From NCBI RefSeq assembly GCF_000159695.1, contig NZ_CM000955.1, forward strand, positions 389,001 through 453,000: a stretch of DNA of 64,000 bases, given 5' to 3'. The translations under genes and the position numbers were made by a program. The notes beneath the pieces were generated by a model. That model was not told where the DNA came from. It did no database searches and worked only from the letters and a program-made list of their open reading frames with translations. The stretch comes from Finegoldia magna ATCC 53516. Its GTDB lineage: Bacteria; Bacillota; Clostridia; Tissierellales; Peptoniphilaceae. This document shows, piece after piece, positions 1-64,000 of this stretch; positions within the stretch are counted from its first letter, which is position 1, and every line of letters starts with the position of its first letter.

Positions 1-421
1 CTCCGACGAATAAGTCTGCAAGTCTAAAGAATGGACAAGTTTTTTCAAATCTAGCACCTAGAGATGCTTTGATTAGTGGACATGTTGCAGTTGGAAGATA
101 TTTTTCTCCACCTGGTACCCAAAATTGTGATCCTGAACACAAACCAGTATTGATAGCTCCACAACCAAATACTACTTCATCAGGAACGTGAATACAGAAT
201 GTTCCTACAACTTTTCCGCCGTTTTTTTGGAATTCGATTAATTCAGCTGGTCTAATTCCGTGGATTTCTGCAACAACCATGTTGAAATAATCCATTTTTT
301 CTGGTCTATTTTCTTGTGATAAATATACATCACCAAATGCTTGTGGTAAAACTTCACACAAAACGTCGTGTTGATCGACATCCATTCCTAAATCTTCCCA
401 CATTTTTCTGTAATCTGCCAT
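1..421 (-). CDS. 2-hydroxyacyl-CoA dehydratase / double-cubane cluster family protein (partial)
   Basis: Only the N-terminal 140 residues are present; the gene continues beyond the left edge. The family (HgdA/HgdB, HadB/HadC and the double-cubane proteins) binds Fe-S clusters and is reduced by an ATP-dependent activase, either to dehydrate 2-hydroxyacyl-CoA or to reduce other small substrates. Visible family features are a segment reading GTFCIHVPDEVVFGCGAI, then LCSGSQ and CPLIKAS, with cysteines placed as in the cluster-binding domain. The ATG at 421 has a run of five G residues just upstream (429-433). It follows the HgdB-like gene after 11 bases and the activase gene, so the three form one operon. 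The substrate cannot be told from sequence; a double-cubane type protein is as likely as a true acyl-CoA dehydratase. Confidence 0.75.
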   Translation of the reverse strand, partial: MADYRKMWEDLGMDVDQHDVLCEVLPQAFGDVYLSQENRPEKMDYFNMVVAEIHGIRPAELIEFQKNGGKVVGTFCIHVPDEVVFGCGAINTGLCSGSQFWVPGGEKYLPTATCPLIKASLGARFEKTCPFFRLADLFVG

Positions 422-432
422 TTTTATACCCC

Positions 433-1227
433 CTAGTAAGTAATTACATTATCATCACAATCAAATTGGCTACAGTTATTAATAACATAATCTGGTTTGA
501 AATCGAATTGCTTGTACTTTTCATCTATGTATTCAAACCCTTTTTTTGTAAAAATATCGTGATATTCGCCTTCACAAAAATAGCCTTCTTTGATTAATTG
601 ATCAAATTTTTTGTACACTCCAGCTGCTGCCTGAAGTTTTACAGATGATTTATCCCTAAAAGAATCATCTATATGTTTTTTGATGAATTCTATTCTTTTG
701 TCTATGTCGAAGATAAATTTTGAGAAATATTCCACCTCGTATATTCTTCTCTCATCAATATCGCATTTTCTGAGATTGAATATAAGAGATGAAATTTCTC
801 TGGATTTTTCAATTAAATCATTAAATTTTTCTTCGTCAAATTTTTTGTCCAGTTTACCTTCCAAATACTCAATCAAAGATTTATAATCCCTGTATTTGTA
901 CACGAAAACATCTTTGTCAGTTTTCTTTTTCAAAGTTTCGTAGCGAATTTTGCAACTATCATCTACAATGAAAAACGATGAACTAAACATAAAAGGACAT
1001 CTTCCAAGTTCCAAATAAGCAAAAGAAGAATTCAACATATCACAGTAATTATTATCTGTATAATCTTCTGTGACTTCCCTGTCTATTCCATAAGAATACA
1101 CTGTTGTAACTCCAAAACTCTCAACGATTTCCCATGGAACTCTGCCCCACAATGAAACAACAGTTGTTGATTTACTCAAAGTGAGTGCATCAATATATGC
1201 GTTTTTTCTAATATCTAAATAATCCAT
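433..1227 (-). CDS. short HgdB-like 2-hydroxyacyl-CoA dehydratase family subunit
   Basis: This 264-residue protein resembles only the N-terminal half of HgdB/HadC-type subunits: it has VPWEIVESFG near residues 31-40, a Cys-containing CDMLNSSFAYLELGRCPF segment near 63-80, and a helical stretch after LEGKLDKKFDEEKF. Family members are usually 370-430 residues, so a whole second domain is missing, and there is no sign of a frameshift because the next gene starts 11 bases after the stop. Its ATG shares one base with the stop codon of the activase gene (TAATG), which suggests translational coupling. Position between an activase and a full-size-looking dehydratase protein suggests it is a cofactor-carrying or structural partner. 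Function is inferred from family and context only. Confidence 0.6.
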   Translation of the reverse strand: MDYLDIRKNAYIDALTLSKSTTVVSLWGRVPWEIVESFGVTTVYSYGIDREVTEDYTDNNYCDMLNSSFAYLELGRCPFMFSSSFFIVDDSCKIRYETLKKKTDKDVFVYKYRDYKSLIEYLEGKLDKKFDEEKFNDLIEKSREISSLIFNLRKCDIDERRIYEVEYFSKFIFDIDKRIEFIKKHIDDSFRDKSSVKLQAAAGVYKKFDQLIKEGYFCEGEYHDIFTKKGFEYIDEKYKQFDFKPDYVINNCSQFDCDDNVITY

Positions 1228-1982
1228 TATCTTGCCAAGACTGCTGCTCCTATCGCTCCTGCAAATCTCGCGTTTTCATTTGTTTCTACGGTTGCTGACA
1301 GAAGTTGTGACAAGTGTTCTGTCATATAATCATTTCCCGAAAAACCTCCAGTTAAGAAATAATAATCCGTAGCAGGAAGTCTGTGAACCAAAGTCTTCAC
1401 TTTATTAATGATAGAATTAATTACACCACAAGCAATATCTTCTTTTGGTGTGCCTTTTCCAATTAATGAAATGATTTCTGTTTCAGCAAAAACCGTACAC
1501 ATCGAAGAAATTTTCACATCTTTTCCAGTTCTTGCCAAATCAAACATTTCGTCCAGTCCAACACCAAGACGATTTGCCATTACTTCCAAAAATTTCCCAG
1601 TACCAGCAGAACACTTATCATTCATTATGAAATCTTCCACCATACCATTTTTGTAACTTATGGCTTTTGTATCTTGTCCTCCAATGTCGATAATAGTCAT
1701 ATCAGTATCGTTGAAAAAACTTGCGCCTTTTGCGTGGCATGTTATTTCTGTAACGACTTTGTCCGCAAATGGAACAGAAACTCTCCCGTATCCTGTAGCA
1801 ACAACTTTGCTATTATCTTCGTTTACTCCATTTGATTCTAGCCATTCTTTTATAGTTTTACTTGTTTCAACAGAACTCCAGCCCGTTGGCATAACTTTTT
1901 TGAAAAGAATTTCTTTTTTTGAATCATCTAAAACAACTACCTTTGAAGCAGTTGAACCTATATCAATTCCTACATAATACAT
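1227..1982 (-). CDS. acyl-CoA dehydratase activase (HgdC-type ASKHA ATPase)
   Basis: A 251-residue activator of the 2-hydroxyglutaryl-CoA dehydratase kind. Such homodimers hold one [4Fe-4S] cluster between the subunits and use ATP hydrolysis to inject a low-potential electron into the dehydratase. The N-terminal phosphate-binding loop GIDIGSTASK (residues 5-14), the second ASKHA loop IDIGGQDTKA, and both cluster cysteines (in DKCSAGTGKF and SSMCTVFAETE) are present. I start at the ATG at 1982 because GGTGAT lies at the correct spacing; the frame is open up to 2045 but an upstream start has no ribosome site. It is the first gene of the operon and a TATAAT lies at 1999-2004. Clearly assigned to the family; the partner substrate is unknown. 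Confidence 0.88.
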   Translation of the reverse strand: MYYVGIDIGSTASKVVVLDDSKKEILFKKVMPTGWSSVETSKTIKEWLESNGVNEDNSKVVATGYGRVSVPFADKVVTEITCHAKGASFFNDTDMTIIDIGGQDTKAISYKNGMVEDFIMNDKCSAGTGKFLEVMANRLGVGLDEMFDLARTGKDVKISSMCTVFAETEIISLIGKGTPKEDIACGVINSIINKVKTLVHRLPATDYYFLTGGFSGNDYMTEHLSQLLSATVETNENARFAGAIGAAVLAR

Positions 1983-1998
1983 ATTTATCACCATCTTC

Positions 1999-2004
1999 AT
2001 TATA
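1999..2004 (-). promoter_or_regulatory. candidate -10 element of the activase operon
   Basis: A perfect TATAAT on the minus strand, about 17 bases before the ATG at 1982, would give a very short leader. No good -35 hexamer is seen 16-18 bases upstream, so the assignment is tentative. Confidence 0.35.
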
Positions 2005-2097
2005 ACATCAAACAAAATTATTTTCTGATTTATAAGATTATTCAATAAATCAAGGCTTATTTATAGGAAAAATTTATAAATAAAAATGTGAATAAAA

Positions 2098-2128
2098 AAA
2101 GCCTCGAAAATTAATTTCAAGGCTTTCA
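2098..2128 (-). terminator. terminator after the secreted C39-like gene
   Basis: On the minus strand an AGCCTTGAAA arm, a short AT loop and TTTTCGAGGCT are followed by seven T. It begins just after the stop at 2132 and separates this gene from the activase operon. Confidence 0.85.
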
Positions 2129-2131
2129 TTC

Positions 2132-2776
2132 TTATCCTATTACTATAATATTTCCCCACCATCTGAAAATTGATTGTGACAATTCGTTTGCTGCATATAA
2201 TCTGTCTTTACCTTTTGGTTGACCGTTAAAATACATTTCTCCCCAATTGTTTGGATCGTAAACTTCAAAATACAATCTATTATTGATATGAGTGTATCCT
2301 TTGACAACTAAGAAATGTCCTCCTTGGTAGTTGTAAAATCTACCAATGTTTGAATTATTGTTATTATTAAATGAAATAAATCCAGTATTCACGCAAACAA
2401 TTGCAATGTTTCCATTATCCAATATATCTGTCAAAGTATCTTCTCCATTGTATACAATTGTACGATTTGGAATTCTTTGATCATTCAAATATTGTGATAC
2501 AGTGTTTGTGGACCACCATCCACCTTGCATAGGATAACGATCTCTTGCACCAGCTGCTGTTGAGATTGTATTTCTGTTGAACCATTTTTCTACCATTACA
2601 CTTGAAGATGGACCACAATTTGAGTTACTAGCCCAGCCAGTATTTCCTTGATCTATGTACCAATTATAGTTTCTATTGTTGTGTACTTCTTGTCTTACTG
2701 CGCCTGTAAAAGTAGGTGTTACTAAAACTACGATTGCCATTAAAAGCATTAATATTTTTTTGCTAAATTTCTTCAT
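2132..2776 (-). CDS. secreted papain-fold (peptidase C39-like) protein
   Basis: A 214-residue exported protein with a typical signal peptide (KK charge, hydrophobic residues 8-20, likely cleavage after TFTGA near residue 26). The mature part has the layout of C39-like cysteine peptidases: NCGPSS with the nucleophile Cys54, GGHFLVVKG with His154, and an Asp at 174 in VYDPNNWG. This fold is used by bacteriocin-processing domains but stand-alone secreted versions act on proteins or cell-wall peptides. No transmembrane ABC domains are attached and no leader-peptide genes are nearby, so a bacteriocin role is unlikely. AAAGGAG precedes the ATG. The gene is monocistronic, with its own terminator at 2098-2128. 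Active-site residues are seen; substrate is unknown. Confidence 0.75.
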   Translation of the reverse strand: MKKFSKKILMLLMAIVVLVTPTFTGAVRQEVHNNRNYNWYIDQGNTGWASNSNCGPSSSVMVEKWFNRNTISTAAGARDRYPMQGGWWSTNTVSQYLNDQRIPNRTIVYNGEDTLTDILDNGNIAIVCVNTGFISFNNNNNSNIGRFYNYQGGHFLVVKGYTHINNRLYFEVYDPNNWGEMYFNGQPKGKDRLYAANELSQSIFRWWGNIIVIG

Positions 2777-2982
2777 ATTTTTACTCCTTTAATTTTATTT
2801 TTAAAAAGAAGACGTTTTACTTATATTTATAACCTCCTTATTTTATTTTTCTTCTTTTTATTAGCTAAATTATTTGATTTTATAACAATTAATTTCATAA
2901 ATCTATGTATTTTCTGTAGTTATGTTATCGTTTACAATAAAAGTATAACATTTAATTTTAAATTTTGAAATAGTTTTGAACA

Positions 2983-3022
2983 AAAAAATAGTAGCGCATT
3001 TTTAAAATGCACTACTATTTTA
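2983..3022 (-). terminator. terminator after the NCS2 permease gene
   Basis: A 14-15 bp stem (AAATAGTAGTGCATT against AATGCGCTACTATTT, one wobble) with a short loop is followed by seven T on the minus strand. It ends the ABC-F/permease unit. Confidence 0.85.
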
Positions 3023-3031
3023 ATTTAATAT

Positions 3032-4339
3032 TTAAAATAATGGCCAAATTATTCTTAATACGAATACTATTGCCAAGATATACATCAAAATTGAAACATC
3101 TTTTCTTTTTCCTGCTAATAATTTTATCAATACATAGCTTATCATTCCGAAAGAAATTCCTTCTGCGATTGAATAACAAAATGGCATCGCAATTATTGTT
3201 ATGAATGCAGGAATTGCTTCTGAATAATCGTAAAAGTCGATTTCTTTGATTGAGCTAAGCATAAATAATCCTACGATTACAAGTGCAGGTCCTGTTGCTT
3301 GTGCAGGAATCATTCCGAATACTGGGAACAAGAATAAGCTTAGGAAGAAAAATAATGCTGTTGACAAAGCTGTTAGACCAGTTCTTCCACCTTCTGCAAC
3401 TCCTGATGCCGATTCAACAAATGTAGTTACTGTACTTGTACCAAGTAGAGCTCCCATTGTTGTTCCAATCGCGTCTGCTAATAATGCAGGAGATGCTTCT
3501 TTTAATTTTCCTTGTTCATCTAACATACCAGCTTTTGCACTAACTCCAACCAAAGTTCCTACTGTATCGAAAATATCTACAAATAAGAATGTGAATACTA
3601 CAGTGAACATATCAAAAGTAAATATTTTATCGAATTGTATTTTAAAAGCTACTGGAGCTAATGATGGTGGCAATGTTATTGGAGATCCGCCTTGGTATTT
3701 TGACACTCCCAAAATTAATGCCAAAATAGTAGACGCCAAAATTCCATACATCAACGCACCTTTGATTTCTCTTGCTAAAAGTAAAGCGATAATGAATAAT
3801 CCTACAATAAATACTACGCTTTCTCTACTCAAAAGATTTCCCAATTGTAATACAGTACCTTCACCTTGCATAATAATTCCTGAATTTACCAAACCAACTA
3901 ATGCTATAAAAAGTCCAATTCCACAGCTAACAGCTTTTTTCAAATTAATTGGAATCGCATCAAAAATCATTTCTCTTACTTTAAATAATGAAAGAATTAA
4001 AAATATAATACCTTCCAAAAATACAGCAGTAAGTGCAAATTGCCAAGTATAGCCTAAAGTTTTTACGACTGTGAATGTAAAAAACGCATTAAGTCCCATT
4101 CCTGGAGCGAGTCCAAATGGTAAGTTCGCTAAGAAAGCCATGCAAATCATAGCAATGATACTTGAAACAACACTAGCCGTAAACACTCCGCCCTTGTCCA
4201 TTCCAGTTTGACTCAACATTTGTGGATTCACTGCCAAGATATAACTCATAGTCATAAATGTAGTAAATCCCGCCATTAATTCCGTCTTAACATCTGTTTT
4301 CTTTTCAGATAGACGAAATCTTTTTTCTAAAAAATCCAA
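3032..4339 (-). CDS. NCS2/AzgA-type purine (hypoxanthine/guanine/adenine) permease
   Basis: A 435-residue membrane protein with about 12-14 hydrophobic segments. The N-terminal segment TELMAGFTTFMTMSYILAVNP, followed by LPFGLAPGMGLNAFF, is the signature of the AzgA/PbuG/PbuO branch of nucleobase:cation symporters, and VDIFDTVGTLVGV near residue 255 is the conserved TM8 motif with the substrate-site residues. It would import purine bases by proton symport. It lies 11 bases downstream of the ABC-F gene, so the two are co-transcribed; no purine riboswitch is visible. Family assignment is strong; which purine is preferred is not decidable here. Confidence 0.9.
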   Translation of the reverse strand: MDFLEKRFRLSEKKTDVKTELMAGFTTFMTMSYILAVNPQMLSQTGMDKGGVFTASVVSSIIAMICMAFLANLPFGLAPGMGLNAFFTFTVVKTLGYTWQFALTAVFLEGIIFLILSLFKVREMIFDAIPINLKKAVSCGIGLFIALVGLVNSGIIMQGEGTVLQLGNLLSRESVVFIVGLFIIALLLAREIKGALMYGILASTILALILGVSKYQGGSPITLPPSLAPVAFKIQFDKIFTFDMFTVVFTFLFVDIFDTVGTLVGVSAKAGMLDEQGKLKEASPALLADAIGTTMGALLGTSTVTTFVESASGVAEGGRTGLTALSTALFFFLSLFLFPVFGMIPAQATGPALVIVGLFMLSSIKEIDFYDYSEAIPAFITIIAMPFCYSIAEGISFGMISYVLIKLLAGKRKDVSILMYILAIVFVLRIIWPLF

Positions 4340-4350
4340 GTTTTCCCTCC

Positions 4351-6264
4351 TTAATTTTTATCAAAATCTTCGTATTCCAATTGTTTATCTTCCCAATCTG
4401 AATACAAAGAATTTTTGTCAGCGTTAAGATTTTCCAATTCTTCATTTAATTGAAGAATTTTTTTAGGATCATCGTAAATATCATTTTGACAAAACATATC
4501 TTCAATTTCTTTGATTCGTTCGTCAATTTTATCTATGTTTGATTCAATCGTCTCAATTTGTTTCCTTAATTTTTTAAGATTATTAGTAATAGCACGTTGT
4601 TTTTTCTTTTCTTTCAAAGCGGCAGTTTTGTTCAAACTTTCCTCTGTTTTATCCACTTTCAAATCGTTGATTTTTTCTTGATAATAATCGTAATTTCCAA
4701 GATAAGTTGTCGCTTTATCTTTTTCCAACACAATAATTTTATCACAAACTCTATTCAAGAAGTATCTGTCGTGGCTAATTACAAAAACCGTACCTTCGTA
4801 ATTTATCAAAGAATCTTCCAAACTTTCCTTAGAGTCAATGTCCAAGTGATTGGTAGGTTCGTCCAGCAACAAAAAATTTGATTTTGAAAGCATCAATTTC
4901 AACAACGATACACGCGCCTTTTCTCCCCCACTCAAATCTTCAATAAGTTTGAAAATATCGTCTCCTACAAAATTCATAATAGCAAGAGCGCTTCTGATTT
5001 CGTAATGAGTCATTTTAGGGTATTCGTCCCAGATTTCATCTATAATTGTGTTTTTGTCGTTCAAATACATCTGCTCTTGGTCAAAATATCCTATATTAAC
5101 ATTGGATCCTAATCTGAATTTTCCAGAAGTTGGTTTTAATTTTTTCGTTATGATATTGAATAAAGTCGTTTTACCAACTCCATTTGCTCCGATTAGTCCA
5201 ACTCTTTCTTCCTTATATATATCTAAGTTACAGTTCTCAAAAATTAACTTGTCGTCGATTTTTTTGGATAAATCTTCAACCATCAAGACGTCCTTGCCGC
5301 TTGGCGAAGATATTTTGAATTTTATTCCAAAAGTTCCATCGTCATACGTTGGCTTATCCATAAGCTTCATTTTATCCAAAAGTTTCTTTCTGGATTGTCC
5401 TTGTTTATTCTTCTTCGCATTATCAGTGCTAGTGTATTTTTCGACGATTTCAAGTTGTCTCTTGTATTCACGTTGTTGATTTTCGTAGGTTTTTCGTTGG
5501 ATATCCATGTAGATTTTTCTCTGTTTCATAAAATCAGTGTAGTCTGTCTCATAAGTTTTGATGGTTCTATTTTCCATATGAAAAATCCTGTTCACAATTC
5601 CATCTAAGAAATATCTATCGTGTGAAATTATCACACAAGCGCCCTTGTAATTTTTCAAAAAAGTTTCCAAAAATTCGATAGCTTTGATATCCAAATGGTT
5701 GGTAGGTTCGTCTAGTAACAATACGTCGCATTTTTGCAGAAGAAGTTTCGCGAGCATTATTCGTGATTTCTGACCACCACTGAAATTTGTGACGTTTTTA
5801 TCCAAATCATCATCAGAAAATCCCAAACCTTTTAATGTCCCTTTGATTTCAGAATCATAGAGATATCCTCCCATTGATTCAAATCTTTCCAAATCTCTGT
5901 GATATTTGTTCATCAAATCTTCCAAATCTTCAGTATTCTTCATTTGATTTTCGTATTCGCGAAGTTTTTGTTCCAGTCTCAATACTTCTGAAAACACGCT
6001 CAAACATTCTTCATACAGAGTATTTGTTGAATCGAATGAATTATGTTGCTTCAAATATCCTATTTTCATATCGTTTTTGATGAACAAATCTCCACCGTCT
6101 TTGGATAATTCTCCTGTAAGGATATTGAATAAAGTGGATTTTCCGGCACCATTTATTCCTATGATTCCAATTTTATCATTGTCGTTAATATTAAAAGTCA
6201 CATTTTCTAAAATGCTTTTATCTAAGAAAGATTTTTCTATGTCTTTTGCGCCTATTAGAATCAT
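4351..6264 (-). CDS. ABC-F family ribosome-associated ATPase (YdiF/Uup-like)
   Basis: 637 residues with two ABC domains in tandem and no membrane segment. Domain 1 has GINGAGKST (about 36-44) and signature NFSGGQKSR; domain 2 has GANGVGKTT and LSGGEKARVS; both have LLLDEPTNHLD Walker B blocks typical of ABC-F proteins. A lysine/arginine-rich linker (QRKTYENQQREYKRQLEIVEK) joins them, and the C-terminal 90 residues form the coiled coil seen in Uup and YdiF. These proteins bind the ribosomal E site and ease stalled translation. The last residues are acidic. Nothing suggests an antibiotic-resistance ABC-F specifically: no attenuator leader is found in the 50 bases upstream. It heads the unit with the purine permease. 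Confidence 0.9.
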   Translation of the reverse strand: MILIGAKDIEKSFLDKSILENVTFNINDNDKIGIIGINGAGKSTLFNILTGELSKDGGDLFIKNDMKIGYLKQHNSFDSTNTLYEECLSVFSEVLRLEQKLREYENQMKNTEDLEDLMNKYHRDLERFESMGGYLYDSEIKGTLKGLGFSDDDLDKNVTNFSGGQKSRIMLAKLLLQKCDVLLLDEPTNHLDIKAIEFLETFLKNYKGACVIISHDRYFLDGIVNRIFHMENRTIKTYETDYTDFMKQRKIYMDIQRKTYENQQREYKRQLEIVEKYTSTDNAKKNKQGQSRKKLLDKMKLMDKPTYDDGTFGIKFKISSPSGKDVLMVEDLSKKIDDKLIFENCNLDIYKEERVGLIGANGVGKTTLFNIITKKLKPTSGKFRLGSNVNIGYFDQEQMYLNDKNTIIDEIWDEYPKMTHYEIRSALAIMNFVGDDIFKLIEDLSGGEKARVSLLKLMLSKSNFLLLDEPTNHLDIDSKESLEDSLINYEGTVFVISHDRYFLNRVCDKIIVLEKDKATTYLGNYDYYQEKINDLKVDKTEESLNKTAALKEKKKQRAITNNLKKLRKQIETIESNIDKIDERIKEIEDMFCQNDIYDDPKKILQLNEELENLNADKNSLYSDWEDKQLEYEDFDKN

Positions 6265-6285
6265 TTTTTCACTTCCTAACTAAAC

Positions 6286-6316
6286 AGTCAATCAACTCAA
6301 TACTGAGTTAATTGAC
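6286..6316 (-). terminator. hairpin after yfcE (weak terminator)
   Basis: GTCAATTAACTCA pairs with TGAGTTGATTGAC across a four-base loop, right after the yfcE stop codon. The following bases (TGTTTAG) are a poor T tract, so termination may be partial and the ABC-F gene may receive read-through from lon-yfcE. Confidence 0.6.
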
Positions 6317-6317
6317 C

Positions 6318-6860
6318 TTATATTTTCAAAGATGACAAAACTTTGCTAGTATCTGTAACTATAAGTTTGATTTCATCTTCATCTATTATCGCGACTGATT
6401 TTACACCGTCTTTTGGAATCGAAGGGCTTCCTGGATTTAACAAAATAACGCCGTCTTTTTCTTCCAAAACTTTTACGTGAGTGTGTCCTGTTATTACGAT
6501 GTCACAATTATTTGCCTTGGCAATTCTAATTCTATTGTCTTCATCTTCTTCATATCCATGAATTGTGAAAATTCTATGTTTACCAAGATTTAATATTCTA
6601 TGTTTTTGTGTCAAATCGTGTTCAATTACCATTTGATCTACATCGCTGTCACAATTTCCTCTAGTGTAGATTACATTATCCATAGATTTCAAAATAACTG
6701 CCAAATCTTTTGGATTGTAATCTTCTGGAAGAGCATTGCGTGGTCCGTGATACAAAACATCTCCCAAATGCAAAATAGTGTCGCAACCTTTTAAAATCTC
6801 CAGAGCTTTTTTCGTATTTTCCAAAGACCCATGAGTATCACTTATTACGCCTATTTTCAT
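6318..6860 (-). CDS. yfcE: YfcE/MJ0936-type metallophosphodiesterase
   Basis: A 180-residue calcineurin-like phosphoesterase. The metal-binding motifs appear in order: SDTHG (residues 7-11), LGDV, GNCD and GHTH, with the C-terminal LLNPGSPSIP that is typical of the YfcE family. These enzymes cleave phosphodiester model substrates; the natural substrate is not settled. The start codon overlaps the lon stop by one base, so it is translationally coupled with lon. Confidence 0.88.
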   Translation of the reverse strand: MKIGVISDTHGSLENTKKALEILKGCDTILHLGDVLYHGPRNALPEDYNPKDLAVILKSMDNVIYTRGNCDSDVDQMVIEHDLTQKHRILNLGKHRIFTIHGYEEDEDNRIRIAKANNCDIVITGHTHVKVLEEKDGVILLNPGSPSIPKDGVKSVAIIDEDEIKLIVTDTSKVLSSLKI

Positions 6861-9190
6861 TAGATTAATACCTCATCCAAAATTTCTTTAACATTACTTG
6901 TAAAATAGAATTTGATTTTTTGTCTAATTTTAGGATCAATATCTTGGATATCTCTTTTGTTTTCTTTTGGCAAGAACACTTTATTGATTCCGTATCTGTG
7001 AGCAGCCAAGACTTTTTCCTTAACTCCACCAATTGCCAACACTCTACCTGTAAGTGTGATTTCTCCAGTCATTGCAAAATCGTGTTTTACTTTTCTTCCT
7101 GTCAATGCACTCACTAAAGCTGTGACCATTGTAACACCTGCTGATGGACCATCTTTTGGAACAGCACCTTCTGGAACGTGAATGTGAATGTCTTTTTCTT
7201 TGTAGAATTCACCTTTTATTCCCAAAGCTTCTTGGTTACTTCTGATGTATGAGATTGCAGCCATTGCAGACTCTTTCATTACATCTCCAAGTTTTCCAGT
7301 AAGTTGTGTTTTTCCTGTACCATCCATTACATTCGCTTCGATTGTAAGGATAACGCCACCAACTTGTGTCCACGCTAATCCATTCACAACTCCGATTGTA
7401 TCTTCTCTTGGAATTTCATCATCTAACACTAATTTAGAGCCCAAGAATTTTTCCAAATTTTTGTTGTTAACTACAACTTTTTTCACATCATCTCTTACAA
7501 TTTTAACGACAGCTTTTCTGACAACTTTACCGATATTTCTTTCAAGCTCTCTTACTCCACTTTCTCTTGTGTAGTTGTTTATAATCGTATAAATAGCATC
7601 TCTTGTGATGTGGAATTGAGATTTGTCCATTCCATTTTCTTTTAATTGACGTGGAAGTAAGTATCTGTTAGCTATTTCAAATTTTTCATAATCTGTATAA
7701 CTTGTAACTCTTATAACTTCCATTCTATCCAACAACGCATCTGGAATTTGTTCTTGTGAATTTGCAGTTGTGATAAACAAAACATCTGACAAATCAACTG
7801 GGATTTCGATGTAATTATCTGTGAATTCGCTGTTTTGTTCGGGATCTAAAACTTCCAACAAAGCACTTGCAGGATCTCCTCTAAAATCAGATGCTAATTT
7901 GTCAATTTCATCCAATAAGAAAACTGGATTTAATTTCTTAGCTTTTTGCAATTGAGTTATAATTCTTCCTGGCATTGCTCCGATGTAAGTTTTTCTGTGA
8001 CCCCTGATTTCTGCTTCATCACGTACGCCACCAAGTCTCATGGATACGAATTTTCTATTAGTTGCTTCAGCGATTGATCTTGCAATTGAAGTTTTACCAA
8101 CCCCTGGAGGTCCAACTAGACAAAGGATAGGTCCTTTTAATGATCCAGTCATCTTCTTAACAGCTAAATATTCCAAAATTCTTTTCTTAACATCTTCAAG
8201 TCCAAAATGACCATCATTTAGAACTTTTTCAGCAACTTTTAAATCAATCGAACTTTTTGATTTTTTGTTCCAAGGAATATCCAATACTTGATCGATATAA
8301 TTTCTAATCACTGTGCTTTCAGGATTATTTGGATTCATAGAAGATAATCTGTTGATTTCCTTTAAGACGTGTTCTTCAGAATCTTTTTTAAGTTTTAATT
8401 TCTTAACTTTGTTGGCATAATCATCTGTGTCTTCAATGTCGTATTCTTCACCCAATTCCATCTTGATTTGACGCAATTGTTCCTGAAGAAAATACTCTTT
8501 TTGTGTGTCAGATATTTCCTTGTTTGTTCTTTCTTCGATATCTTCTTTTATCTTCAAAAACTCAATTTCTTTTATTACAAATTTGTACACCAACTCAATT
8601 CTTTCATCCATATCCAAAGTTTCCAATAATAAAATTGAATCCTTGTCGTTTAATGAAATTAGCATTGAAATTGTATCTATCAAAGAACTTGGATCTTCTT
8701 CGTTTAAAAGTCCCCCAAGCAAATCTTGTGGTAATGGTTTTTTGATAATTTCTGCCAAGCTTTCAAACGAAGAAATAATCATCCTAATCATAGTCAGTGA
8801 TTTATCTGTAGGATGATATTTTGTTTTATCGTATTCCATAACTTCTACGTTTGCTTCTAAGAAACTGTCGTTTTCAACAAAGTCTACGATTTTAGCTCTG
8901 TCGTAAGCTTCAACCAAAACTCTGACATTTCCATTTGGCATTTTAATAGTTTGTTTGATACTTGCAAGAACTCCTGTATGATAAAAATCTTCTTTTGTAA
9001 TGTTTTCTACCATTGGATCTTTTTGCGTACAAATAAAAATCTCAGAATTTCTGAGCAAACTAGCATTTAAAGCATTTAATGAAACTTCTCTTCCAACTTC
9101 AAAATGTTGGATATTATTTGGAAACAACCACAAACCACGCAACGCGATTATTGGAAGTTTCTTTTCTGATATTGTATAGTATTCTTTCAT
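6860..9190 (-). CDS. lon: Lon protease (LonA, ATP-dependent serine protease)
   Basis: 776 residues with the N-terminal substrate-recognition domain, an AAA+ domain (Walker A GPPGVGKTS, Walker B VFLLDEIDK) and a C-terminal protease domain with the Ser-Lys dyad: Ser in PKDGPSAGVT and Lys in GGVKEKVLAAHR. It degrades misfolded and regulatory proteins in the cytoplasm. The frame opens with TTG at 9193, but the ATG at 9190 has GAGGAG four bases upstream and is the better start. It lies just downstream of clpX and its terminator, with only about 30 bases for a promoter, so some transcription may come from clpX read-through. Confidence 0.95.
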   Translation of the reverse strand: MKEYYTISEKKLPIIALRGLWLFPNNIQHFEVGREVSLNALNASLLRNSEIFICTQKDPMVENITKEDFYHTGVLASIKQTIKMPNGNVRVLVEAYDRAKIVDFVENDSFLEANVEVMEYDKTKYHPTDKSLTMIRMIISSFESLAEIIKKPLPQDLLGGLLNEEDPSSLIDTISMLISLNDKDSILLLETLDMDERIELVYKFVIKEIEFLKIKEDIEERTNKEISDTQKEYFLQEQLRQIKMELGEEYDIEDTDDYANKVKKLKLKKDSEEHVLKEINRLSSMNPNNPESTVIRNYIDQVLDIPWNKKSKSSIDLKVAEKVLNDGHFGLEDVKKRILEYLAVKKMTGSLKGPILCLVGPPGVGKTSIARSIAEATNRKFVSMRLGGVRDEAEIRGHRKTYIGAMPGRIITQLQKAKKLNPVFLLDEIDKLASDFRGDPASALLEVLDPEQNSEFTDNYIEIPVDLSDVLFITTANSQEQIPDALLDRMEVIRVTSYTDYEKFEIANRYLLPRQLKENGMDKSQFHITRDAIYTIINNYTRESGVRELERNIGKVVRKAVVKIVRDDVKKVVVNNKNLEKFLGSKLVLDDEIPREDTIGVVNGLAWTQVGGVILTIEANVMDGTGKTQLTGKLGDVMKESAMAAISYIRSNQEALGIKGEFYKEKDIHIHVPEGAVPKDGPSAGVTMVTALVSALTGRKVKHDFAMTGEITLTGRVLAIGGVKEKVLAAHRYGINKVFLPKENKRDIQDIDPKIRQKIKFYFTSNVKEILDEVLI

Positions 9191-9220
9191 CAAACTCCTC
9201 TTTCGAATTTAATCTATTGA

Positions 9221-9250
9221 TAAAAATAGCTCACCTAAAGTGAGCTATTT
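9221..9250 (-). terminator. terminator after clpX
   Basis: AAATAGCTCAC and GTGAGCTATTT arms form an 11 bp stem, followed on the minus strand by TTTTTATC. It sits between clpX (stop at 9254) and lon. Confidence 0.8.
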
Positions 9251-9253
9251 GTG

Positions 9254-10489
9254 TTATTTATTATTTGTTTTAAAAACAAGTTTTGGGTCTTTTCCTTCTA
9301 GTACACTTTCTTTTGTCAAAATTACTTTGGAAATGTCTTGTCTTGATGGTAGCTCAAACATAATATTCATCAAAGATTTTTCTATTATTGTTCTCAAACC
9401 TCTGGCACCTGTTTTTCTATCGTAAGCCAACTTGGCGATAGCTTTCAATGCATCTTCATCAAATTCTAACTCAACATCATCCATTTTGAATAATTCTTGA
9501 TATTGTTTGATAACTGCATTTTTAGGTTCCAAAAGTATTTTAATTAAAGCTTGTTCATCTAGTTCATCAAGTGTAACTAAAACTGGAATTCTTCCTACAA
9601 ATTCAGGAATTAAACCAAATTTAATCAAATCTTCTGGCCTAATATCTTTGAACAATTCAGAAATTCTCTTGTGTTCATTTTCTCCCAAATCTGCACCAAA
9701 ACCTATTGATTTTGTTTCTGTTCTTTTTTCGATTATTTTTTCTAAGCCGTCAAAAGCTCCACCGACAATGAATAAAATATTTTTTGTATCAACTTGAATA
9801 TATTCTTGATTAGGATGCTTTCTTCCACCTTGTGGCGGTACATTACAAATTGTACCTTCAACTATTTTTAACAAAGCTTGTTGTACACCTTCACCGCTAA
9901 CATCTCTAGTGATGGAAGGATTTTCGCTTTTTCTAGTAATCTTGTCGATTTCGTCAATGTAGATGATTCCTTGTTCTGCTTTTTCGATATCGTAATCCGC
10001 CGCTTGAATAAGCTTCAAAATTACATTTTCTACATCTTCTCCGACATATCCAGCTTCTGTAAGGCTAGTTGCATCGGCAATAGCAAAAGGAACATCCAAT
10101 ATCTTGGCTAAAGTTTCAGCTAAAAGTGTTTTTCCGCTTCCAGTTGGACCCACCAATAAAATATTTGATTTTTGTAATTCTACATCATTGTTCATTAGAT
10201 TAGAATTAATTCTTTTGTAATGATTATATACTGCAACAGCCAAGGCTTTCTTGCCTTCTTCTTGTTTGATTACATAATCATCAAGCACATCCTTGATTTC
10301 GATTGGCTTAGGCAAATCAATTCTTTCTTGGGTATTATCTATATCTTTGAATTCTTCTTCTATTATGCTGTTACATAATGAAACACATTCATCGCAAATA
10401 AATACTCCAGGTCCAGCAATTAATTTTCTGACTTCATCTTGTGATTTACCGCAAAAAGAACATTTATATTGATTTTCATTTTTTGGCAT
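9254..10489 (-). CDS. clpX: ATP-dependent Clp protease ATP-binding subunit ClpX
   Basis: 411 residues. The N-terminal C4 zinc-binding domain (CSFCGKS ... CDECVSLC) is followed by the AAA+ module with Walker A GPTGSGKT and Walker [10 protein letters not shown], and it carries the IGFG loop (in [10 protein letters not shown]) that docks on ClpP. ClpX unfolds tagged proteins and feeds them to ClpP. It follows clpP by 10 bases and tig further upstream, the common tig-clpP-clpX order. Confidence 0.97.
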
Positions 10490-10499
10490 AAATATTTCC

Positions 10500-11087
10500 T
10501 TATTTAGAAGTATATATAACTTCGTCTATCAATCCATACTCTTTTGCTTCTTCTGCTGTTAGTATGAAATCTCTGTCTGTATCTCTTTCAATTTTTTCTA
10601 GAGGTTGTCCAGTTCTTTCAGATAATATCTTGTTTAATAATTCTCTCTTCTTCAAAATATTCTTAGCGTGAATTTCGATATCACTAGCTTGTCCTTGTGC
10701 TCCACCAAGTGGTTGATGGATTAAAGTGTCTGCATTTGGAAGTGCATATCTTTTTCCTTTTGCACCACTTGTTAGAAGGATTGCTCCCATACTAGCAGCC
10801 ATTCCTACACAGATTGTTGAAACATCTGGTTTAACGTATTGCATAGTATCGTATATCGCTAATCCTGCACTTACAGAACCTCCTGGTGAATTGATATATA
10901 ATTGAATATCCTTTTTTGGATCTTCACTTTCTAAGAACAATAATTGAGCTATAACAAGATCCGCCATCTGATCATTAACTTCGCCTGTGACGAAAATAAT
11001 TCTTTCTTTTAAAAGTCGAGAGAAAATATCGTAAGATCTTTCGCCTCTATTACTTTGTTCTACAACCATTGGTACTAAAGATGGCAT
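10500..11087 (-). CDS. clpP: ATP-dependent Clp protease proteolytic subunit ClpP
   Basis: 195 residues, the usual length. The catalytic triad is visible: Ser in [10 protein letters not shown], His in [10 protein letters not shown], Asp in the [13 protein letters not shown] region. Fourteen copies form the barrel that degrades substrates delivered by ClpX. The start at 11087 is supported by AGGAGG seven to eight bases upstream. Operon: tig, clpP, clpX. Confidence 0.97.
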
Positions 11088-11127
11088 AATAATAACCTCC
11101 TATTATTAATTCTAATATATTGAAATA

Positions 11128-12453
11128 TTATTTATCTTCTTTTGTTTCTTCAGCTTTCTTTGTTTCAAATTTAGTGATTTCTACTAATTTTTCTAATGCT
11201 TTCTTTCTCTTGATGTCTTCTTTTAAGAATTCTACGTTTGGACTATTTTTGAATTCTTCGATGAATTTTTCTTCGTCGTCTTGTCCGTAAACTTTAGCGA
11301 ATTCTTTTAATTGTTCATCTAATTCTTCATCTGTAGATTCGATTGCTTCTTTTTCGATATATTTTTCTAATACCAAATCACCTTTAACCTTTAATTCAGC
11401 GTTAGCTCTTAATTCGTTTTTAACATCTTCTTCTGAAGTGTTAGTGATTTGGAAGTATTGATCTGTATTTAAGCCCATTTGTTGAACTCTTCTTGCAAAA
11501 TCTTGGAATTGACGATTAACTTCGTTCTCAATCATTGATTCTGGAACTGTAATTTCAGTAGCATCAATCAAAGCTTCTACAGATTTGTTTTGTTTTTCAA
11601 CTAATTGTCTTTGTTCGTTGTCTTTTTCTAAGTGTTCTTTGATGTCTTTCTTGTATTCGTCAAGAGTATCGAATTCAGAAACATCTTTTACGAATTCATC
11701 ATCTAATTCAGGTAATACTTTTTCTTTGATTGAATTGATTTTGCATTCAAACTTAGCATCTTTTCCCTTTAAAGAATCTTCGTGGTAATCTTCTGGGAAT
11801 TTAACATTAACATCAAATTCGTCTCCAACATTGTGACCTACGATTTGTTCTTCAAATCCTGGAATAAATGTGTGTGAACCTAAAACTAATTCGTAATCTT
11901 CAGCTTCGCCACCGTCAAATGCTTTATCTTCTACAAAACCTTTGAAATTGATAGAAACAGTGTCATTTTCCTTAGCTTCTCTTCCTTCAACTTCTTGAAC
12001 TCTTGCGTTTGATTCTAATTCGTGGTTAATTTTCAAATCAACATCAGAATCAGTTACTTTGTATTCTTCGATTTCTGCTGAAAGATTAGAATAATCACCT
12101 AATTCGAATTCTGGTTTCAAATCAACAGTGAATTTTACTTTTACATCATTGTTTTCAGTAATGTCATCAAGATCAATGTCTGGTTGAGAAACTGGTTCTA
12201 ATTCTAATTCTTCGATTGCTTTTTCGTAAATTCCTGGTAATAAAAGATTTACAGCATCTTCGTAGAATAATCCTTCACCATAAGCTCTTTCCAACATTTT
12301 TCTTGGAACTTTACCTTTTCTAAATCCTTTTAAACTAAATCTAGATCTATTCTTTTTATAACTTTCCTCAATTGCGTTATTGAAATCTTCTGCAGGTATT
12401 TCACATGTGAATACCGCTTGATTATTTTCTTTACTTACAAGCACTGCGCTCAT
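11128..12453 (-). CDS. tig: trigger factor (ribosome-associated chaperone)
   Basis: 441 residues with three expected parts: an N-terminal ribosome-binding domain containing FRKGKVPRKMLERAYG, a FKBP-like prolyl isomerase domain near residues 160-245 (DTVSINFKGFVEDKAFDGGE), and a helical C-terminal chaperone domain rich in Glu and Lys. It binds L23 at the exit tunnel and shields nascent chains. First gene of the tig-clpP-clpX operon, with a TATAAT box 65 bases upstream. Confidence 0.96.
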   Translation of the reverse strand: MSAVLVSKENNQAVFTCEIPAEDFNNAIEESYKKNRSRFSLKGFRKGKVPRKMLERAYGEGLFYEDAVNLLLPGIYEKAIEELELEPVSQPDIDLDDITENNDVKVKFTVDLKPEFELGDYSNLSAEIEEYKVTDSDVDLKINHELESNARVQEVEGREAKENDTVSINFKGFVEDKAFDGGEAEDYELVLGSHTFIPGFEEQIVGHNVGDEFDVNVKFPEDYHEDSLKGKDAKFECKINSIKEKVLPELDDEFVKDVSEFDTLDEYKKDIKEHLEKDNEQRQLVEKQNKSVEALIDATEITVPESMIENEVNRQFQDFARRVQQMGLNTDQYFQITNTSEEDVKNELRANAELKVKGDLVLEKYIEKEAIESTDEELDEQLKEFAKVYGQDDEEKFIEEFKNSPNVEFLKEDIKRKKALEKLVEITKFETKKAEETKEDK

Positions 12454-12518
12454 ACTTTCCTCCTAATTTTTATTTAAAACTTAAATTAATTTCACTTAAA
12501 ATAGAAATTCCAGCTAAT

Positions 12519-12547
12519 ATTATACCCTAAATACCATTTTTTTTAAA
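12519..12547 (-). promoter_or_regulatory. candidate promoter of tig-clpP-clpX
   Basis: TTTAAA (12542-12547), a 17-base spacer and TATAAT (12519-12524) on the minus strand, the -10 preceded by GGG. No CtsR heptad repeat is seen. Confidence 0.5.
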
Positions 12548-12576
12548 GTTTTTTAGCTAAAATGATTAAAAAACTG

Positions 12577-13563
12577 TCATTTTTGTTCAACTTTGTAGTA
12601 TAAATCCAATTTTTTTGCTAATTTTTCGAAATTTTCTTCCCCTTTTCCTATATATACACCATTTTGTATAGATGTCGTGAGAAGTTTATTGGTAGTCTTG
12701 TCTACATTTCCTTCATTTACCAAAATATTTACGTAATTTTTTTGTAGACTCACATATGATGCCAATAAAGATGTTCGGATATCTTTGTATTCTGTAAAAA
12801 TAATTTTAGAATACTTGATATCTGAGTTTTGAGCATAGTTTGCATCATAAACCGATCTGTAATCATTTCGTGTGACTTTGAAACCATTTTGTTTTAATTT
12901 CTCATCGTATTCACTACTTATTATAGATGTCGGTTGGTCAATCAAAATATTTGAAATCCCCTTGTCGATAGCAAATTTGGTAATTGATTCGTCAAATTTT
13001 TTACCTTGTACAAATGTAATCGCGTATCCATTTTTTAAATAGTAGCCCATCTTTGCTTGAATAAAATTGAAATTAGACAAATCGCTAATAACTAAAGTAT
13101 CTGTAGGATTTAGGTTTGTGTTCTCTTTGATGACATTCTTGGATACTTCTACACGATCTCTGCCGTCAATTCTTGTAACCAACAAACCGCTCAATTTCAA
13201 ATTATCAGCAATTTCTTCTGAAACTGATTTGGGTCCGCCGATTATATACACGTTTTTAGCTTTCAACCTATTATCTTCTTTTAATATTGGACTTTCTTTC
13301 TTTATATACGCTCCATCATTTTGAATAAGCAAAATCGCCGCTTTATTCTTATATGCAAAGCTTAGAGCTGAAATTATGTCGCTTTCTTTTTTTTCATTTA
13401 CTATTACTAAGTTCGCATTTTTATCGTAAACTTCTTCCGTCAATTTTTCTGACAAATCGGAGACGTCTTTCTCAATTATTTTATCCAGAACTACATCCGT
13501 ATTCGCAAGTGATTTTGTGGATAAAAACAGCAAACACATACACAAAATTAAAATTCTTTTCAT
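12577..13563 (-). CDS. secreted CWB2 (cell wall binding repeat 2) protein
   Basis: 328 residues with a signal peptide (KR charge, hydrophobic 3-15, cleavage near SLA-NT at 20). Residues about 100-150 carry a clear CWB2 repeat (VYIIGGPKSVSEEI ... VTRIDGRDRVEVS), and two more divergent repeats follow. In other Gram-positives triplets of CWB2 bind anionic polymers and anchor proteins to the wall. No other domain is visible, so this may be an anchor-only or decayed surface protein. It is divergently transcribed from an AraC-type regulator through mirrored promoters, which suggests a regulator-target pair (inference). A weak hairpin (AGTTTTTTA/TAAAAAACT) follows the stop. Confidence 0.75.
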   Translation of the reverse strand: MKRILILCMCLLFLSTKSLANTDVVLDKIIEKDVSDLSEKLTEEVYDKNANLVIVNEKKESDIISALSFAYKNKAAILLIQNDGAYIKKESPILKEDNRLKAKNVYIIGGPKSVSEEIADNLKLSGLLVTRIDGRDRVEVSKNVIKENTNLNPTDTLVISDLSNFNFIQAKMGYYLKNGYAITFVQGKKFDESITKFAIDKGISNILIDQPTSIISSEYDEKLKQNGFKVTRNDYRSVYDANYAQNSDIKYSKIIFTEYKDIRTSLLASYVSLQKNYVNILVNEGNVDKTTNKLLTTSIQNGVYIGKGEENFEKLAKKLDLYYKVEQK

Positions 13564-13579
13564 AATTACCTCTTCATTA

Positions 13580-13609
13580 ATTATATATTAAAATCAAATC
13601 AAATTGCAA
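13580..13609 (-). promoter_or_regulatory. promoter of the secreted CWB2 gene (mirror promoter, left arm)
   Basis: On the minus strand TTGCAA (13604-13609), an 18-base spacer and TATAAT (13580-13585). The -35 lies inside the left arm of an inverted repeat shared with the promoter on the other strand. Confidence 0.65.
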
Positions 13610-13632
13610 AAATATATCATTTCTTGCAATTT
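13601..13632. promoter_or_regulatory. inverted repeat operator between divergent promoters
   Basis: AAATTGCAA (13601-13609) and TTGCAATTT (13624-13632) are perfect 9-base inverted arms, 23 bp centre to centre, about two helical turns. Each arm contains the -35 hexamer of one of two divergent promoters, a good geometry for a dimeric or paired regulator. The adjacent AraC-type protein is the natural candidate (inference). Confidence 0.55.
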
Positions 13633-13653
13633 CAATCAAATTAGTTATATAAT
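13624..13653 (+). promoter_or_regulatory. promoter of the AraC-type regulator (mirror promoter, right arm)
   Basis: TTGCAA (13624-13629), an 18-base spacer and TATAAT (13648-13653), the same hexamers and spacing as the opposite promoter. Confidence 0.65.
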
Positions 13654-13689
13654 TAGTTCGTAACACTCAAAAAATGAAAGGAATTGTAT

Positions 13690-14352
13690 ATGTTCGAATT
13701 GGAATCAAAGTTAATAAAGGCTGTTCAGCTAAAATCGAATAAAGAAGCACATGAATTAGCTGACAAATTGTTGAATATTTGGCAAAATTCAGAAACTAAT
13801 ATAAGATCCCAAAAGAACACAATTATTCAATTGTTGGGAATATTTTGCTGGAACCAAATTAAGAATATAAGCGATAATCAGAGTCTAAAATTTTGCGAAA
13901 CCGAAAAAAACAAATTATTGTCTAAAATAGAAAATGATGAATCTGAAAATCTTGATGAAATACTCCATGAAATTGTAGAATATTACACTACAAACCAAAA
14001 TATATTTACAAAGGGTTGTGAAAACCCATTAATCAGAAGGGCATTGGATTATATTTACAATAACAGTGAGCAGAAGATTTCTCTGGATATTCTGTCTGAT
14101 CACTTGCACGTGTCAAAAAGCTATTTGTCGACATTGATTTGTCAAAACACGGGAAGCAATCTTCCAAATATTTTGACTACTTTTAGAATAGAAAAAAGTC
14201 TACTGCTTTTGACTTACACCGACAAATCCGTTAGCGAGATTTCAAAGGAAGTTGGGTTTCAATCTGATTCATATTTTTGTCAACAATTTAAAAACATAAA
14301 ACAAATTACACCGAAAAAATTCAGGACAATAACAAAGCGTGACCTCTGCTAA
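13690..14352 (+). CDS. AraC-family transcriptional regulator
   Basis: 220 residues. The C-terminal 100 residues form the two helix-turn-helix motifs of AraC/XylS proteins: ISLDILSDHLHVSKSYLSTL, then SVSEISKEVGFQSDSYFCQQF with the conserved GF.S.SYF pattern and the closing TPKKFR. The N-terminal 110 residues are helical and have no recognisable cupin, receiver or sugar-binding domain, as in the membrane-distal half of YesN-type regulators. I use the ATG at 13690, since AAAGGA lies eight bases upstream; a TTG two codons earlier is too close to it. It faces the CWB2 gene and converges on the feo operon. Its ligand is unknown. Confidence 0.85.
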   Translation: MFELESKLIKAVQLKSNKEAHELADKLLNIWQNSETNIRSQKNTIIQLLGIFCWNQIKNISDNQSLKFCETEKNKLLSKIENDESENLDEILHEIVEYYTTNQNIFTKGCENPLIRRALDYIYNNSEQKISLDILSDHLHVSKSYLSTLICQNTGSNLPNILTTFRIEKSLLLLTYTDKSVSEISKEVGFQSDSYFCQQFKNIKQITPKKFRTITKRDLC

Positions 14353-14369
14353 AGGCCACGCTTTTTTTA
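14332..14369 (+). terminator. terminator after the AraC-type gene
   Basis: AAAGCGTG-CCT pairs with AGG-CACGCTTT around the stop codon, followed by TTTTTTTATT. It overlaps the last codon of the convergent FeoB-associated gene. Confidence 0.85.
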
Positions 14370-14507
14370 TTGTTTATTGTAATTATTAGAATGAGGGCAA
14401 GAAGTGGAACCGCAATCGCAGCTACCACCTTTTTTAATCATACGACGTACTGCAAACACAATTGCTACGACAATTATTGATAATACTACTATATCAGCTA
14501 TATTCAA
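14367..14507 (-). CDS. FeoB-associated Cys-rich membrane protein
   Basis: A 46-residue protein directly downstream of feoB, easily missed because of its size and TTG start. It begins MNIADIVVLS, has one transmembrane helix (residues about 4-21), then basic RRMIKKGG and a short cytosolic tail with three cysteines in CDCGSTSC. This matches the FeoB-associated Cys-rich family found next to feoB in Firmicutes, thought to assist ferrous iron uptake or assembly. AAGGTG lies six bases before the TTG at 14507. The frame is fully open and ends 27 bases after the feoB stop in operon order. Expression is not proven, but size, topology, cysteines and location all agree. Confidence 0.85.
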   Translation of the reverse strand: MNIADIVVLSIIVVAIVFAVRRMIKKGGSCDCGSTSCPHSNNYNKQ

Positions 14508-14534
14508 AAAATCACCTTCTTTAAAATTCTATCT

Positions 14535-16664
14535 CTATTCTACTGCTCTTTTTGATTGATTGTTTTTGTATTTATCTTTTCTAAATATCATATACAACGT
14601 TCCAACCAACACTACAAGCGCTATTGCTGTCATAATTGTAAATGGTTGTTTTACTACCAACACATTTAAGAATTGATATACCATAAACGATATTAAATAT
14701 GCAAAAACAATTTGATAAATAATCGCAAATGCTGTCCATTTTGAAGAATTCATTTCTTCTTTTATAGCACCAACTGCCGCAAAACAAGGAACTGTTAATT
14801 GGTTGAATACCAAGAAACTCAAAGCAGATGCTATAGTGAAGTTACTTTTTACCAAATCAGCTATTTTACCTGTATCATTACCTACACCAGAAACTATTCC
14901 GTAAACGCTGACTACCATTTCTTTAGCAACAGTTCCTAAGAATGAAGCTACAGTTGCAGTCCAATTTCCGAATCCTAATGGAGCAAACAATGGTGCGAAT
15001 ATTTTTCCGATGAACGCCAATATAGTATCGGTACTATCATCAGCGAAATGAACAAATTCTCCCTTAACAGAAATACTTTGTAAAATCCAAACGCAAATTG
15101 ATGCAACTAAGATTATTGTACCTGCTTTTATGATAAATGATTTAGTTCTATCCCAAGTTACACGCAAAACATTTGAAACAGTTGGTTTGTGATATTCAGG
15201 AAGTTCCATTACGAATGGAGCTGGTTCTCCTGAAAAAGCTTTTGTCTTTTTCAAAATAAGGCCACTGATTATTACTGCCAAAATTCCTGTAAAATACAAT
15301 AATGGAGCAAACCACCATTGACCGAAAATCGCTGCTGCAAATAATGCTATGATTTCTGTTTTTGCACCGCAAGGCATGAATGATGCAACGATGATAGTCA
15401 TTTTTCTGTCGTTTTCATTTTCAATAGTTCTTGTTGCCATAATTCCTGGAACTGAACAACCAGTACCAATTAAGATTGGAATAAATGATTTACCAGATAA
15501 ACCAAATTTTCTGAACATTCTATCCAACATAAATGCGATTCTTGACATGTATCCTATATCTTCTAAAATAGCTAACAATAATTCCAACGTTGCAACCAAA
15601 GGCAAGAATCCCAATACTGCACCAACGCCGGCAACAATACCATCTACAACAAGGCTTGTTACCCATTCGCTAGTTCCGATTGCTTCTAATCCTTTTGTAG
15701 CTAAATCAGCTAATGCAGTTCCCATCACAGTATCTGCCCACCAATCGTGGAATGGAGGACCACCAACAACCTTTACCGCAATAAAGTAAACGGCTATCAT
15801 TATCAATACGAAAATTGGTAATGCCAAAAATCTATTCGTAACCACCCTGTCGATTTTATCACTAGTTGTTAATCCCAATCTTCCTTTTTGTACAGAATCT
15901 GAAATTACTGAAGTAATGAATGTATATCTTTCATCTGTAATTATGGATTCACCATCATCATCGTATTCTTCTTCAATTTTTGAAACAATTTCTTCAACTT
16001 TTGCTTTTTCTTCATCAGTGATATGAACAGCTTGTAATGCTTTTTCATCTCTTTCCAAAGCTTTTACAGCAAACCATCTTTTTGATTCAGAATTTTTAAT
16101 GGATTCTACACTATTTTCTATTTCAGTAAGCACATTTTCAATTTCATCACTAAATGATTTTATCGATTCATGATGAGATTTCACTTGTTTTTGTGCAACT
16201 TCAATTAATTCATCCAAGTTTAATTTTTTAAGTGCTGATACTTCAACTATTGGAATTCCCAATTTTTCAGATATTAGTTTTGTGTTTAATTTATCGTTAT
16301 TTTTCTTAACGACATCCATCATATTAAATGCCAAAACCATTGGAATTCCAATTTCAGATAATTGTGTTGTAAGATACAAGTTTCTTTCAATATTTGAAGC
16401 ATCCACAACATCAATAATTACATCTGGTTTTTCGTTTATTAAGTAATTTCTACTAACAACTTCTTCCAAAGTATATGGAGAAAGCGAGTAAATTCCCGGT
16501 AAGTCGGTAATTTTAATATCTTTGTTATTTTTTAAAGTTCCCTCTTTTTTTTCTACAGTAACGCCTGGCCAGTTACCAACATATTGATTGGATCCTGTCA
16601 ACGCGTTAAACATCGTGGACTTACCACTATTAGGGTTACCTGCTAAAGCAATTCTTATTGACAT
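14535..16664 (-). CDS. feoB: ferrous iron transporter FeoB
   Basis: 709 residues. The cytosolic N-terminal G domain has G1 GNPNSGKST (residues about 9-17), G3 DLPGIYSL and G4 NMMD, followed by a helical GDI-like domain; the C-terminal half has the FeoB core with two Gate motifs (GTGCSVPGIMATRTIEN and, later, LTVPCFAAVGAIKEE) in about ten membrane helices. It moves Fe2+ across the membrane, powered or gated by GTP. Preceded by two feoA genes and followed by the Cys-rich small protein, all behind one strong promoter with a Fur-like box. Confidence 0.97.
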   Translation of the reverse strand: MSIRIALAGNPNSGKSTMFNALTGSNQYVGNWPGVTVEKKEGTLKNNKDIKITDLPGIYSLSPYTLEEVVSRNYLINEKPDVIIDVVDASNIERNLYLTTQLSEIGIPMVLAFNMMDVVKKNNDKLNTKLISEKLGIPIVEVSALKKLNLDELIEVAQKQVKSHHESIKSFSDEIENVLTEIENSVESIKNSESKRWFAVKALERDEKALQAVHITDEEKAKVEEIVSKIEEEYDDDGESIITDERYTFITSVISDSVQKGRLGLTTSDKIDRVVTNRFLALPIFVLIMIAVYFIAVKVVGGPPFHDWWADTVMGTALADLATKGLEAIGTSEWVTSLVVDGIVAGVGAVLGFLPLVATLELLLAILEDIGYMSRIAFMLDRMFRKFGLSGKSFIPILIGTGCSVPGIMATRTIENENDRKMTIIVASFMPCGAKTEIIALFAAAIFGQWWFAPLLYFTGILAVIISGLILKKTKAFSGEPAPFVMELPEYHKPTVSNVLRVTWDRTKSFIIKAGTIILVASICVWILQSISVKGEFVHFADDSTDTILAFIGKIFAPLFAPLGFGNWTATVASFLGTVAKEMVVSVYGIVSGVGNDTGKIADLVKSNFTIASALSFLVFNQLTVPCFAAVGAIKEEMNSSKWTAFAIIYQIVFAYLISFMVYQFLNVLVVKQPFTIMTAIALVVLVGTLYMIFRKDKYKNNQSKRAVE

Positions 16665-16676
16665 AAGTCCTCCTAA

Positions 16677-16919
16677 TTATTTATCTATAATTTCTATTAA
16701 AATATTTTCTGCATCATCTTTTCTAAGACTTAGTTCATATCCTCTCAAATTAATTTGAACTGGATCTCCTAATGGTGCTACTTTTCTGATATAGATTTCT
16801 ACATTTTTTGTAATACCCATATCCATTATTCTTCTTTTAACAGGACCTTTTCCCAAAATCTTAACAACTCTGTAGTATTTTCCTACTTCGGCGTGTTTAA
16901 GATTCATTTCGTTATCCAC
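16677..16919 (-). CDS. feoA: FeoA domain protein (second copy)
   Basis: 80 residues, one SH3-like FeoA domain (KRRIMDMGITKNVEIYIRKVAPLGDPVQINLRG is split by the pattern L..G.G..RR...G, then PLGDP). FeoA binds FeoB and is needed for transport. The start is GTG at 16919, eight bases after AAGGAGG; an in-frame ATG four codons later is an alternative. It lies between the first feoA and feoB, 12 bases before feoB. Confidence 0.9.
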   Translation of the reverse strand: MDNEMNLKHAEVGKYYRVVKILGKGPVKRRIMDMGITKNVEIYIRKVAPLGDPVQINLRGYELSLRKDDAENILIEIIDK

Positions 16920-16936
16920 TTATGTATCCTCCTTAA

Positions 16937-17161
16937 TTAAATATGATTTACCATAATTCTCATAGCTATATCTTTTCCTATAGCCACTCTTGAACCTTTT
17001 ATTTTAACTATCAAATTTCCGTAGCTTTCTGAAACAACCGTAACTACTGCTCCTTCAACAAAACCCATATTATTCAATAATTTTTTTTGTGAATCATCTT
17101 TTATTTTTTTTATTTTTACGATTTCAAAATCTTCATTGAGTGGCACTAATGCCAAATTCAT
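16937..17161 (-). CDS. feoA: FeoA domain protein (first copy)
   Basis: 74 residues, single FeoA domain with LLNNMGFVEGAVVTVVSES and IKGSRVAIGKDIA, closing MVNHI. It differs from the second copy, which has the PLGDP turn this one lacks, so the two are not a recent duplication and may play separate roles. GGTGAT precedes the ATG. First gene of the feo operon. Confidence 0.9.
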   Translation of the reverse strand: MNLALVPLNEDFEIVKIKKIKDDSQKKLLNNMGFVEGAVVTVVSESYGNLIVKIKGSRVAIGKDIAMRIMVNHI

Positions 17162-17173
17162 TTAATCACCTTC

Positions 17174-17189
17174 ATTTAAACGTTTAAAT
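17174..17189. promoter_or_regulatory. 16 bp perfect palindrome in the feo leader
   Basis: ATTTAAACGTTTAAAT is a perfect palindrome lying between the predicted transcription start (about 17196) and the feoA ribosome site. It could be a second operator of the feo operon; no known consensus is matched exactly. Confidence 0.45.
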
Positions 17190-17202
17190 CTATTACATTG
17201 AT

Positions 17203-17231
17203 ATTATATTGATAAAGAGTATTAATGTCAA
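17203..17231 (-). promoter_or_regulatory. consensus promoter of the feo operon
   Basis: TTGACA (17226-17231), 17 bases, TATAAT (17203-17208) on the minus strand: a perfect sigma-A promoter. Confidence 0.9.
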
Positions 17232-17232
17232 G

Positions 17233-17247
17233 TGAAAATCATTATTA
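17233..17247. promoter_or_regulatory. Fur-like box upstream of feo
   Basis: TGAAAATCATTATTA matches 13 of 15 positions of the 7-1-7 Fur-family consensus TGATAATNATTATCA. It lies one base upstream of the -35 hexamer, where binding with Fe2+-Fur would block RNA polymerase. Confidence 0.65.
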
Positions 17248-17289
17248 TTTTTTCATTTGTTACAAAATTATTGCAATTTGCTAATAAAA

Positions 17290-17318
17290 TTTACACTACA
17301 TTTTATATTTGATATAAT
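17290..17318 (+). promoter_or_regulatory. promoter of glmS
   Basis: TTTACA (17290-17295), 17-base spacer, TATAAT (17313-17318). Transcription would begin about 18 bases before the ribozyme cleavage site. Confidence 0.8.
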
Positions 17319-17340
17319 ATCTCAAGAGATAAAAACAAAA

Positions 17341-17455
17341 AAGCGCCAGACCTTTACGGTTAACGAGGGATAGAGTTATCGAATTTTTCGGCGGGAGCTC
17401 TATAGGTAACACAGCCTTAGCATTTAACAAAGTTCAAGAGCAATTTTGAAACAAA
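17341..17455 (+). ncRNA. glmS: glmS ribozyme-riboswitch
   Basis: The leader of glmS contains the conserved glmS ribozyme core: AGCGCC at 17342-17347 (predicted self-cleavage before G17343), ACGGTTAACGAGG, GTTATCGAATTTTTCGGCGG, and a downstream region that forms the P3-P4 extension. Glucosamine-6-phosphate acts as the cofactor for cleavage, which exposes the mRNA to degradation and lowers GlmS synthesis. Order and spacing of the conserved blocks agree with the family; the downstream helices were not folded. Confidence 0.92.
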
Positions 17456-17495
17456 AATAATGAAGTGTATCTCTAAAAAATTTGGAGGTAAATAT

Positions 17496-19316
17496 ATGTG
17501 CGGAATAGTATGTTATAACGGCGAAAAATCAGCCGTAGAAATCATATTAAACGGATTAAAATCTCTGGAATACAGAGGATATGATTCAAGCGGTATTTCT
17601 GTAGTAACAGACAAAATCGAAACAGTAAAAAGAAAAGGAAAATTACAAAATTTAATAGATTCTATCGATGAAATTGACAATGACGCAAGTGTCGGAATTG
17701 GTCACATTAGATGGGCAACTCACGGTGAACCAAACGAAATTAACGCTCACCCACAAGTAAGCGAAGACGGCGAATTTTCAGTTGTTCACAACGGTATCAT
17801 CGAAAATTATAAAGAATTAAAAAAAGAATTGGAAGATAATGGCTACACATTCAAATCGACAACGGACACAGAAATTGTTGTTGCATTGATTAGCCAGTAC
17901 TATAAAGACGATTTATTAGAAGCAGTAAAATCTACAATCAAAAGATTAAAGGGAGCTTATGCATTAGGAATTGTTTCAGAATACGAAAAAGACAAACTAA
18001 TCGCTGTAAGAAAAGAATCTCCGTTGATTTTAGGAAAATGTGACGACGGAATAATTCTAGCAAGTGATATTCCTTCTGTTTTAAAATACACAAGAGACAT
18101 CGTGTATTTGGAAAATGGAGACATCGTAGAAATTGACAAGAAAAACTACACAATTTACGACAAAGATTTCGAAAAAGTAGATCGTGAAGTTAAAACTGTA
18201 GACATGACAATTGATCAAGCTAGTAAAGGTGGCTACGATCATTTTATGTTAAAAGAAATTCACGAACAACCAGAAGTTGTTAAGAAGACTTTGGAAGTTA
18301 ATGTAAAAAATAACGTAATAGATTTTGCAGAAAATTCATTAACTAAAGAAGAATTATCGAAAATCAACAAAGTATACATCGTTGCATGTGGTACAGCTTA
18401 TCATGCAGGTGAAGTTGGCAAAGTTGCTATTGAAAAATTAGCGAAAATCCCTGTAATTACTGATATCGCATCAGAATTTAGATACAACGATCCATTTATC
18501 GATGAAAACACTCTAGTGATTTTGATTTCTCAATCAGGAGAAACTGCTGATACATTGGCAGCTCTTAGAGAATCCAAAAACAAAGGCGCAAAAATCTTGG
18601 CGATTACAAACGTAGTTGGCTCATCAATAGCAAGAGAAGCTGACAAAGTTATCTACACTTTGGCCGGTCCTGAAATTGCAGTAGCCAGTACTAAAGCATA
18701 CATTTCACAATTAGTTACAGTGATAATGTTGGCTTTGGATTTCGCAAAAAAATTAGGCACAATTGAAGATGTTGAGTATTCAAAATACATCGAAGAATTA
18801 AAAACAATGCCTGAAAAAATAGATGAAACATTAAAAACAGAACCTATAACTGAAAAAATAGCTGAAGCTATCAAGGAAGATAAATCGATGTTCTTTATTG
18901 GACGTGGACTTGACTTCTTGAGTGTAAAAGAAGGAGCTTTGAAGTTAAAAGAAATATCCTACATTCACACTGAAGCATTCCCTGCAGGAGAATTAAAACA
19001 CGGTTCAATCGCTTTAATAGAACAAAACACTCCAGCATTATCAGTTATCACACAATCAAAATTAGCTGAAAAGACAATTTCAAACGTTCAAGAAGTTGTG
19101 ACAAGAGGAGCGAAAGTATTCACAATCACAGTTGAAGGAAATGACAATATGAAAGACTTCTCAGAAGAAATCATCTTCATTCCTAAAACTTTAGAATTAT
19201 TGTACCCTATACTTTCAGTAGTTCCTGAACAATTATTGGGATATCATACTTCCTTGAAAAAAGGCTTAGACGTAGATAAACCACGTAACTTAGCAAAATC
19301 AGTTACAGTTGAATAA
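17496..19316 (+). CDS. glmS: glutamine--fructose-6-phosphate aminotransferase (isomerizing)
   Basis: 606 residues. The N-terminal glutaminase domain begins MCGIVCYNG, so the nucleophile is Cys2 after Met removal; two SIS sugar isomerase domains follow (SQSGETADTLAALRE, then the second with GRGLDFLSVKEGALKLKE and HTEAFPAGELKHG), ending with the typical NLAKSVTVE. It makes glucosamine-6-phosphate for peptidoglycan. I start at 17496 because GGAGG is seven bases upstream and Cys must follow Met; the open frame reaches back to 17460. Controlled by the upstream ribozyme. glmM, the next enzyme in the pathway, is also in this window. Confidence 0.97.
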   Translation: MCGIVCYNGEKSAVEIILNGLKSLEYRGYDSSGISVVTDKIETVKRKGKLQNLIDSIDEIDNDASVGIGHIRWATHGEPNEINAHPQVSEDGEFSVVHNGIIENYKELKKELEDNGYTFKSTTDTEIVVALISQYYKDDLLEAVKSTIKRLKGAYALGIVSEYEKDKLIAVRKESPLILGKCDDGIILASDIPSVLKYTRDIVYLENGDIVEIDKKNYTIYDKDFEKVDREVKTVDMTIDQASKGGYDHFMLKEIHEQPEVVKKTLEVNVKNNVIDFAENSLTKEELSKINKVYIVACGTAYHAGEVGKVAIEKLAKIPVITDIASEFRYNDPFIDENTLVILISQSGETADTLAALRESKNKGAKILAITNVVGSSIAREADKVIYTLAGPEIAVASTKAYISQLVTVIMLALDFAKKLGTIEDVEYSKYIEELKTMPEKIDETLKTEPITEKIAEAIKEDKSMFFIGRGLDFLSVKEGALKLKEISYIHTEAFPAGELKHGSIALIEQNTPALSVITQSKLAEKTISNVQEVVTRGAKVFTITVEGNDNMKDFSEEIIFIPKTLELLYPILSVVPEQLLGYHTSLKKGLDVDKPRNLAKSVTVE

Positions 19317-19323
19317 AAAATAC

Positions 19324-19357
19324 GGAGTGCTCATTTTAAAGTGAGCACTCCTTTTTT
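19324..19357 (+). terminator. terminator after glmS
   Basis: GGAGTGCTCA and TGAGCACTCC arms with a short loop are followed by TTTTTT. Confidence 0.9.
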
Positions 19358-19387
19358 GATGTTAATATTTAATTTTCTAGCTAAAAT

Positions 19388-20839
19388 TTATAATTCTAAA
19401 TTAGGATAAACTTTCAAATCAAGTCCGTCTTGTTTTCCGTTGATATAATCATAATATCCAGCAGTTGCAATCATTGCAGCATTATCTGTACACAAGATTT
19501 TGTCTGGGAAGTAGACTTGTATTCCTTTTTCTTCTGCTTTTTCCAAAACTCTTTCTTTTAATCTGGAATTTGCTGCAACTCCACCACTTAGAACGAAAGT
19601 TTTTTGATTTTTTTCTTCTAATAATCTAAAAGATTTTTCAACCAAAACATCTATGACAGCTTCTTGGAAAGATGCTGCAACATCTTCTTTTATTATTTCT
19701 TCGTTTTTTTGATTTTTATTGTTCAAATAATTTAGAACAGCTGTTTTCAATCCACTAAAACTAAAATCGTAACTGTCTTTTTCAAGCATTACTCTTGGAA
19801 AATCTATCGCTGTTGGATTTCCTTGTTTTGCAAGCCTGTCAATAACAGGTCCCCCTGGATATTCCAATCCCAAAGCACGAGCGACCTTATCATAGCTTTC
19901 TCCACAAGCATCATCTCTTGTAGATCCAATTATTTCATAATTTTGGTAATCCAAAACATCTATAAGATAAGTGTGTCCTCCTGATACAACCAAGGAAATG
20001 AATGGAGGTTCTAATTCTTTGTGGTTAATGTAGTTTGCGCAAATATGCCCTTGCATGTGATTAACACCTACAAGTGGTTTTTTCAAACAAAAACTCAATG
20101 ATTTCGCACAAGATATTCCAACCAAAAGAGCTCCAATAAGTCCTGGGCCCTTTGTAACGCAAATCACATCCACATCTTTCAAAGTAATATTAGCCTCATC
20201 CAACGACTGTTGCAAAATGGAGTTCATAGCTTCCAAATGAAGTCGACTTGCAACTTCTGGAACAACTCCTCCGTATCTTTTGTGTACATCAATTTGAGAA
20301 GAAATCACATTGCTCATTACTTCTCTTCCATTTTTGACAATAGCAACACTTGTTTCATCACAAGATGTTTCAATTGCAAGCGTAATTATATTTTCATTTA
20401 TTTCTTCCATATTCAACATCATCCTCAATGCATCCTCTTTTGGAGTTTCGTAATATCCATTAATTCTACCGTTTTTTTGAAATCCAAATTTCGTGTAAAG
20501 ATTAATAGCCTCAAAGTTAGATTCTCTAACTTCCAAGTAAATATTTTTGACACTTTCTTTTCTGCAAAAATCTAACATAAATTTTATAAATTCAGTTGCA
20601 ATCCCACAGTTTCTGCAACTTTTTTTCACAGAAATTGTTTGTAATTCAGCTTCATCAACAACTACTGAAAACCCAAAAACTCCTACGATTTCTCCATCTT
20701 TTTCTCCTACAAAATAGTGATTGAATTCATTTTTTAAACAAGCTTCGTATCCCATTTTGCTCCAAGCATCTGAAAAACTTTCCCTTTCAATTTCTACAAC
20801 ATCATCCAAATCAAAGGAATCCATCTGTCTAATTATCAT
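19388..20839 (-). CDS. tsaD: RimI-TsaD fusion: N-acetyltransferase joined to tRNA threonylcarbamoyltransferase
   Basis: 483 residues in one uninterrupted frame. Residues 1-145 are a GNAT acetyltransferase of the RimI type (acetyl-CoA loop with SCRNCGIA, then LEVRESNFEAINLYTKFGF). Residues 152-483 are TsaD, starting ITLAIETSCDETS, with the metal-binding HMQGH (His261, His265), SGGHT and the FSFSGLKTA block. TsaD with TsaB and TsaE moves a threonylcarbamoyl group onto A37 of ANN-decoding tRNAs. In most bacteria rimI and tsaD are separate neighbours. The ATG overlaps the end of tsaB by 11 bases. Both halves keep their key residues. GlmS converges from the other side. Confidence 0.93.
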   Translation of the reverse strand: MIIRQMDSFDLDDVVEIERESFSDAWSKMGYEACLKNEFNHYFVGEKDGEIVGVFGFSVVVDEAELQTISVKKSCRNCGIATEFIKFMLDFCRKESVKNIYLEVRESNFEAINLYTKFGFQKNGRINGYYETPKEDALRMMLNMEEINENIITLAIETSCDETSVAIVKNGREVMSNVISSQIDVHKRYGGVVPEVASRLHLEAMNSILQQSLDEANITLKDVDVICVTKGPGLIGALLVGISCAKSLSFCLKKPLVGVNHMQGHICANYINHKELEPPFISLVVSGGHTYLIDVLDYQNYEIIGSTRDDACGESYDKVARALGLEYPGGPVIDRLAKQGNPTAIDFPRVMLEKDSYDFSFSGLKTAVLNYLNNKNQKNEEIIKEDVAASFQEAVIDVLVEKSFRLLEEKNQKTFVLSGGVAANSRLKERVLEKAEEKGIQVYFPDKILCTDNAAMIATAGYYDYINGKQDGLDLKVYPNLEL

Positions 20840-21515
20840 TACTGTGTCTTCTTTCGTAATCTCGTTGCGCTTGTGATTTTCTCACATAATCTGGACTAAG
20901 AGTGTAATAGCTATCAAATGTCTCAGTTTTATTTGCCAAGTCACAAATCGACCTTGTAATACAATTATTCAACGAAGAATTTGCAAGGTGGAAGTTCTTC
21001 TTAGATTTGATTTCATCTAAGAAAGAATACACTCCATCTCCCACGAAAATATATTCCTTATCATCGTCAAGTTGTTCAACCAAATCTTCAAAATAAATCA
21101 AATCATCATCCATCAAACGTTCTAATTTTGAATCGTTAGTGAACATCGAGTAGTAAACTCTCCCACCTCTCGCATCCAAAATAGGAATAATGATTTTGTC
21201 AGTGCTAATCATATTAGCCAAAGCTTCCAAGGTAGATATGCCGACGATTTTTTTATCGAAAACTTGTGCAAAAGTCTTTGCAGTGGTCATTCCAATTCTA
21301 AGACCAGTAAAAGATCCAGGTCCCTTGCACACCGCAAACACGTCCACATCTTCAATATCTGTATCTAATTTTTCAAGCATTTGCTCAATCATCAAAACCA
21401 AAGTTTCGCTGTGAGTTTTCTTTTGATTTATATTATAATCTCCAACGATTAGTCCATCTTCCATCAAAGAACAAGAGCTAATCATAGTTGAAGTATCAAT
21501 CGCTAAAATTTTCAT
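20829..21515 (-). CDS. tsaB: tRNA t6A biosynthesis protein TsaB
   Basis: 228 residues of the TsaB/YeaZ ASKHA fold: MKILAIDTST at the start, HSETLVLMIEQML, and the conserved CKGPGSFTGLRIGMTTAK. It scaffolds TsaD and TsaE. Overlaps tsaE by 20 bases and the rimI-tsaD fusion by 11, so all three are translated from one message. Confidence 0.93.
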   Translation of the reverse strand: MKILAIDTSTMISSCSLMEDGLIVGDYNINQKKTHSETLVLMIEQMLEKLDTDIEDVDVFAVCKGPGSFTGLRIGMTTAKTFAQVFDKKIVGISTLEALANMISTDKIIIPILDARGGRVYYSMFTNDSKLERLMDDDLIYFEDLVEQLDDDKEYIFVGDGVYSFLDEIKSKKNFHLANSSLNNCITRSICDLANKTETFDSYYTLSPDYVRKSQAQRDYERRHSNDN

Positions 21516-21960
21516 TTAATTCCTCTATAATTTCTTTTTCTCTTTTGTTGTTCCCGTCAATTCTAATTTTTCTGGAAACATCACCAGTTTTTTCAATGTA
21601 AATTTCAATTAAATTTCTAGGCATATAAGACTGTGCTTGACTTGCCCATTCAATGATAGTAATTCCTTCTGGATACAACAATTCATCTATATCCAAAGAT
21701 TCTATCTCCATCTCATCTTCTAATCTATACAAATCAATATGATTTAATTCAACATCACCGTAGTATGTATTTACCAATGAAAAAGTCGGACTGGTTACAC
21801 TTTCTTCAATTCCAAAACTTTTTGCAATAGATTTAGTAAGAGTAGTTTTTCCGGCTCCCAAATCACCAATCAAAGATATAACATCTTGTTTTTTTAAAGC
21901 TTTTGCAAAAAGTTGTCCAAACTTTTCAGTATCTTTTAAATCATTTAAAATATATTCCAT
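21496..21960 (-). CDS. tsaE: tRNA t6A biosynthesis ATPase TsaE
   Basis: 154 residues with the P-loop GDLGAGKTTLTKSI, TSPTFSLVNTY and the IEWASQ box of TsaE/YjeE. It hydrolyses ATP to reset the TsaB-TsaD complex. The frame continues upstream to 22002, but the ATG at 21960 follows GGTGAT and gives the normal N-terminus MEYILNDLKDTEK. A TATAAT lies at 21977-21982. Confidence 0.93.
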   Translation of the reverse strand: MEYILNDLKDTEKFGQLFAKALKKQDVISLIGDLGAGKTTLTKSIAKSFGIEESVTSPTFSLVNTYYGDVELNHIDLYRLEDEMEIESLDIDELLYPEGITIIEWASQAQSYMPRNLIEIYIEKTGDVSRKIRIDGNNKREKEIIEELNENFSD

Positions 21961-21999
21961 AAATATCACCAAATAAATTATATCACAACTGAACAACAA

Positions 22000-22036
22000 C
22001 AAAAATGACTCATTATTTTAGATTAATGAGTCATTG
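22000..22036 (-). terminator. terminator after ribU
   Basis: AATGACTCATTA and TAATGAGTCATT form a 12 bp stem with an 8-base loop, followed on the minus strand by TTTGTTGTTG. Confidence 0.75.
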
Positions 22037-22070
22037 TATATTTTATGAATTTTTACATGTATGTTATTGA

Positions 22071-22661
22071 TTATTTTTTCAAAAATCTTGAAATTGGCTT
22101 GTAAAGTGCGATTGTAACTGCAGATACGATGATACCTTTTACAATGTTAAATGGCACGATACTGAAAAGCACGAACATCAATGGAGTGCCTGCCAATGAA
22201 TTTACTTTTGCAAACTCTTTTGTAAAATCAACCAAGTTAATTCCGTACAATGGGAAAATTACAAAATAGTTAGAAATACAAGCAACTACTGTGTACGCCA
22301 ATACACCAAAAACTAATCCAGTGATTGCTGATTTTTTGCTTTTTCCTTTGTTGTAAATTGAACTTGCTACAACAACAAATACTGATGATAATATAAAGTT
22401 AGATAATTCCCCAACTCCACCAGTAGTTGTTCCGTTAATTATAAAGTTCAACAAAATCTTAACTGCAGAAGTTAACACTCCTGCTATAGGTCCTAGTGCA
22501 AATCCTGAAATTAATACTCCCAAATCTCCTATGTCCACTGTCATAAATGGTGGTGCAAATGGTAGAGGGAATTTAAAAATCATAAGCAATGCACTTATTG
22601 CCCCTAAAATACTGATTTTCACCATAGTTTGAGTACTAGAATTTTTTCTTGTGGTTTCCAT
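22071..22661 (-). CDS. ribU: ECF transporter riboflavin-binding S component RibU
   Basis: 196 residues with six hydrophobic segments. Segments such as FKFPLPFAPPFMTVDIGDLGVLISGFALGP (given here in part) and the position of conserved Asp/Gly residues match the RibU branch of ECF S components; the FMN riboswitch directly upstream fixes the ligand as riboflavin. S components dock on a shared EcfA-EcfA'-EcfT module, which is not encoded nearby. AGGAGG precedes the ATG. Confidence 0.9.
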   Translation of the reverse strand: METTRKNSSTQTMVKISILGAISALLMIFKFPLPFAPPFMTVDIGDLGVLISGFALGPIAGVLTSAVKILLNFIINGTTTGGVGELSNFILSSVFVVVASSIYNKGKSKKSAITGLVFGVLAYTVVACISNYFVIFPLYGINLVDFTKEFAKVNSLAGTPLMFVLFSIVPFNIVKGIIVSAVTIALYKPISRFLKK

Positions 22662-22691
22662 AACCTACCTCCTAAGATTTTCAAGGGCAAA

Positions 22692-22717
22692 TAAAAAAGC
22701 CCTTATATTTAGGGCTA
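22692..22717 (-). terminator. FMN riboswitch expression platform (terminator)
   Basis: AGCCCTAAAT/ATAAGGGCT hairpin followed by TTTTTTAT on the minus strand, between the aptamer and ribU. FMN binding would favour this terminator. Confidence 0.8.
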
Positions 22718-22734
22718 AATGTTAATTATTACAT

Positions 22735-22842
22735 TTACTTCTTTCGTCCAGACTTTACTGTCGGTATTGGAATTACACCAATTCATGCATAATGCTCGCG
22801 GACTATAACCGCCGGTGAGGAAATCAACCTCGCCCTGAAGTA
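22735..22842 (-). ncRNA. FMN riboswitch (RFN element)
   Basis: On the minus strand the conserved RFN blocks occur in order: CTTCAGGGCGAGG, CCTCACCGGCGGT, AGTCCGCGAGC, GGTGTAATTCC, ACCGACAGTAAAGTCTGGA and GAAAGAAG. The 3' end runs into a terminator hairpin at 22692-22717, so the ribU leader is controlled by premature termination when FMN is high. Confidence 0.95.
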
Positions 22843-22847
22843 ACTTC

Positions 22848-22876
22848 ATTATACCACTAAGTATATTTTTTGTAAA
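22848..22876 (-). promoter_or_regulatory. promoter of the FMN riboswitch-ribU unit
   Basis: TTTACA (22871-22876), a 17-base spacer, TATAAT (22848-22853), the -10 followed within ten bases by the aptamer. Confidence 0.85.
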
Positions 22877-22929
22877 CTTTTAGTATTAAGTATTTTTATT
22901 TTTGGGTATACTATTAATGAGGTGATTTT

Positions 22930-24192
22930 ATGAACATAACAAAAGAATTAATGAGTTTTATCGATAACAGTCCATCTGTTTTTCACGTTATCGATAATTT
23001 CAAAAAAACACTAACAGAAAACGGATTTACTGAATTAAAATTTAAAGATAATTGGAAAATCGAAAATGGCAAAGGATATTTTGTAACAAACAACGATTCA
23101 TCAATTATAGCTTTTAAAGGAAGTTCTGATTTTGATAATATCAGATTGGTTGGATCTCATTCAGATAGCCCAACTTTTAGAATAAAACCAAATTCTATCG
23201 TAAACAAAGACGGGTTTTTGACTTTAAACACTGAAGTTTATGGAGGACCAATACTAAGCACATGGTTCGATAGACCATTGTCTGTAGCTGGTAGAGTTGT
23301 GTTGAAATCAGATAATCCTTTCAAACCTGAAATCAAACACATCAATGTAGACAAAAATTTATTGATAATTCCTAACGTTGCAATCCACATGAACAGAGAT
23401 GTAAATAATGGATACAAATTCAATGCACAAAAAGATACATTACCACTTTTGGCGTTATCAGAAAAAGATTCAAAGATCTCTTTCGAAGAAATTTTGGCAA
23501 GAAATACTGGAATAAATGCAGAAGATATTTTGGATTTTGATTTATTCTTGTACGACAGACAAAAAGGGGAATTTGTCGGAGAAAACGACGAATTTTATTC
23601 AGTAGGAAGAATCGATAATTTGGGAATGGCTTTTAATTCTATTAAATCGTTGGTAGATTCAAATGTTACTAACACATTAGCATTGGCTATGGTTTTTGAC
23701 AACGAAGAAATAGGCTCTTCAACAAAACAAGGCGCAGGTAGTACACTTCTAAGCGATTGTTTCAAAAAAATTGTAGAAGATAATGATAAAAACTTCTACG
23801 AAGTATTACACAATTCTTATTTGATCAGTGCAGACCAAGCTCACAGTTTGCATCCAAATTACACAGAAATGGCAGATCCTACTAACAGACCACTAATCAA
23901 TAACGGCCCAGTTATAAAATACGCCGCAAACGGAGCATACACTTCAGATGCTGTTAGCTCTTCAATATTTAAAAAATTATGCTTAGATAAAAACATTCCA
24001 TGCCAAGAATTCACTAACAGATCAGACAAAAGAGGAGGATCCACAATCGGACCTATCACTGTTTCTAATTTGGATATTCAATCTATTGATATTGGAAATG
24101 CAATCCTTTCAATGCACTCTGTAAGGGAATTAGGCGGATGTAAAGACAACGAATATATCTACGAATTATTCAAGTATTACTACGAATATTAA
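22930..24192 (+). CDS. apeB: M18 family aminopeptidase
   Basis: 420 residues of the M18 (aspartyl aminopeptidase-like) metallopeptidase family. Two-zinc ligand regions are seen: SHSDSPTFRIKP near residue 78, GRIDNLGM, FDNEEIGSSTKQGAG near 257 and SADQAHSLHPNY near 300, and a late MHSVRE. It removes N-terminal residues from peptides in the cytoplasm, often acidic or neutral ones. GAGGTGAT lies before the ATG. Stand-alone gene with terminator, divergent from the ribU riboswitch. It may work with the oligopeptide importer found later in the window (inference). Confidence 0.93.
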   Translation: MNITKELMSFIDNSPSVFHVIDNFKKTLTENGFTELKFKDNWKIENGKGYFVTNNDSSIIAFKGSSDFDNIRLVGSHSDSPTFRIKPNSIVNKDGFLTLNTEVYGGPILSTWFDRPLSVAGRVVLKSDNPFKPEIKHINVDKNLLIIPNVAIHMNRDVNNGYKFNAQKDTLPLLALSEKDSKISFEEILARNTGINAEDILDFDLFLYDRQKGEFVGENDEFYSVGRIDNLGMAFNSIKSLVDSNVTNTLALAMVFDNEEIGSSTKQGAGSTLLSDCFKKIVEDNDKNFYEVLHNSYLISADQAHSLHPNYTEMADPTNRPLINNGPVIKYAANGAYTSDAVSSSIFKKLCLDKNIPCQEFTNRSDKRGGSTIGPITVSNLDIQSIDIGNAILSMHSVRELGGCKDNEYIYELFKYYYEY

Positions 24193-24235
24193 CAGAATGT
24201 AAATAAAAAGTTAAAATTTTTAAAAACTTAATAAA

Positions 24236-24283
24236 AAGGAGATAAAACGCGATTATTAAAATTAATCGTTTTTATCTCCGATT
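24236..24283 (+). terminator. hairpin after apeB
   Basis: GGAGATAAAA and TTTTTATCTCC form a long stem that includes an inner CGATTA/TAATCG pairing. No long T run follows, so it may be a weak terminator. Confidence 0.55.
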
Positions 24284-24301
24284 ATTTAGTTATAAACAGA
24301 T

Positions 24302-24330
24302 TTGTCATAATCCTAAATCTATCGTATACT
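24302..24330 (+). promoter_or_regulatory. promoter of tRNA-Pro
   Basis: TTGTCA (24302-24307), 17 bases, TATACT (24325-24330), 36 bases before the mature tRNA. Confidence 0.75.
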
Positions 24331-24366
24331 AATAAAGTACTTGAGATAAGCAAGTAATAAAAACGT

Positions 24367-24443
24367 CGGGGTGTAGCGCAGTCCGGTAGCGCACGTGGTT
24401 TGGGACCATGGGGCCGGGGGTTCAAATCCTCTCACCCCGACCA
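24367..24443 (+). tRNA. tRNA-Pro (UGG)
   Basis: CGGGGTG pairs with CACCCCG in the acceptor stem, followed by discriminator A and an encoded CCA. The anticodon loop TTTGGGA at 24399-24405 places TGG at 24401-24403. D arm (GCGC.AGTCCGGTAGCGC) and T arm (GGGGGTTCAAATCCTCT) are normal. Single tRNA with its own promoter and terminator. Confidence 0.96.
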
Positions 24444-24444
24444 T

Positions 24445-24473
24445 AATCACAAATATAATTTGTGATTTTTTTG
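24445..24473 (+). terminator. terminator after tRNA-Pro
   Basis: AATCACAAAT/ATTTGTGATT stem followed by TTTTTG, starting two bases after the CCA. Confidence 0.88.
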
Positions 24474-24497
24474 TTTCCTTTTGTTATTGATATTATG

Positions 24498-24533
24498 AAA
24501 AAATACATCTGTTTCGTACAGATGTATTTTTTT
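24498..24533 (+). terminator. second hairpin terminator
   Basis: AAATACATCTG and CAGATGTATTT form a perfect 11 bp stem with a 7-base loop, then more T. It would back up the tRNA terminator, and A-rich flanks mean it could also act on the minus strand. Confidence 0.75.
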
Positions 24534-24550
24534 GCCCATTTTTAAGCAAA

Positions 24551-24592
24551 ATAAAAAACGCAGGACAAATTTTCATTCATCCTACGCTTTTC
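24551..24592 (-). terminator. terminator after mtnN
   Basis: CGTAGGA pairs with TCCTGCG (one wobble) over a larger loop, followed by TTTTTTATT on the minus strand. Confidence 0.65.
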
Positions 24593-24593
24593 T

Positions 24594-25271
24594 CTACATA
24601 TTTTTAATCAATACGACTACACTGTGTGCAGCTTTTTTTGTTTTTGTTTCTAAATCATTGTAAAACTCATCGTCCGCATCGTCATCTGCAAAGTCGGACA
24701 AACTTCTTATGACCAAAAACTTCACATCGTTAAGATAACACGTATGAGCAATGGAGCAGCCTTCCATTTCCGTTCCCAACGCGTGATATTTTTCAAATAA
24801 CTCTTCTTGTTTTTCAGTAGTTGAGATGAATTGATCTCCCGTAACAATAAGACCAATTCTGTGTTTCAAATTTTCTTGCGTCATAATCTCATCTAATTTT
24901 TGCAAAGTTTCACGGTCAGCTTCAAAAGTGTCAGTGTATGGAATATTATCACTAAAAATATCCACATTTATGTCGTGGTATTTTAATTTGTCAGCAAGTA
25001 TTACCTCATCAAAAGTAAGTGATTTGTCCAATCCACCGCACACACCACAATTTATTACCAAATCAGGATTGTACATATCGATAATTCTTTGTGTTAGAGC
25101 TGCTGAGTTAACTTTTCCAATTCCACAAACACAATTTATAATTTTCTTGTCTTCAAATTCCGAAACATATATTTCATAGTGATTGAACTTATCTATTTTG
25201 ATTGGTTTGAATTGTTCTCTGAAATACTCTTGTTCGCTTTCTAATGCTGAAATAATCGCTATCGTTCTCAT
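24594..25271 (-). CDS. mtnN: 5'-methylthioadenosine/S-adenosylhomocysteine nucleosidase
   Basis: 225 residues of the PNP/UDP phosphorylase fold in the MTAN (Pfs) branch: start MRTIAIISALESE, CGVCGGLD, GTEMEGCSIAH with the ribose-binding Met-Glu, and RSLSDFADDDA with the catalytic Asp. It cleaves adenine from methylthioadenosine and S-adenosylhomocysteine. Its ATG overlaps the end of glmM by four bases, so it is the second gene of a glmM-mtnN unit. Confidence 0.94.
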   Translation of the reverse strand: MRTIAIISALESEQEYFREQFKPIKIDKFNHYEIYVSEFEDKKIINCVCGIGKVNSAALTQRIIDMYNPDLVINCGVCGGLDKSLTFDEVILADKLKYHDINVDIFSDNIPYTDTFEADRETLQKLDEIMTQENLKHRIGLIVTGDQFISTTEKQEELFEKYHALGTEMEGCSIAHTCYLNDVKFLVIRSLSDFADDDADDEFYNDLETKTKKAAHSVVVLIKNM

Positions 25272-26617
25272 ATCAACTCACATCTTTCTTCTATTAAATC
25301 TTTTAATTCAATAGCTTTTTTCTCTAAATATTCTTGGTTTTCTCCCTCAATCATAACCCTAATCAAAGGCTCAGTTCCCGAAGGCCTAATCAAAACTCTG
25401 CCTTCATCTTTGAATTCATGTTCGAGTTCCGCTATTTTTTGATTAATAACTTCATCATCTTTGTACACTTTTTTGTATTCGTTATTGACTTTTGCATTCA
25501 CCAAAACTTGTGGGAAACTAGTCATTAATTTGTTCATTTCTGAAAGTTTTTGTTTTGATTTAATAGCTATTTCCGCTAATTTAATCGCCGATAATATTCC
25601 ATCACCAGTAGTATTATCTTCTATGAAAATAATATGTCCTGATTGTTCTCCTCCAATAATGTAGCCATTTTTTCTCATTTCTTCAAGAACGTATCTGTCC
25701 CCAACTTGTGTTTTGATAACATCTACGCCAATTTCTTTCAAGCTTTTGATAAGACCGATATTAGTCATAACAGTTCCCACTACAGCATTGTTTTTTAGTT
25801 TGTTGTTTTCTTTTAAGAAATGTCCAACTGCACAAATAGCGTGGTCTCCGTCCATTATTTCACCAGTTTCATCACAAGCAATCAATCTATCGCCGTCGCC
25901 ATCAAATGAAAATCCCATGTCAGATTCAGAAATTTTTACCAAATTACTTATAACTTCAGGATTTGTTGAGCCGCATTTGAAGTTGATGTTTTTCCCATCG
26001 TATTCAGTATTTGTAACAGTTACATCGGCGTTTAATCTATTGAAAATAATTGGTGCGATTTCAGAAGTCGCTCCAAAACCACAGTCCAAGCTCACCTTCA
26101 CACCAGTCAAATCCAAATCAACCCTGCTCAAAAGATAATTGATATATGTATCCTTTGCACATTCTTCTTCATAAACTCTGCCTACTTTTTCTCCTGTAAT
26201 TTTCACGTTGATTTCATCTTGATGATCAATCAAATATTCGATTTCTTCTTCAAGACTATCTTTTAATTTGAAACCTTCATTCGAAAAATATTTTATTCCA
26301 TTAAATTCGTAAGGATTATGGCTTGCAGAAATTACAATTCCGCAACAAGCATTGTAAAATCTAGTCAAATACGCCACAGCTGGTGTTGGAATCACACCTA
26401 ATCTGTACACATCAAAACCCATACTAGTAATTCCACTAATCAAAGCCGCTTCCAACATATCCCCAGAAATTCTAGTATCTTTTCCTATAACAATTAATTT
26501 ATTATCTACATCTTTTAATTTATAACAAGCTGCTCTCGCAAGTTTATAAGCTAATTCAACAGTTAAATCTTCTCCCGCAACGCCTCTTATGCCGTCAGTT
26601 CCGAAATATTTTCCCAT
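25268..26617 (-). CDS. glmM: phosphoglucosamine mutase
   Basis: 449 residues. MGKYFGTDGIRG at the N-terminus, the phosphoserine loop ISASHNP, the metal loop DGDGDR, and the C-terminal RPSGTEPLIRVM are all present. It converts GlcN-6-P to GlcN-1-P for peptidoglycan precursor synthesis, following GlmS. The start at 26617 is chosen because a G-rich ribosome site lies just upstream; an earlier ATG at 26632 overlaps that site. It follows the cdaA-cdaR-membrane protein unit but is split from it by a strong terminator. Confidence 0.96.
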   Translation of the reverse strand: MGKYFGTDGIRGVAGEDLTVELAYKLARAACYKLKDVDNKLIVIGKDTRISGDMLEAALISGITSMGFDVYRLGVIPTPAVAYLTRFYNACCGIVISASHNPYEFNGIKYFSNEGFKLKDSLEEEIEYLIDHQDEINVKITGEKVGRVYEEECAKDTYINYLLSRVDLDLTGVKVSLDCGFGATSEIAPIIFNRLNADVTVTNTEYDGKNINFKCGSTNPEVISNLVKISESDMGFSFDGDGDRLIACDETGEIMDGDHAICAVGHFLKENNKLKNNAVVGTVMTNIGLIKSLKEIGVDVIKTQVGDRYVLEEMRKNGYIIGGEQSGHIIFIEDNTTGDGILSAIKLAEIAIKSKQKLSEMNKLMTSFPQVLVNAKVNNEYKKVYKDDEVINQKIAELEHEFKDEGRVLIRPSGTEPLIRVMIEGENQEYLEKKAIELKDLIEERCELI

Positions 26618-26693
26618 CAATATCCCCCTCATATTTTTATAATCTAATTATAACACATAATGTAAAAATCAATTAAAATGTACATTTTTTGCA

Positions 26694-26720
26694 AACAAAA
26701 AGCGAGTATACACTCGCTTT
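26694..26720 (-). terminator. terminator between the cdaA unit and glmM
   Basis: AAAAGCGAGT and ACTCGCTTTT form a 10 bp stem with loop GTAT and end in TTTTTGTTT on the minus strand, overlapping the stop of the 83-residue membrane protein. Confidence 0.88.
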
Positions 26721-26971
26721 TATATAAACATAAAACTTGTAATCGGTAACAAGAACAATGTATTTATTATTAAAGTTTTAAAATTTTCAGTTTTATATGA
26801 AAAGTACACACCAATAAATGATGTGATTGGCAATGAGTAAAATACAACTTGGCTCAGTAATTTTGGTAAATCCGGCGATGTTTCAGCTACTCTTTGCATA
26901 TAGAATGAAATAACTGTTAGAATTACACCTAGTATAATTGTTATTATTGGGATTTTGTTTTTAGTTTTCAT
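26720..26971 (-). CDS. small membrane protein, unknown
   Basis: 83 residues beginning MKTKNKIPIITIILG, with three hydrophobic segments (about 7-25, 37-55, 66-82) and no charged pockets or known motif. The ATG at 26971 lies two bases before the cdaR stop codon is completed, giving overlap and translational coupling; the open frame extends upstream but inside cdaR. It is the last gene of the cdaA-cdaR unit and sits where glmM normally follows. I do not recognise the family. Confidence 0.7.
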   Translation of the reverse strand: MKTKNKIPIITIILGVILTVISFYMQRVAETSPDLPKLLSQVVFYSLPITSFIGVYFSYKTENFKTLIINTLFLLPITSFMFI

Positions 26972-26972
26972 A

Positions 26973-27950
26973 TTATTTTTCCAGAACAACTGTTGCTGTG
27001 ATTCTTCCATTGGAGCCTTCTGCAAGGACTATTGATTGCGGTAAATCCAATGCTACATCTACAGTGTTTTCTCCCTCTTTAAAATCTTTTAAATCTATTG
27101 CTTTGGTTGTTATATTTGAATGTGATTTTATAATATCATCTTGTCCTTTTATCTTGATTGTTGGTCTACTAAATGTAACTTTCTTAACTTTCAATCCATC
27201 TGGAATATTAGTCACAACCGGTTTGATTTCGACATCTTTTTTCAGCAATACATCGATTATTACTTTGCAACTTTCAGATGATTTGGTCAAGTATGATCTT
27301 GCCGTGTCGTCTTTTAAGCTTAGATTAATCGGTAAATCTAAGTTGATATCTTTGTCAATATTTGACTGATCGATTTTGACTGATGCGTAATCAATTGAAT
27401 TAAGATATGTTTTCGCTCCAGATACTTTTATATCTTTTGGATCTAGTTTTATGGAGTCAATTTCCACATTTTCTGGTAAATCCCCAACCTTCATTAATCT
27501 TATAGGGAATTTAACCGTATCGACTGTTTCTGTTTTCACTAAAATAGTTTCGTCAGATTGATCAGTTACGTTGACTCCTTGAGGAAGATTTACTTGCACA
27601 GGTAATGTTTCAGAATCCACTTTTATGGATTTTACATCGACAAAAGCTTTTATTTCTGAATTTTTCATTTTGGTTATTGTGTTTCTTCTTCCTTCCACAC
27701 GCATAGACATTGTCGGAGTTTTCGGTGATATTATCACTCTTCCATTTTCCCTTAACTTATCTATGTCACGATATTCAACATTTACTACTGGAATATCTTT
27801 TGTTACTACAGGGTTTTTATTTTCCATTACAAAAGACCACAAAAATATCGCCAAAAAAAGACAGACTATTTTTATTATAAGATTGTTTGAATAAAATCCT
27901 TTGAAGTCAATATTTTTTAAGTATGAATTATTCTTTATTTTATCTTTCAT
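26973..27950 (-). CDS. cdaR: YbbR-domain protein CdaR, regulator of c-di-AMP synthesis
   Basis: 325 residues: a short cytosolic N-terminus, one membrane helix (about 27-44, LIIKIVCLFLAIFLWSF), then an extracellular array of YbbR repeats of 80-90 residues, each with a D.P...V pattern (KDIPVVNVEY; FPIRLMKVGDLPENV; VEIKPVVTNIPDGL). CdaR binds and modulates the cyclase CdaA. Overlaps the end of cdaA by 11 bases. Confidence 0.92.
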   Translation of the reverse strand: MKDKIKNNSYLKNIDFKGFYSNNLIIKIVCLFLAIFLWSFVMENKNPVVTKDIPVVNVEYRDIDKLRENGRVIISPKTPTMSMRVEGRRNTITKMKNSEIKAFVDVKSIKVDSETLPVQVNLPQGVNVTDQSDETILVKTETVDTVKFPIRLMKVGDLPENVEIDSIKLDPKDIKVSGAKTYLNSIDYASVKIDQSNIDKDINLDLPINLSLKDDTARSYLTKSSESCKVIIDVLLKKDVEIKPVVTNIPDGLKVKKVTFSRPTIKIKGQDDIIKSHSNITTKAIDLKDFKEGENTVDVALDLPQSIVLAEGSNGRITATVVLEK

Positions 27951-28782
27951 CTTCTATTTCCTTTCTGTTGAAAATATAAGAATCTTGATCATTGTATAAT
28001 TTTGTCAGAATCTTTGTTAGAGTTGGTTCATCAACGTATCTGTTGATTTTGCCGTGTTCAGCTATTGAAATACCACCTGTTTCTTCTGAAACTATAAGTG
28101 CCAGACAATCACTTTTTTCACTCATTCCTATAGCTGCTCTGTGTCTTGTCCCCAATTCCTTGGATATGGATTGTTCTGTGGACAATGGCAAAAAACATGC
28201 CGCCGCTTTGATAGTATCATTTTTGATTACAACTGCGCCATCATGAAGTGGAGTATTAGGTATGAATATATTTATCAAAAGTTCGCTAGAAATCGCAGAA
28301 TTTAAAACCGTGCCTGTTTCTACAACATCTCCAAGACCTGTACTTCTTTCGAAGATAATCAACGCACCGATTCTTTGTCTTGAAAGTGAAAATACAGCGT
28401 GTACAATTTCTTCCACGCACTTATCCACTTTTTCTCCTCTGATATCCGCAAATGATTTGGTCAAAATATTACTTCTACCTATTGTTTCCAAAATTTTTCT
28501 AAGTTCAGGCTGGAATACCACTATTATCATGATAGCCAAAGCCGTCATCATGTTCTCCAAAACCCAGTTTACAGTGTATAATTTCAACGAATCACTGATT
28601 TTTACAAAAATAAATATGATTACTAAGCCTTTTACAAGTTGTTCGGCTCTTGTTTCTTTTATCATCATATATAATTTGTAAATACAGACCGCAACTATAG
28701 CGATATCTATGATATCCAAAAATCTTAGTGTATTGATCATATTAAAAAATTTATCCAAAAAAACCAAATTAATCATTCCCAT
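27940..28782 (-). CDS. cdaA: membrane diadenylate cyclase CdaA
   Basis: 280 residues with three N-terminal membrane helices and a cytosolic DAC domain. The catalytic motifs PLHDGAVVI and GTRHRAAIG are intact, followed by VSEETGGISIAEHGKI. It joins two ATP molecules into c-di-AMP, which governs potassium and wall homeostasis. The start at 28782 (MGMINLV) is preceded by AAGAAG; a TATAAT lies at 28796-28801. First gene of cdaA-cdaR-membrane protein. Confidence 0.95.
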   Translation of the reverse strand: MGMINLVFLDKFFNMINTLRFLDIIDIAIVAVCIYKLYMMIKETRAEQLVKGLVIIFIFVKISDSLKLYTVNWVLENMMTALAIMIIVVFQPELRKILETIGRSNILTKSFADIRGEKVDKCVEEIVHAVFSLSRQRIGALIIFERSTGLGDVVETGTVLNSAISSELLINIFIPNTPLHDGAVVIKNDTIKAAACFLPLSTEQSISKELGTRHRAAIGMSEKSDCLALIVSEETGGISIAEHGKINRYVDEPTLTKILTKLYNDQDSYIFNRKEIEDER

Positions 28783-28795
28783 CTATGCTTCTTTA

Positions 28796-28823
28796 ATTAT
28801 ATGATACCATAAATTATCACCAA
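28796..28823 (-). promoter_or_regulatory. candidate promoter of cdaA
   Basis: TTGGTG (28818-28823), 16-base spacer, TATAAT (28796-28801) on the minus strand. The -35 is imperfect. Confidence 0.45.
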
Positions 28824-28885
28824 TTTTTCGCAAAATTAAACGATTATATAACCATTTATCCGTAAAAACATTTTCATACTATGTT

Positions 28886-29149
28886 TTAATAATCCAGCCC
28901 TTTTTCAATTAATTCGCTTAATTTTTCAAGTGCTAATTGTTCATCTTCACCATCGCACCTTAAAATAAGCTCACATCCTTTGTGCGCTGATAATGACAAA
29001 ATGCTTATAATACTTTTGCCACTGTATGTTTTATCATCTTTTATGAATTCAATATTAGAATTGTATTTTACTGCTTCATTCAAAAATTTAGATGCAGCTC
29101 TTGCGTGAAGTCCTATCTCATTTGTTATACAAACCTTTTTCTCTACCAT
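28886..29149 (-). CDS. ptsH: HPr family phosphocarrier protein
   Basis: 87 residues. The phosphorylated histidine is His15 in EIGLHARAA and the HPr kinase site is Ser46 in YSGKSIISILSLSAHKG, so the protein can act both as PTS carrier and as a regulatory HPr. No enzyme I gene is nearby. Alternative: a Crh-like regulator, but Crh lacks His15. Confidence 0.92.
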   Translation of the reverse strand: MVEKKVCITNEIGLHARAASKFLNEAVKYNSNIEFIKDDKTYSGKSIISILSLSAHKGCELILRCDGEDEQLALEKLSELIEKGLDY

Positions 29150-29166
29150 AATTTCCTCCAGATTTT

Positions 29167-29198
29167 AAAAATATAAGCCGGTATTACCCGGCTTATAT
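29167..29198 (-). terminator. terminator after rubrerythrin
   Basis: GATATAAGCCGG and CCGGCTTATAT form an 11 bp stem with loop GTAATA, followed by TTTTAAAA on the minus strand. Confidence 0.85.
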
Positions 29199-29205
29199 CA
29201 AAAAA

Positions 29206-29748
29206 TTAATATTCTATGAATTTTTCGGATTTACATCCGCAAATTGGACATGCATCGATTTTTTCAAATCCTATGTATCCACAAATTGGGCATAGTAATA
29301 TTTCTTCTACTTCTAAGTCTTTTCCACCGTCAACGAATTCTTTTGCTTTTCCGAATCTTTCAGCGTGAACTTTTTCAGCTTCTACAGCAAATCTCATAGC
29401 TCTTACTGCTTCTTTTTCTTCTTGCATTTCAGCTACTTCTATGTAAGCTGGGTACATTTCTGTTGCTTCGAAGATTTCTCCGTTTCTAGCTCCTTCTAAG
29501 TTTTCAGAAGTGCTTCCAATTCCGAAACCAGCCATGCTAGTTACTGCGAAATCACCATGAACATCTTTTAATGCATCAAAGTGTAATGCAGCGTGGATTT
29601 TTTCAGCGTCAGATGTAGCGTTGAACAATCTAGCAACATTTTTAAAACCGTCTTTTTCAGCTTTATTCCCCCAAATGTTGTATCTGTTTCTTGCTTGAGA
29701 TTCTCCTCCGAATGCTGATTGTAAATTTGCTTGTGTCATCATTTTCAT
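29206..29748 (-). CDS. rbr: rubrerythrin
   Basis: 180 residues. An N-terminal four-helix diiron domain (QSAFGGESQARNRY, DAEKIHAALHFD, EMQEEKEAVRAM, AEKVHAERF, with Glu and His ligands) is followed by a rubredoxin-like domain CPICGY ... CPICGC near the C-terminus. It reduces hydrogen peroxide to water with electrons from rubredoxin, a main peroxide defence in anaerobes. A run of five G lies nine bases before the ATG. A PerR-like palindrome is upstream of its promoter. Confidence 0.95.
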   Translation of the reverse strand: MKMMTQANLQSAFGGESQARNRYNIWGNKAEKDGFKNVARLFNATSDAEKIHAALHFDALKDVHGDFAVTSMAGFGIGSTSENLEGARNGEIFEATEMYPAYIEVAEMQEEKEAVRAMRFAVEAEKVHAERFGKAKEFVDGGKDLEVEEILLCPICGYIGFEKIDACPICGCKSEKFIEY

Positions 29749-29778
29749 ATCAAAATACCCCCTATTTTATTTTATACA

Positions 29779-29790
29779 TATATTATACCA
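29779..29790 (-). promoter_or_regulatory. extended -10 promoter of rubrerythrin
   Basis: TGGTATAAT on the minus strand (TATAAT at 29782-29787, TG one base before). The -35 region (TTCATT) is poor, as expected for an extended -10 promoter. Confidence 0.6.
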
Positions 29791-29816
29791 CATCGTTAAA
29801 AAACAATGAATACAAT

Positions 29817-29831
29817 TTGTAATAATTACAT
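29817..29831. promoter_or_regulatory. PerR-like palindrome upstream of rubrerythrin
   Basis: TTGTAATAATTACAT contains a perfect 13-base palindrome and matches 12 of 15 positions of the PerR box TTATAATNATTATAA. It lies just upstream of the expected -35 and directly beyond the mreB stop. Confidence 0.5.
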
Positions 29832-29832
29832 T

Positions 29833-30876
29833 TTATCTCATTCTACTAACTATTACTTTTCTTCTCAAATCTTGATGAGAGTCACTGTCTTCTTTTAATT
29901 TATCCATCCACATTAGTGATTTGCCTGTTCCCCTAACAACTGCTGTGATTGGACCATCTACTATTCTAGCGTTCACGCCAATTCTTTCAGAAATCAACTT
30001 ATCCAATCCTTTTAATAGACATCCGCCGCCGCTCATGATGATTCCTCTTTCGTAAACATCTGCCGCTAATTCAGCTGGTGTTTGTTCCAAAACTTCTTGA
30101 ACAGTGTCTACGATTTTGTCGATTGGTTTTTTCAAAGCAACAGAAATATCTTTTGATGAAACGTAGATGTGCATTGGTAATCCATTTACCAGGTTTCTAC
30201 CTTTGATTTCGTACAATTCACCATCATCTCTAGGATATGCGCTGCCTACATTTATTTTAACTTTTTCTGCAGTAGATTCTCCAATAATCATGTTGTATTT
30301 TGTTTGGACAAAATCTTGTATTCTTCTGTCAAATTCATCTCCTGCAACAGGAATTGATTTGTTGATTACAATTCCTCCCATGGAAATCACCGCGACATCC
30401 GTAGTTCCTCCACCGATATCTACGACAATGTTTCCCCTTGCATCTGTCACATCAATTCCCGAACCTATTGCTGCAGCCAATGGTTCTTCAATTAAATACG
30501 TGTTGTAAGCTCCAGCATATTTTGAAGCTTGAATGACAGCTCTTCTTTGAACTTGTGTGATTTGACTTGGAACGCAAATTAAAACTTCTGGTCTGATTAA
30601 TGATTTGCCCAAAGTTTTTTTGAGTAAATAAGAAATGATTTTTTCTGTTGAATTAAAATCTGCAACCACACCATCTTTTAATGGCTTTTTGGCGACAATA
30701 TTTCCTGGAGTTCTCCCCAAAATTTTCTTAGCGTCTTTTCCAACAGAAATTATTTTTGAATTAAAACTATTCATCGCCACAACAGAGGGTTCATTCAATA
30801 CGACTCCTTTGTTTGGCAAATACACAAGAACAGACGCTGTTCCCAAATCTATTGCTATTTTTCTTCGAAAATTCAT
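29833..30876 (-). CDS. mreB: MreB-family actin-like protein
   Basis: 347 residues with the actin-fold nucleotide motifs: phosphate 1 IAIDLGTASVLVY, connect 1 and phosphate 2 NIVVDIGGGTTDVAVIS, adenosine motif IMSGGGCLLKGLDKLI. Such filaments guide lateral wall synthesis. No mreC or mreD is next to it; it lies between ispF and rubrerythrin. The protein is near normal length with an arginine-rich tail. If the host is a coccus, its job would be something other than rod elongation. Confidence 0.93.
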   Translation of the reverse strand: MNFRRKIAIDLGTASVLVYLPNKGVVLNEPSVVAMNSFNSKIISVGKDAKKILGRTPGNIVAKKPLKDGVVADFNSTEKIISYLLKKTLGKSLIRPEVLICVPSQITQVQRRAVIQASKYAGAYNTYLIEEPLAAAIGSGIDVTDARGNIVVDIGGGTTDVAVISMGGIVINKSIPVAGDEFDRRIQDFVQTKYNMIIGESTAEKVKINVGSAYPRDDGELYEIKGRNLVNGLPMHIYVSSKDISVALKKPIDKIVDTVQEVLEQTPAELAADVYERGIIMSGGGCLLKGLDKLISERIGVNARIVDGPITAVVRGTGKSLMWMDKLKEDSDSHQDLRRKVIVSRMR

Positions 30877-30884
30877 ATTATCAC

Positions 30885-31364
30885 CTATAAATCTTTTTTA
30901 TTCAATATGCAGACACTGTTAGCTGTGATTCCTTCGCATCTGCCTTCGAAGCCAAGTTGTTCTGTTGTAGTTGCCTTGACTGAAATATTAAATGTATTAG
31001 TGTGCAAATCTTGTGCGATATTTTCACGCATTGTGTCGATGTAATCTCTAAGTTTTGGTTTTTGGCAAGAAATCGTAGAGTCAATATTTCCAACTTCATA
31101 TCCCATATCATCCATAATTTCAAAAACTTTTCTAAGCAAAACTCTGGAATCAATGTCCTTGTATTTCATATCAGTGTCTGGAAATAACTTGCCAATATCT
31201 CCCAAGCAAAGTGCTCCACATATAGCATCCATTATAGCGTGAATCAAAACATCTGCATCACTGTGACCTAAAAGTCCCTTATCGTGTGGAATTTCAACCC
31301 CGCCTAATATCAATTTTCTATCTTCAACAAGTTTGTGTACATCTAACCCAAAACCTATTCTCAT
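30885..31364 (-). CDS. ispF: 2-C-methyl-D-erythritol 2,4-cyclodiphosphate synthase
   Basis: 159 residues with the zinc-site DVH (GFGLDVHKL), [19 protein letters not shown], and the C-terminal [15 protein letters not shown]. It makes MEcPP in the MEP isoprenoid route. Overlaps ispD by four bases (ATGA), so IspD and IspF are coupled. Confidence 0.95.
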
Positions 31365-32056
31365 TCGTTTTCTCTCTTTCTAGCAATTAACTCTCCAAAT
31401 AGCAAATCCTCTTGTGTAGTTATTTTGATATTGGAATAATCGCCCTTAATTATTTTTACTTTTTTACCGACGATTTCAAGTAAAGATGAATCGTCTGTCA
31501 CATTTATTTTTTCGTCAAATACTAGCTTGTATGCATCTTTGATAGACTTATATTTGAAAACTTGTGGCGTTTGCGCCATATACAAATGCGATCTGTTAGG
31601 AGTATTCACAACTCTCATATCATCATCAACGTATTTTATTGTATCCTTAGCTCCCACGCTCACCACAAGCCCGTCATAATCGCCGATAGATTCAATGGCT
31701 TCAAGTATTTTCTCACGTCTAATAAATGGCCTTGCTGCATCATGGCTTATTATTAAATCACAATTTTGATTTACTTTATTCAAGCCATTGTATGTAGATT
31801 TTTCTCTTGTGTCGCCACCGATAGCGATTATGATATCTCTGTAGTTTTTATCTTTTATAAAATTTCGTACAAATTCTTCGTCTTCTTCTCTAATTACAAG
31901 AATGAATTCTTTGATTTCGTCGATTGACTGGAACACATCCAAAGTCATCTCCAAAATCATTTTGTCTTTGATTTTCAAAAATTGTTTTGGAATTTTTTTA
32001 TTCATTCTTTGAGAGGATCCAGCCGCAGTTATAATAGCTGAAATATATTTATCCAT
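31361..32056 (-). CDS. ispD: 2-C-methyl-D-erythritol 4-phosphate cytidylyltransferase
   Basis: 231 residues: the CTP-binding [10 protein letters not shown] near the N-terminus, HDAARPF in the middle, and TPQVFKY. It attaches CMP to MEP. The ATG at 32056 follows GAGGTG; an ATG four codons upstream overlaps that site. Followed by ispF then mreB in one direction. Confidence 0.94.
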
Positions 32057-32116
32057 ATAACACCTCATTATTATTATATCAAAAAATCAATTTAATTAAA
32101 AAGATTTGCTCTTGCA

Positions 32117-32150
32117 ATAAAAAAGAGAACTACACAAATAGTTCTCTAAT
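32117..32150 (-). terminator. terminator after the yacL gene
   Basis: AGAGAACTA and TAGTTCTCT form a 9 bp stem followed by TTTTTATTG on the minus strand. Confidence 0.88.
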
Positions 32151-32178
32151 AAGTTAAAATAATAAATACAATATAAAG

Positions 32179-33285
32179 CTACTGATCTTTCCCATCAGAT
32201 TTCTTTGCAAAGATCATTTTCCCTGCAGAAGTTTGAAGAACACTTGTAACAGTACATTCAATAACTTGTCCCAAATATTTTTTGCCATCTTCCACTACAA
32301 TCATAGTACCATCATCTAAGTAGCCTATACCTTGATTGTTTTCGCGTCCTTCTTTTATGATTGACACATTAATCGGCTCACCCGCTACAAAAACAGGTCT
32401 CATAGCATTTGCCAAATCATTTATGTTGAACACGAAAACTTCTTGCAAGTCTGCAACCTTATTCAAATTATAATCGTTCGTAAGTAAATTTGCGTTCAAT
32501 TCTTCTGACATTTTAACAAGCATAGAATCGACTTTATCGATATTAGGATATCTCTTATCAACCACTTTAACCTTGTCCTTGTACTCAGTTTGCATAGTTT
32601 TTAAAATATCCAATCCACGTCTTCCTTTTTGTCTTCTCAAATAATTATCAGAATCCGCGATATGTTGAAGTTCTTCGATAACAAATATTGGAATTATTAA
32701 ATTTCCTTCCAAAAATCCCGTCTTCAATATATCGATAATTCTCCCATCGATAATAGTAGAAGTATCTACGATTTTAGGTCTAACTTTGCTATCTTTGTTT
32801 GAAAATTTTAGATTTGGTTTTTCTTTAGTTTTGATTCTATCGAAAAATGCGAGAAAATCATCGTGATAATTAAGAGCAAGTTTTGCTCCCAAAAATCCCA
32901 TTCCAATATAAAACACAATTTCAAAAATAACCGTCAATACAGTTCCTATCCCTGGAATATTTAATTTTAACAACGGTTGCGATATCAAGAAAGCTAATAT
33001 CAGCCCTACCACCAAACCAATTGTCCCTATAATAATATCGACCAGAGAGAACTTTTTAAGCGAATCTTCAATAGATTCTATCAATTTTAATTCTACCGAT
33101 ATGAATTTCGGAGCCAAAGCATAAAATATGAATCCAAATACGACTGCCGCTATTATCATAGCGACTATCTTAATAATAACACTAGTTGATTTTTCAATAA
33201 AATTACTGAAAATAACATTAGTAAATATAATTCCTAAAATAGCTCCGATGATAGATATCAGTATTGACATCCCTCGTCTGAACAA
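32179..33285 (-). CDS. yacL: PIN/TRAM domain membrane protein (YacL-type)
   Basis: 368 residues: four N-terminal membrane helices (about residues 5-140), then a PIN nuclease-like domain starting VDTSTIIDGRIIDI (acidic residues kept) with LTNDYNLNKVA, then a C-terminal TRAM RNA-binding domain (VVEDGKKYLGQVIECTVTSVLQTSAGKMIFA). This is the YacL family, a predicted membrane-bound RNase often beside CarD or ispD. I use a TTG start at 33285 because AAAGGAG lies seven bases upstream; an internal ATG at codon 6 has only a poor site. Confidence 0.88.
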   Translation of the reverse strand: MFRRGMSILISIIGAILGIIFTNVIFSNFIEKSTSVIIKIVAMIIAAVVFGFIFYALAPKFISVELKLIESIEDSLKKFSLVDIIIGTIGLVVGLILAFLISQPLLKLNIPGIGTVLTVIFEIVFYIGMGFLGAKLALNYHDDFLAFFDRIKTKEKPNLKFSNKDSKVRPKIVDTSTIIDGRIIDILKTGFLEGNLIIPIFVIEELQHIADSDNYLRRQKGRRGLDILKTMQTEYKDKVKVVDKRYPNIDKVDSMLVKMSEELNANLLTNDYNLNKVADLQEVFVFNINDLANAMRPVFVAGEPINVSIIKEGRENNQGIGYLDDGTMIVVEDGKKYLGQVIECTVTSVLQTSAGKMIFAKKSDGKDQ

Positions 33286-33309
33286 ATCATTTCTCCTTTC
33301 ACAAATATT

Positions 33310-33792
33310 TTAATCTAAATCGATTAATTCGTTCACCATGCTTTCAGCTTTTGATGGTTTGATATTCAAACCACTTGCTATTTCACTAATAAGCATTTTT
33401 CTGGAGGTATTAAGTACTTTCTTTTCAATCATGGATAGGCCTTTTGAACAATCTAATTCATACAAGCCCTTATACACAATGGCAGTTTCTTTTATATCTC
33501 CCGTTCTCAATTTTTCGAGATTTTCTTTGTACCTTTTATTCCAATTTGAAGGAAAATCAACTTCACTATTCTTTAAAATATCTCTTAAAGAATGAATGAT
33601 TTCTTCTTGTGCAACAAATCTTATTCCCATATCATTTATCTTATCTACGGGTATCGAGATTTTCATTTCTCCCATTGGCATTTGCAAAATATAATAATCT
33701 TTTTTAACTCCCAAGACCTCTTTATTTTGTACTTCGGTAATTATGCCTGCACCGTGCATAGGGTAAACAATCTTATCGCCTATTTTAAACAT
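33310..33792 (-). CDS. CarD/CdnL-family RNA polymerase-binding regulator
   Basis: 160 residues. The N-terminal RNAP-interaction domain (MFKIGDKIVYPMHGAGIITEV ... MKISIPVDKI) is Tudor-like, and the C-terminal helical domain contacts DNA upstream of the -10. CarD proteins stabilise open complexes, often at rRNA promoters. It is followed by yacL after 24 bases and is served by tandem promoters. Confidence 0.93.
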   Translation of the reverse strand: MFKIGDKIVYPMHGAGIITEVQNKEVLGVKKDYYILQMPMGEMKISIPVDKINDMGIRFVAQEEIIHSLRDILKNSEVDFPSNWNKRYKENLEKLRTGDIKETAIVYKGLYELDCSKGLSMIEKKVLNTSRKMLISEIASGLNIKPSKAESMVNELIDLD

Positions 33793-33810
33793 ACTATCAC
33801 CTCACTATAT

Positions 33811-33839
33811 ATTATAGCTTAATCACAAATTTAATTCAA
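33811..33839 (-). promoter_or_regulatory. carD promoter P2 (proximal)
   Basis: TTGAAT (33834-33839), 17 bases, TATAAT (33811-33816) on the minus strand, close to the ATG. Confidence 0.65.
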
Positions 33840-33853
33840 TAACAAAACTTTTT

Positions 33854-33881
33854 ATTATATCATATCTTATGTATTTGTCAA
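33854..33881 (-). promoter_or_regulatory. carD promoter P1 (distal)
   Basis: TTGACA (33876-33881), 16-base spacer, TATAAT (33854-33859) on the minus strand. Confidence 0.75.
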
Positions 33882-33883
33882 TT

Positions 33884-33910
33884 AAAAAAGACGATGAAAT
33901 TCATCGCCTC
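33884..33910 (-). terminator. terminator after the 3D-domain gene
   Basis: GGCGATGAA and TTTCATCGTC arms followed by TTTTTTAAT on the minus strand, just before the carD P1 promoter. Confidence 0.85.
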
Positions 33911-33935
33911 ATTTTATCGTAGTAATAATATTTAA

Positions 33936-34892
33936 TTAGTTTAAAATTGTAACTCTAACAGTTCTTCTTCCCCAATTGTTGCTTTGAGATCTCGAACCAA
34001 ATACTAAGTCGATTCTATTTCCTTTAATAGCTCCACCAGTATCTTCTGCTCTAGCGTATCCATAACCTTCAATGTACAATCTAGTTCCTAATGGAATAAC
34101 TCTAGGATCCACAGCTGCCACACCATATCTAATTGCAGTTCCCATTGCAGTTGTAGAATATCCACCATTTTCTGCAGGATCTGAAGTATAAGCAGTAGAT
34201 CTCATTGTGATAGTTCTTCCTGAAACATTTTGAGGAGCTGATTGTGCTTGTTGTTTTTCCTCCTTAGCTCTTTCTTCTTGTTCTTTTTTTCTTTTTTCTG
34301 CAAGTTTTTGAGCTTGGATTTTTCTTTCTTTTGCTAATCTTTTGTCTCTATCTGCTGGAGACTCCTTTGTTGTATTCTTTGCAACAATATAAGCAGTTCT
34401 TCCGAAATAAGTAATTCTCAAATTATCTTCATCGATATGACCTTTGATTTCTGAGTCTTTGTCGATTACTCCCAATTCTTTTGCTTCTTTTTCTTTTGAA
34501 TCAAAAACTTTAGTTTCTTCGTTAACCCATCCTTCAAATTTGTTTGGATCTGGTTTAACTTCTTTTTCTGACAAATATGATTTATAAATAAAGCCTTCGA
34601 ATTTTTTGCCATCTTTTGTGAAATTTACTTTCGCAAAAACTTCTCCGATTTTTTCAACTTTTACATTGTCACCTTGTTCCAATCCTTCGATTATTTTACT
34701 ATGTTCATTTTCTTTCTTAAACAAATCTGTATCATCATTTATCCAATATTTTTTTGATTGTATATTTTCACTTGATTTTTGTTCTACTTTAACATTCTTT
34801 AAATCTTTTGCTTGTGAATTTGATGGTACAAATGCTAATAAACTTGTCATAATGACAACCGAAGAATTTAAAATTAACTTTCTAAAATTCAT
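33936..34892 (-). CDS. secreted 3D-domain protein (putative cell-wall hydrolase)
   Basis: 318 residues. A signal peptide (cleavage near SQA-KD at 28) leads into two SH3-like segments (YWINDDTDLFKKENEHSKI and GWVNEETKVFDSKEKEAKEL), a Lys/Glu/Arg-rich helical linker (about 185-225), and a C-terminal 3D domain with its three Asp: VAAVDPRVIPLG, RAEDTGG, IDLVFG. 3D domains are the catalytic core of MltA/RpfB/YabE-like murein lytic proteins. The WalR-like box upstream supports a wall-remodelling role. The substrate is inferred. Confidence 0.85.
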   Translation of the reverse strand: MNFRKLILNSSVVIMTSLLAFVPSNSQAKDLKNVKVEQKSSENIQSKKYWINDDTDLFKKENEHSKIIEGLEQGDNVKVEKIGEVFAKVNFTKDGKKFEGFIYKSYLSEKEVKPDPNKFEGWVNEETKVFDSKEKEAKELGVIDKDSEIKGHIDEDNLRITYFGRTAYIVAKNTTKESPADRDKRLAKERKIQAQKLAEKRKKEQEERAKEEKQQAQSAPQNVSGRTITMRSTAYTSDPAENGGYSTTAMGTAIRYGVAAVDPRVIPLGTRLYIEGYGYARAEDTGGAIKGNRIDLVFGSRSQSNNWGRRTVRVTILN

Positions 34893-34948
34893 TTGTATCT
34901 CCTCTTTCTTTTTTAGATTTTTTTGTGTTTAATTTTTACTACTCGGCT

Positions 34949-34977
34949 ATTTTATTAAACCAAGAAAAATAATTCAA
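34949..34977 (-). promoter_or_regulatory. candidate promoter of the 3D-domain gene
   Basis: TTGAAT (34972-34977), 17 bases, TAAAAT (34949-34954) on the minus strand, about 57 bases from the ATG. Confidence 0.45.
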
Positions 34978-35083
34978 GAAAAAAGATCATATTTTTAACC
35001 CTTTAAATGATATTTGTTTTCATTAGAACTCTTTGTATCTATTCGCTCAAATTTTAAAATTGTTAAATGCTTGAAAATTAAGG

Positions 35084-35100
35084 GTTACAAAAAGGTTACA
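35084..35100 (-). promoter_or_regulatory. WalR-like box
   Basis: On the minus strand two TGTAAC half-sites are separated by five bases, an exact fit to the WalR (YycF) consensus TGTWAH-N5-TGTWAH, and it is oriented toward the 3D-domain gene. Confidence 0.55.
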
Positions 35101-35300
35101 GTGATTTTTAATTTCATTTGTTAATTGAGTACAACAGTTTGAAATATTACATTTTTGTAATATTTATGGTGTTTTTGACTGGATTTAGAAAAAATTGTCA
35201 TTTTAAAATGAAAAAATCCCCATAAAAGTTATCAAAAACAAAAATTTTGAATTTCAATCATGAGGACTATGTCAATTATTTAATTGTAAACATCTATACC

Positions 35301-35681
35301 CTACAATTCTCCCAATTCCTTTTTCAGTTCATACACTAATTTATTCTCTAGTTTTTCCACATCCATTACGAAATTCATCAATCCGCCGAATAATGATTTG
35401 TTATGAAGTTTCATATCAACATCCACAAAACTTCCTGAATTTGTATCTCCAAAATCAAAATTCAAATATCCATCTATGCTTTTGGAGTTTAAATCGATGT
35501 ACATTTTTTCGTTTTCAACGATTTCTTTTATAGTGTAGGTCATTGTAACTCCCAAGTTATCTATTACGTACTGATTTTCAACTCCTGTTGGTTTTGAATT
35601 GTCTAACAATCTATCTTTTATCGTTTGGAAAACTCTACTTTTATCCGACTTGAATTCTTCTCTTTTCTTTAGTTCACCCAT
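35301..35681 (-). CDS. hypothetical protein coupled to hemZ
   Basis: 126 residues, soluble, acidic/basic mixed, no signal or membrane segment. Starts MGELKKREEF and overlaps the hemZ stop by eight bases, so it is translated with it. The alternating beta-like pattern (YVIDNLGVTMTYTIKEI; MYIDLNSKSIDGYLNFDF; SGSFVDVDMKLHN) followed by a C-terminal helix is what a START/SRPBCC-like fold would show, but no motif confirms it. Function unknown. Confidence 0.7.
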   Translation of the reverse strand: MGELKKREEFKSDKSRVFQTIKDRLLDNSKPTGVENQYVIDNLGVTMTYTIKEIVENEKMYIDLNSKSIDGYLNFDFGDTNSGSFVDVDMKLHNKSLFGGLMNFVMDVEKLENKLVYELKKELGEL

Positions 35682-36981
35682 TGATGATTTCCACCTTTCT
35701 TTTTATTATTTCGTCTAATTTTTCTGAATAATCTCTTAAATTTTTGTAGTTTGTGTATTTTATTATATCATCTTTTATGATTTTAGAATTAGCAGTCATT
35801 CCAAATCCTATTATGCTTTCTAATTCTTCATTGATTACGATATTGTATCTGGAAGGAATGTCTTTGCAATATCCGATATTTTCCATGTTATTCAGAATAT
35901 TTTTCTGACGATATAAATAATACGGACGGTAATTATTTTGAAATGTCCATTTTTTTATCAATTGCATTTGTTTCTCAGCAATATTTTCTTTAAAATTTCC
36001 CTTGTCGTATTGTTGTGAGTATTTACTTCCTTTTTTTATCGACAATGTGTGAAAAGTTATATTATCAGGTTGTAGCTGTCTTAGAATTTCGAGGTTTTTT
36101 TCTGTATTGTTCACATCATCGTACAATAATCCAAGTATGAAATCCATATTTATCACAAATCCCAAGTTTTTGGCTTGAGTGTACAAATCAAGTAAGTTCT
36201 CATTATTTTGAATCCTTCCCATAGCTTTCAGTGCTTTTTCGTTAAAAGTTTGTGGGTTCAAGCTAATTCTTGTCACGTTGTACTTTTTTAACAATTTTAG
36301 CTTATCAAAGTCCAAGCTATCTTCTCGTCCAGCTTCAAATGTGTATTCAACCAAGTTTTCCGACACAAAACAGTTTTCAATAACTTTCAATAATTTTTCT
36401 AGCATTGTGTAGTCTAAACTAGTCGGAGTTCCACCTCCAACATAAATTGTTTTAATTATGTTTTTGTCGATATTTTTTGAGACTTCGGTTATTTCTTTTA
36501 ATAGATACCCCAAGTATTCTTCTCTTCTGTCGTTGTTTTTGTAAACAATAGTAGGAAAGGAACAATAATCGCATCTGCTCGGGCAAAAAGGAATATTGAT
36601 GTAAATGTTGTAGTTTTCCTCATCAAAATCTAAACTAGACTGAACCTCGTCTATATCTCTAAGTAATTTCAAATTCTCATCATTAATTAAATACATTTGT
36701 TTTAATTCTTCGTCTGTATGATTTTTCAAAATCTTAGAGGGTTTCGTTCCAGTTAATATTCCCCAATCATTTGTATAATTGTATCTTTTTGAAAATATGG
36801 TATAGAGTATTCTCTTTAATTCTAATCTTGTAGTGAATGGATGAGTTTTCTCTTTTTTCACGTAATCTTTTCCTATCACAAAATCACTTTCACCAAATTC
36901 TAGATTCTGTTTGGAATCAAATATCGTAAAAATATCTATGCACTCTTTTTGATATCTTTTGTCTTCTAATTGTATTTTCAT
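35674..36981 (-). CDS. hemZ: coproporphyrinogen dehydrogenase-like radical SAM protein HemZ
   Basis: 435 residues. After a 120-residue N-terminal part comes the radical SAM core: NIYINIPFCPSRCDYCSF with the cluster motif CxxxCxxC, GGGTPTSLD, and the EAGRED and NPQTF blocks. HemZ/HemN-like proteins bind a [4Fe-4S] cluster and SAM; true HemN decarboxylates coproporphyrinogen III, while HemZ and HemW-like relatives may act in haem handling. No other haem genes are in the window, so the exact reaction is open. Confidence 0.85.
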   Translation of the reverse strand: MKIQLEDKRYQKECIDIFTIFDSKQNLEFGESDFVIGKDYVKKEKTHPFTTRLELKRILYTIFSKRYNYTNDWGILTGTKPSKILKNHTDEELKQMYLINDENLKLLRDIDEVQSSLDFDEENYNIYINIPFCPSRCDYCSFPTIVYKNNDRREEYLGYLLKEITEVSKNIDKNIIKTIYVGGGTPTSLDYTMLEKLLKVIENCFVSENLVEYTFEAGREDSLDFDKLKLLKKYNVTRISLNPQTFNEKALKAMGRIQNNENLLDLYTQAKNLGFVINMDFILGLLYDDVNNTEKNLEILRQLQPDNITFHTLSIKKGSKYSQQYDKGNFKENIAEKQMQLIKKWTFQNNYRPYYLYRQKNILNNMENIGYCKDIPSRYNIVINEELESIIGFGMTANSKIIKDDIIKYTNYKNLRDYSEKLDEIIKRKVEIING

Positions 36982-36990
36982 AATTTCTCA

Positions 36991-37032
36991 ATTAAATAAT
37001 CCGGCATTTCCTGTATGAAAAATGCCGGTTTT
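36991..37032 (-). terminator. terminator after nrdB
   Basis: CCGGCATTT and AAATGCCGG arms with a ten-base loop lie just beyond the nrdB stop; T-rich DNA follows on both sides, so it may work in either direction. Confidence 0.75.
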
Positions 37033-37035
37033 ATT

Positions 37036-38079
37036 TTATAAATCGTCTTCTATTATCGCTGATTTGGAATATGCTGATGGTTTTGCTTCGAAGAAATCTG
37101 TCTTGATTTTATTTGGATCAGAATATTCGCTTACCCATTTCATTGAAGGGATTTCTCTCTCATAACCTGGATAGATAACTCCAAAACCAAGTCCCGTAGA
37201 TCTCAAATTACCCAAATATTTGATGTAATCTTCAACCATTTTGATGGACAATCCTTGGATTTTTTCTCCGATAACGTATTTTGCCCATTCAATTTCAGCT
37301 TCTGAACCTTGTTTTATCATTTCTTTGTATTGGGCATTTTTTTCTTCAGTAAACAATTCTGGACGTTCTTTTTTCAAATCTAAAATCATAGATCTGAACA
37401 ACCACAAGTGAGTGTTTTCATCTCTATTGATGTATCTGATTTCTTGTACAGTTCCTGGCATTTTGCCCATTCTTCCCAAATTATAGAAGAACATAAATCC
37501 AGAATAGAAGTAAATTCCTTCCAAGATATAATTTGCGATAAGAGCTTTCATGAAGTTTCGTTCGCTTTTTTCTTCAAAAAAGTCGTTGTATTGATCTCCA
37601 ATAAATCTGTTTCTTTCTAGTAAAAACTCATCATCTTTCCATTGATACAAAATGTCTGTTCTTTCTTCTGGAGAACAAATCGTATCCAAAATATAGCTGT
37701 AAGATTGTGAGTGAATAGATTCTTGGAACGCTTGGATGGACAAGCACAAGTTTATTTCATTAGCAGTGATGTATGCTTCTAAGTTTGGAAGTTGTGCAGT
37801 TTGTAAACTATCCAAGTAAATCAAAAACGATAAAATCTTGTCGTAAGCAATCTTTTCGTCTTCCGATAAATTTCTGTAATCTTTGATATCTTGATTCAAG
37901 TTGATTTCTTCTGGAATCCAGAAATTATTCATAGCTTGTCTGTACCATTCACTTGTCCAAGAGTATTTTATGTTATTAAAATCGTTCAAATTAGTAGTAT
38001 TGCCATTAATTATTTTTCTCTTTGATAATTCAATATCTCCGTGTTCATTAAATAAACCACGTTTTTGTAATTCGTCCAT
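37036..38079 (-). CDS. nrdB: class I ribonucleotide reductase beta subunit
   Basis: 347 residues of the ferritin-like R2 family. Metal ligands and radical site appear in order: Asp in IYLDSLQ, Glu and His in QESIHSQSY with the Tyr four residues after the His, Glu in LEGIYFYSG, and Glu/His in DENTHLWLF. It generates the radical used by the alpha subunit. The ATG at 38079 follows AAGGAGGA; the frame opens earlier at 38100. It lies 28 bases after aroQ, at the end of the shikimate operon. No alpha subunit (nrdA/nrdE) or nrdI/nrdH is in the window. Confidence 0.93.
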   Translation of the reverse strand: MDELQKRGLFNEHGDIELSKRKIINGNTTNLNDFNNIKYSWTSEWYRQAMNNFWIPEEINLNQDIKDYRNLSEDEKIAYDKILSFLIYLDSLQTAQLPNLEAYITANEINLCLSIQAFQESIHSQSYSYILDTICSPEERTDILYQWKDDEFLLERNRFIGDQYNDFFEEKSERNFMKALIANYILEGIYFYSGFMFFYNLGRMGKMPGTVQEIRYINRDENTHLWLFRSMILDLKKERPELFTEEKNAQYKEMIKQGSEAEIEWAKYVIGEKIQGLSIKMVEDYIKYLGNLRSTGLGFGVIYPGYEREIPSMKWVSEYSDPNKIKTDFFEAKPSAYSKSAIIEDDL

Positions 38080-38107
38080 TGCTCCTCCTTGATTTTTCAT
38101 ACCTATA

Positions 38108-38536
38108 TTATATTCTATTTAAGAAAAAATCGATAGCCTCAATATATCCATCTGCTCCTTTTCCTTTGATAACTTTTTTTGCAAAAAGTGATACATAAGA
38201 AAGTTTTCTGAAATACTCTCTTTCATCTACATCTGATAGATGCACCTCAACTGTGTCTACATCTACAGCTTTCAATGCATCCAAAATCGCAACAGAAGTA
38301 TGCGTGTATGCTGCAGGATTGATGATTATTCCGTCTGCTTTTTGATAGGCGCTTTGTATAATATCCACGATTTCTCCTTCGTGATTCGATTGATAAAACT
38401 CTACATCTATTTGATTTTTTGCGCAGTATAAGTTTATCTTGGATTCAATGTCTTGTAATGTCAGCTTCCCATAAATTTCAGGCTCTCTTATGCCAAGCAT
38501 ATTTAAATTGGGTCCATTAATAATAAATAGTTTCAT
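38108..38536 (-). CDS. aroQ: 3-dehydroquinate dehydratase, type II
   Basis: 142 residues; IINGPNLNMLGIREPEIYG at the start with the catalytic Tyr, YQSNHEGEI, NPAAYTHTS, and EVHLSDVDERE with the His. The small dodecameric type II enzyme dehydrates 3-dehydroquinate. Overlaps the aroE-aroK fusion by 20 bases. Confidence 0.95.
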   Translation of the reverse strand: MKLFIINGPNLNMLGIREPEIYGKLTLQDIESKINLYCAKNQIDVEFYQSNHEGEIVDIIQSAYQKADGIIINPAAYTHTSVAILDALKAVDVDTVEVHLSDVDEREYFRKLSYVSLFAKKVIKGKGADGYIEAIDFFLNRI

Positions 38537-39728
38537 TGAAATCCTCCACGATTAATTTGGCAGTTGTTTTTGCGTTGTAATTGTTGAAATATTTATCACT
38601 GAATCTTCGATACAAATAATTTCTGTTTTGTCTAATCTCACGCATAGTATTCGTTTTGTAAATCGGCCTGTTTTTTCTGGATAATTTACTGTTCGGTCTG
38701 TCAATCCAATAAACAACTGAATTTTGATGAAGATAATAAAAATTCTTCTTCACAGTTACAGCCCCTCCCCCAGTTGCGATAACCAAGTTCTTTTCCTTGG
38801 AAAATTCTTCTAAAACTTCAGACTCTATTTTTCTGAAATATTTTTCGCCTTGTACTGCAAATATATCATTAATATTTCCGTATCTTTGTGTGATGATTTT
38901 GTCGATATCCACAAGTTCCTTGTCAGTGTTTTTTGCGATAATTTTAGCAACTGTACTTTTACCACTTCCAGGCATTCCAACCAGTGCAATATTCATATTT
39001 TTTGTTCTAATTTTCTGTACGATATTTTCTACAACATCATCGTCTATTTTTTTAGAAGTAAAAATCTCACACGCTTTGACAGCTTGATACACCAGCATTC
39101 GCAAACCATTGTCGTTAGGAATTTTAAGTCTATCGCAATCCATTAAAAGGGAAGTTTTGTTCGGATTATAAATCACATCGAACACAGCTTTTGGTCTGAT
39201 TTTCCCTAATTTTATAACTGATTTCAAATTGTTCGGATACATTCCCACTGGAGTTGCGTTAATTAAAACGTCGCAGTTTTTATAATAATCTACATCTTCA
39301 AACTTATGCTCACCTTTTCGTGAAATCACTTTAATAGTTCTTGCCTGAAGTCTCTTCGCGCACTCTACGGCTGTTTTGCTTGTAGCTCCATCACCTAAAA
39401 TCACGACTTCTTTACCTTTCAAATCGACAATTCGACTAATCATATACTCCATTCCGTCGATGTCGGTGTTATATCCTTTGATAGTATCAGAAAATTTAAT
39501 CGTATTTACGCATCCGATTTTCTTCGCATCTTCGCTCATTTCGTCCAAGTATTTTATGACGTCTTCCTTGTACGGAATAGTTACATTGATTCCATTGATA
39601 TCCTTTCTTTTGAAAAATTTATCCAAATCATCTTCTTCAAAATATTCGTATTTGTAGTATCCTAATAGTTCGTGAATTTCTTTGGAATAACTATGTTTTA
39701 AAGATTTTCCTAATAATCCGTATTTCAT
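38517..39728 (-). CDS. AroE-AroK fusion: shikimate dehydrogenase joined to shikimate kinase
   Basis: 403 residues in one frame. Residues 1-240 are AroE: GKSLKHSYSKEIH, NVTIPYK with catalytic Lys54, NTDIDG with Asp89, and the NADP loop GDGATSKTA. Residues 245-403 are AroK: MNIALVGMPGSGKSTV (P-loop 251-259), VDIDKII with the shikimate Asp, FRKIESEVL with the Arg, and ATGGGAV. It would carry out two successive steps of the pathway. The AroK half begins with its own Met but has no ribosome site of its own that I can see. Overlaps the chorismate mutase gene by four bases. Confidence 0.94.
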   Translation of the reverse strand: MKYGLLGKSLKHSYSKEIHELLGYYKYEYFEEDDLDKFFKRKDINGINVTIPYKEDVIKYLDEMSEDAKKIGCVNTIKFSDTIKGYNTDIDGMEYMISRIVDLKGKEVVILGDGATSKTAVECAKRLQARTIKVISRKGEHKFEDVDYYKNCDVLINATPVGMYPNNLKSVIKLGKIRPKAVFDVIYNPNKTSLLMDCDRLKIPNDNGLRMLVYQAVKACEIFTSKKIDDDVVENIVQKIRTKNMNIALVGMPGSGKSTVAKIIAKNTDKELVDIDKIITQRYGNINDIFAVQGEKYFRKIESEVLEEFSKEKNLVIATGGGAVTVKKNFYYLHQNSVVYWIDRPNSKLSRKNRPIYKTNTMREIRQNRNYLYRRFSDKYFNNYNAKTTAKLIVEDFNETIYY

Positions 39729-39976
39729 TTCAAATTATCCTGAATTTTTTTTGATTCTAGTAAAATTTTGGATTCAACTTCCTTTATATTGTCGCGGTAT
39801 TTTAAATTTGTTTGTTCTATTTTTTCAAAAATTTCCTTTTCTCTCGATTTGTCTTCTGTTTCAATATTATTCTTTGTTTTAAAATCGCCAATTTCAGAAC
39901 AAATCTCAAATCTTTTTTCTAATAAATTGGCGATTTCAGAATCAATTTTATCTATTTCTTTTCTAAATTTTTCCAT
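39725..39976 (-). CDS. chorismate mutase (AroQ class)
   Basis: 83 residues, all helical, with the MEKFRKEIDKIDSEIANLLEKR start (trimmed) and KSREKEIFEKI block of AroQ-type chorismate mutases; the basic residues Arg5-Lys6, Arg22 and Lys/Arg60 region fit the active site. It converts chorismate to prephenate and feeds Phe/Tyr. Overlaps aroC by 25 bases. Stand-alone, not fused to prephenate dehydratase or DAHP synthase. Confidence 0.88.
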   Translation of the reverse strand: MEKFRKEIDKIDSEIANLLEKRFEICSEIGDFKTKNNIETEDKSREKEIFEKIEQTNLKYRDNIKEVESKILLESKKIQDNLK

Positions 39977-41043
39977 CCGTACTCCTTTAACAAATCGTAA
40001 ATCAGAAATGCCGTAATAGATTCCATCACGCTTACGGCTCTGATACCAATGCTTGGGTCGTGTCTTCCTTCAACAGTCAATGTAGTGTTCTTTTTGTTTC
40101 TCAAATCAACTGTATCTTGTGTTATTCCAATCGATGCTGGTGGTTTGAACGTAACTAAGGAAATTATCGGCATTCCCGTCGAAATTCCTCCCAGTATTCC
40201 ACCGTTATAATTCGTTTTTGTTTTAATTTGTTCGTTTTCTATATAATAGCAGTCATTCACAACAGATGCATTTGATTTGTCGAATGATTTCCCCAAACCA
40301 AATTCAACCGATTTTACTGCTCCAATTCCAAAATAGCTTTGTGACAATCTAGATTCAATCGAATCAAAAAGCGTATCTCCAACTCCCGCTCTCAAATTAT
40401 ACACAACAGTTTCGACACTTGAGCCAACGGAATCTTTTCTATCTCTCAATTCTTCTATTTTATCATCTATTTTATCAATTATTTCATCGTTTATTACTTC
40501 GATTTTCCTATTCTTCAAATAACTGTAGTCTGTAAATTTTAAATCATCAAATCGTTCATCTACAATATCTCCCAGTGAATACAAATGGCTGAACACATAT
40601 ATGTCGTGTTCCTTTAATATTTCTTGTGCGATAAATCCTGCCACGTTAATGACTGCAGTCAATCTTCCAGAAAAATGTCCACTTCCATTGATATCGTTGA
40701 AACCATTGTATCTAACAGTTGCTGGATAGTCTGCATGCGATGGCCTTGGAGTATTGTAAATATTTGAATAATCTTTTGAGTGATGGTCCGAGTTTTTTAT
40801 AATAAAAGATAACGGAGCACCCGTTGTTGTATCATTCAAAATCCCCGATACGAACTCAACTTCATCTGATTCTTTTCTAAGTGTAGTGTTGGATTTGCCG
40901 GGAGATCTTCTTTTCATATGCGCTCTCAATTTTTCGTAGTCTATTTTGATTCCTGGATCAATTCCGTCAATCACGCCACCAATCATTGAGCCGTGCGATT
41001 CTCCCCACACGGTTAACTTAACCAATTTACCTATAGATGACAT
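39952..41043 (-). CDS. aroC: chorismate synthase
   Basis: 363 residues: GESHGSMIGGVIDGIDPG, the RRSPGKS block, GSGHFSGRLTA, and SVMESITAFL late in the chain. It needs reduced FMN to release phosphate from EPSP. Overlaps aroA by 17 bases. Confidence 0.96.
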   Translation of the reverse strand: MSSIGKLVKLTVWGESHGSMIGGVIDGIDPGIKIDYEKLRAHMKRRSPGKSNTTLRKESDEVEFVSGILNDTTTGAPLSFIIKNSDHHSKDYSNIYNTPRPSHADYPATVRYNGFNDINGSGHFSGRLTAVINVAGFIAQEILKEHDIYVFSHLYSLGDIVDERFDDLKFTDYSYLKNRKIEVINDEIIDKIDDKIEELRDRKDSVGSSVETVVYNLRAGVGDTLFDSIESRLSQSYFGIGAVKSVEFGLGKSFDKSNASVVNDCYYIENEQIKTKTNYNGGILGGISTGMPIISLVTFKPPASIGITQDTVDLRNKKNTTLTVEGRHDPSIGIRAVSVMESITAFLIYDLLKEYGWKNLEKK

Positions 41044-42223
41044 CGCTACCCAACCTTTCTATTTCATCAAAAAATGATGGATAAGATTTCTTCACTGCTT
41101 GCCAATCTTTGATTTCAACTTCTTTCGTGATGATAGATGCTATTGTAGCCGCCATTACAATTCTGTGATCATCACAAGAATTTATAACAGCAGGTTTCAT
41201 TTCTGATTTATAAATTATTAAATCATCTCCGTCTATTTTGCAGTTTACACCGAATGATTGTAGCATATCAAATGTGGATTGAATTCTATCCGATTCTTTT
41301 AGCCTCAATCTTTTAGCGTTTTTTAGAACCGATTTCTCACATTTTTGAGACAAAACCACTGCCAAAATTACAAATAAATCTGGTGTTTGTGATATATCGA
41401 TTTCGCAGTAATCTTCATTGTTATCGATTTTTTCTAATAATTCGACAATTTTTCTGTCTGCTTGTACTGATTTTTTATTTAAGTTAAGAACTTTTATATC
41501 TGCACCCAACTCATTTGCACACAAGAAAAACGCTGCATTTGACCAATCTCCTTCTACGATAATTTGCCCTGGTGATTTTAATGCACCTGGTTTTACTATG
41601 ACTTTATCAGGCAAAATCTCAGACTCCACTCCAAATAATTTCAAACATTCTTGTGTGATTTTGATATATCCAGTAGATTCAAGTTGTGATGTCAATTTGA
41701 TTTCACAGCCACCGATAAGTGGTGCAATCATCATAATCGCAGAGATGTATTGGCTGGATACATCGCCAGGAAATTCGAAATCAATTTTGTGAAAAGTTCC
41801 ATCAACTGTAAATGGAAGTTTCTCTTTGCTAAAAGTAAGTCCCGATAATTTCAATTGATCCATCAATTCTTTTATCGGTCTATCTTGCAGTCTTCCACTA
41901 CATTTGATGTTTGTCTTTTGAGATAAGAAACTCACCAATGGTAACAGAAATCTCAACGTTGAACCCGAATCATTTACATTAATATCAGACACATCTTTTT
42001 GGAAAAACGAAGGATGAACTGTAACTTCATTTCCATTTATTTCGATTTCTACTCCCAAATTTCTCAAGCAATCAATAGTTGTCATTATATCGTTTGAGAA
42101 TTCATTGATGATAATAGTTGTATCTGTATCTGCTACACTTGCCAAAATCAAAAACCTGTGTGCAAATGATTTGGAAGATATAGCGTCCACCGTTCCTTGT
42201 AATTTGTCCGTTTTAATTTTCAT
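41027..42223 (-). CDS. aroA: 3-phosphoshikimate 1-carboxyvinyltransferase (EPSP synthase)
   Basis: 398 residues. Both EPSPS signatures are altered but clear: SGSTLRFLLPL near residue 90, LKESDRIQS near 310, and DHRIVMAATIAS near the end. Start at the ATG at 42223 with GAGTGAT upstream; a GTG three codons earlier is less likely. In the loop that decides glyphosate sensitivity, the usual NAGTA is NDSGST, which points to a class other than the E. coli type. Overlaps aroB by 11 bases. Confidence 0.94.
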   Translation of the reverse strand: MKIKTDKLQGTVDAISSKSFAHRFLILASVADTDTTIIINEFSNDIMTTIDCLRNLGVEIEINGNEVTVHPSFFQKDVSDINVNDSGSTLRFLLPLVSFLSQKTNIKCSGRLQDRPIKELMDQLKLSGLTFSKEKLPFTVDGTFHKIDFEFPGDVSSQYISAIMMIAPLIGGCEIKLTSQLESTGYIKITQECLKLFGVESEILPDKVIVKPGALKSPGQIIVEGDWSNAAFFLCANELGADIKVLNLNKKSVQADRKIVELLEKIDNNEDYCEIDISQTPDLFVILAVVLSQKCEKSVLKNAKRLRLKESDRIQSTFDMLQSFGVNCKIDGDDLIIYKSEMKPAVINSCDDHRIVMAATIASIITKEVEIKDWQAVKKSYPSFFDEIERLGSDVIYR

Positions 42224-43244
42224 AAATATCACTCAAAACCTTTTTGTAATCCGATTTGTTCATACTCAAAACCGTACAATCTCCAATTTCTTCGGAAACT
42301 ATCAAACTAATCATATCTTTTGTGTTTTTTTTATCGCGAAGGCTAACTTCATACACATCTTCCACAGAATAATCGTAATTTCCATCTAAATTATACATTT
42401 TCAAAACTTCCAATATTCTGTCATAATCTTTGCTGTATTTTTTGGCAATGCACTTCATTCCATAAGCTACAGCATGTCCGTGCATCACACTATAGTCTGA
42501 TAATTTTTCGACAGCGTGTCCCAATGTATGCCCGTAATTTAATAATCTTCTCAAATTTTGTTCCAATTTATCTTTTAGTACGATATCTTTTTTTATACTC
42601 ACACAAATCTCCACAATTTCCGATAAATTGCTTTGTTTAGTGTATCTTTTGGAACTTATCATATCGAATAATTCCTCATCAAAACAAATTGCGTATTTGA
42701 TAATTTCCCCGAAACCATCTTCAAACACGTAATCGTCTAAAGTTTTCAATAAGAGTGGATCAATAATGCAAAGCTTTGGATCTTTGAACGCTCCTATCAA
42801 ATTTTTTCCAGTTGGTAAATCAATCCCAGTTTTGGATCCCACTGATGAATCTACCATCGACAAAACAGTCGTAGGAATTTGAATGAAGTCAATCCCGCGC
42901 ATAAATGTCGCAGCGACAAACCCAGCCAAATCTCCAACCACACCTCCACCAAAAGCAATGACAGTATCATTTCTATGATAAGACATGCTCATGTGTGTCA
43001 TTATTTTTTCGTATTCTGATAAACTTTTGGAAGATTCACCTGGTTTTATAACGTAAAATTCGTGCTCAATCTCCAACTCGTCTAATAAAATATCCAATGT
43101 TTTGTGGTGATATTTGTCTACATTTTCATCAGTAATAATAATCGCCCTTGATTTTATGAAATTTTTCAAATAGTCGCGCGATTGATTCAACGCATCAAGC
43201 CCAACTATTAGATCGTAATTTTCGACATTTATTACTGAATACAT
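42213..43244 (-). CDS. aroB: 3-dehydroquinate synthase
   Basis: 343 residues: GGGVVGDLAGFVAATFMRG, SMVDSSVGSKTGID, then the zinc ligands Glu in EIIKYA, His in NYGHTLGHAVE and His in MHGHAVAYG. It cyclises DAHP with NAD as transient oxidant. Overlaps the DAHP synthase gene by 13 bases. Confidence 0.96.
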   Translation of the reverse strand: MYSVINVENYDLIVGLDALNQSRDYLKNFIKSRAIIITDENVDKYHHKTLDILLDELEIEHEFYVIKPGESSKSLSEYEKIMTHMSMSYHRNDTVIAFGGGVVGDLAGFVAATFMRGIDFIQIPTTVLSMVDSSVGSKTGIDLPTGKNLIGAFKDPKLCIIDPLLLKTLDDYVFEDGFGEIIKYAICFDEELFDMISSKRYTKQSNLSEIVEICVSIKKDIVLKDKLEQNLRRLLNYGHTLGHAVEKLSDYSVMHGHAVAYGMKCIAKKYSKDYDRILEVLKMYNLDGNYDYSVEDVYEVSLRDKKNTKDMISLIVSEEIGDCTVLSMNKSDYKKVLSDIYEN

Positions 43245-44233
43245 TGTCTTAATTTCCTTACTTTTTTCATTATTGTTCTGAATCGTTCACAAGTGACAGA
43301 TTGTGGTCCATCGCTAAGTGCATTTTCAGGATCATTGTGGACTTCAATCATAAGTCCATCACAGCCTGCCGCAGTTGATGCAAGTGATAGTGGTTCAATC
43401 AAAGTGTATTTGCCACTAGCATGTGATGGATCCATTATTATTGGCAATTGGGACAATTCCTTCATAACAGAAATCGCTGAAATATCCAAAGTATTTCTAG
43501 TGTAACTTTCGAAAGTTCGAATTCCCCTTTCACACAATACGACATTTTCGTTGCCACCAGTCATAATGTACTCCGCACTCATTATCCATTCCTTGTAAGT
43601 CGCACTCAAACCTCTTTTTAATAATATTGGTTTGTCAGAATGTCCCAACTCTTTAAGCAAGGAATAATTTTGCATATTTCTCGCTCCAACTTGCAACATA
43701 TCGACATCATTGAAATAATCCAAATCTGACAAATCCATTATCTCAGTAATAATTGGAAGTCCTGTTTCTTTTTTTGCTTGGATTAACAAATCAATTCCCT
43801 TTTTCCCCAATCCTTGAAATGCATAAGGTGATGACCTAGGCTTAAAAGCTCCACCTCTAAGGATATTAGCTCCGTTTTCCTTCACGCTTTTAGCAATCGT
43901 TATAATTTGTTCCTCACTCTCAACAGAGCATGGTCCTGCCATCACGCAGAAATTTCCGTCACCTATTTTTACACCATTGACATCTACAATTTTAGGTTGT
44001 GGATGGTATTTTTTGTTCGCCTTGCTGAAAGGTTCTTCAATTCTAATAACCTTGTCTACGATATCAAAACGCGATATTAATTTCTCATCAATACTTGAAG
44101 TATCTCCTATTAATGAAATAATAGTGTATCTATCGCCAACAGTCTCGTCAACTCTGACGTTCTGTTCATTTAAAAAATCTATTAATTTTTTTACTTCCTT
44201 TTCGTTAGGATTTCTTTTTAATTTTACTATCAT
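43232..44233 (-). CDS. aroF: 3-deoxy-7-phosphoheptulonate synthase
   Basis: 333 residues of the class Ib type: an N-terminal ferredoxin-like (ACT-like) domain of about 70 residues followed by the barrel with VMAGPCSVES, LRGGAFKPRSSPYAFQGLG, KRGLSAT, and DPSHASGK. It condenses PEP and erythrose-4-phosphate. The N-terminal domain can mediate feedback inhibition. First gene of the shikimate operon. Confidence 0.95.
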   Translation of the reverse strand: MIVKLKRNPNEKEVKKLIDFLNEQNVRVDETVGDRYTIISLIGDTSSIDEKLISRFDIVDKVIRIEEPFSKANKKYHPQPKIVDVNGVKIGDGNFCVMAGPCSVESEEQIITIAKSVKENGANILRGGAFKPRSSPYAFQGLGKKGIDLLIQAKKETGLPIITEIMDLSDLDYFNDVDMLQVGARNMQNYSLLKELGHSDKPILLKRGLSATYKEWIMSAEYIMTGGNENVVLCERGIRTFESYTRNTLDISAISVMKELSQLPIIMDPSHASGKYTLIEPLSLASTAAGCDGLMIEVHNDPENALSDGPQSVTCERFRTIMKKVRKLRQCIQ

Positions 44234-44325
44234 AATTTTCTCCGATAATCTTATTCTATTAATAGTATATCAAAACTGAGAAATTTAGTATAATATAAGT
44301 AGAGAAATTTAGAAAGAGTGATAAC

Positions 44326-44697
44326 ATGATAGAATCAAACGATTGGCTATTAAAACAAATCAACGTAGTCAGTGAATTTTTGCAAAAATTATTTACTGAT
44401 ATGGAAACAAGTAGAAAATTAAACGAGAATGAACAATACCAAAAAGATTCGTTCGAATTTGAAAGATTGTTGGAAAATCTAATCGAAGAAGATAGAATAA
44501 ACGATGCGGAAAATATTTTGTTCGAAAATCTAGAAACTAATAATCTAATGTATGCGACAATCGCTACTAGATTTTACGAAAAATTAAAAGGTCTTTCCGA
44601 TGAAAAACTTCAAAAATCAAACTACAGTCGTGAAGAAATCCTACAAGGATTGAACGATATGTGCGATATGTTTGGCTTGGAAATATTCAAGGGATAA
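44326..44697 (+). CDS. small soluble helical protein, unknown
   Basis: 123 residues, acidic, all-helical, no signal or membrane segment. The start MIESNDWLLKQINVVSEFLQKLF and spaced FERLLENLIEEDRINDAENILFEN look like a tetratricopeptide-like or DUF6483-like protein; I am not sure of the family. A ribosome site GAGTGAT lies six bases upstream. It is divergent from the shikimate operon and ends at a bidirectional terminator. Confidence 0.65.
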   Translation: MIESNDWLLKQINVVSEFLQKLFTDMETSRKLNENEQYQKDSFEFERLLENLIEEDRINDAENILFENLETNNLMYATIATRFYEKLKGLSDEKLQKSNYSREEILQGLNDMCDMFGLEIFKG

Positions 44698-44731
44698 AAA
44701 AAGCTGGTTTATAAAAACCAGTTTTTTTAAT
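44694..44731. terminator. bidirectional terminator
   Basis: AAACTGGTTT and AAAACCAG arms flanked by A7 and T7 end the + strand helical protein gene and the - strand ANT(6)-like gene that converge here. Confidence 0.9.
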
Positions 44732-45575
44732 CGTACGACCTTTGCCATATATCTCTAATTTTTTGCATTATATCGCGGTCAACTCTCTTAGGATATTCAT
44801 ATCCCAAAAGCTCTGCCACGTGAAGTCCTTGTTTTCTGAAAAGATCACATGATTTAAACAATGTACTCCACAAATTTTCTAATTCTGGAAGTGGATATGT
44901 TTGCAGATATCTTTCGTAATGATCTTTTGGAAGATAAGTCTTGATGTATTCGTAGTTGTATCCAATATTTACATTGAAGTCGTAATTGCTACCAATGTAG
45001 TAACCAGTCATTTTATCTACGTTTTCTCTAACATGATAAAACATTTGAATGGCGTAGATTTCTTCTTTTCTGTACAATCCTTTCGCAACATTCAATGAAT
45101 TTATGAACATTTGATTAACAAGTGATTCAAATTCATGTTTAGTTGGCTTTAATTGTCTAAAACAAACATCTGATTTCGTGCTATTTCCAACTAAAACTTG
45201 GTCTTTGTCTACCAAAATTTCTGATTGACTATCTTCATTAATATAAGCCTGCATCGTGTTTTCTTTTATGAAAAATATTCTGATTTTAGAAATATCATTG
45301 AGCACTATTGTGTAGCTTATGTTGTGCGGATTAATTTTATTCGTATAAGTTAATTTGTCAGATTTTTCTAACATCAACACATCGCCGAATAAGTTTTCAA
45401 TGAAATGTGAATCCTTAAACTTTTCAAAATCACTAACGCCGAAAACAAAGTGATAATCAGTGTTTTCGTCCTTTTTTAAAGTAGGATTAAGTCTTCTTCC
45501 CGTTTCTATAAGACTTCTAACTTCTTCATTTTGTTTTGAAAATTCTATAACCGTATTTTTAATATTATTAACCAT
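44727..45575 (-). CDS. ANT(6)/AadK-like nucleotidyltransferase homologue, active site degenerate
   Basis: 282 residues aligning through its length with AadK-type aminoglycoside 6-adenylyltransferases: N-terminal helix then ETGRRLNPTLKKDENTDYHF, FGVSDFEKF, ENLFGDVLMLEK, and the C-terminal YNYEYIKTYLPKDHYERYLQTYP. The enzyme motif G-S ... D-x-D should hold GSR and DYD; here it reads G26-R27-R28 and D40-Y41-H42, so the serine and the second catalytic Asp are gone. The protein is otherwise intact and not frameshifted. It may bind a nucleotide or an aminoglycoside-like ligand without catalysis, or have a new role. Five bases downstream of the HAD phosphatase gene, probably co-transcribed. Confidence 0.75.
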   Translation of the reverse strand: MVNNIKNTVIEFSKQNEEVRSLIETGRRLNPTLKKDENTDYHFVFGVSDFEKFKDSHFIENLFGDVLMLEKSDKLTYTNKINPHNISYTIVLNDISKIRIFFIKENTMQAYINEDSQSEILVDKDQVLVGNSTKSDVCFRQLKPTKHEFESLVNQMFINSLNVAKGLYRKEEIYAIQMFYHVRENVDKMTGYYIGSNYDFNVNIGYNYEYIKTYLPKDHYERYLQTYPLPELENLWSTLFKSCDLFRKQGLHVAELLGYEYPKRVDRDIMQKIRDIWQRSYD

Positions 45576-45580
45576 TCAAA

Positions 45581-46225
45581 TCACCTATCATTTTGATTAA
45601 TCACATATTCATACACATCAATTGGTTTTTCTGCAACAAAAACCGCATTTTCGTATTCTTCTGCATTTCCAAATCCATATCCTGCAGCGATTGCTTTAAT
45701 ATTGTTAAGTCTTGCCCCTTCAATATCGTGATGTCTGTCCCCAACCATAATCGATTCTTCTGGTTTTATATCAGTTTTATCAATTAAATATGCTATTACA
45801 TCTTCTTTTTCAACTCTAGATTGATCCATAGTCGCACCAGCAGTATACGAAAAATATTTCAACAAATTATTATCCGAAAGAATTTTTCTAGCCGACGATT
45901 CAACTTTGCTCGTCGCCAAATAAATTTTATATCCATCATCATAAAATTTGTCTATAGTTTCTACAATTCCATCGTAGAGTTCCATTTCTTTCATGCCTTT
46001 TTCGAAATAGTAATCCCTGAAATCTTCAATTCTTTCTTTGGATTCAGTCTCACTAAATCCCAACTCCATGTAACTGTCTTTCAAAGGTGGTCCTATAAAA
46101 GATATGAGCTTACTTTCATCGTATTTAAAATTTATTTTATCCAAACTAAACTTAACAGCATTTACAATTCCCTCATAGGAATTAGTAATAGTACCATCAA
46201 GATCAAATATTATATTCTTAATCAT
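45581..46225 (-). CDS. HAD-superfamily phosphatase (phosphoglycolate phosphatase-like)
   Basis: 214 residues: motif I FDLDGTITNS (Asp8, Asp10), motif II around ATSKVE, motif III Lys, motif IV MVGDRHHDIEGA. A helical cap lies between residues 17 and 90. Family members include Gph, PpaX and pyrophosphatases; the substrate is not decidable. A TATAAT and an 18-base near-palindrome lie upstream. Confidence 0.88.
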   Translation of the reverse strand: MIKNIIFDLDGTITNSYEGIVNAVKFSLDKINFKYDESKLISFIGPPLKDSYMELGFSETESKERIEDFRDYYFEKGMKEMELYDGIVETIDKFYDDGYKIYLATSKVESSARKILSDNNLLKYFSYTAGATMDQSRVEKEDVIAYLIDKTDIKPEESIMVGDRHHDIEGARLNNIKAIAAGYGFGNAEEYENAVFVAEKPIDVYEYVINQNDR

Positions 46226-46249
46226 AATTCCCCTCTCAATTTATTATAT

Positions 46250-46267
46250 CATAGCAAATTTACTATG
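46250..46267. promoter_or_regulatory. near-perfect 18-base palindrome beside the HAD gene -10
   Basis: CATAGCAAATTTACTATG is symmetric except for one base pair. It abuts a TATAAT (46243-46248, minus strand) and could be an operator of the phosphatase gene. Confidence 0.35.
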
Positions 46268-46341
46268 GTGTAATTATAAATTTATTTTAACACCAATGAT
46301 TATTTTATCATATATTTGATATTGTGTTTGAATTTTAGGCA

Positions 46342-46370
46342 AAACAAAACCCCGCACATGGCGGGGAATA
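46342..46370 (-). terminator. terminator after oppF
   Basis: CCCCGC and GCGGGG arms with loop CATGT, followed by TTTTGTTTT on the minus strand. Confidence 0.88.
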
Positions 46371-46374
46371 TAAT

Positions 46375-47550
46375 TTATTTTGTCATTCCTGTAGAGTCGA
46401 TATTTCTAGCTTTTGCTTCGTCATCTAATCTCTTATCCATTTGTTGATCAGCTGTTGTTTCTTCAACATTTTCTTGAACTTCAGATTGAGGTGCACGACT
46501 AAGCTTAGTATCTTGTTCTTTCATAGCTCTTATACCTTCGTCTAATCCTTTATCGAATAAGTGACAAGCTACAAAGTGTTTATCTGCTACTTCTTGTAAT
46601 ACAGGTCTGTCTTTTTTACAGATTTCCATTACATAATTACATCTTGTACAGAACTTACATCCTTCTGGCGCATTAATTGGTGAAGGAATTTCTCCTTGTA
46701 ATTTAACACGTCCTTCGCTTGAAACATCTGGATCTGGAATAGGAATTGCAGAAATCAATGCTTTAGTGTAAGGGTGAAGTGGTTGATTATAAATCTTAGT
46801 GTTAGAAGATACTTCGACCATACTACCCAAATACATTAGGCCTATTCTATCTGAAATGTGTTTTACCATTGATAAATCGTGAGAAATGAATAAATAAGTT
46901 AATTTCTTTTCTCTTTGTAATTCAATAAGTAAGTTAACAACTTGTGCTTGAATACTTACATCAAGCGCAGAGATAGGTTCATCACATACGATAAATTCTG
47001 GTTCAACAGCTAAAGCTCTGGCAATACCAATTCTTTGTCTTTGTCCACCAGATAATTCGTGTGGGAATCTTGCTCCGTGTTCAGCGTTAAGTCCTACAGT
47101 TTTTAATAATTCTGTAATTCTGTTTTGAATATCTTTTTCTTTCATTTCAGGGAAGTGAACTCTGATACCTTCTCCAATGATATCACCAATTGTCATCTTA
47201 GAATCAAGTGATGAGTATGGGTCTTGGAAAATCATTTGAGCTTTTTTCTTGAAAGATTGTTTTTCTTTTCCACTCAATTTTGAAGTATCTTTTCCTTCAT
47301 AAATAACTTTACCGTTTGTAGGTTCGTATAAGTTAATAACTGTTCTTCCGCATGTAGTTTTACCACATCCAGATTCTCCTACAAGTCCGAAAGTTTCCCC
47401 TTTATATATTTTTAAATTTACATTTTCAACAGCTTTTAAAGTCTTGTTCTTACCAACTTTGAAAAACTTATCCAAGTTTTCTAAATCAACAAGCACTTCT
47501 CTGTTTGAATAATCTATGTTTTTATCTTTAATAACGTTAGTTTCTGACAT
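46375..47550 (-). CDS. oppF: oligopeptide ABC transporter ATP-binding protein OppF
   Basis: 391 residues: Walker A GESGCGKTT, signature LSGGQRQRIGIARAL, Walker B EFIVCDEPISALD, and the C-terminal oligopeptide-type domain with a cysteine cluster (CKFCTRCNYVMEIC) that may hold an Fe-S cluster. The last 60 residues, rich in Glu/Gln/Asp, are an extension beyond the family norm of about 320-330. It energises import of oligopeptides. Last gene of oppABCDF. Confidence 0.93.
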   Translation of the reverse strand: MSETNVIKDKNIDYSNREVLVDLENLDKFFKVGKNKTLKAVENVNLKIYKGETFGLVGESGCGKTTCGRTVINLYEPTNGKVIYEGKDTSKLSGKEKQSFKKKAQMIFQDPYSSLDSKMTIGDIIGEGIRVHFPEMKEKDIQNRITELLKTVGLNAEHGARFPHELSGGQRQRIGIARALAVEPEFIVCDEPISALDVSIQAQVVNLLIELQREKKLTYLFISHDLSMVKHISDRIGLMYLGSMVEVSSNTKIYNQPLHPYTKALISAIPIPDPDVSSEGRVKLQGEIPSPINAPEGCKFCTRCNYVMEICKKDRPVLQEVADKHFVACHLFDKGLDEGIRAMKEQDTKLSRAPQSEVQENVEETTADQQMDKRLDDEAKARNIDSTGMTK

Positions 47551-47559
47551 AATTCACTC

Positions 47560-48795
47560 CTAATAAGGTCTTTCAACTTTTGGTGCTTGTTCGTGTGTTA
47601 ACCAACATCTGCAAACATGATGGTCTGAATATCTAGTTTCAGGTGGTTTCTTTTCTCTACAAATTTGCATTGCATAATCACATCTCGCTGCAAATGGACA
47701 TCCCGGAATTTCCATCAATAAATCTGGTGGAGTTCCACCTAATGAATACAATTCATTATCTTTTGATGAGTCAAGTCTTGGAACGCTCATCAACAATGCC
47801 CATGTGTATGGGTGATGTGCATCTTTAAATATTTCTTGTACTGTACCAGTTTCCATGATTTCACCGGCATACATTACTTGAATTCTGTCTGCAAAGTCAG
47901 CTACTACGCCTAAATCGTGAGTTACAAGAACTATAGAAGTGTTTTTAGTATCTCTTAATTCTCTCATCAAATCCAAGATTTGTGCTTGAATAGTTACATC
48001 AAGTGCTGTGGTTGGTTCGTCAGCCAAGATAACATTAGGGTTACATGCCAATGCTATGGCAATCATAACTCTTTGTCTCATACCACCTGATAATTCGTGT
48101 GGATATTGTTTAACACGTTCTTCAGCGTTAGGAATATTTACAGTCTTTAACAATTTAACAGCTTCTTTTTTAGCTTCATCTTTTGATAAATCAGTGTGCA
48201 ATAAAAGAGATTCTGTAATTTGTTTACCTATTTTCATAGTTGGGTTAAGAGAAGTCATAGGGTCTTGGAAAATCATTGATACATCAGAACCTTTATATTC
48301 TCTTAATCTCTTCTTATCCATGTTAAGAACTTCTTCATTCATATATTTAATTGAAGATGGTTCTTTGATAACTGCTGATTGAGGTAAAATTTGAAGTATA
48401 GATTTACTTACTACTGTTTTACCACATCCAGATTCACCTACTAAAGCCAAAGCTTCTCCATCGTAGATGTCAAAACTTACACCTCTTACAGCCTTTACTT
48501 CACCAGCATAAGTATTGAAAGATACGTTTAAGTTATCTACTTCAATTACTTTTGGTCTGTTAGTGTAATCTTTTTCTACTCTAGCAGTTCTTGTAAGTTC
48601 TTCTGATAAATTTTGTTTTTCGTTCATATTTTTTTCTTCGTTAACTCTATCTTCTACAACTTCAGAGGAAACATATTTAGTTGTAGTTTCCACTTCATTA
48701 TTTTCATTAATTACAGTTTCTTCAACTAAAGTTTCTTCTGAAAGGTTTTGTTCTTTTTTTAGTTCATCTACATCTTTGTATTTATTCTTGCTCAT
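47560..48795 (-). CDS. oppD: oligopeptide ABC transporter ATP-binding protein OppD
   Basis: 411 residues. A 75-residue acidic N-terminal extension, containing the repeated NLSEE (near residues 17 and 62), precedes a normal ABC domain: Walker A GESGCGKT, signature LSGGMRQRVMIAIAL, Walker B DEPTTALD, then the C-terminal domain with CPFAARCDYAMQIC. The strong AGGAGG site before the ATG at 48795 shows the extension is translated. Ten bases before oppF. Confidence 0.93.
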   Translation of the reverse strand: MSKNKYKDVDELKKEQNLSEETLVEETVINENNEVETTTKYVSSEVVEDRVNEEKNMNEKQNLSEELTRTARVEKDYTNRPKVIEVDNLNVSFNTYAGEVKAVRGVSFDIYDGEALALVGESGCGKTVVSKSILQILPQSAVIKEPSSIKYMNEEVLNMDKKRLREYKGSDVSMIFQDPMTSLNPTMKIGKQITESLLLHTDLSKDEAKKEAVKLLKTVNIPNAEERVKQYPHELSGGMRQRVMIAIALACNPNVILADEPTTALDVTIQAQILDLMRELRDTKNTSIVLVTHDLGVVADFADRIQVMYAGEIMETGTVQEIFKDAHHPYTWALLMSVPRLDSSKDNELYSLGGTPPDLLMEIPGCPFAARCDYAMQICREKKPPETRYSDHHVCRCWLTHEQAPKVERPY

Positions 48796-48806
48796 GTTTT
48801 TTCCTC

Positions 48807-49724
48807 CTACTGTCTAAGGTTAGGGTCAAGCGCATCTCTCAAACCATCACCTAACAAAGTAAATGAAAGCATTGTTAACCCGATCATTAGAGCTGGGAAA
48901 AACAATTGATAAGGATAAAATTGGAATACTTGTTGAGCTTGTGAACACATAAGTCCCCAAGAAGTTTCTGGAGGTTGTACACCAAGTCCTAAGTAACTTA
49001 AGAAAGCTTCACCAAATATATATCCTGGAATATCAAATGAAATTGATACAAGTATTACGTTCAAAGTATTTGGAATAAGGTGTTTGATAATGATGTCTTT
49101 GTTGCTTACTCCCAATACACGAGCTGCCATGATATAGTCTTGTTCTTTTAATGAAAGAATTTGACCTCTTACAAGTCTTGCAAGACCACACCATCCTGTG
49201 ATAGTCATGGCTAAGATAAGTGTACCTACACCATTTGAGTTTAATGCTAATCTTAAAATAATTACTAATAATAGATAAGGAATAGAAATCAAAATCTCTA
49301 CAATTCTCATCATTATTGTGTCAACTCTTCCACCAAAGAATGCAGAAGCTGCACCATAAATAGAACCTATAACAGTACCAATAATAGCACCTGCAAGACC
49401 TATTATGATGGAAATTCTACCACCTCTCCAAATTCTTGTGAAGATATCTCTTCCAAGTTCGTCAGTACCGAACCAGAATTTTGAACTTGGTGATAAGTTA
49501 ATATCTCCAACTAATTGTTCGTGAGAGTATCCTGTTAGCATTGGTCCGATGATAACCATTACAATTAAAAATACTAATATAATAAATGCAACTAAAGCTG
49601 CCTTGTTTTCTTTAAATCTTCTCCAAGCGTCAGACCAGTATGTTACTACAGGTCTTGCTATAAACTCAGATGTTCTATCGTCATCTGTTAGTCTTTGAAA
49701 TTTGCTTTGATCTATTTTTTCCAT
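48807..49724 (-). CDS. oppC: oligopeptide ABC transporter permease OppC
   Basis: 305 residues with an N-terminal OppC_N helix (near 38-60) followed by five more membrane segments and the BPD_transp loop LVRGQILSLKEQDYIMAARVLG that docks on the ATPase. Pairs with OppB. Part of oppABCDF. Confidence 0.94.
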   Translation of the reverse strand: MEKIDQSKFQRLTDDDRTSEFIARPVVTYWSDAWRRFKENKAALVAFIILVFLIVMVIIGPMLTGYSHEQLVGDINLSPSSKFWFGTDELGRDIFTRIWRGGRISIIIGLAGAIIGTVIGSIYGAASAFFGGRVDTIMMRIVEILISIPYLLLVIILRLALNSNGVGTLILAMTITGWCGLARLVRGQILSLKEQDYIMAARVLGVSNKDIIIKHLIPNTLNVILVSISFDIPGYIFGEAFLSYLGLGVQPPETSWGLMCSQAQQVFQFYPYQLFFPALMIGLTMLSFTLLGDGLRDALDPNLRQ

Positions 49725-49733
49725 ACTAATCCC

Positions 49734-50660
49734 CTAATCTACTATTTTAATTCTTGGATCTGCTATTCCGTATAAGATATCTACAACTAATTGAGAGATT
49801 AAGAACAAGAATGCATAGAAAATTGTTGTACCTATAATCATAGGATAATCTCTGGCAGTTATAGAGTTTACAAAGTAGCTTCCTAATCCTGGTATAGAAT
49901 ACATACTTTCAATAATGAAAGATCCTGTAAAGATACCAACGATTTGTGGTGCTATTATTGTGATGATAGGAAGTATAGCATTTCTGAATACGTGTTTTCT
50001 AATTACATTGAAGCCTGATACACCTTTTGCTTTTGCAGTTAGTATGTAGTCTTCGTTTAAAACTTCCAATACATTACTTCTCATGTATCTAGCATAAGTA
50101 GCTATTGAACCAAAGCATAATGCTATTGAAGGCAAAATTGTATACTTGATTTCGTCTCCGTAGCCTGAAGTTGGAAACCAATTTAGTTTTACTGCGAAAG
50201 CGTATTGTAAAAGAGCCCCCAAAATAAATACAGGTATCGTAATACCCAAAATAGCTAATACACTGATAATATAATCTGGCACTTTACCCCTGTTTAAGGC
50301 CGCAAGAATACCAAAAATAATACCAATAGTAATACCTATTACCATGGCTTGTCCACCAATTCTTCCAGATACTGGAGCAGTTTGAGCGATTGTAGCTTTT
50401 ACTTCTCTACCTGGATATTTGTATGAAGCACCTAAATCTCCATGTAATGCATTTTTCAAAAATATTGCATATTGTGTTGATACTGGTTTATCCAAACCAT
50501 ATCTAGCTTTATAATTTTTTATTGTTTGCTCTGGAAGAGTTTTACCCATAGCAGACAATGGATCCCCTTGAATATTATGCATCAAGAAGAATGTTGCTGT
50601 TGTGATTACAAATAATGTAAGCACCATATACAAGATTCTCTTTATAAGATATTTTAACAT
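49734..50660 (-). CDS. oppB: oligopeptide ABC transporter permease OppB
   Basis: 308 residues, six membrane segments, beginning MLKYLIKRILYMVLTLFV, with the EAA-like loop EVLNEDYILTAKAKGVSGF. The ATG at 50660 is preceded by AGGAGGA; an earlier in-frame ATG at 50678 overlaps that site. Two stable hairpins separate it from oppA. Confidence 0.94.
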   Translation of the reverse strand: MLKYLIKRILYMVLTLFVITTATFFLMHNIQGDPLSAMGKTLPEQTIKNYKARYGLDKPVSTQYAIFLKNALHGDLGASYKYPGREVKATIAQTAPVSGRIGGQAMVIGITIGIIFGILAALNRGKVPDYIISVLAILGITIPVFILGALLQYAFAVKLNWFPTSGYGDEIKYTILPSIALCFGSIATYARYMRSNVLEVLNEDYILTAKAKGVSGFNVIRKHVFRNAILPIITIIAPQIVGIFTGSFIIESMYSIPGLGSYFVNSITARDYPMIIGTTIFYAFLFLISQLVVDILYGIADPRIKIVD

Positions 50661-50683
50661 GAGTCCTCCTATATACAATTAGT

Positions 50684-50712
50684 AGGCTGTTACAAATTAT
50701 TTGTAACAGCCT
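50684..50712 (-). repeat. perfect 13 bp hairpin between oppA and oppB
   Basis: AGGCTGTTACAAA and TTTGTAACAGCCT enclose TTA. No T run follows on the minus strand, so it fits an mRNA-stabilising or partial processing structure better than a terminator. Confidence 0.7.
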
Positions 50713-50726
50713 GCCATTTTGATATG

Positions 50727-50760
50727 TACCCTCTTTACTGGACATCCAGTAAGGAGGGTA
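50727..50760 (-). repeat. 16 bp hairpin immediately after oppA
   Basis: TACCCTCTTTACTGGA pairs with TCCAGTAAGGAGGGTA (one wobble) around a two-base loop, starting four bases after the oppA stop. Its T run lies on the + strand side only, so on the opp transcript it is a 3'-end barrier rather than a classic terminator. Confidence 0.7.
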
Positions 50761-50763
50761 TTT

Positions 50764-52416
50764 TTATTTTTTTTCTAAATAAGTGTCTTTGTATCCTGCT
50801 GTTGAGAATTGGTTTAAGTTAATATTCTTTACATAATCTTGATAGTACATGTTAGTAGTACCAGAAATGATTGGGATAATAACTGTTTCATCAGCTAGGA
50901 TTTGTTCAGCTTTCTTATATAATTCAACTTGTTTGTTTTTGTCTTTTTCTTTGGCAGCGTCTCTGATTAATTTATCGTATTCTTCGCTCTTCCATCCAGT
51001 TCTAACTGCGTTAGCACTTGAAGTGAATAGAGACATCATTGCTGATGGGTGGTTGTAGTCAGCAGTCCATGCTAAGTAACCCATTTGGTAATTACCTTTG
51101 TTGATTTTACCAGAAAGGATAGCCCATTCCATCATTTCCAATTTAACCTTAACACCAAGTTTGTTTTGGAAGTTTTGTTGGAAATATTCACCGAATTTTT
51201 TCAAGTCTGGTGAGTTAGTCATAATTAAGCTTACTTCTAATTTAGATGGATCTGGATCCATTCCTAATTCTTTAAGACCTTCAGATAATAAAGCTTTTGG
51301 ATCGCCTAATTTGTCAGCCATTTCTTTAACAGGGTTTCCTGCCATATCTCTGTATTTCAAATCTTCAATTGTAATAGCTTTTGGTACCCAGAAATAAGCT
51401 GGAGCTGATTTTCCTTTAAGAACTGTTTCGTTGAAGCCTTCTCTGTCTAAAGCGATGTTGAATGCTTGTCTAACTTTTTTGTTCTTAAATAATTTATCTT
51501 TGTGGTTAACTGCGAAGTAATCTACTGCTGGAATATCAATTTTTTGAGTCTTAGTGCCTTCTCTCTTATCAAACTTAGAAGTCCATTCTGGTTTGTTAGT
51601 ACTTACACTCATAACTTCTCCAGATTGGAAAGCGTTCATCATTGTGTTTGTATCAGTGATTACTCTGATGTTTACTTTTTCTAATTTAACTTTGTCTTTG
51701 TTCCAGTAGTCTGGGTTCTTTTCAAGAACTAATTTAGAGTTGTGAGTCCATTCAGTTAATTTGAAAGGTCCGCAACCTACGATTGTGTTAGCTTCAGAAC
51801 CAAATTGTTCACCGTGTTTTTCAACTATGTCTTTTCTTTGTGGGAAACATACTCTGAAAGGTACGATGTTAATGAAATATTGTGCTGGGGCACTTAATTT
51901 GATTTCCAATGTTTTATCGTCAAGTGCTTTAACTCCTAATTTATCTAATGGAGCTTTTCCTTCGTTAACTTCTTGGAAGTTAGCGATATCAGCTAATAAG
52001 AATGATGAACCAGAACCTGTCTTAGGATCTGCTGTTCTCTTAATACCATATTCAAAGTCTTTTGCTGTTAATGGTTGACCATCTTCCCATTTTAAACCAT
52101 CACGTAATTTGAATGTGTAAGTCATAGCATCTTCAGAAACTGTCCATTCTTCAGCTGCTGCTGCTTCTGGTTTCAATGTTAAATCTTCGTTTTGAACCAA
52201 TCTGATAAGTGGTTCATATACGTTATTAACAACTGTATTACCATAGCTGTCGCTACCTTTTTGAGCATCGATAGAGTCAGGGTCTGCACTTAAGAAAGTA
52301 TTATATACTGTGTTTTCTCCTTTTTCTCCACCTTTTGAGCCTCCATTTCCACATGCTGTACCAGCAACCATAAGGCCGGCTAACATCAAGGCAACAAACC
52401 TTTTCTTGTTTCTCAT
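50764..52416 (-). CDS. oppA: oligopeptide ABC transporter substrate-binding lipoprotein OppA
   Basis: 550 residues. The signal peptide MRNKKRFVALMLAGLMVA ends in a lipobox-like GTAC with Cys22; a Gly-rich spacer follows. The body is SBP family 5: ADPDSIDAQKGSD, KPEAAAAEEWTVS, FKLRDGLKWEDGQPLTAKDF, and VDYFAVNHKD. It captures oligopeptides outside the membrane. AAGGAGGA precedes the ATG. First gene of the operon, with two hairpins after it that should raise its mRNA above that of oppBCDF. Confidence 0.95.
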   Translation of the reverse strand: MRNKKRFVALMLAGLMVAGTACGNGGSKGGEKGENTVYNTFLSADPDSIDAQKGSDSYGNTVVNNVYEPLIRLVQNEDLTLKPEAAAAEEWTVSEDAMTYTFKLRDGLKWEDGQPLTAKDFEYGIKRTADPKTGSGSSFLLADIANFQEVNEGKAPLDKLGVKALDDKTLEIKLSAPAQYFINIVPFRVCFPQRKDIVEKHGEQFGSEANTIVGCGPFKLTEWTHNSKLVLEKNPDYWNKDKVKLEKVNIRVITDTNTMMNAFQSGEVMSVSTNKPEWTSKFDKREGTKTQKIDIPAVDYFAVNHKDKLFKNKKVRQAFNIALDREGFNETVLKGKSAPAYFWVPKAITIEDLKYRDMAGNPVKEMADKLGDPKALLSEGLKELGMDPDPSKLEVSLIMTNSPDLKKFGEYFQQNFQNKLGVKVKLEMMEWAILSGKINKGNYQMGYLAWTADYNHPSAMMSLFTSSANAVRTGWKSEEYDKLIRDAAKEKDKNKQVELYKKAEQILADETVIIPIISGTTNMYYQDYVKNINLNQFSTAGYKDTYLEKK

Positions 52417-52522
52417 TTACAATTCCTCCTTAAATATTTTAATCATATGAGAAAATCCGAATTAATCGTGAATACATATTTGAAAATATATAAGTTCTAG
52501 TCTTCACGTTTTTCGTAATTTC

Positions 52523-52551
52523 ATTATAACATGAATTTATGAAAATGATAA
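52523..52551 (-). promoter_or_regulatory. candidate oppA promoter
   Basis: TTATCA (52546-52551), 17 bases, TATAAT (52523-52528) on the minus strand, with a leader of about 100 bases. Confidence 0.6.
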
Positions 52552-52870
52552 CATAAACAACGTTTTTTCAAAATATTTTAATATTATATTGTTATATAAT
52601 TATCTTGTTCTGTTTTTTTATAAATTTTTTCGTTTTAATTTATCTTTACAGTATTGTATACTTTTCGTAATAATCGCTATTTTATTGAAATATTGTTTTC
52701 ATAAATTTCTCATTTGATATTTGTTATCATGTCCGTTCTGAGTGAAATATTTTTACATTTTTTGGCGATATTTTTATTATTTTTGTGTGAAAAATTTAAT
52801 AAACGGATTTAAACAAATAAAAGATGAGATATTTTAGGAATTTATACCACAAAAGTATTTAGTAGTTTTT

Positions 52871-52897
52871 TGTAAATCATTGTAACTTTTTTGTAAT
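52871..52897 (+). repeat. three TGTAA repeats (WalR-like spacing)
   Basis: TGTAAA, four bases, TGTAAC, five bases, TGTAAT. The second pair fits the WalR consensus, but it points to no + strand gene and lies in T-rich DNA. Confidence 0.3.
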
Positions 52898-52924
52898 ATT
52901 TTTTTATTTTTAAAAAATCTCTAT

Positions 52925-52951
52925 TAAAAAAGCGACCATTTAAGGTCGCAA
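52925..52951 (-). terminator. terminator after the threonine aldolase gene
   Basis: GCGACC and GGTCGC arms with loop TTAAAT, followed by TTTTTTAAT on the minus strand. Confidence 0.88.
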
Positions 52952-52953
52952 TT

Positions 52954-53970
52954 TTATAAGTCATTTATCAATTCATCTACCATGTGCTCTTCCGTAGACC
53001 ATGATGTACAAATTCTTACATTTATGTAATCATTTGTTTTGTAATTTTCGCAAAAATTATATTTGTGTTTTAATCTGTGGTATCTTTCATAATCCATGTT
53101 TACGAATATTGTATTGGTAGTAGATTGAGTAGCTAACACATAGTTTTGTTCTTTTAATCTTCGTCTGATTCTGTCAGCCTGTTCATCTGCTTTTTCAGCT
53201 AATTTGAAAATTAAATCATCAGTAAATAATTCTCTAAATTGAATTCCCAAAAATCTGGATTTGGCAATCAACATTCCAGAGCCTTTAATGTAGTTTTTAA
53301 AATGAAGCTTGAAGTCATCGTTGTTTAATATCAACGCTTCTCCAAACATAGCCCCGCATTTTGTTCCTCCTACATATGTCGCATCGACAATATCACAAAT
53401 TTCTTTTAATGTTAAATCATTATTTTTTGCAGCTAATGCATATGCAAGTCTTGCACCATCCATGAATAAATACAGTCCATGTTTGTCGCAGACTTTTTTT
53501 ATTTCCATAAGTCTTTGTTTAGTGTAGATTGTTCCCGATTCTGATGAATTGGTTATGTAAACCATTTTTGGAATTGGTTTGTGAAAATATGCAGGATCAT
53601 TCATTCTTTCTGAGACGAACTTGTCTATTACTTCTGGAATTAATAATCCATCTTCATCTTCTACTATTTCTATTTTGTGACCAATATCTTCAATAGCCCC
53701 TGTTTCTAATGTATTAATGTGAGCATTATCACATGCGATAACACTTTCAAAAGGTCTTAGCGATGTTTTGATAACAAGTTTGTTACAAGCTGTAGAACCA
53801 TGTAGGAAATAAACGTCTTGATCAGAAATCTTTTTTCTGATAAGTTCTTTTGCTTGATGAGTGTATTCATCGTTGCAATAGCCTTGTTGTTGAACCATAT
53901 TGGTTTCTTCAAGTGCTTTTATGATATTTGGATGAACTCCTTCTAGATAATCACAGTTAAAATTATACAT
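52954..53970 (-). CDS. low-specificity L-threonine aldolase (fold-type I PLP enzyme)
   Basis: 338 residues: start MYNFNCDYLEGVHPNI, FLHGSTACN, AHINTLETGAIE, MDGARLAYAL, and the PLP lysine in VGGTKCGAMFGEA. It splits threonine or allo-threonine to glycine and acetaldehyde. The ATG at 53970 follows GAGGAG; the frame opens at 53985. Consensus promoter upstream; monocistronic. Confidence 0.9.
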   Translation of the reverse strand: MYNFNCDYLEGVHPNIIKALEETNMVQQQGYCNDEYTHQAKELIRKKISDQDVYFLHGSTACNKLVIKTSLRPFESVIACDNAHINTLETGAIEDIGHKIEIVEDEDGLLIPEVIDKFVSERMNDPAYFHKPIPKMVYITNSSESGTIYTKQRLMEIKKVCDKHGLYLFMDGARLAYALAAKNNDLTLKEICDIVDATYVGGTKCGAMFGEALILNNDDFKLHFKNYIKGSGMLIAKSRFLGIQFRELFTDDLIFKLAEKADEQADRIRRRLKEQNYVLATQSTTNTIFVNMDYERYHRLKHKYNFCENYKTNDYINVRICTSWSTEEHMVDELINDL

Positions 53971-54018
53971 AATTTTTCTCCTCAATCGACAATAATTAAT
54001 TTGTTAAAATACAGATTT

Positions 54019-54046
54019 ATTATAACACTTGATAATTTTTTGTAAA
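54019..54046 (-). promoter_or_regulatory. promoter of the threonine aldolase gene
   Basis: TTTACA (54041-54046), 16 bases, TATAAT (54019-54024) on the minus strand. Confidence 0.7.
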
Positions 54047-54059
54047 GAATATTATTCAC

Positions 54060-55820
54060 TTATTTTGTGTATAAGCATTTGATGTAATATGTCATTTTTT
54101 GTCCATTATCATAAATGCATTCCGCTCTTTCAAGTATCGTCTTGTATTTACGATTGTTAATTACACCTTCATCTTTTATTAAATTGTCAGGATCTTCTGT
54201 GTTAATATCAGGACCTTGTAGATTCCACAATTCTTCTAATCTGTTATTAAATATTTCTATGTTGAATTTGCCAATTGTTTCATTTTTGTATTTTATAACA
54301 ACAATATTTGATTTTTTGGAAAACGTAACGTTTTGATTTCCTAAATTTTCGATATTTTGTGTGTTGGAATCGTATTGAAATTGAATATTTTCCAATAAAC
54401 GGTCGTAGTTTGTCGTATTAATTTCTAACCTATCATTGACAAAGGATCTGATTTGTCCGTATAGTGACTCAAATTCGTTTCCTCTGAATCCAAATACACG
54501 ATTCATATCCTCTTGTGAAGTTGTAAATTTATCACCCAAATAAGGAAGTTCTTTTGCGCTATGTTTGACTACAAAATAGTCAAGTTTGTCTTTTATTTCC
54601 TTTATTTTAGCTGGATTTACATTGCTTTGAGGTTTTATTTTGCCATCTACAAGCAGATTTTCTTCAACTAGCATTTTTTCTAATTTGGCTTTTTGGTCTA
54701 TTCTACTGATATTATATGCAGAAAGAGGTCCCACCGAAGAAATCAATGCCAATATCAAAAACGTCGTCGGTATCGTGATGTATGTCTTCTTGTTGAAGAA
54801 TAAATAGTAAATCATTGATATAACAATGAATATTCCGCCAACTACCACAAGATATCTTTCTTCCGTAACTCCATAATATGATATTCTGATTCCTATTGAG
54901 TAAAACATCATAACAGAAAGTATCAATAATATTATAGGTTGAATTTTATTGTAAACATTTATGAATTTGTCTTCTACAGTTTTTAATATGAACAAGACCA
55001 CTACTGAAAGCAATCCATACCACAAAATAAGATTTGTGATGATATTGTTAGGTATCGTCTTTAAAACTACTACCTTTATTATATATAGAAGTAAAATAAA
55101 ACCGTATATCAAAAATATCGGAGCAATAATTCTCGTAAATAAAAACTTAAAAGGCAAAAGCCATTTGATTTTTAGATTTTCGTCACTATATTTCAACGGG
55201 AATTTTGATAAAATTATAGATGCATTTAGCAATAGAAAAATTACCGCTGCACATGATACTATGACATTGCTAAGATTAAATTGTAGTTTGAACAGTTCCT
55301 TTGTCGTGAACAAAATGGCAACAATTCCTATAAAAATCGTCACGCAATAAATCAACGATTCTATTATTGATAAAACTATTTTAACTGCGTAATCAGCATA
55401 GTCAACTCTCACATTAAAGTGTCCTGCTACAAACATTCCAACAAAAAGCGTAACAAATAATCCAATCTGAGTGATTTGATTTCTAAGTACGAAGGACTTA
55501 TCTACCTTTATTATTAGGAAATAGCACACTAATCCCATAATCACTGAAACAATTGTATATACCAAAGCTTTTTTGCCCTTGGTGATTTCTATGTTTTTGT
55601 CAGTGATTATCAGCTTTACAATCATGTAGCTCATCGCAAAATAAAGCAAAGAAATAAGTAAATCCGCTGTTAAAGTGCTATTTAATGCACCGATTTCGAT
55701 ATACCATATCCCCATAATTGCAAATATCGTAGCAATAAATATGGCAAGTAATACCATTGGATATAGCTTTATTGTTTTCTTTAAGTTTTTAAGTTTCGAT
55801 TTAAAAATATCTAACCTCAT
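54060..55820 (-). CDS. DUF4153 multi-spanning membrane protein
   Basis: 586 residues: about 11-12 membrane helices in residues 20-380, then a soluble C-terminal part of 200 residues (KLEKMLVEENLLVDGKIKPQS and onward). The helix layout and length are those of DUF4153 proteins of Firmicutes, whose function is unknown. AGGAGG precedes the ATG. It follows the frameshifted alkyltransferase gene. Confidence 0.8.
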   Translation of the reverse strand: MRLDIFKSKLKNLKKTIKLYPMVLLAIFIATIFAIMGIWYIEIGALNSTLTADLLISLLYFAMSYMIVKLIITDKNIEITKGKKALVYTIVSVIMGLVCYFLIIKVDKSFVLRNQITQIGLFVTLFVGMFVAGHFNVRVDYADYAVKIVLSIIESLIYCVTIFIGIVAILFTTKELFKLQFNLSNVIVSCAAVIFLLLNASIILSKFPLKYSDENLKIKWLLPFKFLFTRIIAPIFLIYGFILLLYIIKVVVLKTIPNNIITNLILWYGLLSVVVLFILKTVEDKFINVYNKIQPIILLILSVMMFYSIGIRISYYGVTEERYLVVVGGIFIVISMIYYLFFNKKTYITIPTTFLILALISSVGPLSAYNISRIDQKAKLEKMLVEENLLVDGKIKPQSNVNPAKIKEIKDKLDYFVVKHSAKELPYLGDKFTTSQEDMNRVFGFRGNEFESLYGQIRSFVNDRLEINTTNYDRLLENIQFQYDSNTQNIENLGNQNVTFSKKSNIVVIKYKNETIGKFNIEIFNNRLEELWNLQGPDINTEDPDNLIKDEGVINNRKYKTILERAECIYDNGQKMTYYIKCLYTK

Positions 55821-55906
55821 AATTTCCTCCTGCTTTTCTTAATTATATCACGACAAATATCTTAAAAATCGCTTAAAAACATTTGTTGCAATTTCGTAAA
55901 CATTGC

Positions 55907-56382
55907 TCAAATATTTACAAAAGGTTTGTTATTTTGTTCCAAATCTAATAAATACTTTTTCTTTTCTATTCCAAATTTATATCCAGTAAGAGCATTGTTT
56001 TTCCAATCACTCTGTGGCAAGGTACTAAAATCATCAAATCGTTTGAGCCAACAGCTCTTCCAACTGCTCTTGCTGATGTTTTAGTGCTGTAGATTTCTTC
56101 GTATTTTTCTTTGATGTCGGTATATGTTGCAATCATTCCATACGGAATTTCACACACTAACTTCAATATCTTAGTTGTGTAATCTGATTTATCGATTAAT
56201 ATATCGTCAAATTGCCCTGTAATTTTACCCGAAAAATAATCGTCTAAATAATTCTTACATTTTTCAATTATTTCATCATTCCCCTGTTCTACAAAAAAAT
56301 CTGTAAATTCACATTTTGTTATATTTTTTCCGTCACTTTCGATAAGAATATTTCCTAATTTTGATTTGTAAATATCTCTCAT
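55907..56382 (-). pseudogene. ogt: methylated-DNA--protein-cysteine methyltransferase, frameshifted at the C-terminus
   Basis: The first 138 residues read as a normal Ogt/MGMT (IPYGMIATYTDI, SARAVGRAVG, PCHRVIG with the acceptor Cys122), but the frame then ends early at 55966. A five-base T run on the + strand (A run in the gene, 55998-56002) would need one more base: read in the next frame the chain continues KNNALTGYKFGIEKKKYLLDLE and ends at 55907, exactly the family ending. So one A is missing, by mutation, slippage or sequencing error. The ATG at 56382 lies in the tail of the preceding terminator; the nearest ribosome site (AAAGGAG at 56411-56417) is on the far side of the hairpin. Confidence 0.8.
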
Positions 56383-56384
56383 AT

Positions 56385-56407
56385 AAAAAGCTCGGATAAA
56401 TCCGAGC
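56385..56407 (-). terminator. terminator after the permease gene, at the start of ogt
   Basis: GCTCGGA and TCCGAGC arms with loop TTTA are followed by TTTTTAT; the ogt ATG follows directly. Confidence 0.75.
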
Positions 56408-56415
56408 CATCTCCT

Positions 56416-57114
56416 TTATTTTACATTTAAGCTTTTGATGAAGTTAGTAAATAATACAGACAATATAAGTGCTATTACTCCAACTCCCAAATAGATATAC
56501 ATGTTAAGTCCACTAAATAATTTGAATGCTGATATCAAATATTTTGAGAAAAATACATTTACAGCGACTACAATAGCTGTAAATAAAATAAATATTTTCA
56601 CAGCTCCAAATTTGTAAGCTAAAAATATTAAGGACGTGAATGCTAAGCTACACAATGATGAAATCACAAAAACTATAGGCATATATGATAATAAAGATCC
56701 TTTTGTGTAGATTCCAATCTTGTCGTAATATGTTTCTATCTGTCTAGCATGCAATAATCCCGACATTATCCTTGTCAAATAAATTATTCCAATTATCACA
56801 CCAAAAACTAATGCCACATTGAAAATTCTTTCAAATATTGTAGCTTTTTTGATTTGTTTTCTGTGGTATGATGATTCGATATTTATTCCAAAATCTTGAA
56901 AATAATCCTTACTTGCTATTAATAAAAAGTAGAAGGTGTTTAACAAAAACATTGGCACAACGTAAGTGAACAATGGTAATTTGCTAAAATCGAATTTCCA
57001 AATTTTAAAATAAGAAAGTCCTCCTATTATAGCCAATATTACAACAGACACGAGAAGAGTGTAAAATAAATAAGATATACTAGCCGATAGCTTCTGTCTT
57101 AACAGTCTTTTCAT
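56416..57114 (-). CDS. ABC-2-like membrane protein, partner of the dead ATPase
   Basis: 232 residues with six hydrophobic segments (about 18-40, 50-70, 105-125, 148-170, 178-195, 208-228) and short loops. It shows the outline of a small ABC-2 type permease such as the YtrC class, without a clear motif. The ATG at 57114 follows GAGGAGGG and overlaps the upstream ATPase-like gene by 35 bases, so the two are coupled. Function unknown. Confidence 0.65.
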   Translation of the reverse strand: MKRLLRQKLSASISYLFYTLLVSVVILAIIGGLSYFKIWKFDFSKLPLFTYVVPMFLLNTFYFLLIASKDYFQDFGINIESSYHRKQIKKATIFERIFNVALVFGVIIGIIYLTRIMSGLLHARQIETYYDKIGIYTKGSLLSYMPIVFVISSLCSLAFTSLIFLAYKFGAVKIFILFTAIVVAVNVFFSKYLISAFKLFSGLNMYIYLGVGVIALILSVLFTNFIKSLNVK

Positions 57115-57967
57115 AATTTCCCTCCTCAATCATTGTAATTAGTTCGTCTAACGGTAATTGTTTTACTACACATCCGTTATTTTCAAGTAAAAGGCGTTCA
57201 TCTTCGTTGATGCTATCAAACATTTTTATTTCATCTTCGAGTCCATCAGAAGTTCTAGTCAATATTCTCTTGTAATTCATCGCCGATATGATTTCTTTTG
57301 GTCCACGAATCACCTTAGCATTTGTCAGTATATTGTGCTTGGAGTCTTTGAATTTAATTCTACCATCTTGCATTAAAATCAAATAATCGAAGAACACTTC
57401 CTCTACTATTGGCGATGAAATCAAAACCGTATTTCTGATTAATTCTTGTCGTTTTTTCATAATGTCAATAAATTCCAATGAAAGCTTCCTATCGGCTATT
57501 TCAAAGTTTTTAAGAATTACTATCTTTTTGTTTGTAGCCAAAGCAGCCGTCATCAACACAATATTGCAGTAATCTTCCTTCAAATCTTCTAACCTTGCAA
57601 ACTCGTCAATTGCAAAACCTTTGAGTACAGAATCTACAAATTGTTCATCGAAATAAGGATTCAACTTCTTTTTTAATTTAAGATACTTTTTCACTTTCAT
57701 TGATGAGTTGTAATCTTGTAAAAATGTTGAAAATTCTACTTCATTTGTTAGTTTTGGAGTCTTAAGTACATTTTCTTTGTCTTCGAAACCATACAAAAAC
57801 TCCCCATTGTATTTAGTTGTAAAAGATCCTAAAATATCAAACAATTCATCAATATTTTTGTCGTGACCTGTAAACAAATATATGTAACCTTCTTCTATTT
57901 CAAGGCTACAATCCAAGTCAATTTTTTTGAATCTTCTTTTTTTGTTTATGTTATCTATCGTATACAT
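57080..57967 (-). CDS. degenerate ABC-transporter ATPase (all catalytic motifs lost)
   Basis: 295 residues with the fold outline of a YtrB/EcsA-type NBD but no catalytic motif. Walker A is FTGHDKNIDELF (34-41) where GxxGxGKST is expected; the signature is EDLKEDYCN (127-135) in place of LSGGQ; Walker B ends ILKNF (151-155) in place of LDEP; the D-loop is ADR; the H-loop reads LISSPI with Pro186 for His. The C-terminal QDGRIKF matches a normal NBD end. The frame is complete, so this is not simple decay of one base. It presumably keeps a structural or regulatory role with the overlapping permease (inference). Confidence 0.7.
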   Translation of the reverse strand: MYTIDNINKKRRFKKIDLDCSLEIEEGYIYLFTGHDKNIDELFDILGSFTTKYNGEFLYGFEDKENVLKTPKLTNEVEFSTFLQDYNSSMKVKKYLKLKKKLNPYFDEQFVDSVLKGFAIDEFARLEDLKEDYCNIVLMTAALATNKKIVILKNFEIADRKLSLEFIDIMKKRQELIRNTVLISSPIVEEVFFDYLILMQDGRIKFKDSKHNILTNAKVIRGPKEIISAMNYKRILTRTSDGLEDEIKMFDSINEDERLLLENNGCVVKQLPLDELITMIEEGNYEKTVKTEAIG

Positions 57968-57975
57968 AAAATCTC

Positions 57976-58488
57976 CTATTTAAATCTCGAATGAGATAGT
58001 CTACTTGCCGCAGCCGCTGCAATCGCAGCCACTATATCATCCAAAAATGTGTTAACACAATCAGTTTTCTCCACATCTAACTCTTTGATAATTCCGATTT
58101 TTTCCTTATCCAAATACCCAAAATTAGTGAAACCTATTGACCCATAAACGTTTATAATCGACAAAGCCAACACTTCGTCAATTCCATAAAGGCTCTCATC
58201 AGATTCAATAATTTTTTGAATTGGATCATCAAACAGTTTCTTATCACAAGCTTTATCAATTGCAATTCCAGTTAAAACGCATTGTAGCACTTCTCTTTTT
58301 TCCAAAACTTTCTCCACATTTTCAATGCATAACTCCATTGTCAAATTAGGATAGTATTTTTCTTGTAAAGTGAACACTATTTTTGCAATTTCTTCTATCT
58401 CAACGCCTCTTTCTTGTAATTGGCGAATCGTAATCTCTTTCAATTCTTGAATAGTATAAGGATATTCAGAAACTTTTTTTCTACCCAT
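57976..58488 (-). CDS. YutG/PgpA-like phosphatidylglycerophosphatase family protein
   Basis: 170 residues close in plan to B. subtilis YutG: LQERGVEIEEIAKIVF, KYYPNLTMELCIENVEKVL, DESLYGIDEVLALSIINVYGS, GFTNFGYLDK and a C-terminal DDIVAAIAAAAASRL. The family is annotated PgpA, which dephosphorylates phosphatidylglycerol phosphate; the short YutG type is soluble. AAAGGAGG precedes the ATG. It is the first gene before the degenerate ATPase, eight bases away. Confidence 0.85.
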   Translation of the reverse strand: MGRKKVSEYPYTIQELKEITIRQLQERGVEIEEIAKIVFTLQEKYYPNLTMELCIENVEKVLEKREVLQCVLTGIAIDKACDKKLFDDPIQKIIESDESLYGIDEVLALSIINVYGSIGFTNFGYLDKEKIGIIKELDVEKTDCVNTFLDDIVAAIAAAAASRLSHSRFK

Positions 58489-58545
58489 GTTGCCTCCTTT
58501 ATTTTTCCCTATACTATATTTTACCCAAATTTCAAGCGTTTTACT

Positions 58546-59478
58546 CTAATTTGTCGGTAATTTTCTTTTAGAATATATAACTTTTACTTTATCTCCAATT
58601 TCATTTTTAAAATCATTGTTGAGCATATAAGAATCGATAGTTTTGTCATCTAATTGTATCTCAACTTTTACGCTTGAGCCTTGGAACACAATATCCTTGA
58701 TAATACCATCTTCTCCTTGGTCTGAAATTTTTACATCTTCTGGTCTAACGTAATATCCTTCAAAAATATTTTTATCACCGATAAAATTCAACACGAAATT
58801 ATTTTTCGGATTTCTGTAGATATCCAAAGGATAGGAATGTTGTTCAATTTTACCTTTATTCATCAAAATAATATCGTCAGCCAATTCAAAAGCTTCATTT
58901 TGATCATGAGTTACAAAAATCATCGAAGTTCCCAAATTTTTTTGGATATTTTTTATAAGAAGTCTCATGCTAACTCTCAATTTTTGGTCCAAGTTACTCA
59001 AAGGCTCGTCCAATAATAAAAGTTTCGGACTCAAAACCAATGACCTCGCAAGGGCAACTCTTTGTCTTTGACCGCCAGATAATTCATCAATCATTTTTTT
59101 CTCATGACCTTTTAGGCCTACCAAATCTATCATTTCGTTGACCTTTTTCTCAATACTAGATTTGTCCATGTTTTTGAATTTCAAACCATAAGCGACATTT
59201 TTGAACACATTCATGTGGTAAAAAAGCCCATAAGATTGAAATACAGTTGTTATATCTCTTTTTTCTGCTGTCAAACGAGTGATATCTTCTCCATCCAAAA
59301 TAATTTGTCCGGAATTTGGCTTCACAAAGCCACCTATCATGTTTAGTATCGTGCTTTTGCCACAACCTGAAGGCCCCAAAATACACAACATTTTCCCTTT
59401 TTCCAAATCAAATTCCACATTATCGACTACTGTTTTATCTTCGTAAATTTTAGTAAGGTTTTTAACACTCAAAATCAT
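58546..59478 (-). CDS. iron/spermidine-type ABC importer ATP-binding protein
   Basis: 310 residues: Walker A GPSGCGKST, Q-loop, signature LSGGQRQRVALARSL, Walker B LLLLDEPLSNLD, H-loop VTHD, then a C-terminal TOBE-like regulatory domain of 90 residues. Family PotA/FbpC. Overlaps the permease by four bases. With the neighbours it forms an iron(III)-type importer. Confidence 0.9.
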   Translation of the reverse strand: MILSVKNLTKIYEDKTVVDNVEFDLEKGKMLCILGPSGCGKSTILNMIGGFVKPNSGQIILDGEDITRLTAEKRDITTVFQSYGLFYHMNVFKNVAYGLKFKNMDKSSIEKKVNEMIDLVGLKGHEKKMIDELSGGQRQRVALARSLVLSPKLLLLDEPLSNLDQKLRVSMRLLIKNIQKNLGTSMIFVTHDQNEAFELADDIILMNKGKIEQHSYPLDIYRNPKNNFVLNFIGDKNIFEGYYVRPEDVKISDQGEDGIIKDIVFQGSSVKVEIQLDDKTIDSYMLNNDFKNEIGDKVKVIYSKRKLPTN

Positions 59479-61070
59479 TTTTTATCTCCTATTTTTGTTA
59501 ACAAATAATATCCACCGTTTACAACAAGACATATCAAAATTATTATTAACGCAATCACTGAACCTATATTGTAATTGCCACTGTTTATAACATCAAACAT
59601 CACAAGCGTTAAAACTTTTTGACCTGGATAAACCAAGAAAATAATAGAACCTATTGTAGTCATAGTAGCTGTGAATGCGTTGATAAATGTCACTGTAAAT
59701 CCTTTTTTGGTAAGAGGAAGCACAATATCTTTAAAAACATAAATAAAATTTGCACCCAAATCCTGTGCAGAATTAATTTCATCTTCACTGATTGATAATA
59801 CGTGACTGTTCATAACTTTTGTTGAAAACGGCATTTGTTTGAATAAAACATTCAAAACCACAATTGCACTCGTTCCTACTAAAAGCAATGGTTTGTGATT
59901 GAATGCCAATAAATATCCCAACCCAAAGAAAGTTCCTGGCAAAATATATGGCAAATTTGAAATATAATCTGCAACTTTAATCACCTTACTCTTCTTAATT
60001 ATAGAATAGTATGCCATCAAAAGCCCTATCATACTTCCAAAGAACGCACTAATCAAAGAGTACACAATACTTCTTGTAATTGTGTTTGTAATGTAAGATT
60101 TGGAATTTCTGAAGTTTTCCAAAGTAAATATAAGTTCGTTGTTTTTCATTTTCGTAAATGCTGACAAAATAATTGACGCATATTGAATCACAAGCCAACT
60201 CAACAAAAACACACTAATAACACACAAGAAATAAAATACAGCAGATTTTTTGTCAATAATTGCACTTTGTGAAGAATTAGAATTGATATTGCTTTTTCTC
60301 ATAGACTTCGAATAAATGATAAACATAATAACAGAAGGAATCAAAATCATTATATTGATAACTGCCGCAGTTTTAATATCTCCTTTGCTAATGACCGACA
60401 TGTATCCTTCACTTGCCAGAACGTTAAACTTACCACCTATAATTGCAGGAGTTCCAAAATCCGCAATCGAACGAATAAATGTGAGAAAAAACACAGAAAT
60501 CAATGTATTTTTTAATTGTGGAATTAAAATATCGATTACTACATGGTTCGTATTCGCCCCCAAATCAATTGCTGAATTGATAGAAGCTGTATCCAAATTA
60601 TTAAGATAAGATATAACCATTAAACAACTCAACGACAAAAATCCCAAAGTTTCCATTAATATAATTCCCGTCATTCCATAAGGATTGGTGTTTAATTTCA
60701 ACAAATTGTACGTGATGAACCCTCTTCTACCGAATAAATTTATGTAAGACAAACTTGTTACAAAAGGAGGCGTAATCATCGTCACCAATAAAATTGCACT
60801 GATGATTTTTTGATGGATTTTACCACTCAAAAAGCAATACAATCCAATTATTGCAGAAAAAACAGTCGTTAAAACCGATACAATAAAACCAACAGTAATT
60901 GAATTCACAAACAGATTTTTGTTCTCTTTAAATACATTTAATATAAAATCTATTGAATTGCCTCCATCTGCAGTGAATGCTTCTTTAAATACATACAAAA
61001 ATGGAAGTCCAATAAAAACGAATATGAGTAGGAAAATTATGTATTTAATAAATTTATCTAATATTTTCAT
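59475..61070 (-). CDS. iron-type ABC importer permease (fused two-domain)
   Basis: 531 residues with about 12 membrane segments, made of two BPD_transp domains in one chain as in FbpB/SfuB. ATPase-docking loops are INSAIDLGANTNHVVIDILIP and INSAQDLGANFIYVFKDIVLP, each with the EAA-like Gly. Translocates the ligand passed on by the binding lipoprotein. Confidence 0.9.
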   Translation of the reverse strand: MKILDKFIKYIIFLLIFVFIGLPFLYVFKEAFTADGGNSIDFILNVFKENKNLFVNSITVGFIVSVLTTVFSAIIGLYCFLSGKIHQKIISAILLVTMITPPFVTSLSYINLFGRRGFITYNLLKLNTNPYGMTGIILMETLGFLSLSCLMVISYLNNLDTASINSAIDLGANTNHVVIDILIPQLKNTLISVFFLTFIRSIADFGTPAIIGGKFNVLASEGYMSVISKGDIKTAAVINIMILIPSVIMFIIYSKSMRKSNINSNSSQSAIIDKKSAVFYFLCVISVFLLSWLVIQYASIILSAFTKMKNNELIFTLENFRNSKSYITNTITRSIVYSLISAFFGSMIGLLMAYYSIIKKSKVIKVADYISNLPYILPGTFFGLGYLLAFNHKPLLLVGTSAIVVLNVLFKQMPFSTKVMNSHVLSISEDEINSAQDLGANFIYVFKDIVLPLTKKGFTVTFINAFTATMTTIGSIIFLVYPGQKVLTLVMFDVINSGNYNIGSVIALIIILICLVVNGGYYLLTKIGDKK

Positions 61071-61086
61071 AATTTACTCCATTTAA

Positions 61087-61143
61087 AACAAGCACCCGTT
61101 AAGGTGCTAGTAAAATGGGAGAAACCTGATAGATTTCTCCCTA
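61087..61143 (-). terminator. two hairpins between binding-protein and permease genes
   Basis: GGGAGAAA/TTTCTCCC (61117-61141) comes first after the stop; AGCACC/GGTGCT (61091-61108) follows with a weak TGTTTT tail. They could end part of the transcripts or protect the 5' gene. Confidence 0.65.
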
Positions 61144-61148
61144 TTAAA

Positions 61149-62222
61149 TTACTTATTTTTTACAAATTCTGAGAATTTATTTAAAATAGCTTCTCTCTTT
61201 TCACCAAAAGTAGACAAATCTTGTTTGATTAAGTTTTCTTTTTTCAACCCTAAATCAAGACCTTTGATTCCATCTTTAACCATTTGGTTAGAATCTTTTC
61301 CGTCTATTTCTGCTAACATTTGTAAAGATTCATCTTCTAACATGAAATCGATGAATGCTTTTGCAACTTCAGTGTTAGGTGAATTTTTGAAAATAGCTAC
61401 TCCTTCTGGAACCCATGGAATACCATCTTCAGGATAAACAACAGTTAAGTTGTTATCTTTTGCTGTATCAAACGCTGATTTGTCAACTGGAATAATACCA
61501 ATTCCAAATTCTCCAGCTGCTGTTTTTTCTTGAGGATCTTTTCCTCTTTTGCCGTAGAAGCTAATATTATCATTTAATTTAGATAAATAATCCCAACCTT
61601 TTTCTTCGCCGTATTTGTCCAATAATCCTTTAACTGCTGCGTAGTTTGTACCAGAGATTGAAGGATCGCTCATGATTACTTCGCCTTTGTATTTTGGATC
61701 TGCTAATTCATCCCAAGTTTTTGGAACTTCTAAGTTTTTAGATTTTAATACTTCGTTGTTTGCTAAGAAACCAACAACTGTGATTCCTTTTGATAACCAA
61801 TAACCATCTTTGTCTTTGTAATCGTCTGGAATTTGTTTCAAAGCTTCAGATTCATATTTTTCTAACATATCGTCTGATTTAGCTTTCATGAAAGCGTCGA
61901 TTCCGCCTCCAAACCATACATCAGCCATTGCTTTACCTTCAGCCTTAGCTCTCGATAAAACTTCACCACTTGACATAGATAAGAATTCAACCTTAGCTCC
62001 TGTTTTTTCAGTGAACTTGTCAAATAATTTTACGTATTTGTCGCTTGTAGCAACAACGTTCAAAGTTTTACCTTCAAACTTTTTAGCGTCGTCTACTTTT
62101 TCTTCAGTTTTTGTAGATTCTTTTGATGTTGTTTCTTTTGAATTATCTTTTGATTGACAAGCAGTCAACGCAAAAATTAACATTAAAGAAAGACTTAACA
62201 TCTTTAAAAATTTGTTTTTCAT
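61149..62222 (-). CDS. iron(III)-type ABC importer substrate-binding lipoprotein
   Basis: 357 residues. Signal peptide with lipobox LTAC (Cys22), a Ser/Thr/Lys-rich spacer, then an SBP of the FbpA/FutA class: LNVVATSDKYVKLFDKFTEKTGAK, ADVWFGGGIDAFMKAK, VGFLANNEVL, WDELADPKYKGEVIMSDP. It captures the ligand for the permease; iron is most likely, but phosphonate or other metal importers of this clan have similar sequences. A near-normal ribosome site GGAGGGA precedes the ATG. Confidence 0.9.
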   Translation of the reverse strand: MKNKFLKMLSLSLMLIFALTACQSKDNSKETTSKESTKTEEKVDDAKKFEGKTLNVVATSDKYVKLFDKFTEKTGAKVEFLSMSSGEVLSRAKAEGKAMADVWFGGGIDAFMKAKSDDMLEKYESEALKQIPDDYKDKDGYWLSKGITVVGFLANNEVLKSKNLEVPKTWDELADPKYKGEVIMSDPSISGTNYAAVKGLLDKYGEEKGWDYLSKLNDNISFYGKRGKDPQEKTAAGEFGIGIIPVDKSAFDTAKDNNLTVVYPEDGIPWVPEGVAIFKNSPNTEVAKAFIDFMLEDESLQMLAEIDGKDSNQMVKDGIKGLDLGLKKENLIKQDLSTFGEKREAILNKFSEFVKNK

Positions 62223-62288
62223 AATCCCTCCATATTTTTTAATTATATCATTAGATAGTATATATTATTTTGAAATATTTTACAAATA

Positions 62289-62318
62289 CACAAAATGACT
62301 CCAATTTTTGGAGTCATT
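62289..62318 (-). terminator. terminator after the 240-residue lipoprotein gene
   Basis: AAATGACTCCAA and TTGGAGTCATTT arms around a short loop, followed by TGTGTATTTG on the minus strand. Confidence 0.7.
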
Positions 62319-62327
62319 TCGTGTAAA

Positions 62328-63050
62328 TTATTTCTCAATATATGATTTTATAAAGTAATTTCCGTCCTTATTTTCAAGTGTAAGAGTCGCATAGTTGTTT
62401 TTTAATACCAAATCATTTCCCTTAATTTCTCCTTCATTTGGATAAAAAGTGCCTATCGCAACATCGCTTACAAATGTATAATAAGCGTTGTTTTCTTTCA
62501 AATACAAGCATTTTTCTTTGTTTTTAACATCGTCTGAAACAATTCCTGCGTATTTTTCCAACGTAGCATCTACAAGATTCTTGTCGATTTCTACAAGTGG
62601 CATATTTTTGCTTGAAAATTCAAATTCTGAAAAACTATCTAGTTTTTTCAATTTTTCTATTATAGCTTTATGCTCATCTGAATTTTCTTCATAATTTTTC
62701 GATGGAAAATATTTGATAAAACCATCCAAATCTATTTCTTTTGGATCGTTGTAACTTCCTGCCTTGAAGAAATTCGAAGTTATGTTTTTAATTTCATCAA
62801 ATTCTGATCCAGGCCTTTTCTCCACAAAAACTTTTTTAATTTGATTTACCTCGTCATCTGTAAGCTTTCTATCTTTTCCTGATTTTATTCCTTTAAAAGC
62901 TTCTTCAAAGTAATTTCCAACCCATTTTTGTTGTTCTTCAGTTAGTTTTATTTCTTCTTTTTCAGCATTATTTTTACTACAAGATGCTAGAAAAATTATC
63001 GCAAATAATAAAACAACCGAAAATTTTAAAAATTTATGTAATCTTTTCAT
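62328..63050 (-). CDS. lipoprotein of unknown function
   Basis: 240 residues. The signal peptide has lipobox LASC with Cys24; the mature part is charged, helical in the first half and beta-like in the second (KCLYLKENNAYYTFVSDVAIGTFYPNEG). No known domain is recognised. The ATG at 63050 follows GGGGGAG; the frame opens at 63101. Possibly a surface protein in step with the CWB2 protein next door. Confidence 0.75.
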   Translation of the reverse strand: MKRLHKFLKFSVVLLFAIIFLASCSKNNAEKEEIKLTEEQQKWVGNYFEEAFKGIKSGKDRKLTDDEVNQIKKVFVEKRPGSEFDEIKNITSNFFKAGSYNDPKEIDLDGFIKYFPSKNYEENSDEHKAIIEKLKKLDSFSEFEFSSKNMPLVEIDKNLVDATLEKYAGIVSDDVKNKEKCLYLKENNAYYTFVSDVAIGTFYPNEGEIKGNDLVLKNNYATLTLENKDGNYFIKSYIEK

Positions 63051-63104
63051 ACATACTCCCCCTTTATTTGGTTTATTTATACCCTGATTTTTAAAATTCA
63101 TAAC

Positions 63105-63140
63105 AAAAATATCCCCTCAATATAAATTGAGAGGATACCT
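63105..63140 (-). terminator. terminator after the CWB2 surface protein gene
   Basis: ATCCTCTCAA and TTGAGGGGAT arms with loop TTTATA, followed by ATTTTTGTT on the minus strand. Confidence 0.82.
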
Positions 63141-63161
63141 AAAATTTAGAAGTTTATGGGA

Positions 63162-64000
63162 TTACTTTATGATACTTGTTAATTGAGTAATTACATCTTC
63201 AGATACTGATTTTTCTCCACCAATTACATAAGATTTGTTGAATTTAGTATCTTTGATGAATTGTTCTGCGTTTTGTCCTAATTTGTCTTTGTTAGTAAGA
63301 AGGATTGCGCCTTTTTGTTTTGCTGAGAATGGTGCTGCAACTAATGCATCTGCAAAGTTTTCTCCACTTGCTACTACGACAACTTCTTTTGCTCCAGAAT
63401 ATTTTGCAAGAAGAATACTTGTTTCGTATCTGTCAGCTCCGCCAATTCTGTTAACTGTAGCATTGGAGATTTTTTTGATGTTGGCTTTTGTGCTTTCAGA
63501 TACTGATTTTTCACGACCAGCTATATTTATTAATGATGCTTTTGATGATTTGATAACATCTTCAACTGATTTGTCGATAGCGTTAACTCTTACTAAAAGT
63601 ATTGGAGCTTTGTCTTTTTCTGCTGCGTTGTTAAGTGATAATGCATCGGCATAATTTTCACCACTTGCGATTTCTAATGTTGTTGTCTTATCGTCGATAA
63701 GTTTAGCTGCGATTTGTGCACTTGTTTTGTATCTGTCAGCTCCAGAAAGTCTGTCAACTTTGAAATTTCTCTTTTCTAATTCTTTTTTCAATCCTTCATC
63801 TACAGATTTTTCTCCACCGATAATAGTGATTTCTTTTGCTTTTAATCTAGCAATTTCACTCATTACTTCTTTACTAATTGAGTTAGAAGATACATACAAC
63901 AAGGATGCGTTGTTTGCTTTTGCAAATGGAGCAGCCGTCAAAACGTCAGAATAATTATCTTGGTTAGCTAATACGACTTTGTTAGTTCCTTCTTTGAACA
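63162..64000 (-). CDS. CWB2 repeat surface protein (5' end beyond the window)
   Basis: The C-terminal 279 residues of a longer protein. The frame is open from 64000 (FKEGTNKVVLANQDNYSD at the edge). Three CWB2 repeats are visible: ITIIGGEKSVDEGLKKE ... VDRLSGADRYKTSAQIA; LINIAGREKSVSEST ... VNRIGGADRYETS; and a last SYVIGGEKSVSEDVITQ. Triplets of CWB2 bind wall polymers non-covalently. The functional domain is upstream, outside the window. Confidence 0.88.
   Translation of the reverse strand, partial: FKEGTNKVVLANQDNYSDVLTAAPFAKANNASLLYVSSNSISKEVMSEIARLKAKEITIIGGEKSVDEGLKKELEKRNFKVDRLSGADRYKTSAQIAAKLIDDKTTTLEIASGENYADALSLNNAAEKDKAPILLVRVNAIDKSVEDVIKSSKASLINIAGREKSVSESTKANIKKISNATVNRIGGADRYETSILLAKYSGAKEVVVVASGENFADALVAAPFSAKQKGAILLTNKDKLGQNAEQFIKDTKFNKSYVIGGEKSVSEDVITQLTSIIK

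Follow-up and report, generated by a model that had tools for sequence, protein, structure and literature searches.

Can an ABC NBD lose the residues that bind and hydrolyse ATP and still be kept beside its permease? The question is raised by three consecutive genes in the window, a 64,000-nucleotide stretch of the Finegoldia magna ATCC 53516 genome. A PgpA/YutG-like gene is followed by the gene for an ABC NBD homologue without catalytic motifs, referred to here as the pseudo-NBD, and then by a small permease gene (Table 1). The pseudo-NBD gene starts 8 bases downstream of the PF04608 gene, with identical spacing in the Finegoldia genome G001. Its full-length frame and its 35-base overlap with the permease frame, both claimed by the initial annotation, are confirmed in the window and in G001. 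The gene order is the same in a second Finegoldia genome, G002, and the YutG-like gene said to precede the pair is found in all three. The operon contains no second NBD gene in the window, G001 or G002, and a terminator-like hairpin 3' of the permease possibly ends the three-gene unit. The tie of the pair to a lipid phosphatase is one of gene order alone, in the window, G001 and G002.

Table 1. Features of the pseudo-NBD locus, in window coordinates
Feature	Position	Strand	Details
PgpA/YutG-like gene	57976..58488	−	PF04608 match, E 2.6e-22
Pseudo-NBD (ABC NBD homologue without catalytic motifs)	57080..57967	−	295 aa, ATG start
Walker A equivalent, residues 34-41 (GHDKNIDE)	57845..57868	−	One residue shorter than GRNGVGKTT
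Presumed Q-loop and permease-facing stretch, residues 79-103	57659..57733	−	Longest identical run against the 71%-identical orthologue P0014
Signature equivalent, residues 129-133 (LKEDY)	57569..57583	−	LSKGE in relatives
Walker B equivalent, residues 149-154 (IVILKN)	57506..57523	−	DE replaced by KN
D-loop equivalent, residues 157-160 (IADR)	57488..57499	−	One residue short, with Asp159 retained
H-loop equivalent, residues 183-186 (ISSP)	57410..57421	−	His replaced by Pro
Permease	56416..57114	−	232 aa, six hydrophobic peaks, ATG at 57114
Permease coupling-type segment, residues 66-96	56827..56919	−	Between TM2 and TM3 of the model
Terminator-like hairpin 3' of the permease	56389..56408	−	Pattern match alone

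The pseudo-NBD belongs with the ABC NBDs (PF00005) by homology and fold. Profile searches matched it over nearly its full length to intact NBDs having like neighbours, which upholds the NBD outline and descent proposed in the initial annotation, and structure prediction, the check named there, returned a confident NBD model. The protein also carries the family C-terminal region and is followed by a small permease, as in a YtrB/PmtA-like operon layout. A reading in which the protein is no NBD and the likeness arose by chance could draw on the lack of any Pfam match at E ≤ 10 and on the Finegoldia-only profile, which found nothing below E 0.59 among solved structures. It is ruled out by the predicted fold and by the profile hits on intact NBDs whose neighbours are the same, and we give it next to no probability. 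Pfam matched none of the 14 Finegoldia pseudo-NBDs, and its ABC_tran profile matched 57 of the 71 members of alignment A3, so all 57 non-Finegoldia members match. A Foldseek search with the permease fold gave no match below E 3.9.

The motifs were read from an alignment of the window protein against intact relatives. The A-loop Tyr of the relatives is R11. In the Walker A region GRNGVGKTT aligns with GHD-KNIDE, in which the first Gly is retained (G34) and the Lys is replaced by Ile39; seven of the eight positions of this equivalent are invariant in 14 Finegoldia sequences. The Walker B FDEP of the relatives becomes LKNF, placing K153 and N154 at the Asp and catalytic Glu positions, which read (K/N)N in the 13 full-length Finegoldia matches. 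The H-loop STH becomes SSP, with P186 in the window protein and Pro or Glu across the 14 Finegoldia sequences. The pseudo-NBD lacks a Walker A GxxxxGK(S/T), an LSGGQ-type signature, the Walker B Asp with the catalytic Glu, and the H-loop His. The D-loop Asp (D159), invariant in 71 of 71 aligned sequences, is retained in a loop one residue short. The claim that every motif is lost therefore stands for Walker A, signature, Walker B and H-loop His but not for the D-loop Asp. Likewise, "replaced, not deleted" describes most of the changes, which are substitutions, but one residue is missing from each of the P-loop and the D-loop, and a further two are gone after the H-loop. Judged from these residues, the pseudo-NBD very likely hydrolyses no ATP.

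An ABC heterodimer shares its two ATP sites between the partners. The pseudo-NBD offers neither a signature for a partner's Walker motifs nor Walker motifs for a partner's signature, so neither site of a heterodimer would be complete. This, with the single NBD gene of the operon, argues against a heteromeric ABC transporter in which the protein is the silent half and the permease is driven by an intact NBD encoded elsewhere. In favour of that explanation, G001 has 15 and G002 has 14 NBD-type matches out of 18 candidates scored in each genome, and the literature describes degenerate sites as common in heterodimeric ABC exporters (PMC7756269) and as present in two B. subtilis proteins, RbsA and NupO (PMC11466899). 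ABC exporters with one degenerate site retain one consensus site; the operon has none, although a partner NBD might be encoded elsewhere. We consider the silent-half explanation distinctly unlikely.

The motif loss extends through the Finegoldia sequences found. A search of 5.8 billion clustered proteins with the pseudo-NBD gave 16 matches at E ≤ 10, the named ones being from Finegoldia, as are the named database matches of the permease. Of the 16, 13 span the full length, with 71-94% identity, and the canonical motif residues are absent in all 13; the protein is also full length in G001 and G002, and 923 sequences belong to the largest cluster. The orthologue survey called for by the initial annotation thus returned close orthologues without the motifs rather than ones keeping GKST and DE. 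Among the shorter matches, P0012 has a later start (265 aa) and likewise lacks the motifs. P0015 (193 aa), from a 1603-base contig and a cluster of 14 sequences, has neither Walker A nor signature nor Walker B and shifts to another frame after residue 161; it is either a broken allele or a sequencing error. P0016 (172 aa, 721-base contig) has the permease start fused to the pseudo-NBD end, the reverse of the genomic order, and is probably a chimeric assembly.

Outside Finegoldia the motifs are intact at nearly all loci read. All four are present by pattern in 30 of 31 loci, and the remaining one, L047, was read from an internal start alone and has a stop inside its match. L007 has an odd D-loop, ETFVSCD. 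At the level of the order, the Finegoldia-only profile matched 15 of 249 genomes; the 13 from other genera, four of them already in the earlier locus set, have the four motif patterns as well as GntR and permease neighbours. At the level of the class, 12 of 391 genomes matched, 11 of them non-Finegoldia, and the loci read for nine of these 11 all fit the motif patterns. Protein searches, one of two having scored 7998 candidates, returned 93 proteins, and 60 of the 77 from outside Finegoldia fit four simple patterns, while the other 17 miss one and none misses more. The missed pattern is the strict LSxG in 15 cases, the H-loop in P0030, where Asn replaces the His, and Walker B in P0072, where the stretch from Walker B to the D-loop is absent and Walker A is intact. 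The Walker B pattern also flagged six Finegoldia proteins, which have FDEI elsewhere in the sequence and KNF at the true Walker B position. No other motif-less relative was seen in the order-level, class-level and protein-search sets. Given the intact motifs in the non-Finegoldia loci read, the loss is peculiar to Finegoldia among those examined. The database names available carry the pseudo-NBD as "ABC transporter", yet ATP use is not to be expected of it, a warning for annotation.

The surroundings of the gene have changed as well. In the relatives the upstream gene encodes a GntR regulator: all 30 scanned proteins match PF00392, the gene at the 31st locus, L048, was judged by eye, and six of nine distant class-level loci have a GntR gene of this kind upstream. 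None lies directly upstream in the window, G001 or G002, and the PF04608 gene occupies its slot. A relocated partner was sought in G001 and G002, where the best GntR match had E 5e-11 at about 30% identity. The matches adjoin canonical NBD operons at L054, L055 and L061 and, at L057 and L058, the gene of a 444-aa membrane protein, so none of them is the obvious old regulator. At L057 (1378-1728, minus strand) and L058 (1477-1827, plus strand) the GntR-like gene overlaps the gene for the 444-aa membrane protein, not an ABC NBD gene. A pgpA search matched 62 of 130 family genomes, and 30 loci were taken, 28 of them non-Finegoldia; in these 28 the NBD and permease profiles found nothing within about 1.5 kb of pgpA. 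Together with the absence of the GntR gene, this indicates that either the pair or pgpA was relocated so that pgpA came to stand in front, and that the regulator gene was lost.

Both genes are under purifying selection, in agreement with the initial annotation. Nei-Gojobori dN/dS values for the pseudo-NBD are 0.039 (window-G002), 0.041 (window-G001) and 0.020 (G001-G002), and those for the permease are 0.075, 0.080 and 0.070 for the same pairs; the neighbouring intact NBD gene gives 0.030 (window-G001). In the tree the 14 Finegoldia rows form one clade (100/100) on a stem that, with 2.89 changes per column, is the longest branch; the midpoint root used for drawing falls on this stem, and no sister can be named. 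Mean identity of the NBD to 25 relatives is 21.4%, below all 25, against a norm of 37.1%, and that of the permease is 15.2% against 17.1%, with three of the 25 relatives lower, both norms excluding pairs with NBDs at least 60% identical. The NBD lies far below its norm and the permease near its own, which indicates that the NBD was rewired and then held, while the permease shows ordinary family divergence.

The total loss of the catalytic motifs, the long stem branch and the frame-broken P0015 are what a decaying relic, a gene heading for loss, might also leave. That explanation is largely refuted by frames and rates. The protein is full length in 13 of 16 matches and in both Finegoldia genomes, its dN/dS is 0.02-0.04, its largest cluster has 923 members, and, apart from the one broken copy in the database, there is neither a broken frame nor relaxed selection. 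We regard decay as highly improbable. Recent decay in particular is ruled out by the loss in 13 of 13 full-length Finegoldia matches, the intact frames and the rates.

Two 500-base bins at 56501-57500, covering the permease and the pseudo-NBD end, are the least similar to G001 among the 128 of the window (82.6 and 83.0%), and the lowest bins against G002 adjoin them (54001-56000). Window-G001 dS is 0.9-1.0 at the pair, 0.08-0.16 in the next three genes, 0.59 and 0.54 in the two genes before the pair and 0.28-0.12 further out. The region 56501-57500 is a divergent allele, probably acquired by recombination. After the permease, a methyltransferase-like gene assigned by eye (55966-56382, minus strand) differs in frame from its homologues past PCHRVIGK and encodes 138 aa, whereas the G001 and G002 homologues have 158 and 155 aa; its end reflects a frameshift or a sequencing error. 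On the other side, at 58546-62222 (minus strand), lies an FbpABC-like import operon, by eye, with a binding protein, a permease and an intact NBD. Its bins at 59001-62000 have no match in the 80-kb G002 stretch compared, so this operon varies within Finegoldia.

Conserved segments point to a retained pairing with the permease. The longest identical run between the pseudo-NBD and P0014, residues 79-103, was reached in 209 of 20000 shuffles and covers what we take, from ABC structures, to be the Q-loop and the permease-facing stretch of the coupling groove. Across eight Finegoldia permeases (the window protein and seven of 12 database matches, five shorter ones being excluded), 20 of the 31 positions in the coupling-type segment, residues 66-96, do not vary, compared with 99 of 232 for the whole protein. 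R85 shows no variation in an alignment of 30 family permeases, and the segment presumably lies on the cytoplasmic side. Gene order and these invariant positions bear out the initial annotation's view that the pair is kept together, and the sequences make it likely that the pseudo-NBD is in complex with its permease. P0014, the most divergent NBD, and P0104, the most divergent permease, have longest contigs of equal size on record, which suggests that they come from one genome.

The former ATP pocket may instead have been rebuilt for another ligand whose binding gates the permease. The equivalents of Walker A (GHDKNI) and of the signature (LK(E/D)DYCNIVLM) are constant from 94% to 71% identity. 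In 14 sequences, 40 of the 59 motif-segment positions are invariant, as against 132 of the 236 other positions, a modest excess in raw counts. However, the Finegoldia sequences differ at residue 40 and in the equivalents of Walker B, D-loop and H-loop, and the searches suggested no ligand. A rebuilt pocket is, in our estimate, rather unlikely.

Our preferred reading, with a probability of about 0.6 for the account as a whole, is that of a pseudo-ATPase, which lost its motifs on the Finegoldia stem branch, was held thereafter and forms an ATP-free complex with the permease. In the Finegoldia ancestor, a GntR-regulated YtrB/PmtA-like NBD-permease pair would have lost its regulator gene and ended up directly behind a pgpA/yutG-like gene. 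The NBD would have shed nearly all residues for ATP binding and hydrolysis in one burst, and selection would then have held it. A pair of pseudo-NBDs may dock on a pair of permease subunits, with the customary contact between NBD groove and permease coupling segment, and keep the permeases fixed, or under the control of a ligand or partner, without an ATP power stroke. The complex could be a membrane scaffold, a sensor or a passive conduit, co-produced with the PgpA-like enzyme. The 2:2 make-up, the scaffold or sensor role and any tie to phosphatidylglycerol synthesis are speculative, and the new kind of membrane complex proposed in the initial annotation is an inference. The odds are about even that it is a wholly ATP-independent ABC descendant, a pseudo-ATPase dimer with a small permease, serving as a stable scaffold, sensor or conduit, fixed in the genus and expressed with a phospholipid phosphatase. 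If so, both ABC sites would be dispensable while the NBD itself stays required. Complete catalytic loss on one stem followed by strong constraint would be a natural test of NBD roles beyond ATP hydrolysis, among which holding the permease, responding to a partner, or both are candidates.

In the open-licence PMC texts, among the matches listed and as far as these sources extend, there is no account of the Finegoldia gene or of any NBD devoid of all motifs yet paired with a permease, a weak form of absence. PmtA and PmtC retain their ATPase motifs, and database names give them as ATP-binding proteins. PmtABCD of Staphylococcus aureus (PmtCD structures 6xji, 6xjh, 9q1y, 9q2n) is among the closest known systems; unlike it, the Finegoldia pair has no GntR gene and consists of a single NBD with a single permease. 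YtrABCDEF of Bacillus subtilis, with the GntR repressor YtrA, the NBD YtrB and the membrane proteins YtrC and YtrD, resembles the intact relatives in operon type, a GntR gene followed by an NBD and a permease. YtrABCDEF is tied to cell-wall thickness, its substrate being unproven (PMC7828314). Compared with YtrABCDEF, Finegoldia lacks the repressor gene and the ATPase motifs and has a single permease with a PgpA-like gene ahead. In TM287/288, BmrCD, TAP, RbsA and NupO, Walker or signature residues are lost and the protein is in use, as in Finegoldia; such transporters with one degenerate site retain one working site, whereas the only NBD of the Finegoldia operon has no catalytic motif. The pseudo-GTPase domains of p190RhoGAP (PMC5593906) are likewise a nucleotide-binding fold without the usual catalysis, but belong to an unrelated family and to no membrane complex. 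The Finegoldia protein is a descendant of the YtrA-YtrB-YtrC/D or Pmt sort of family that lacks the catalytic marks of membership.
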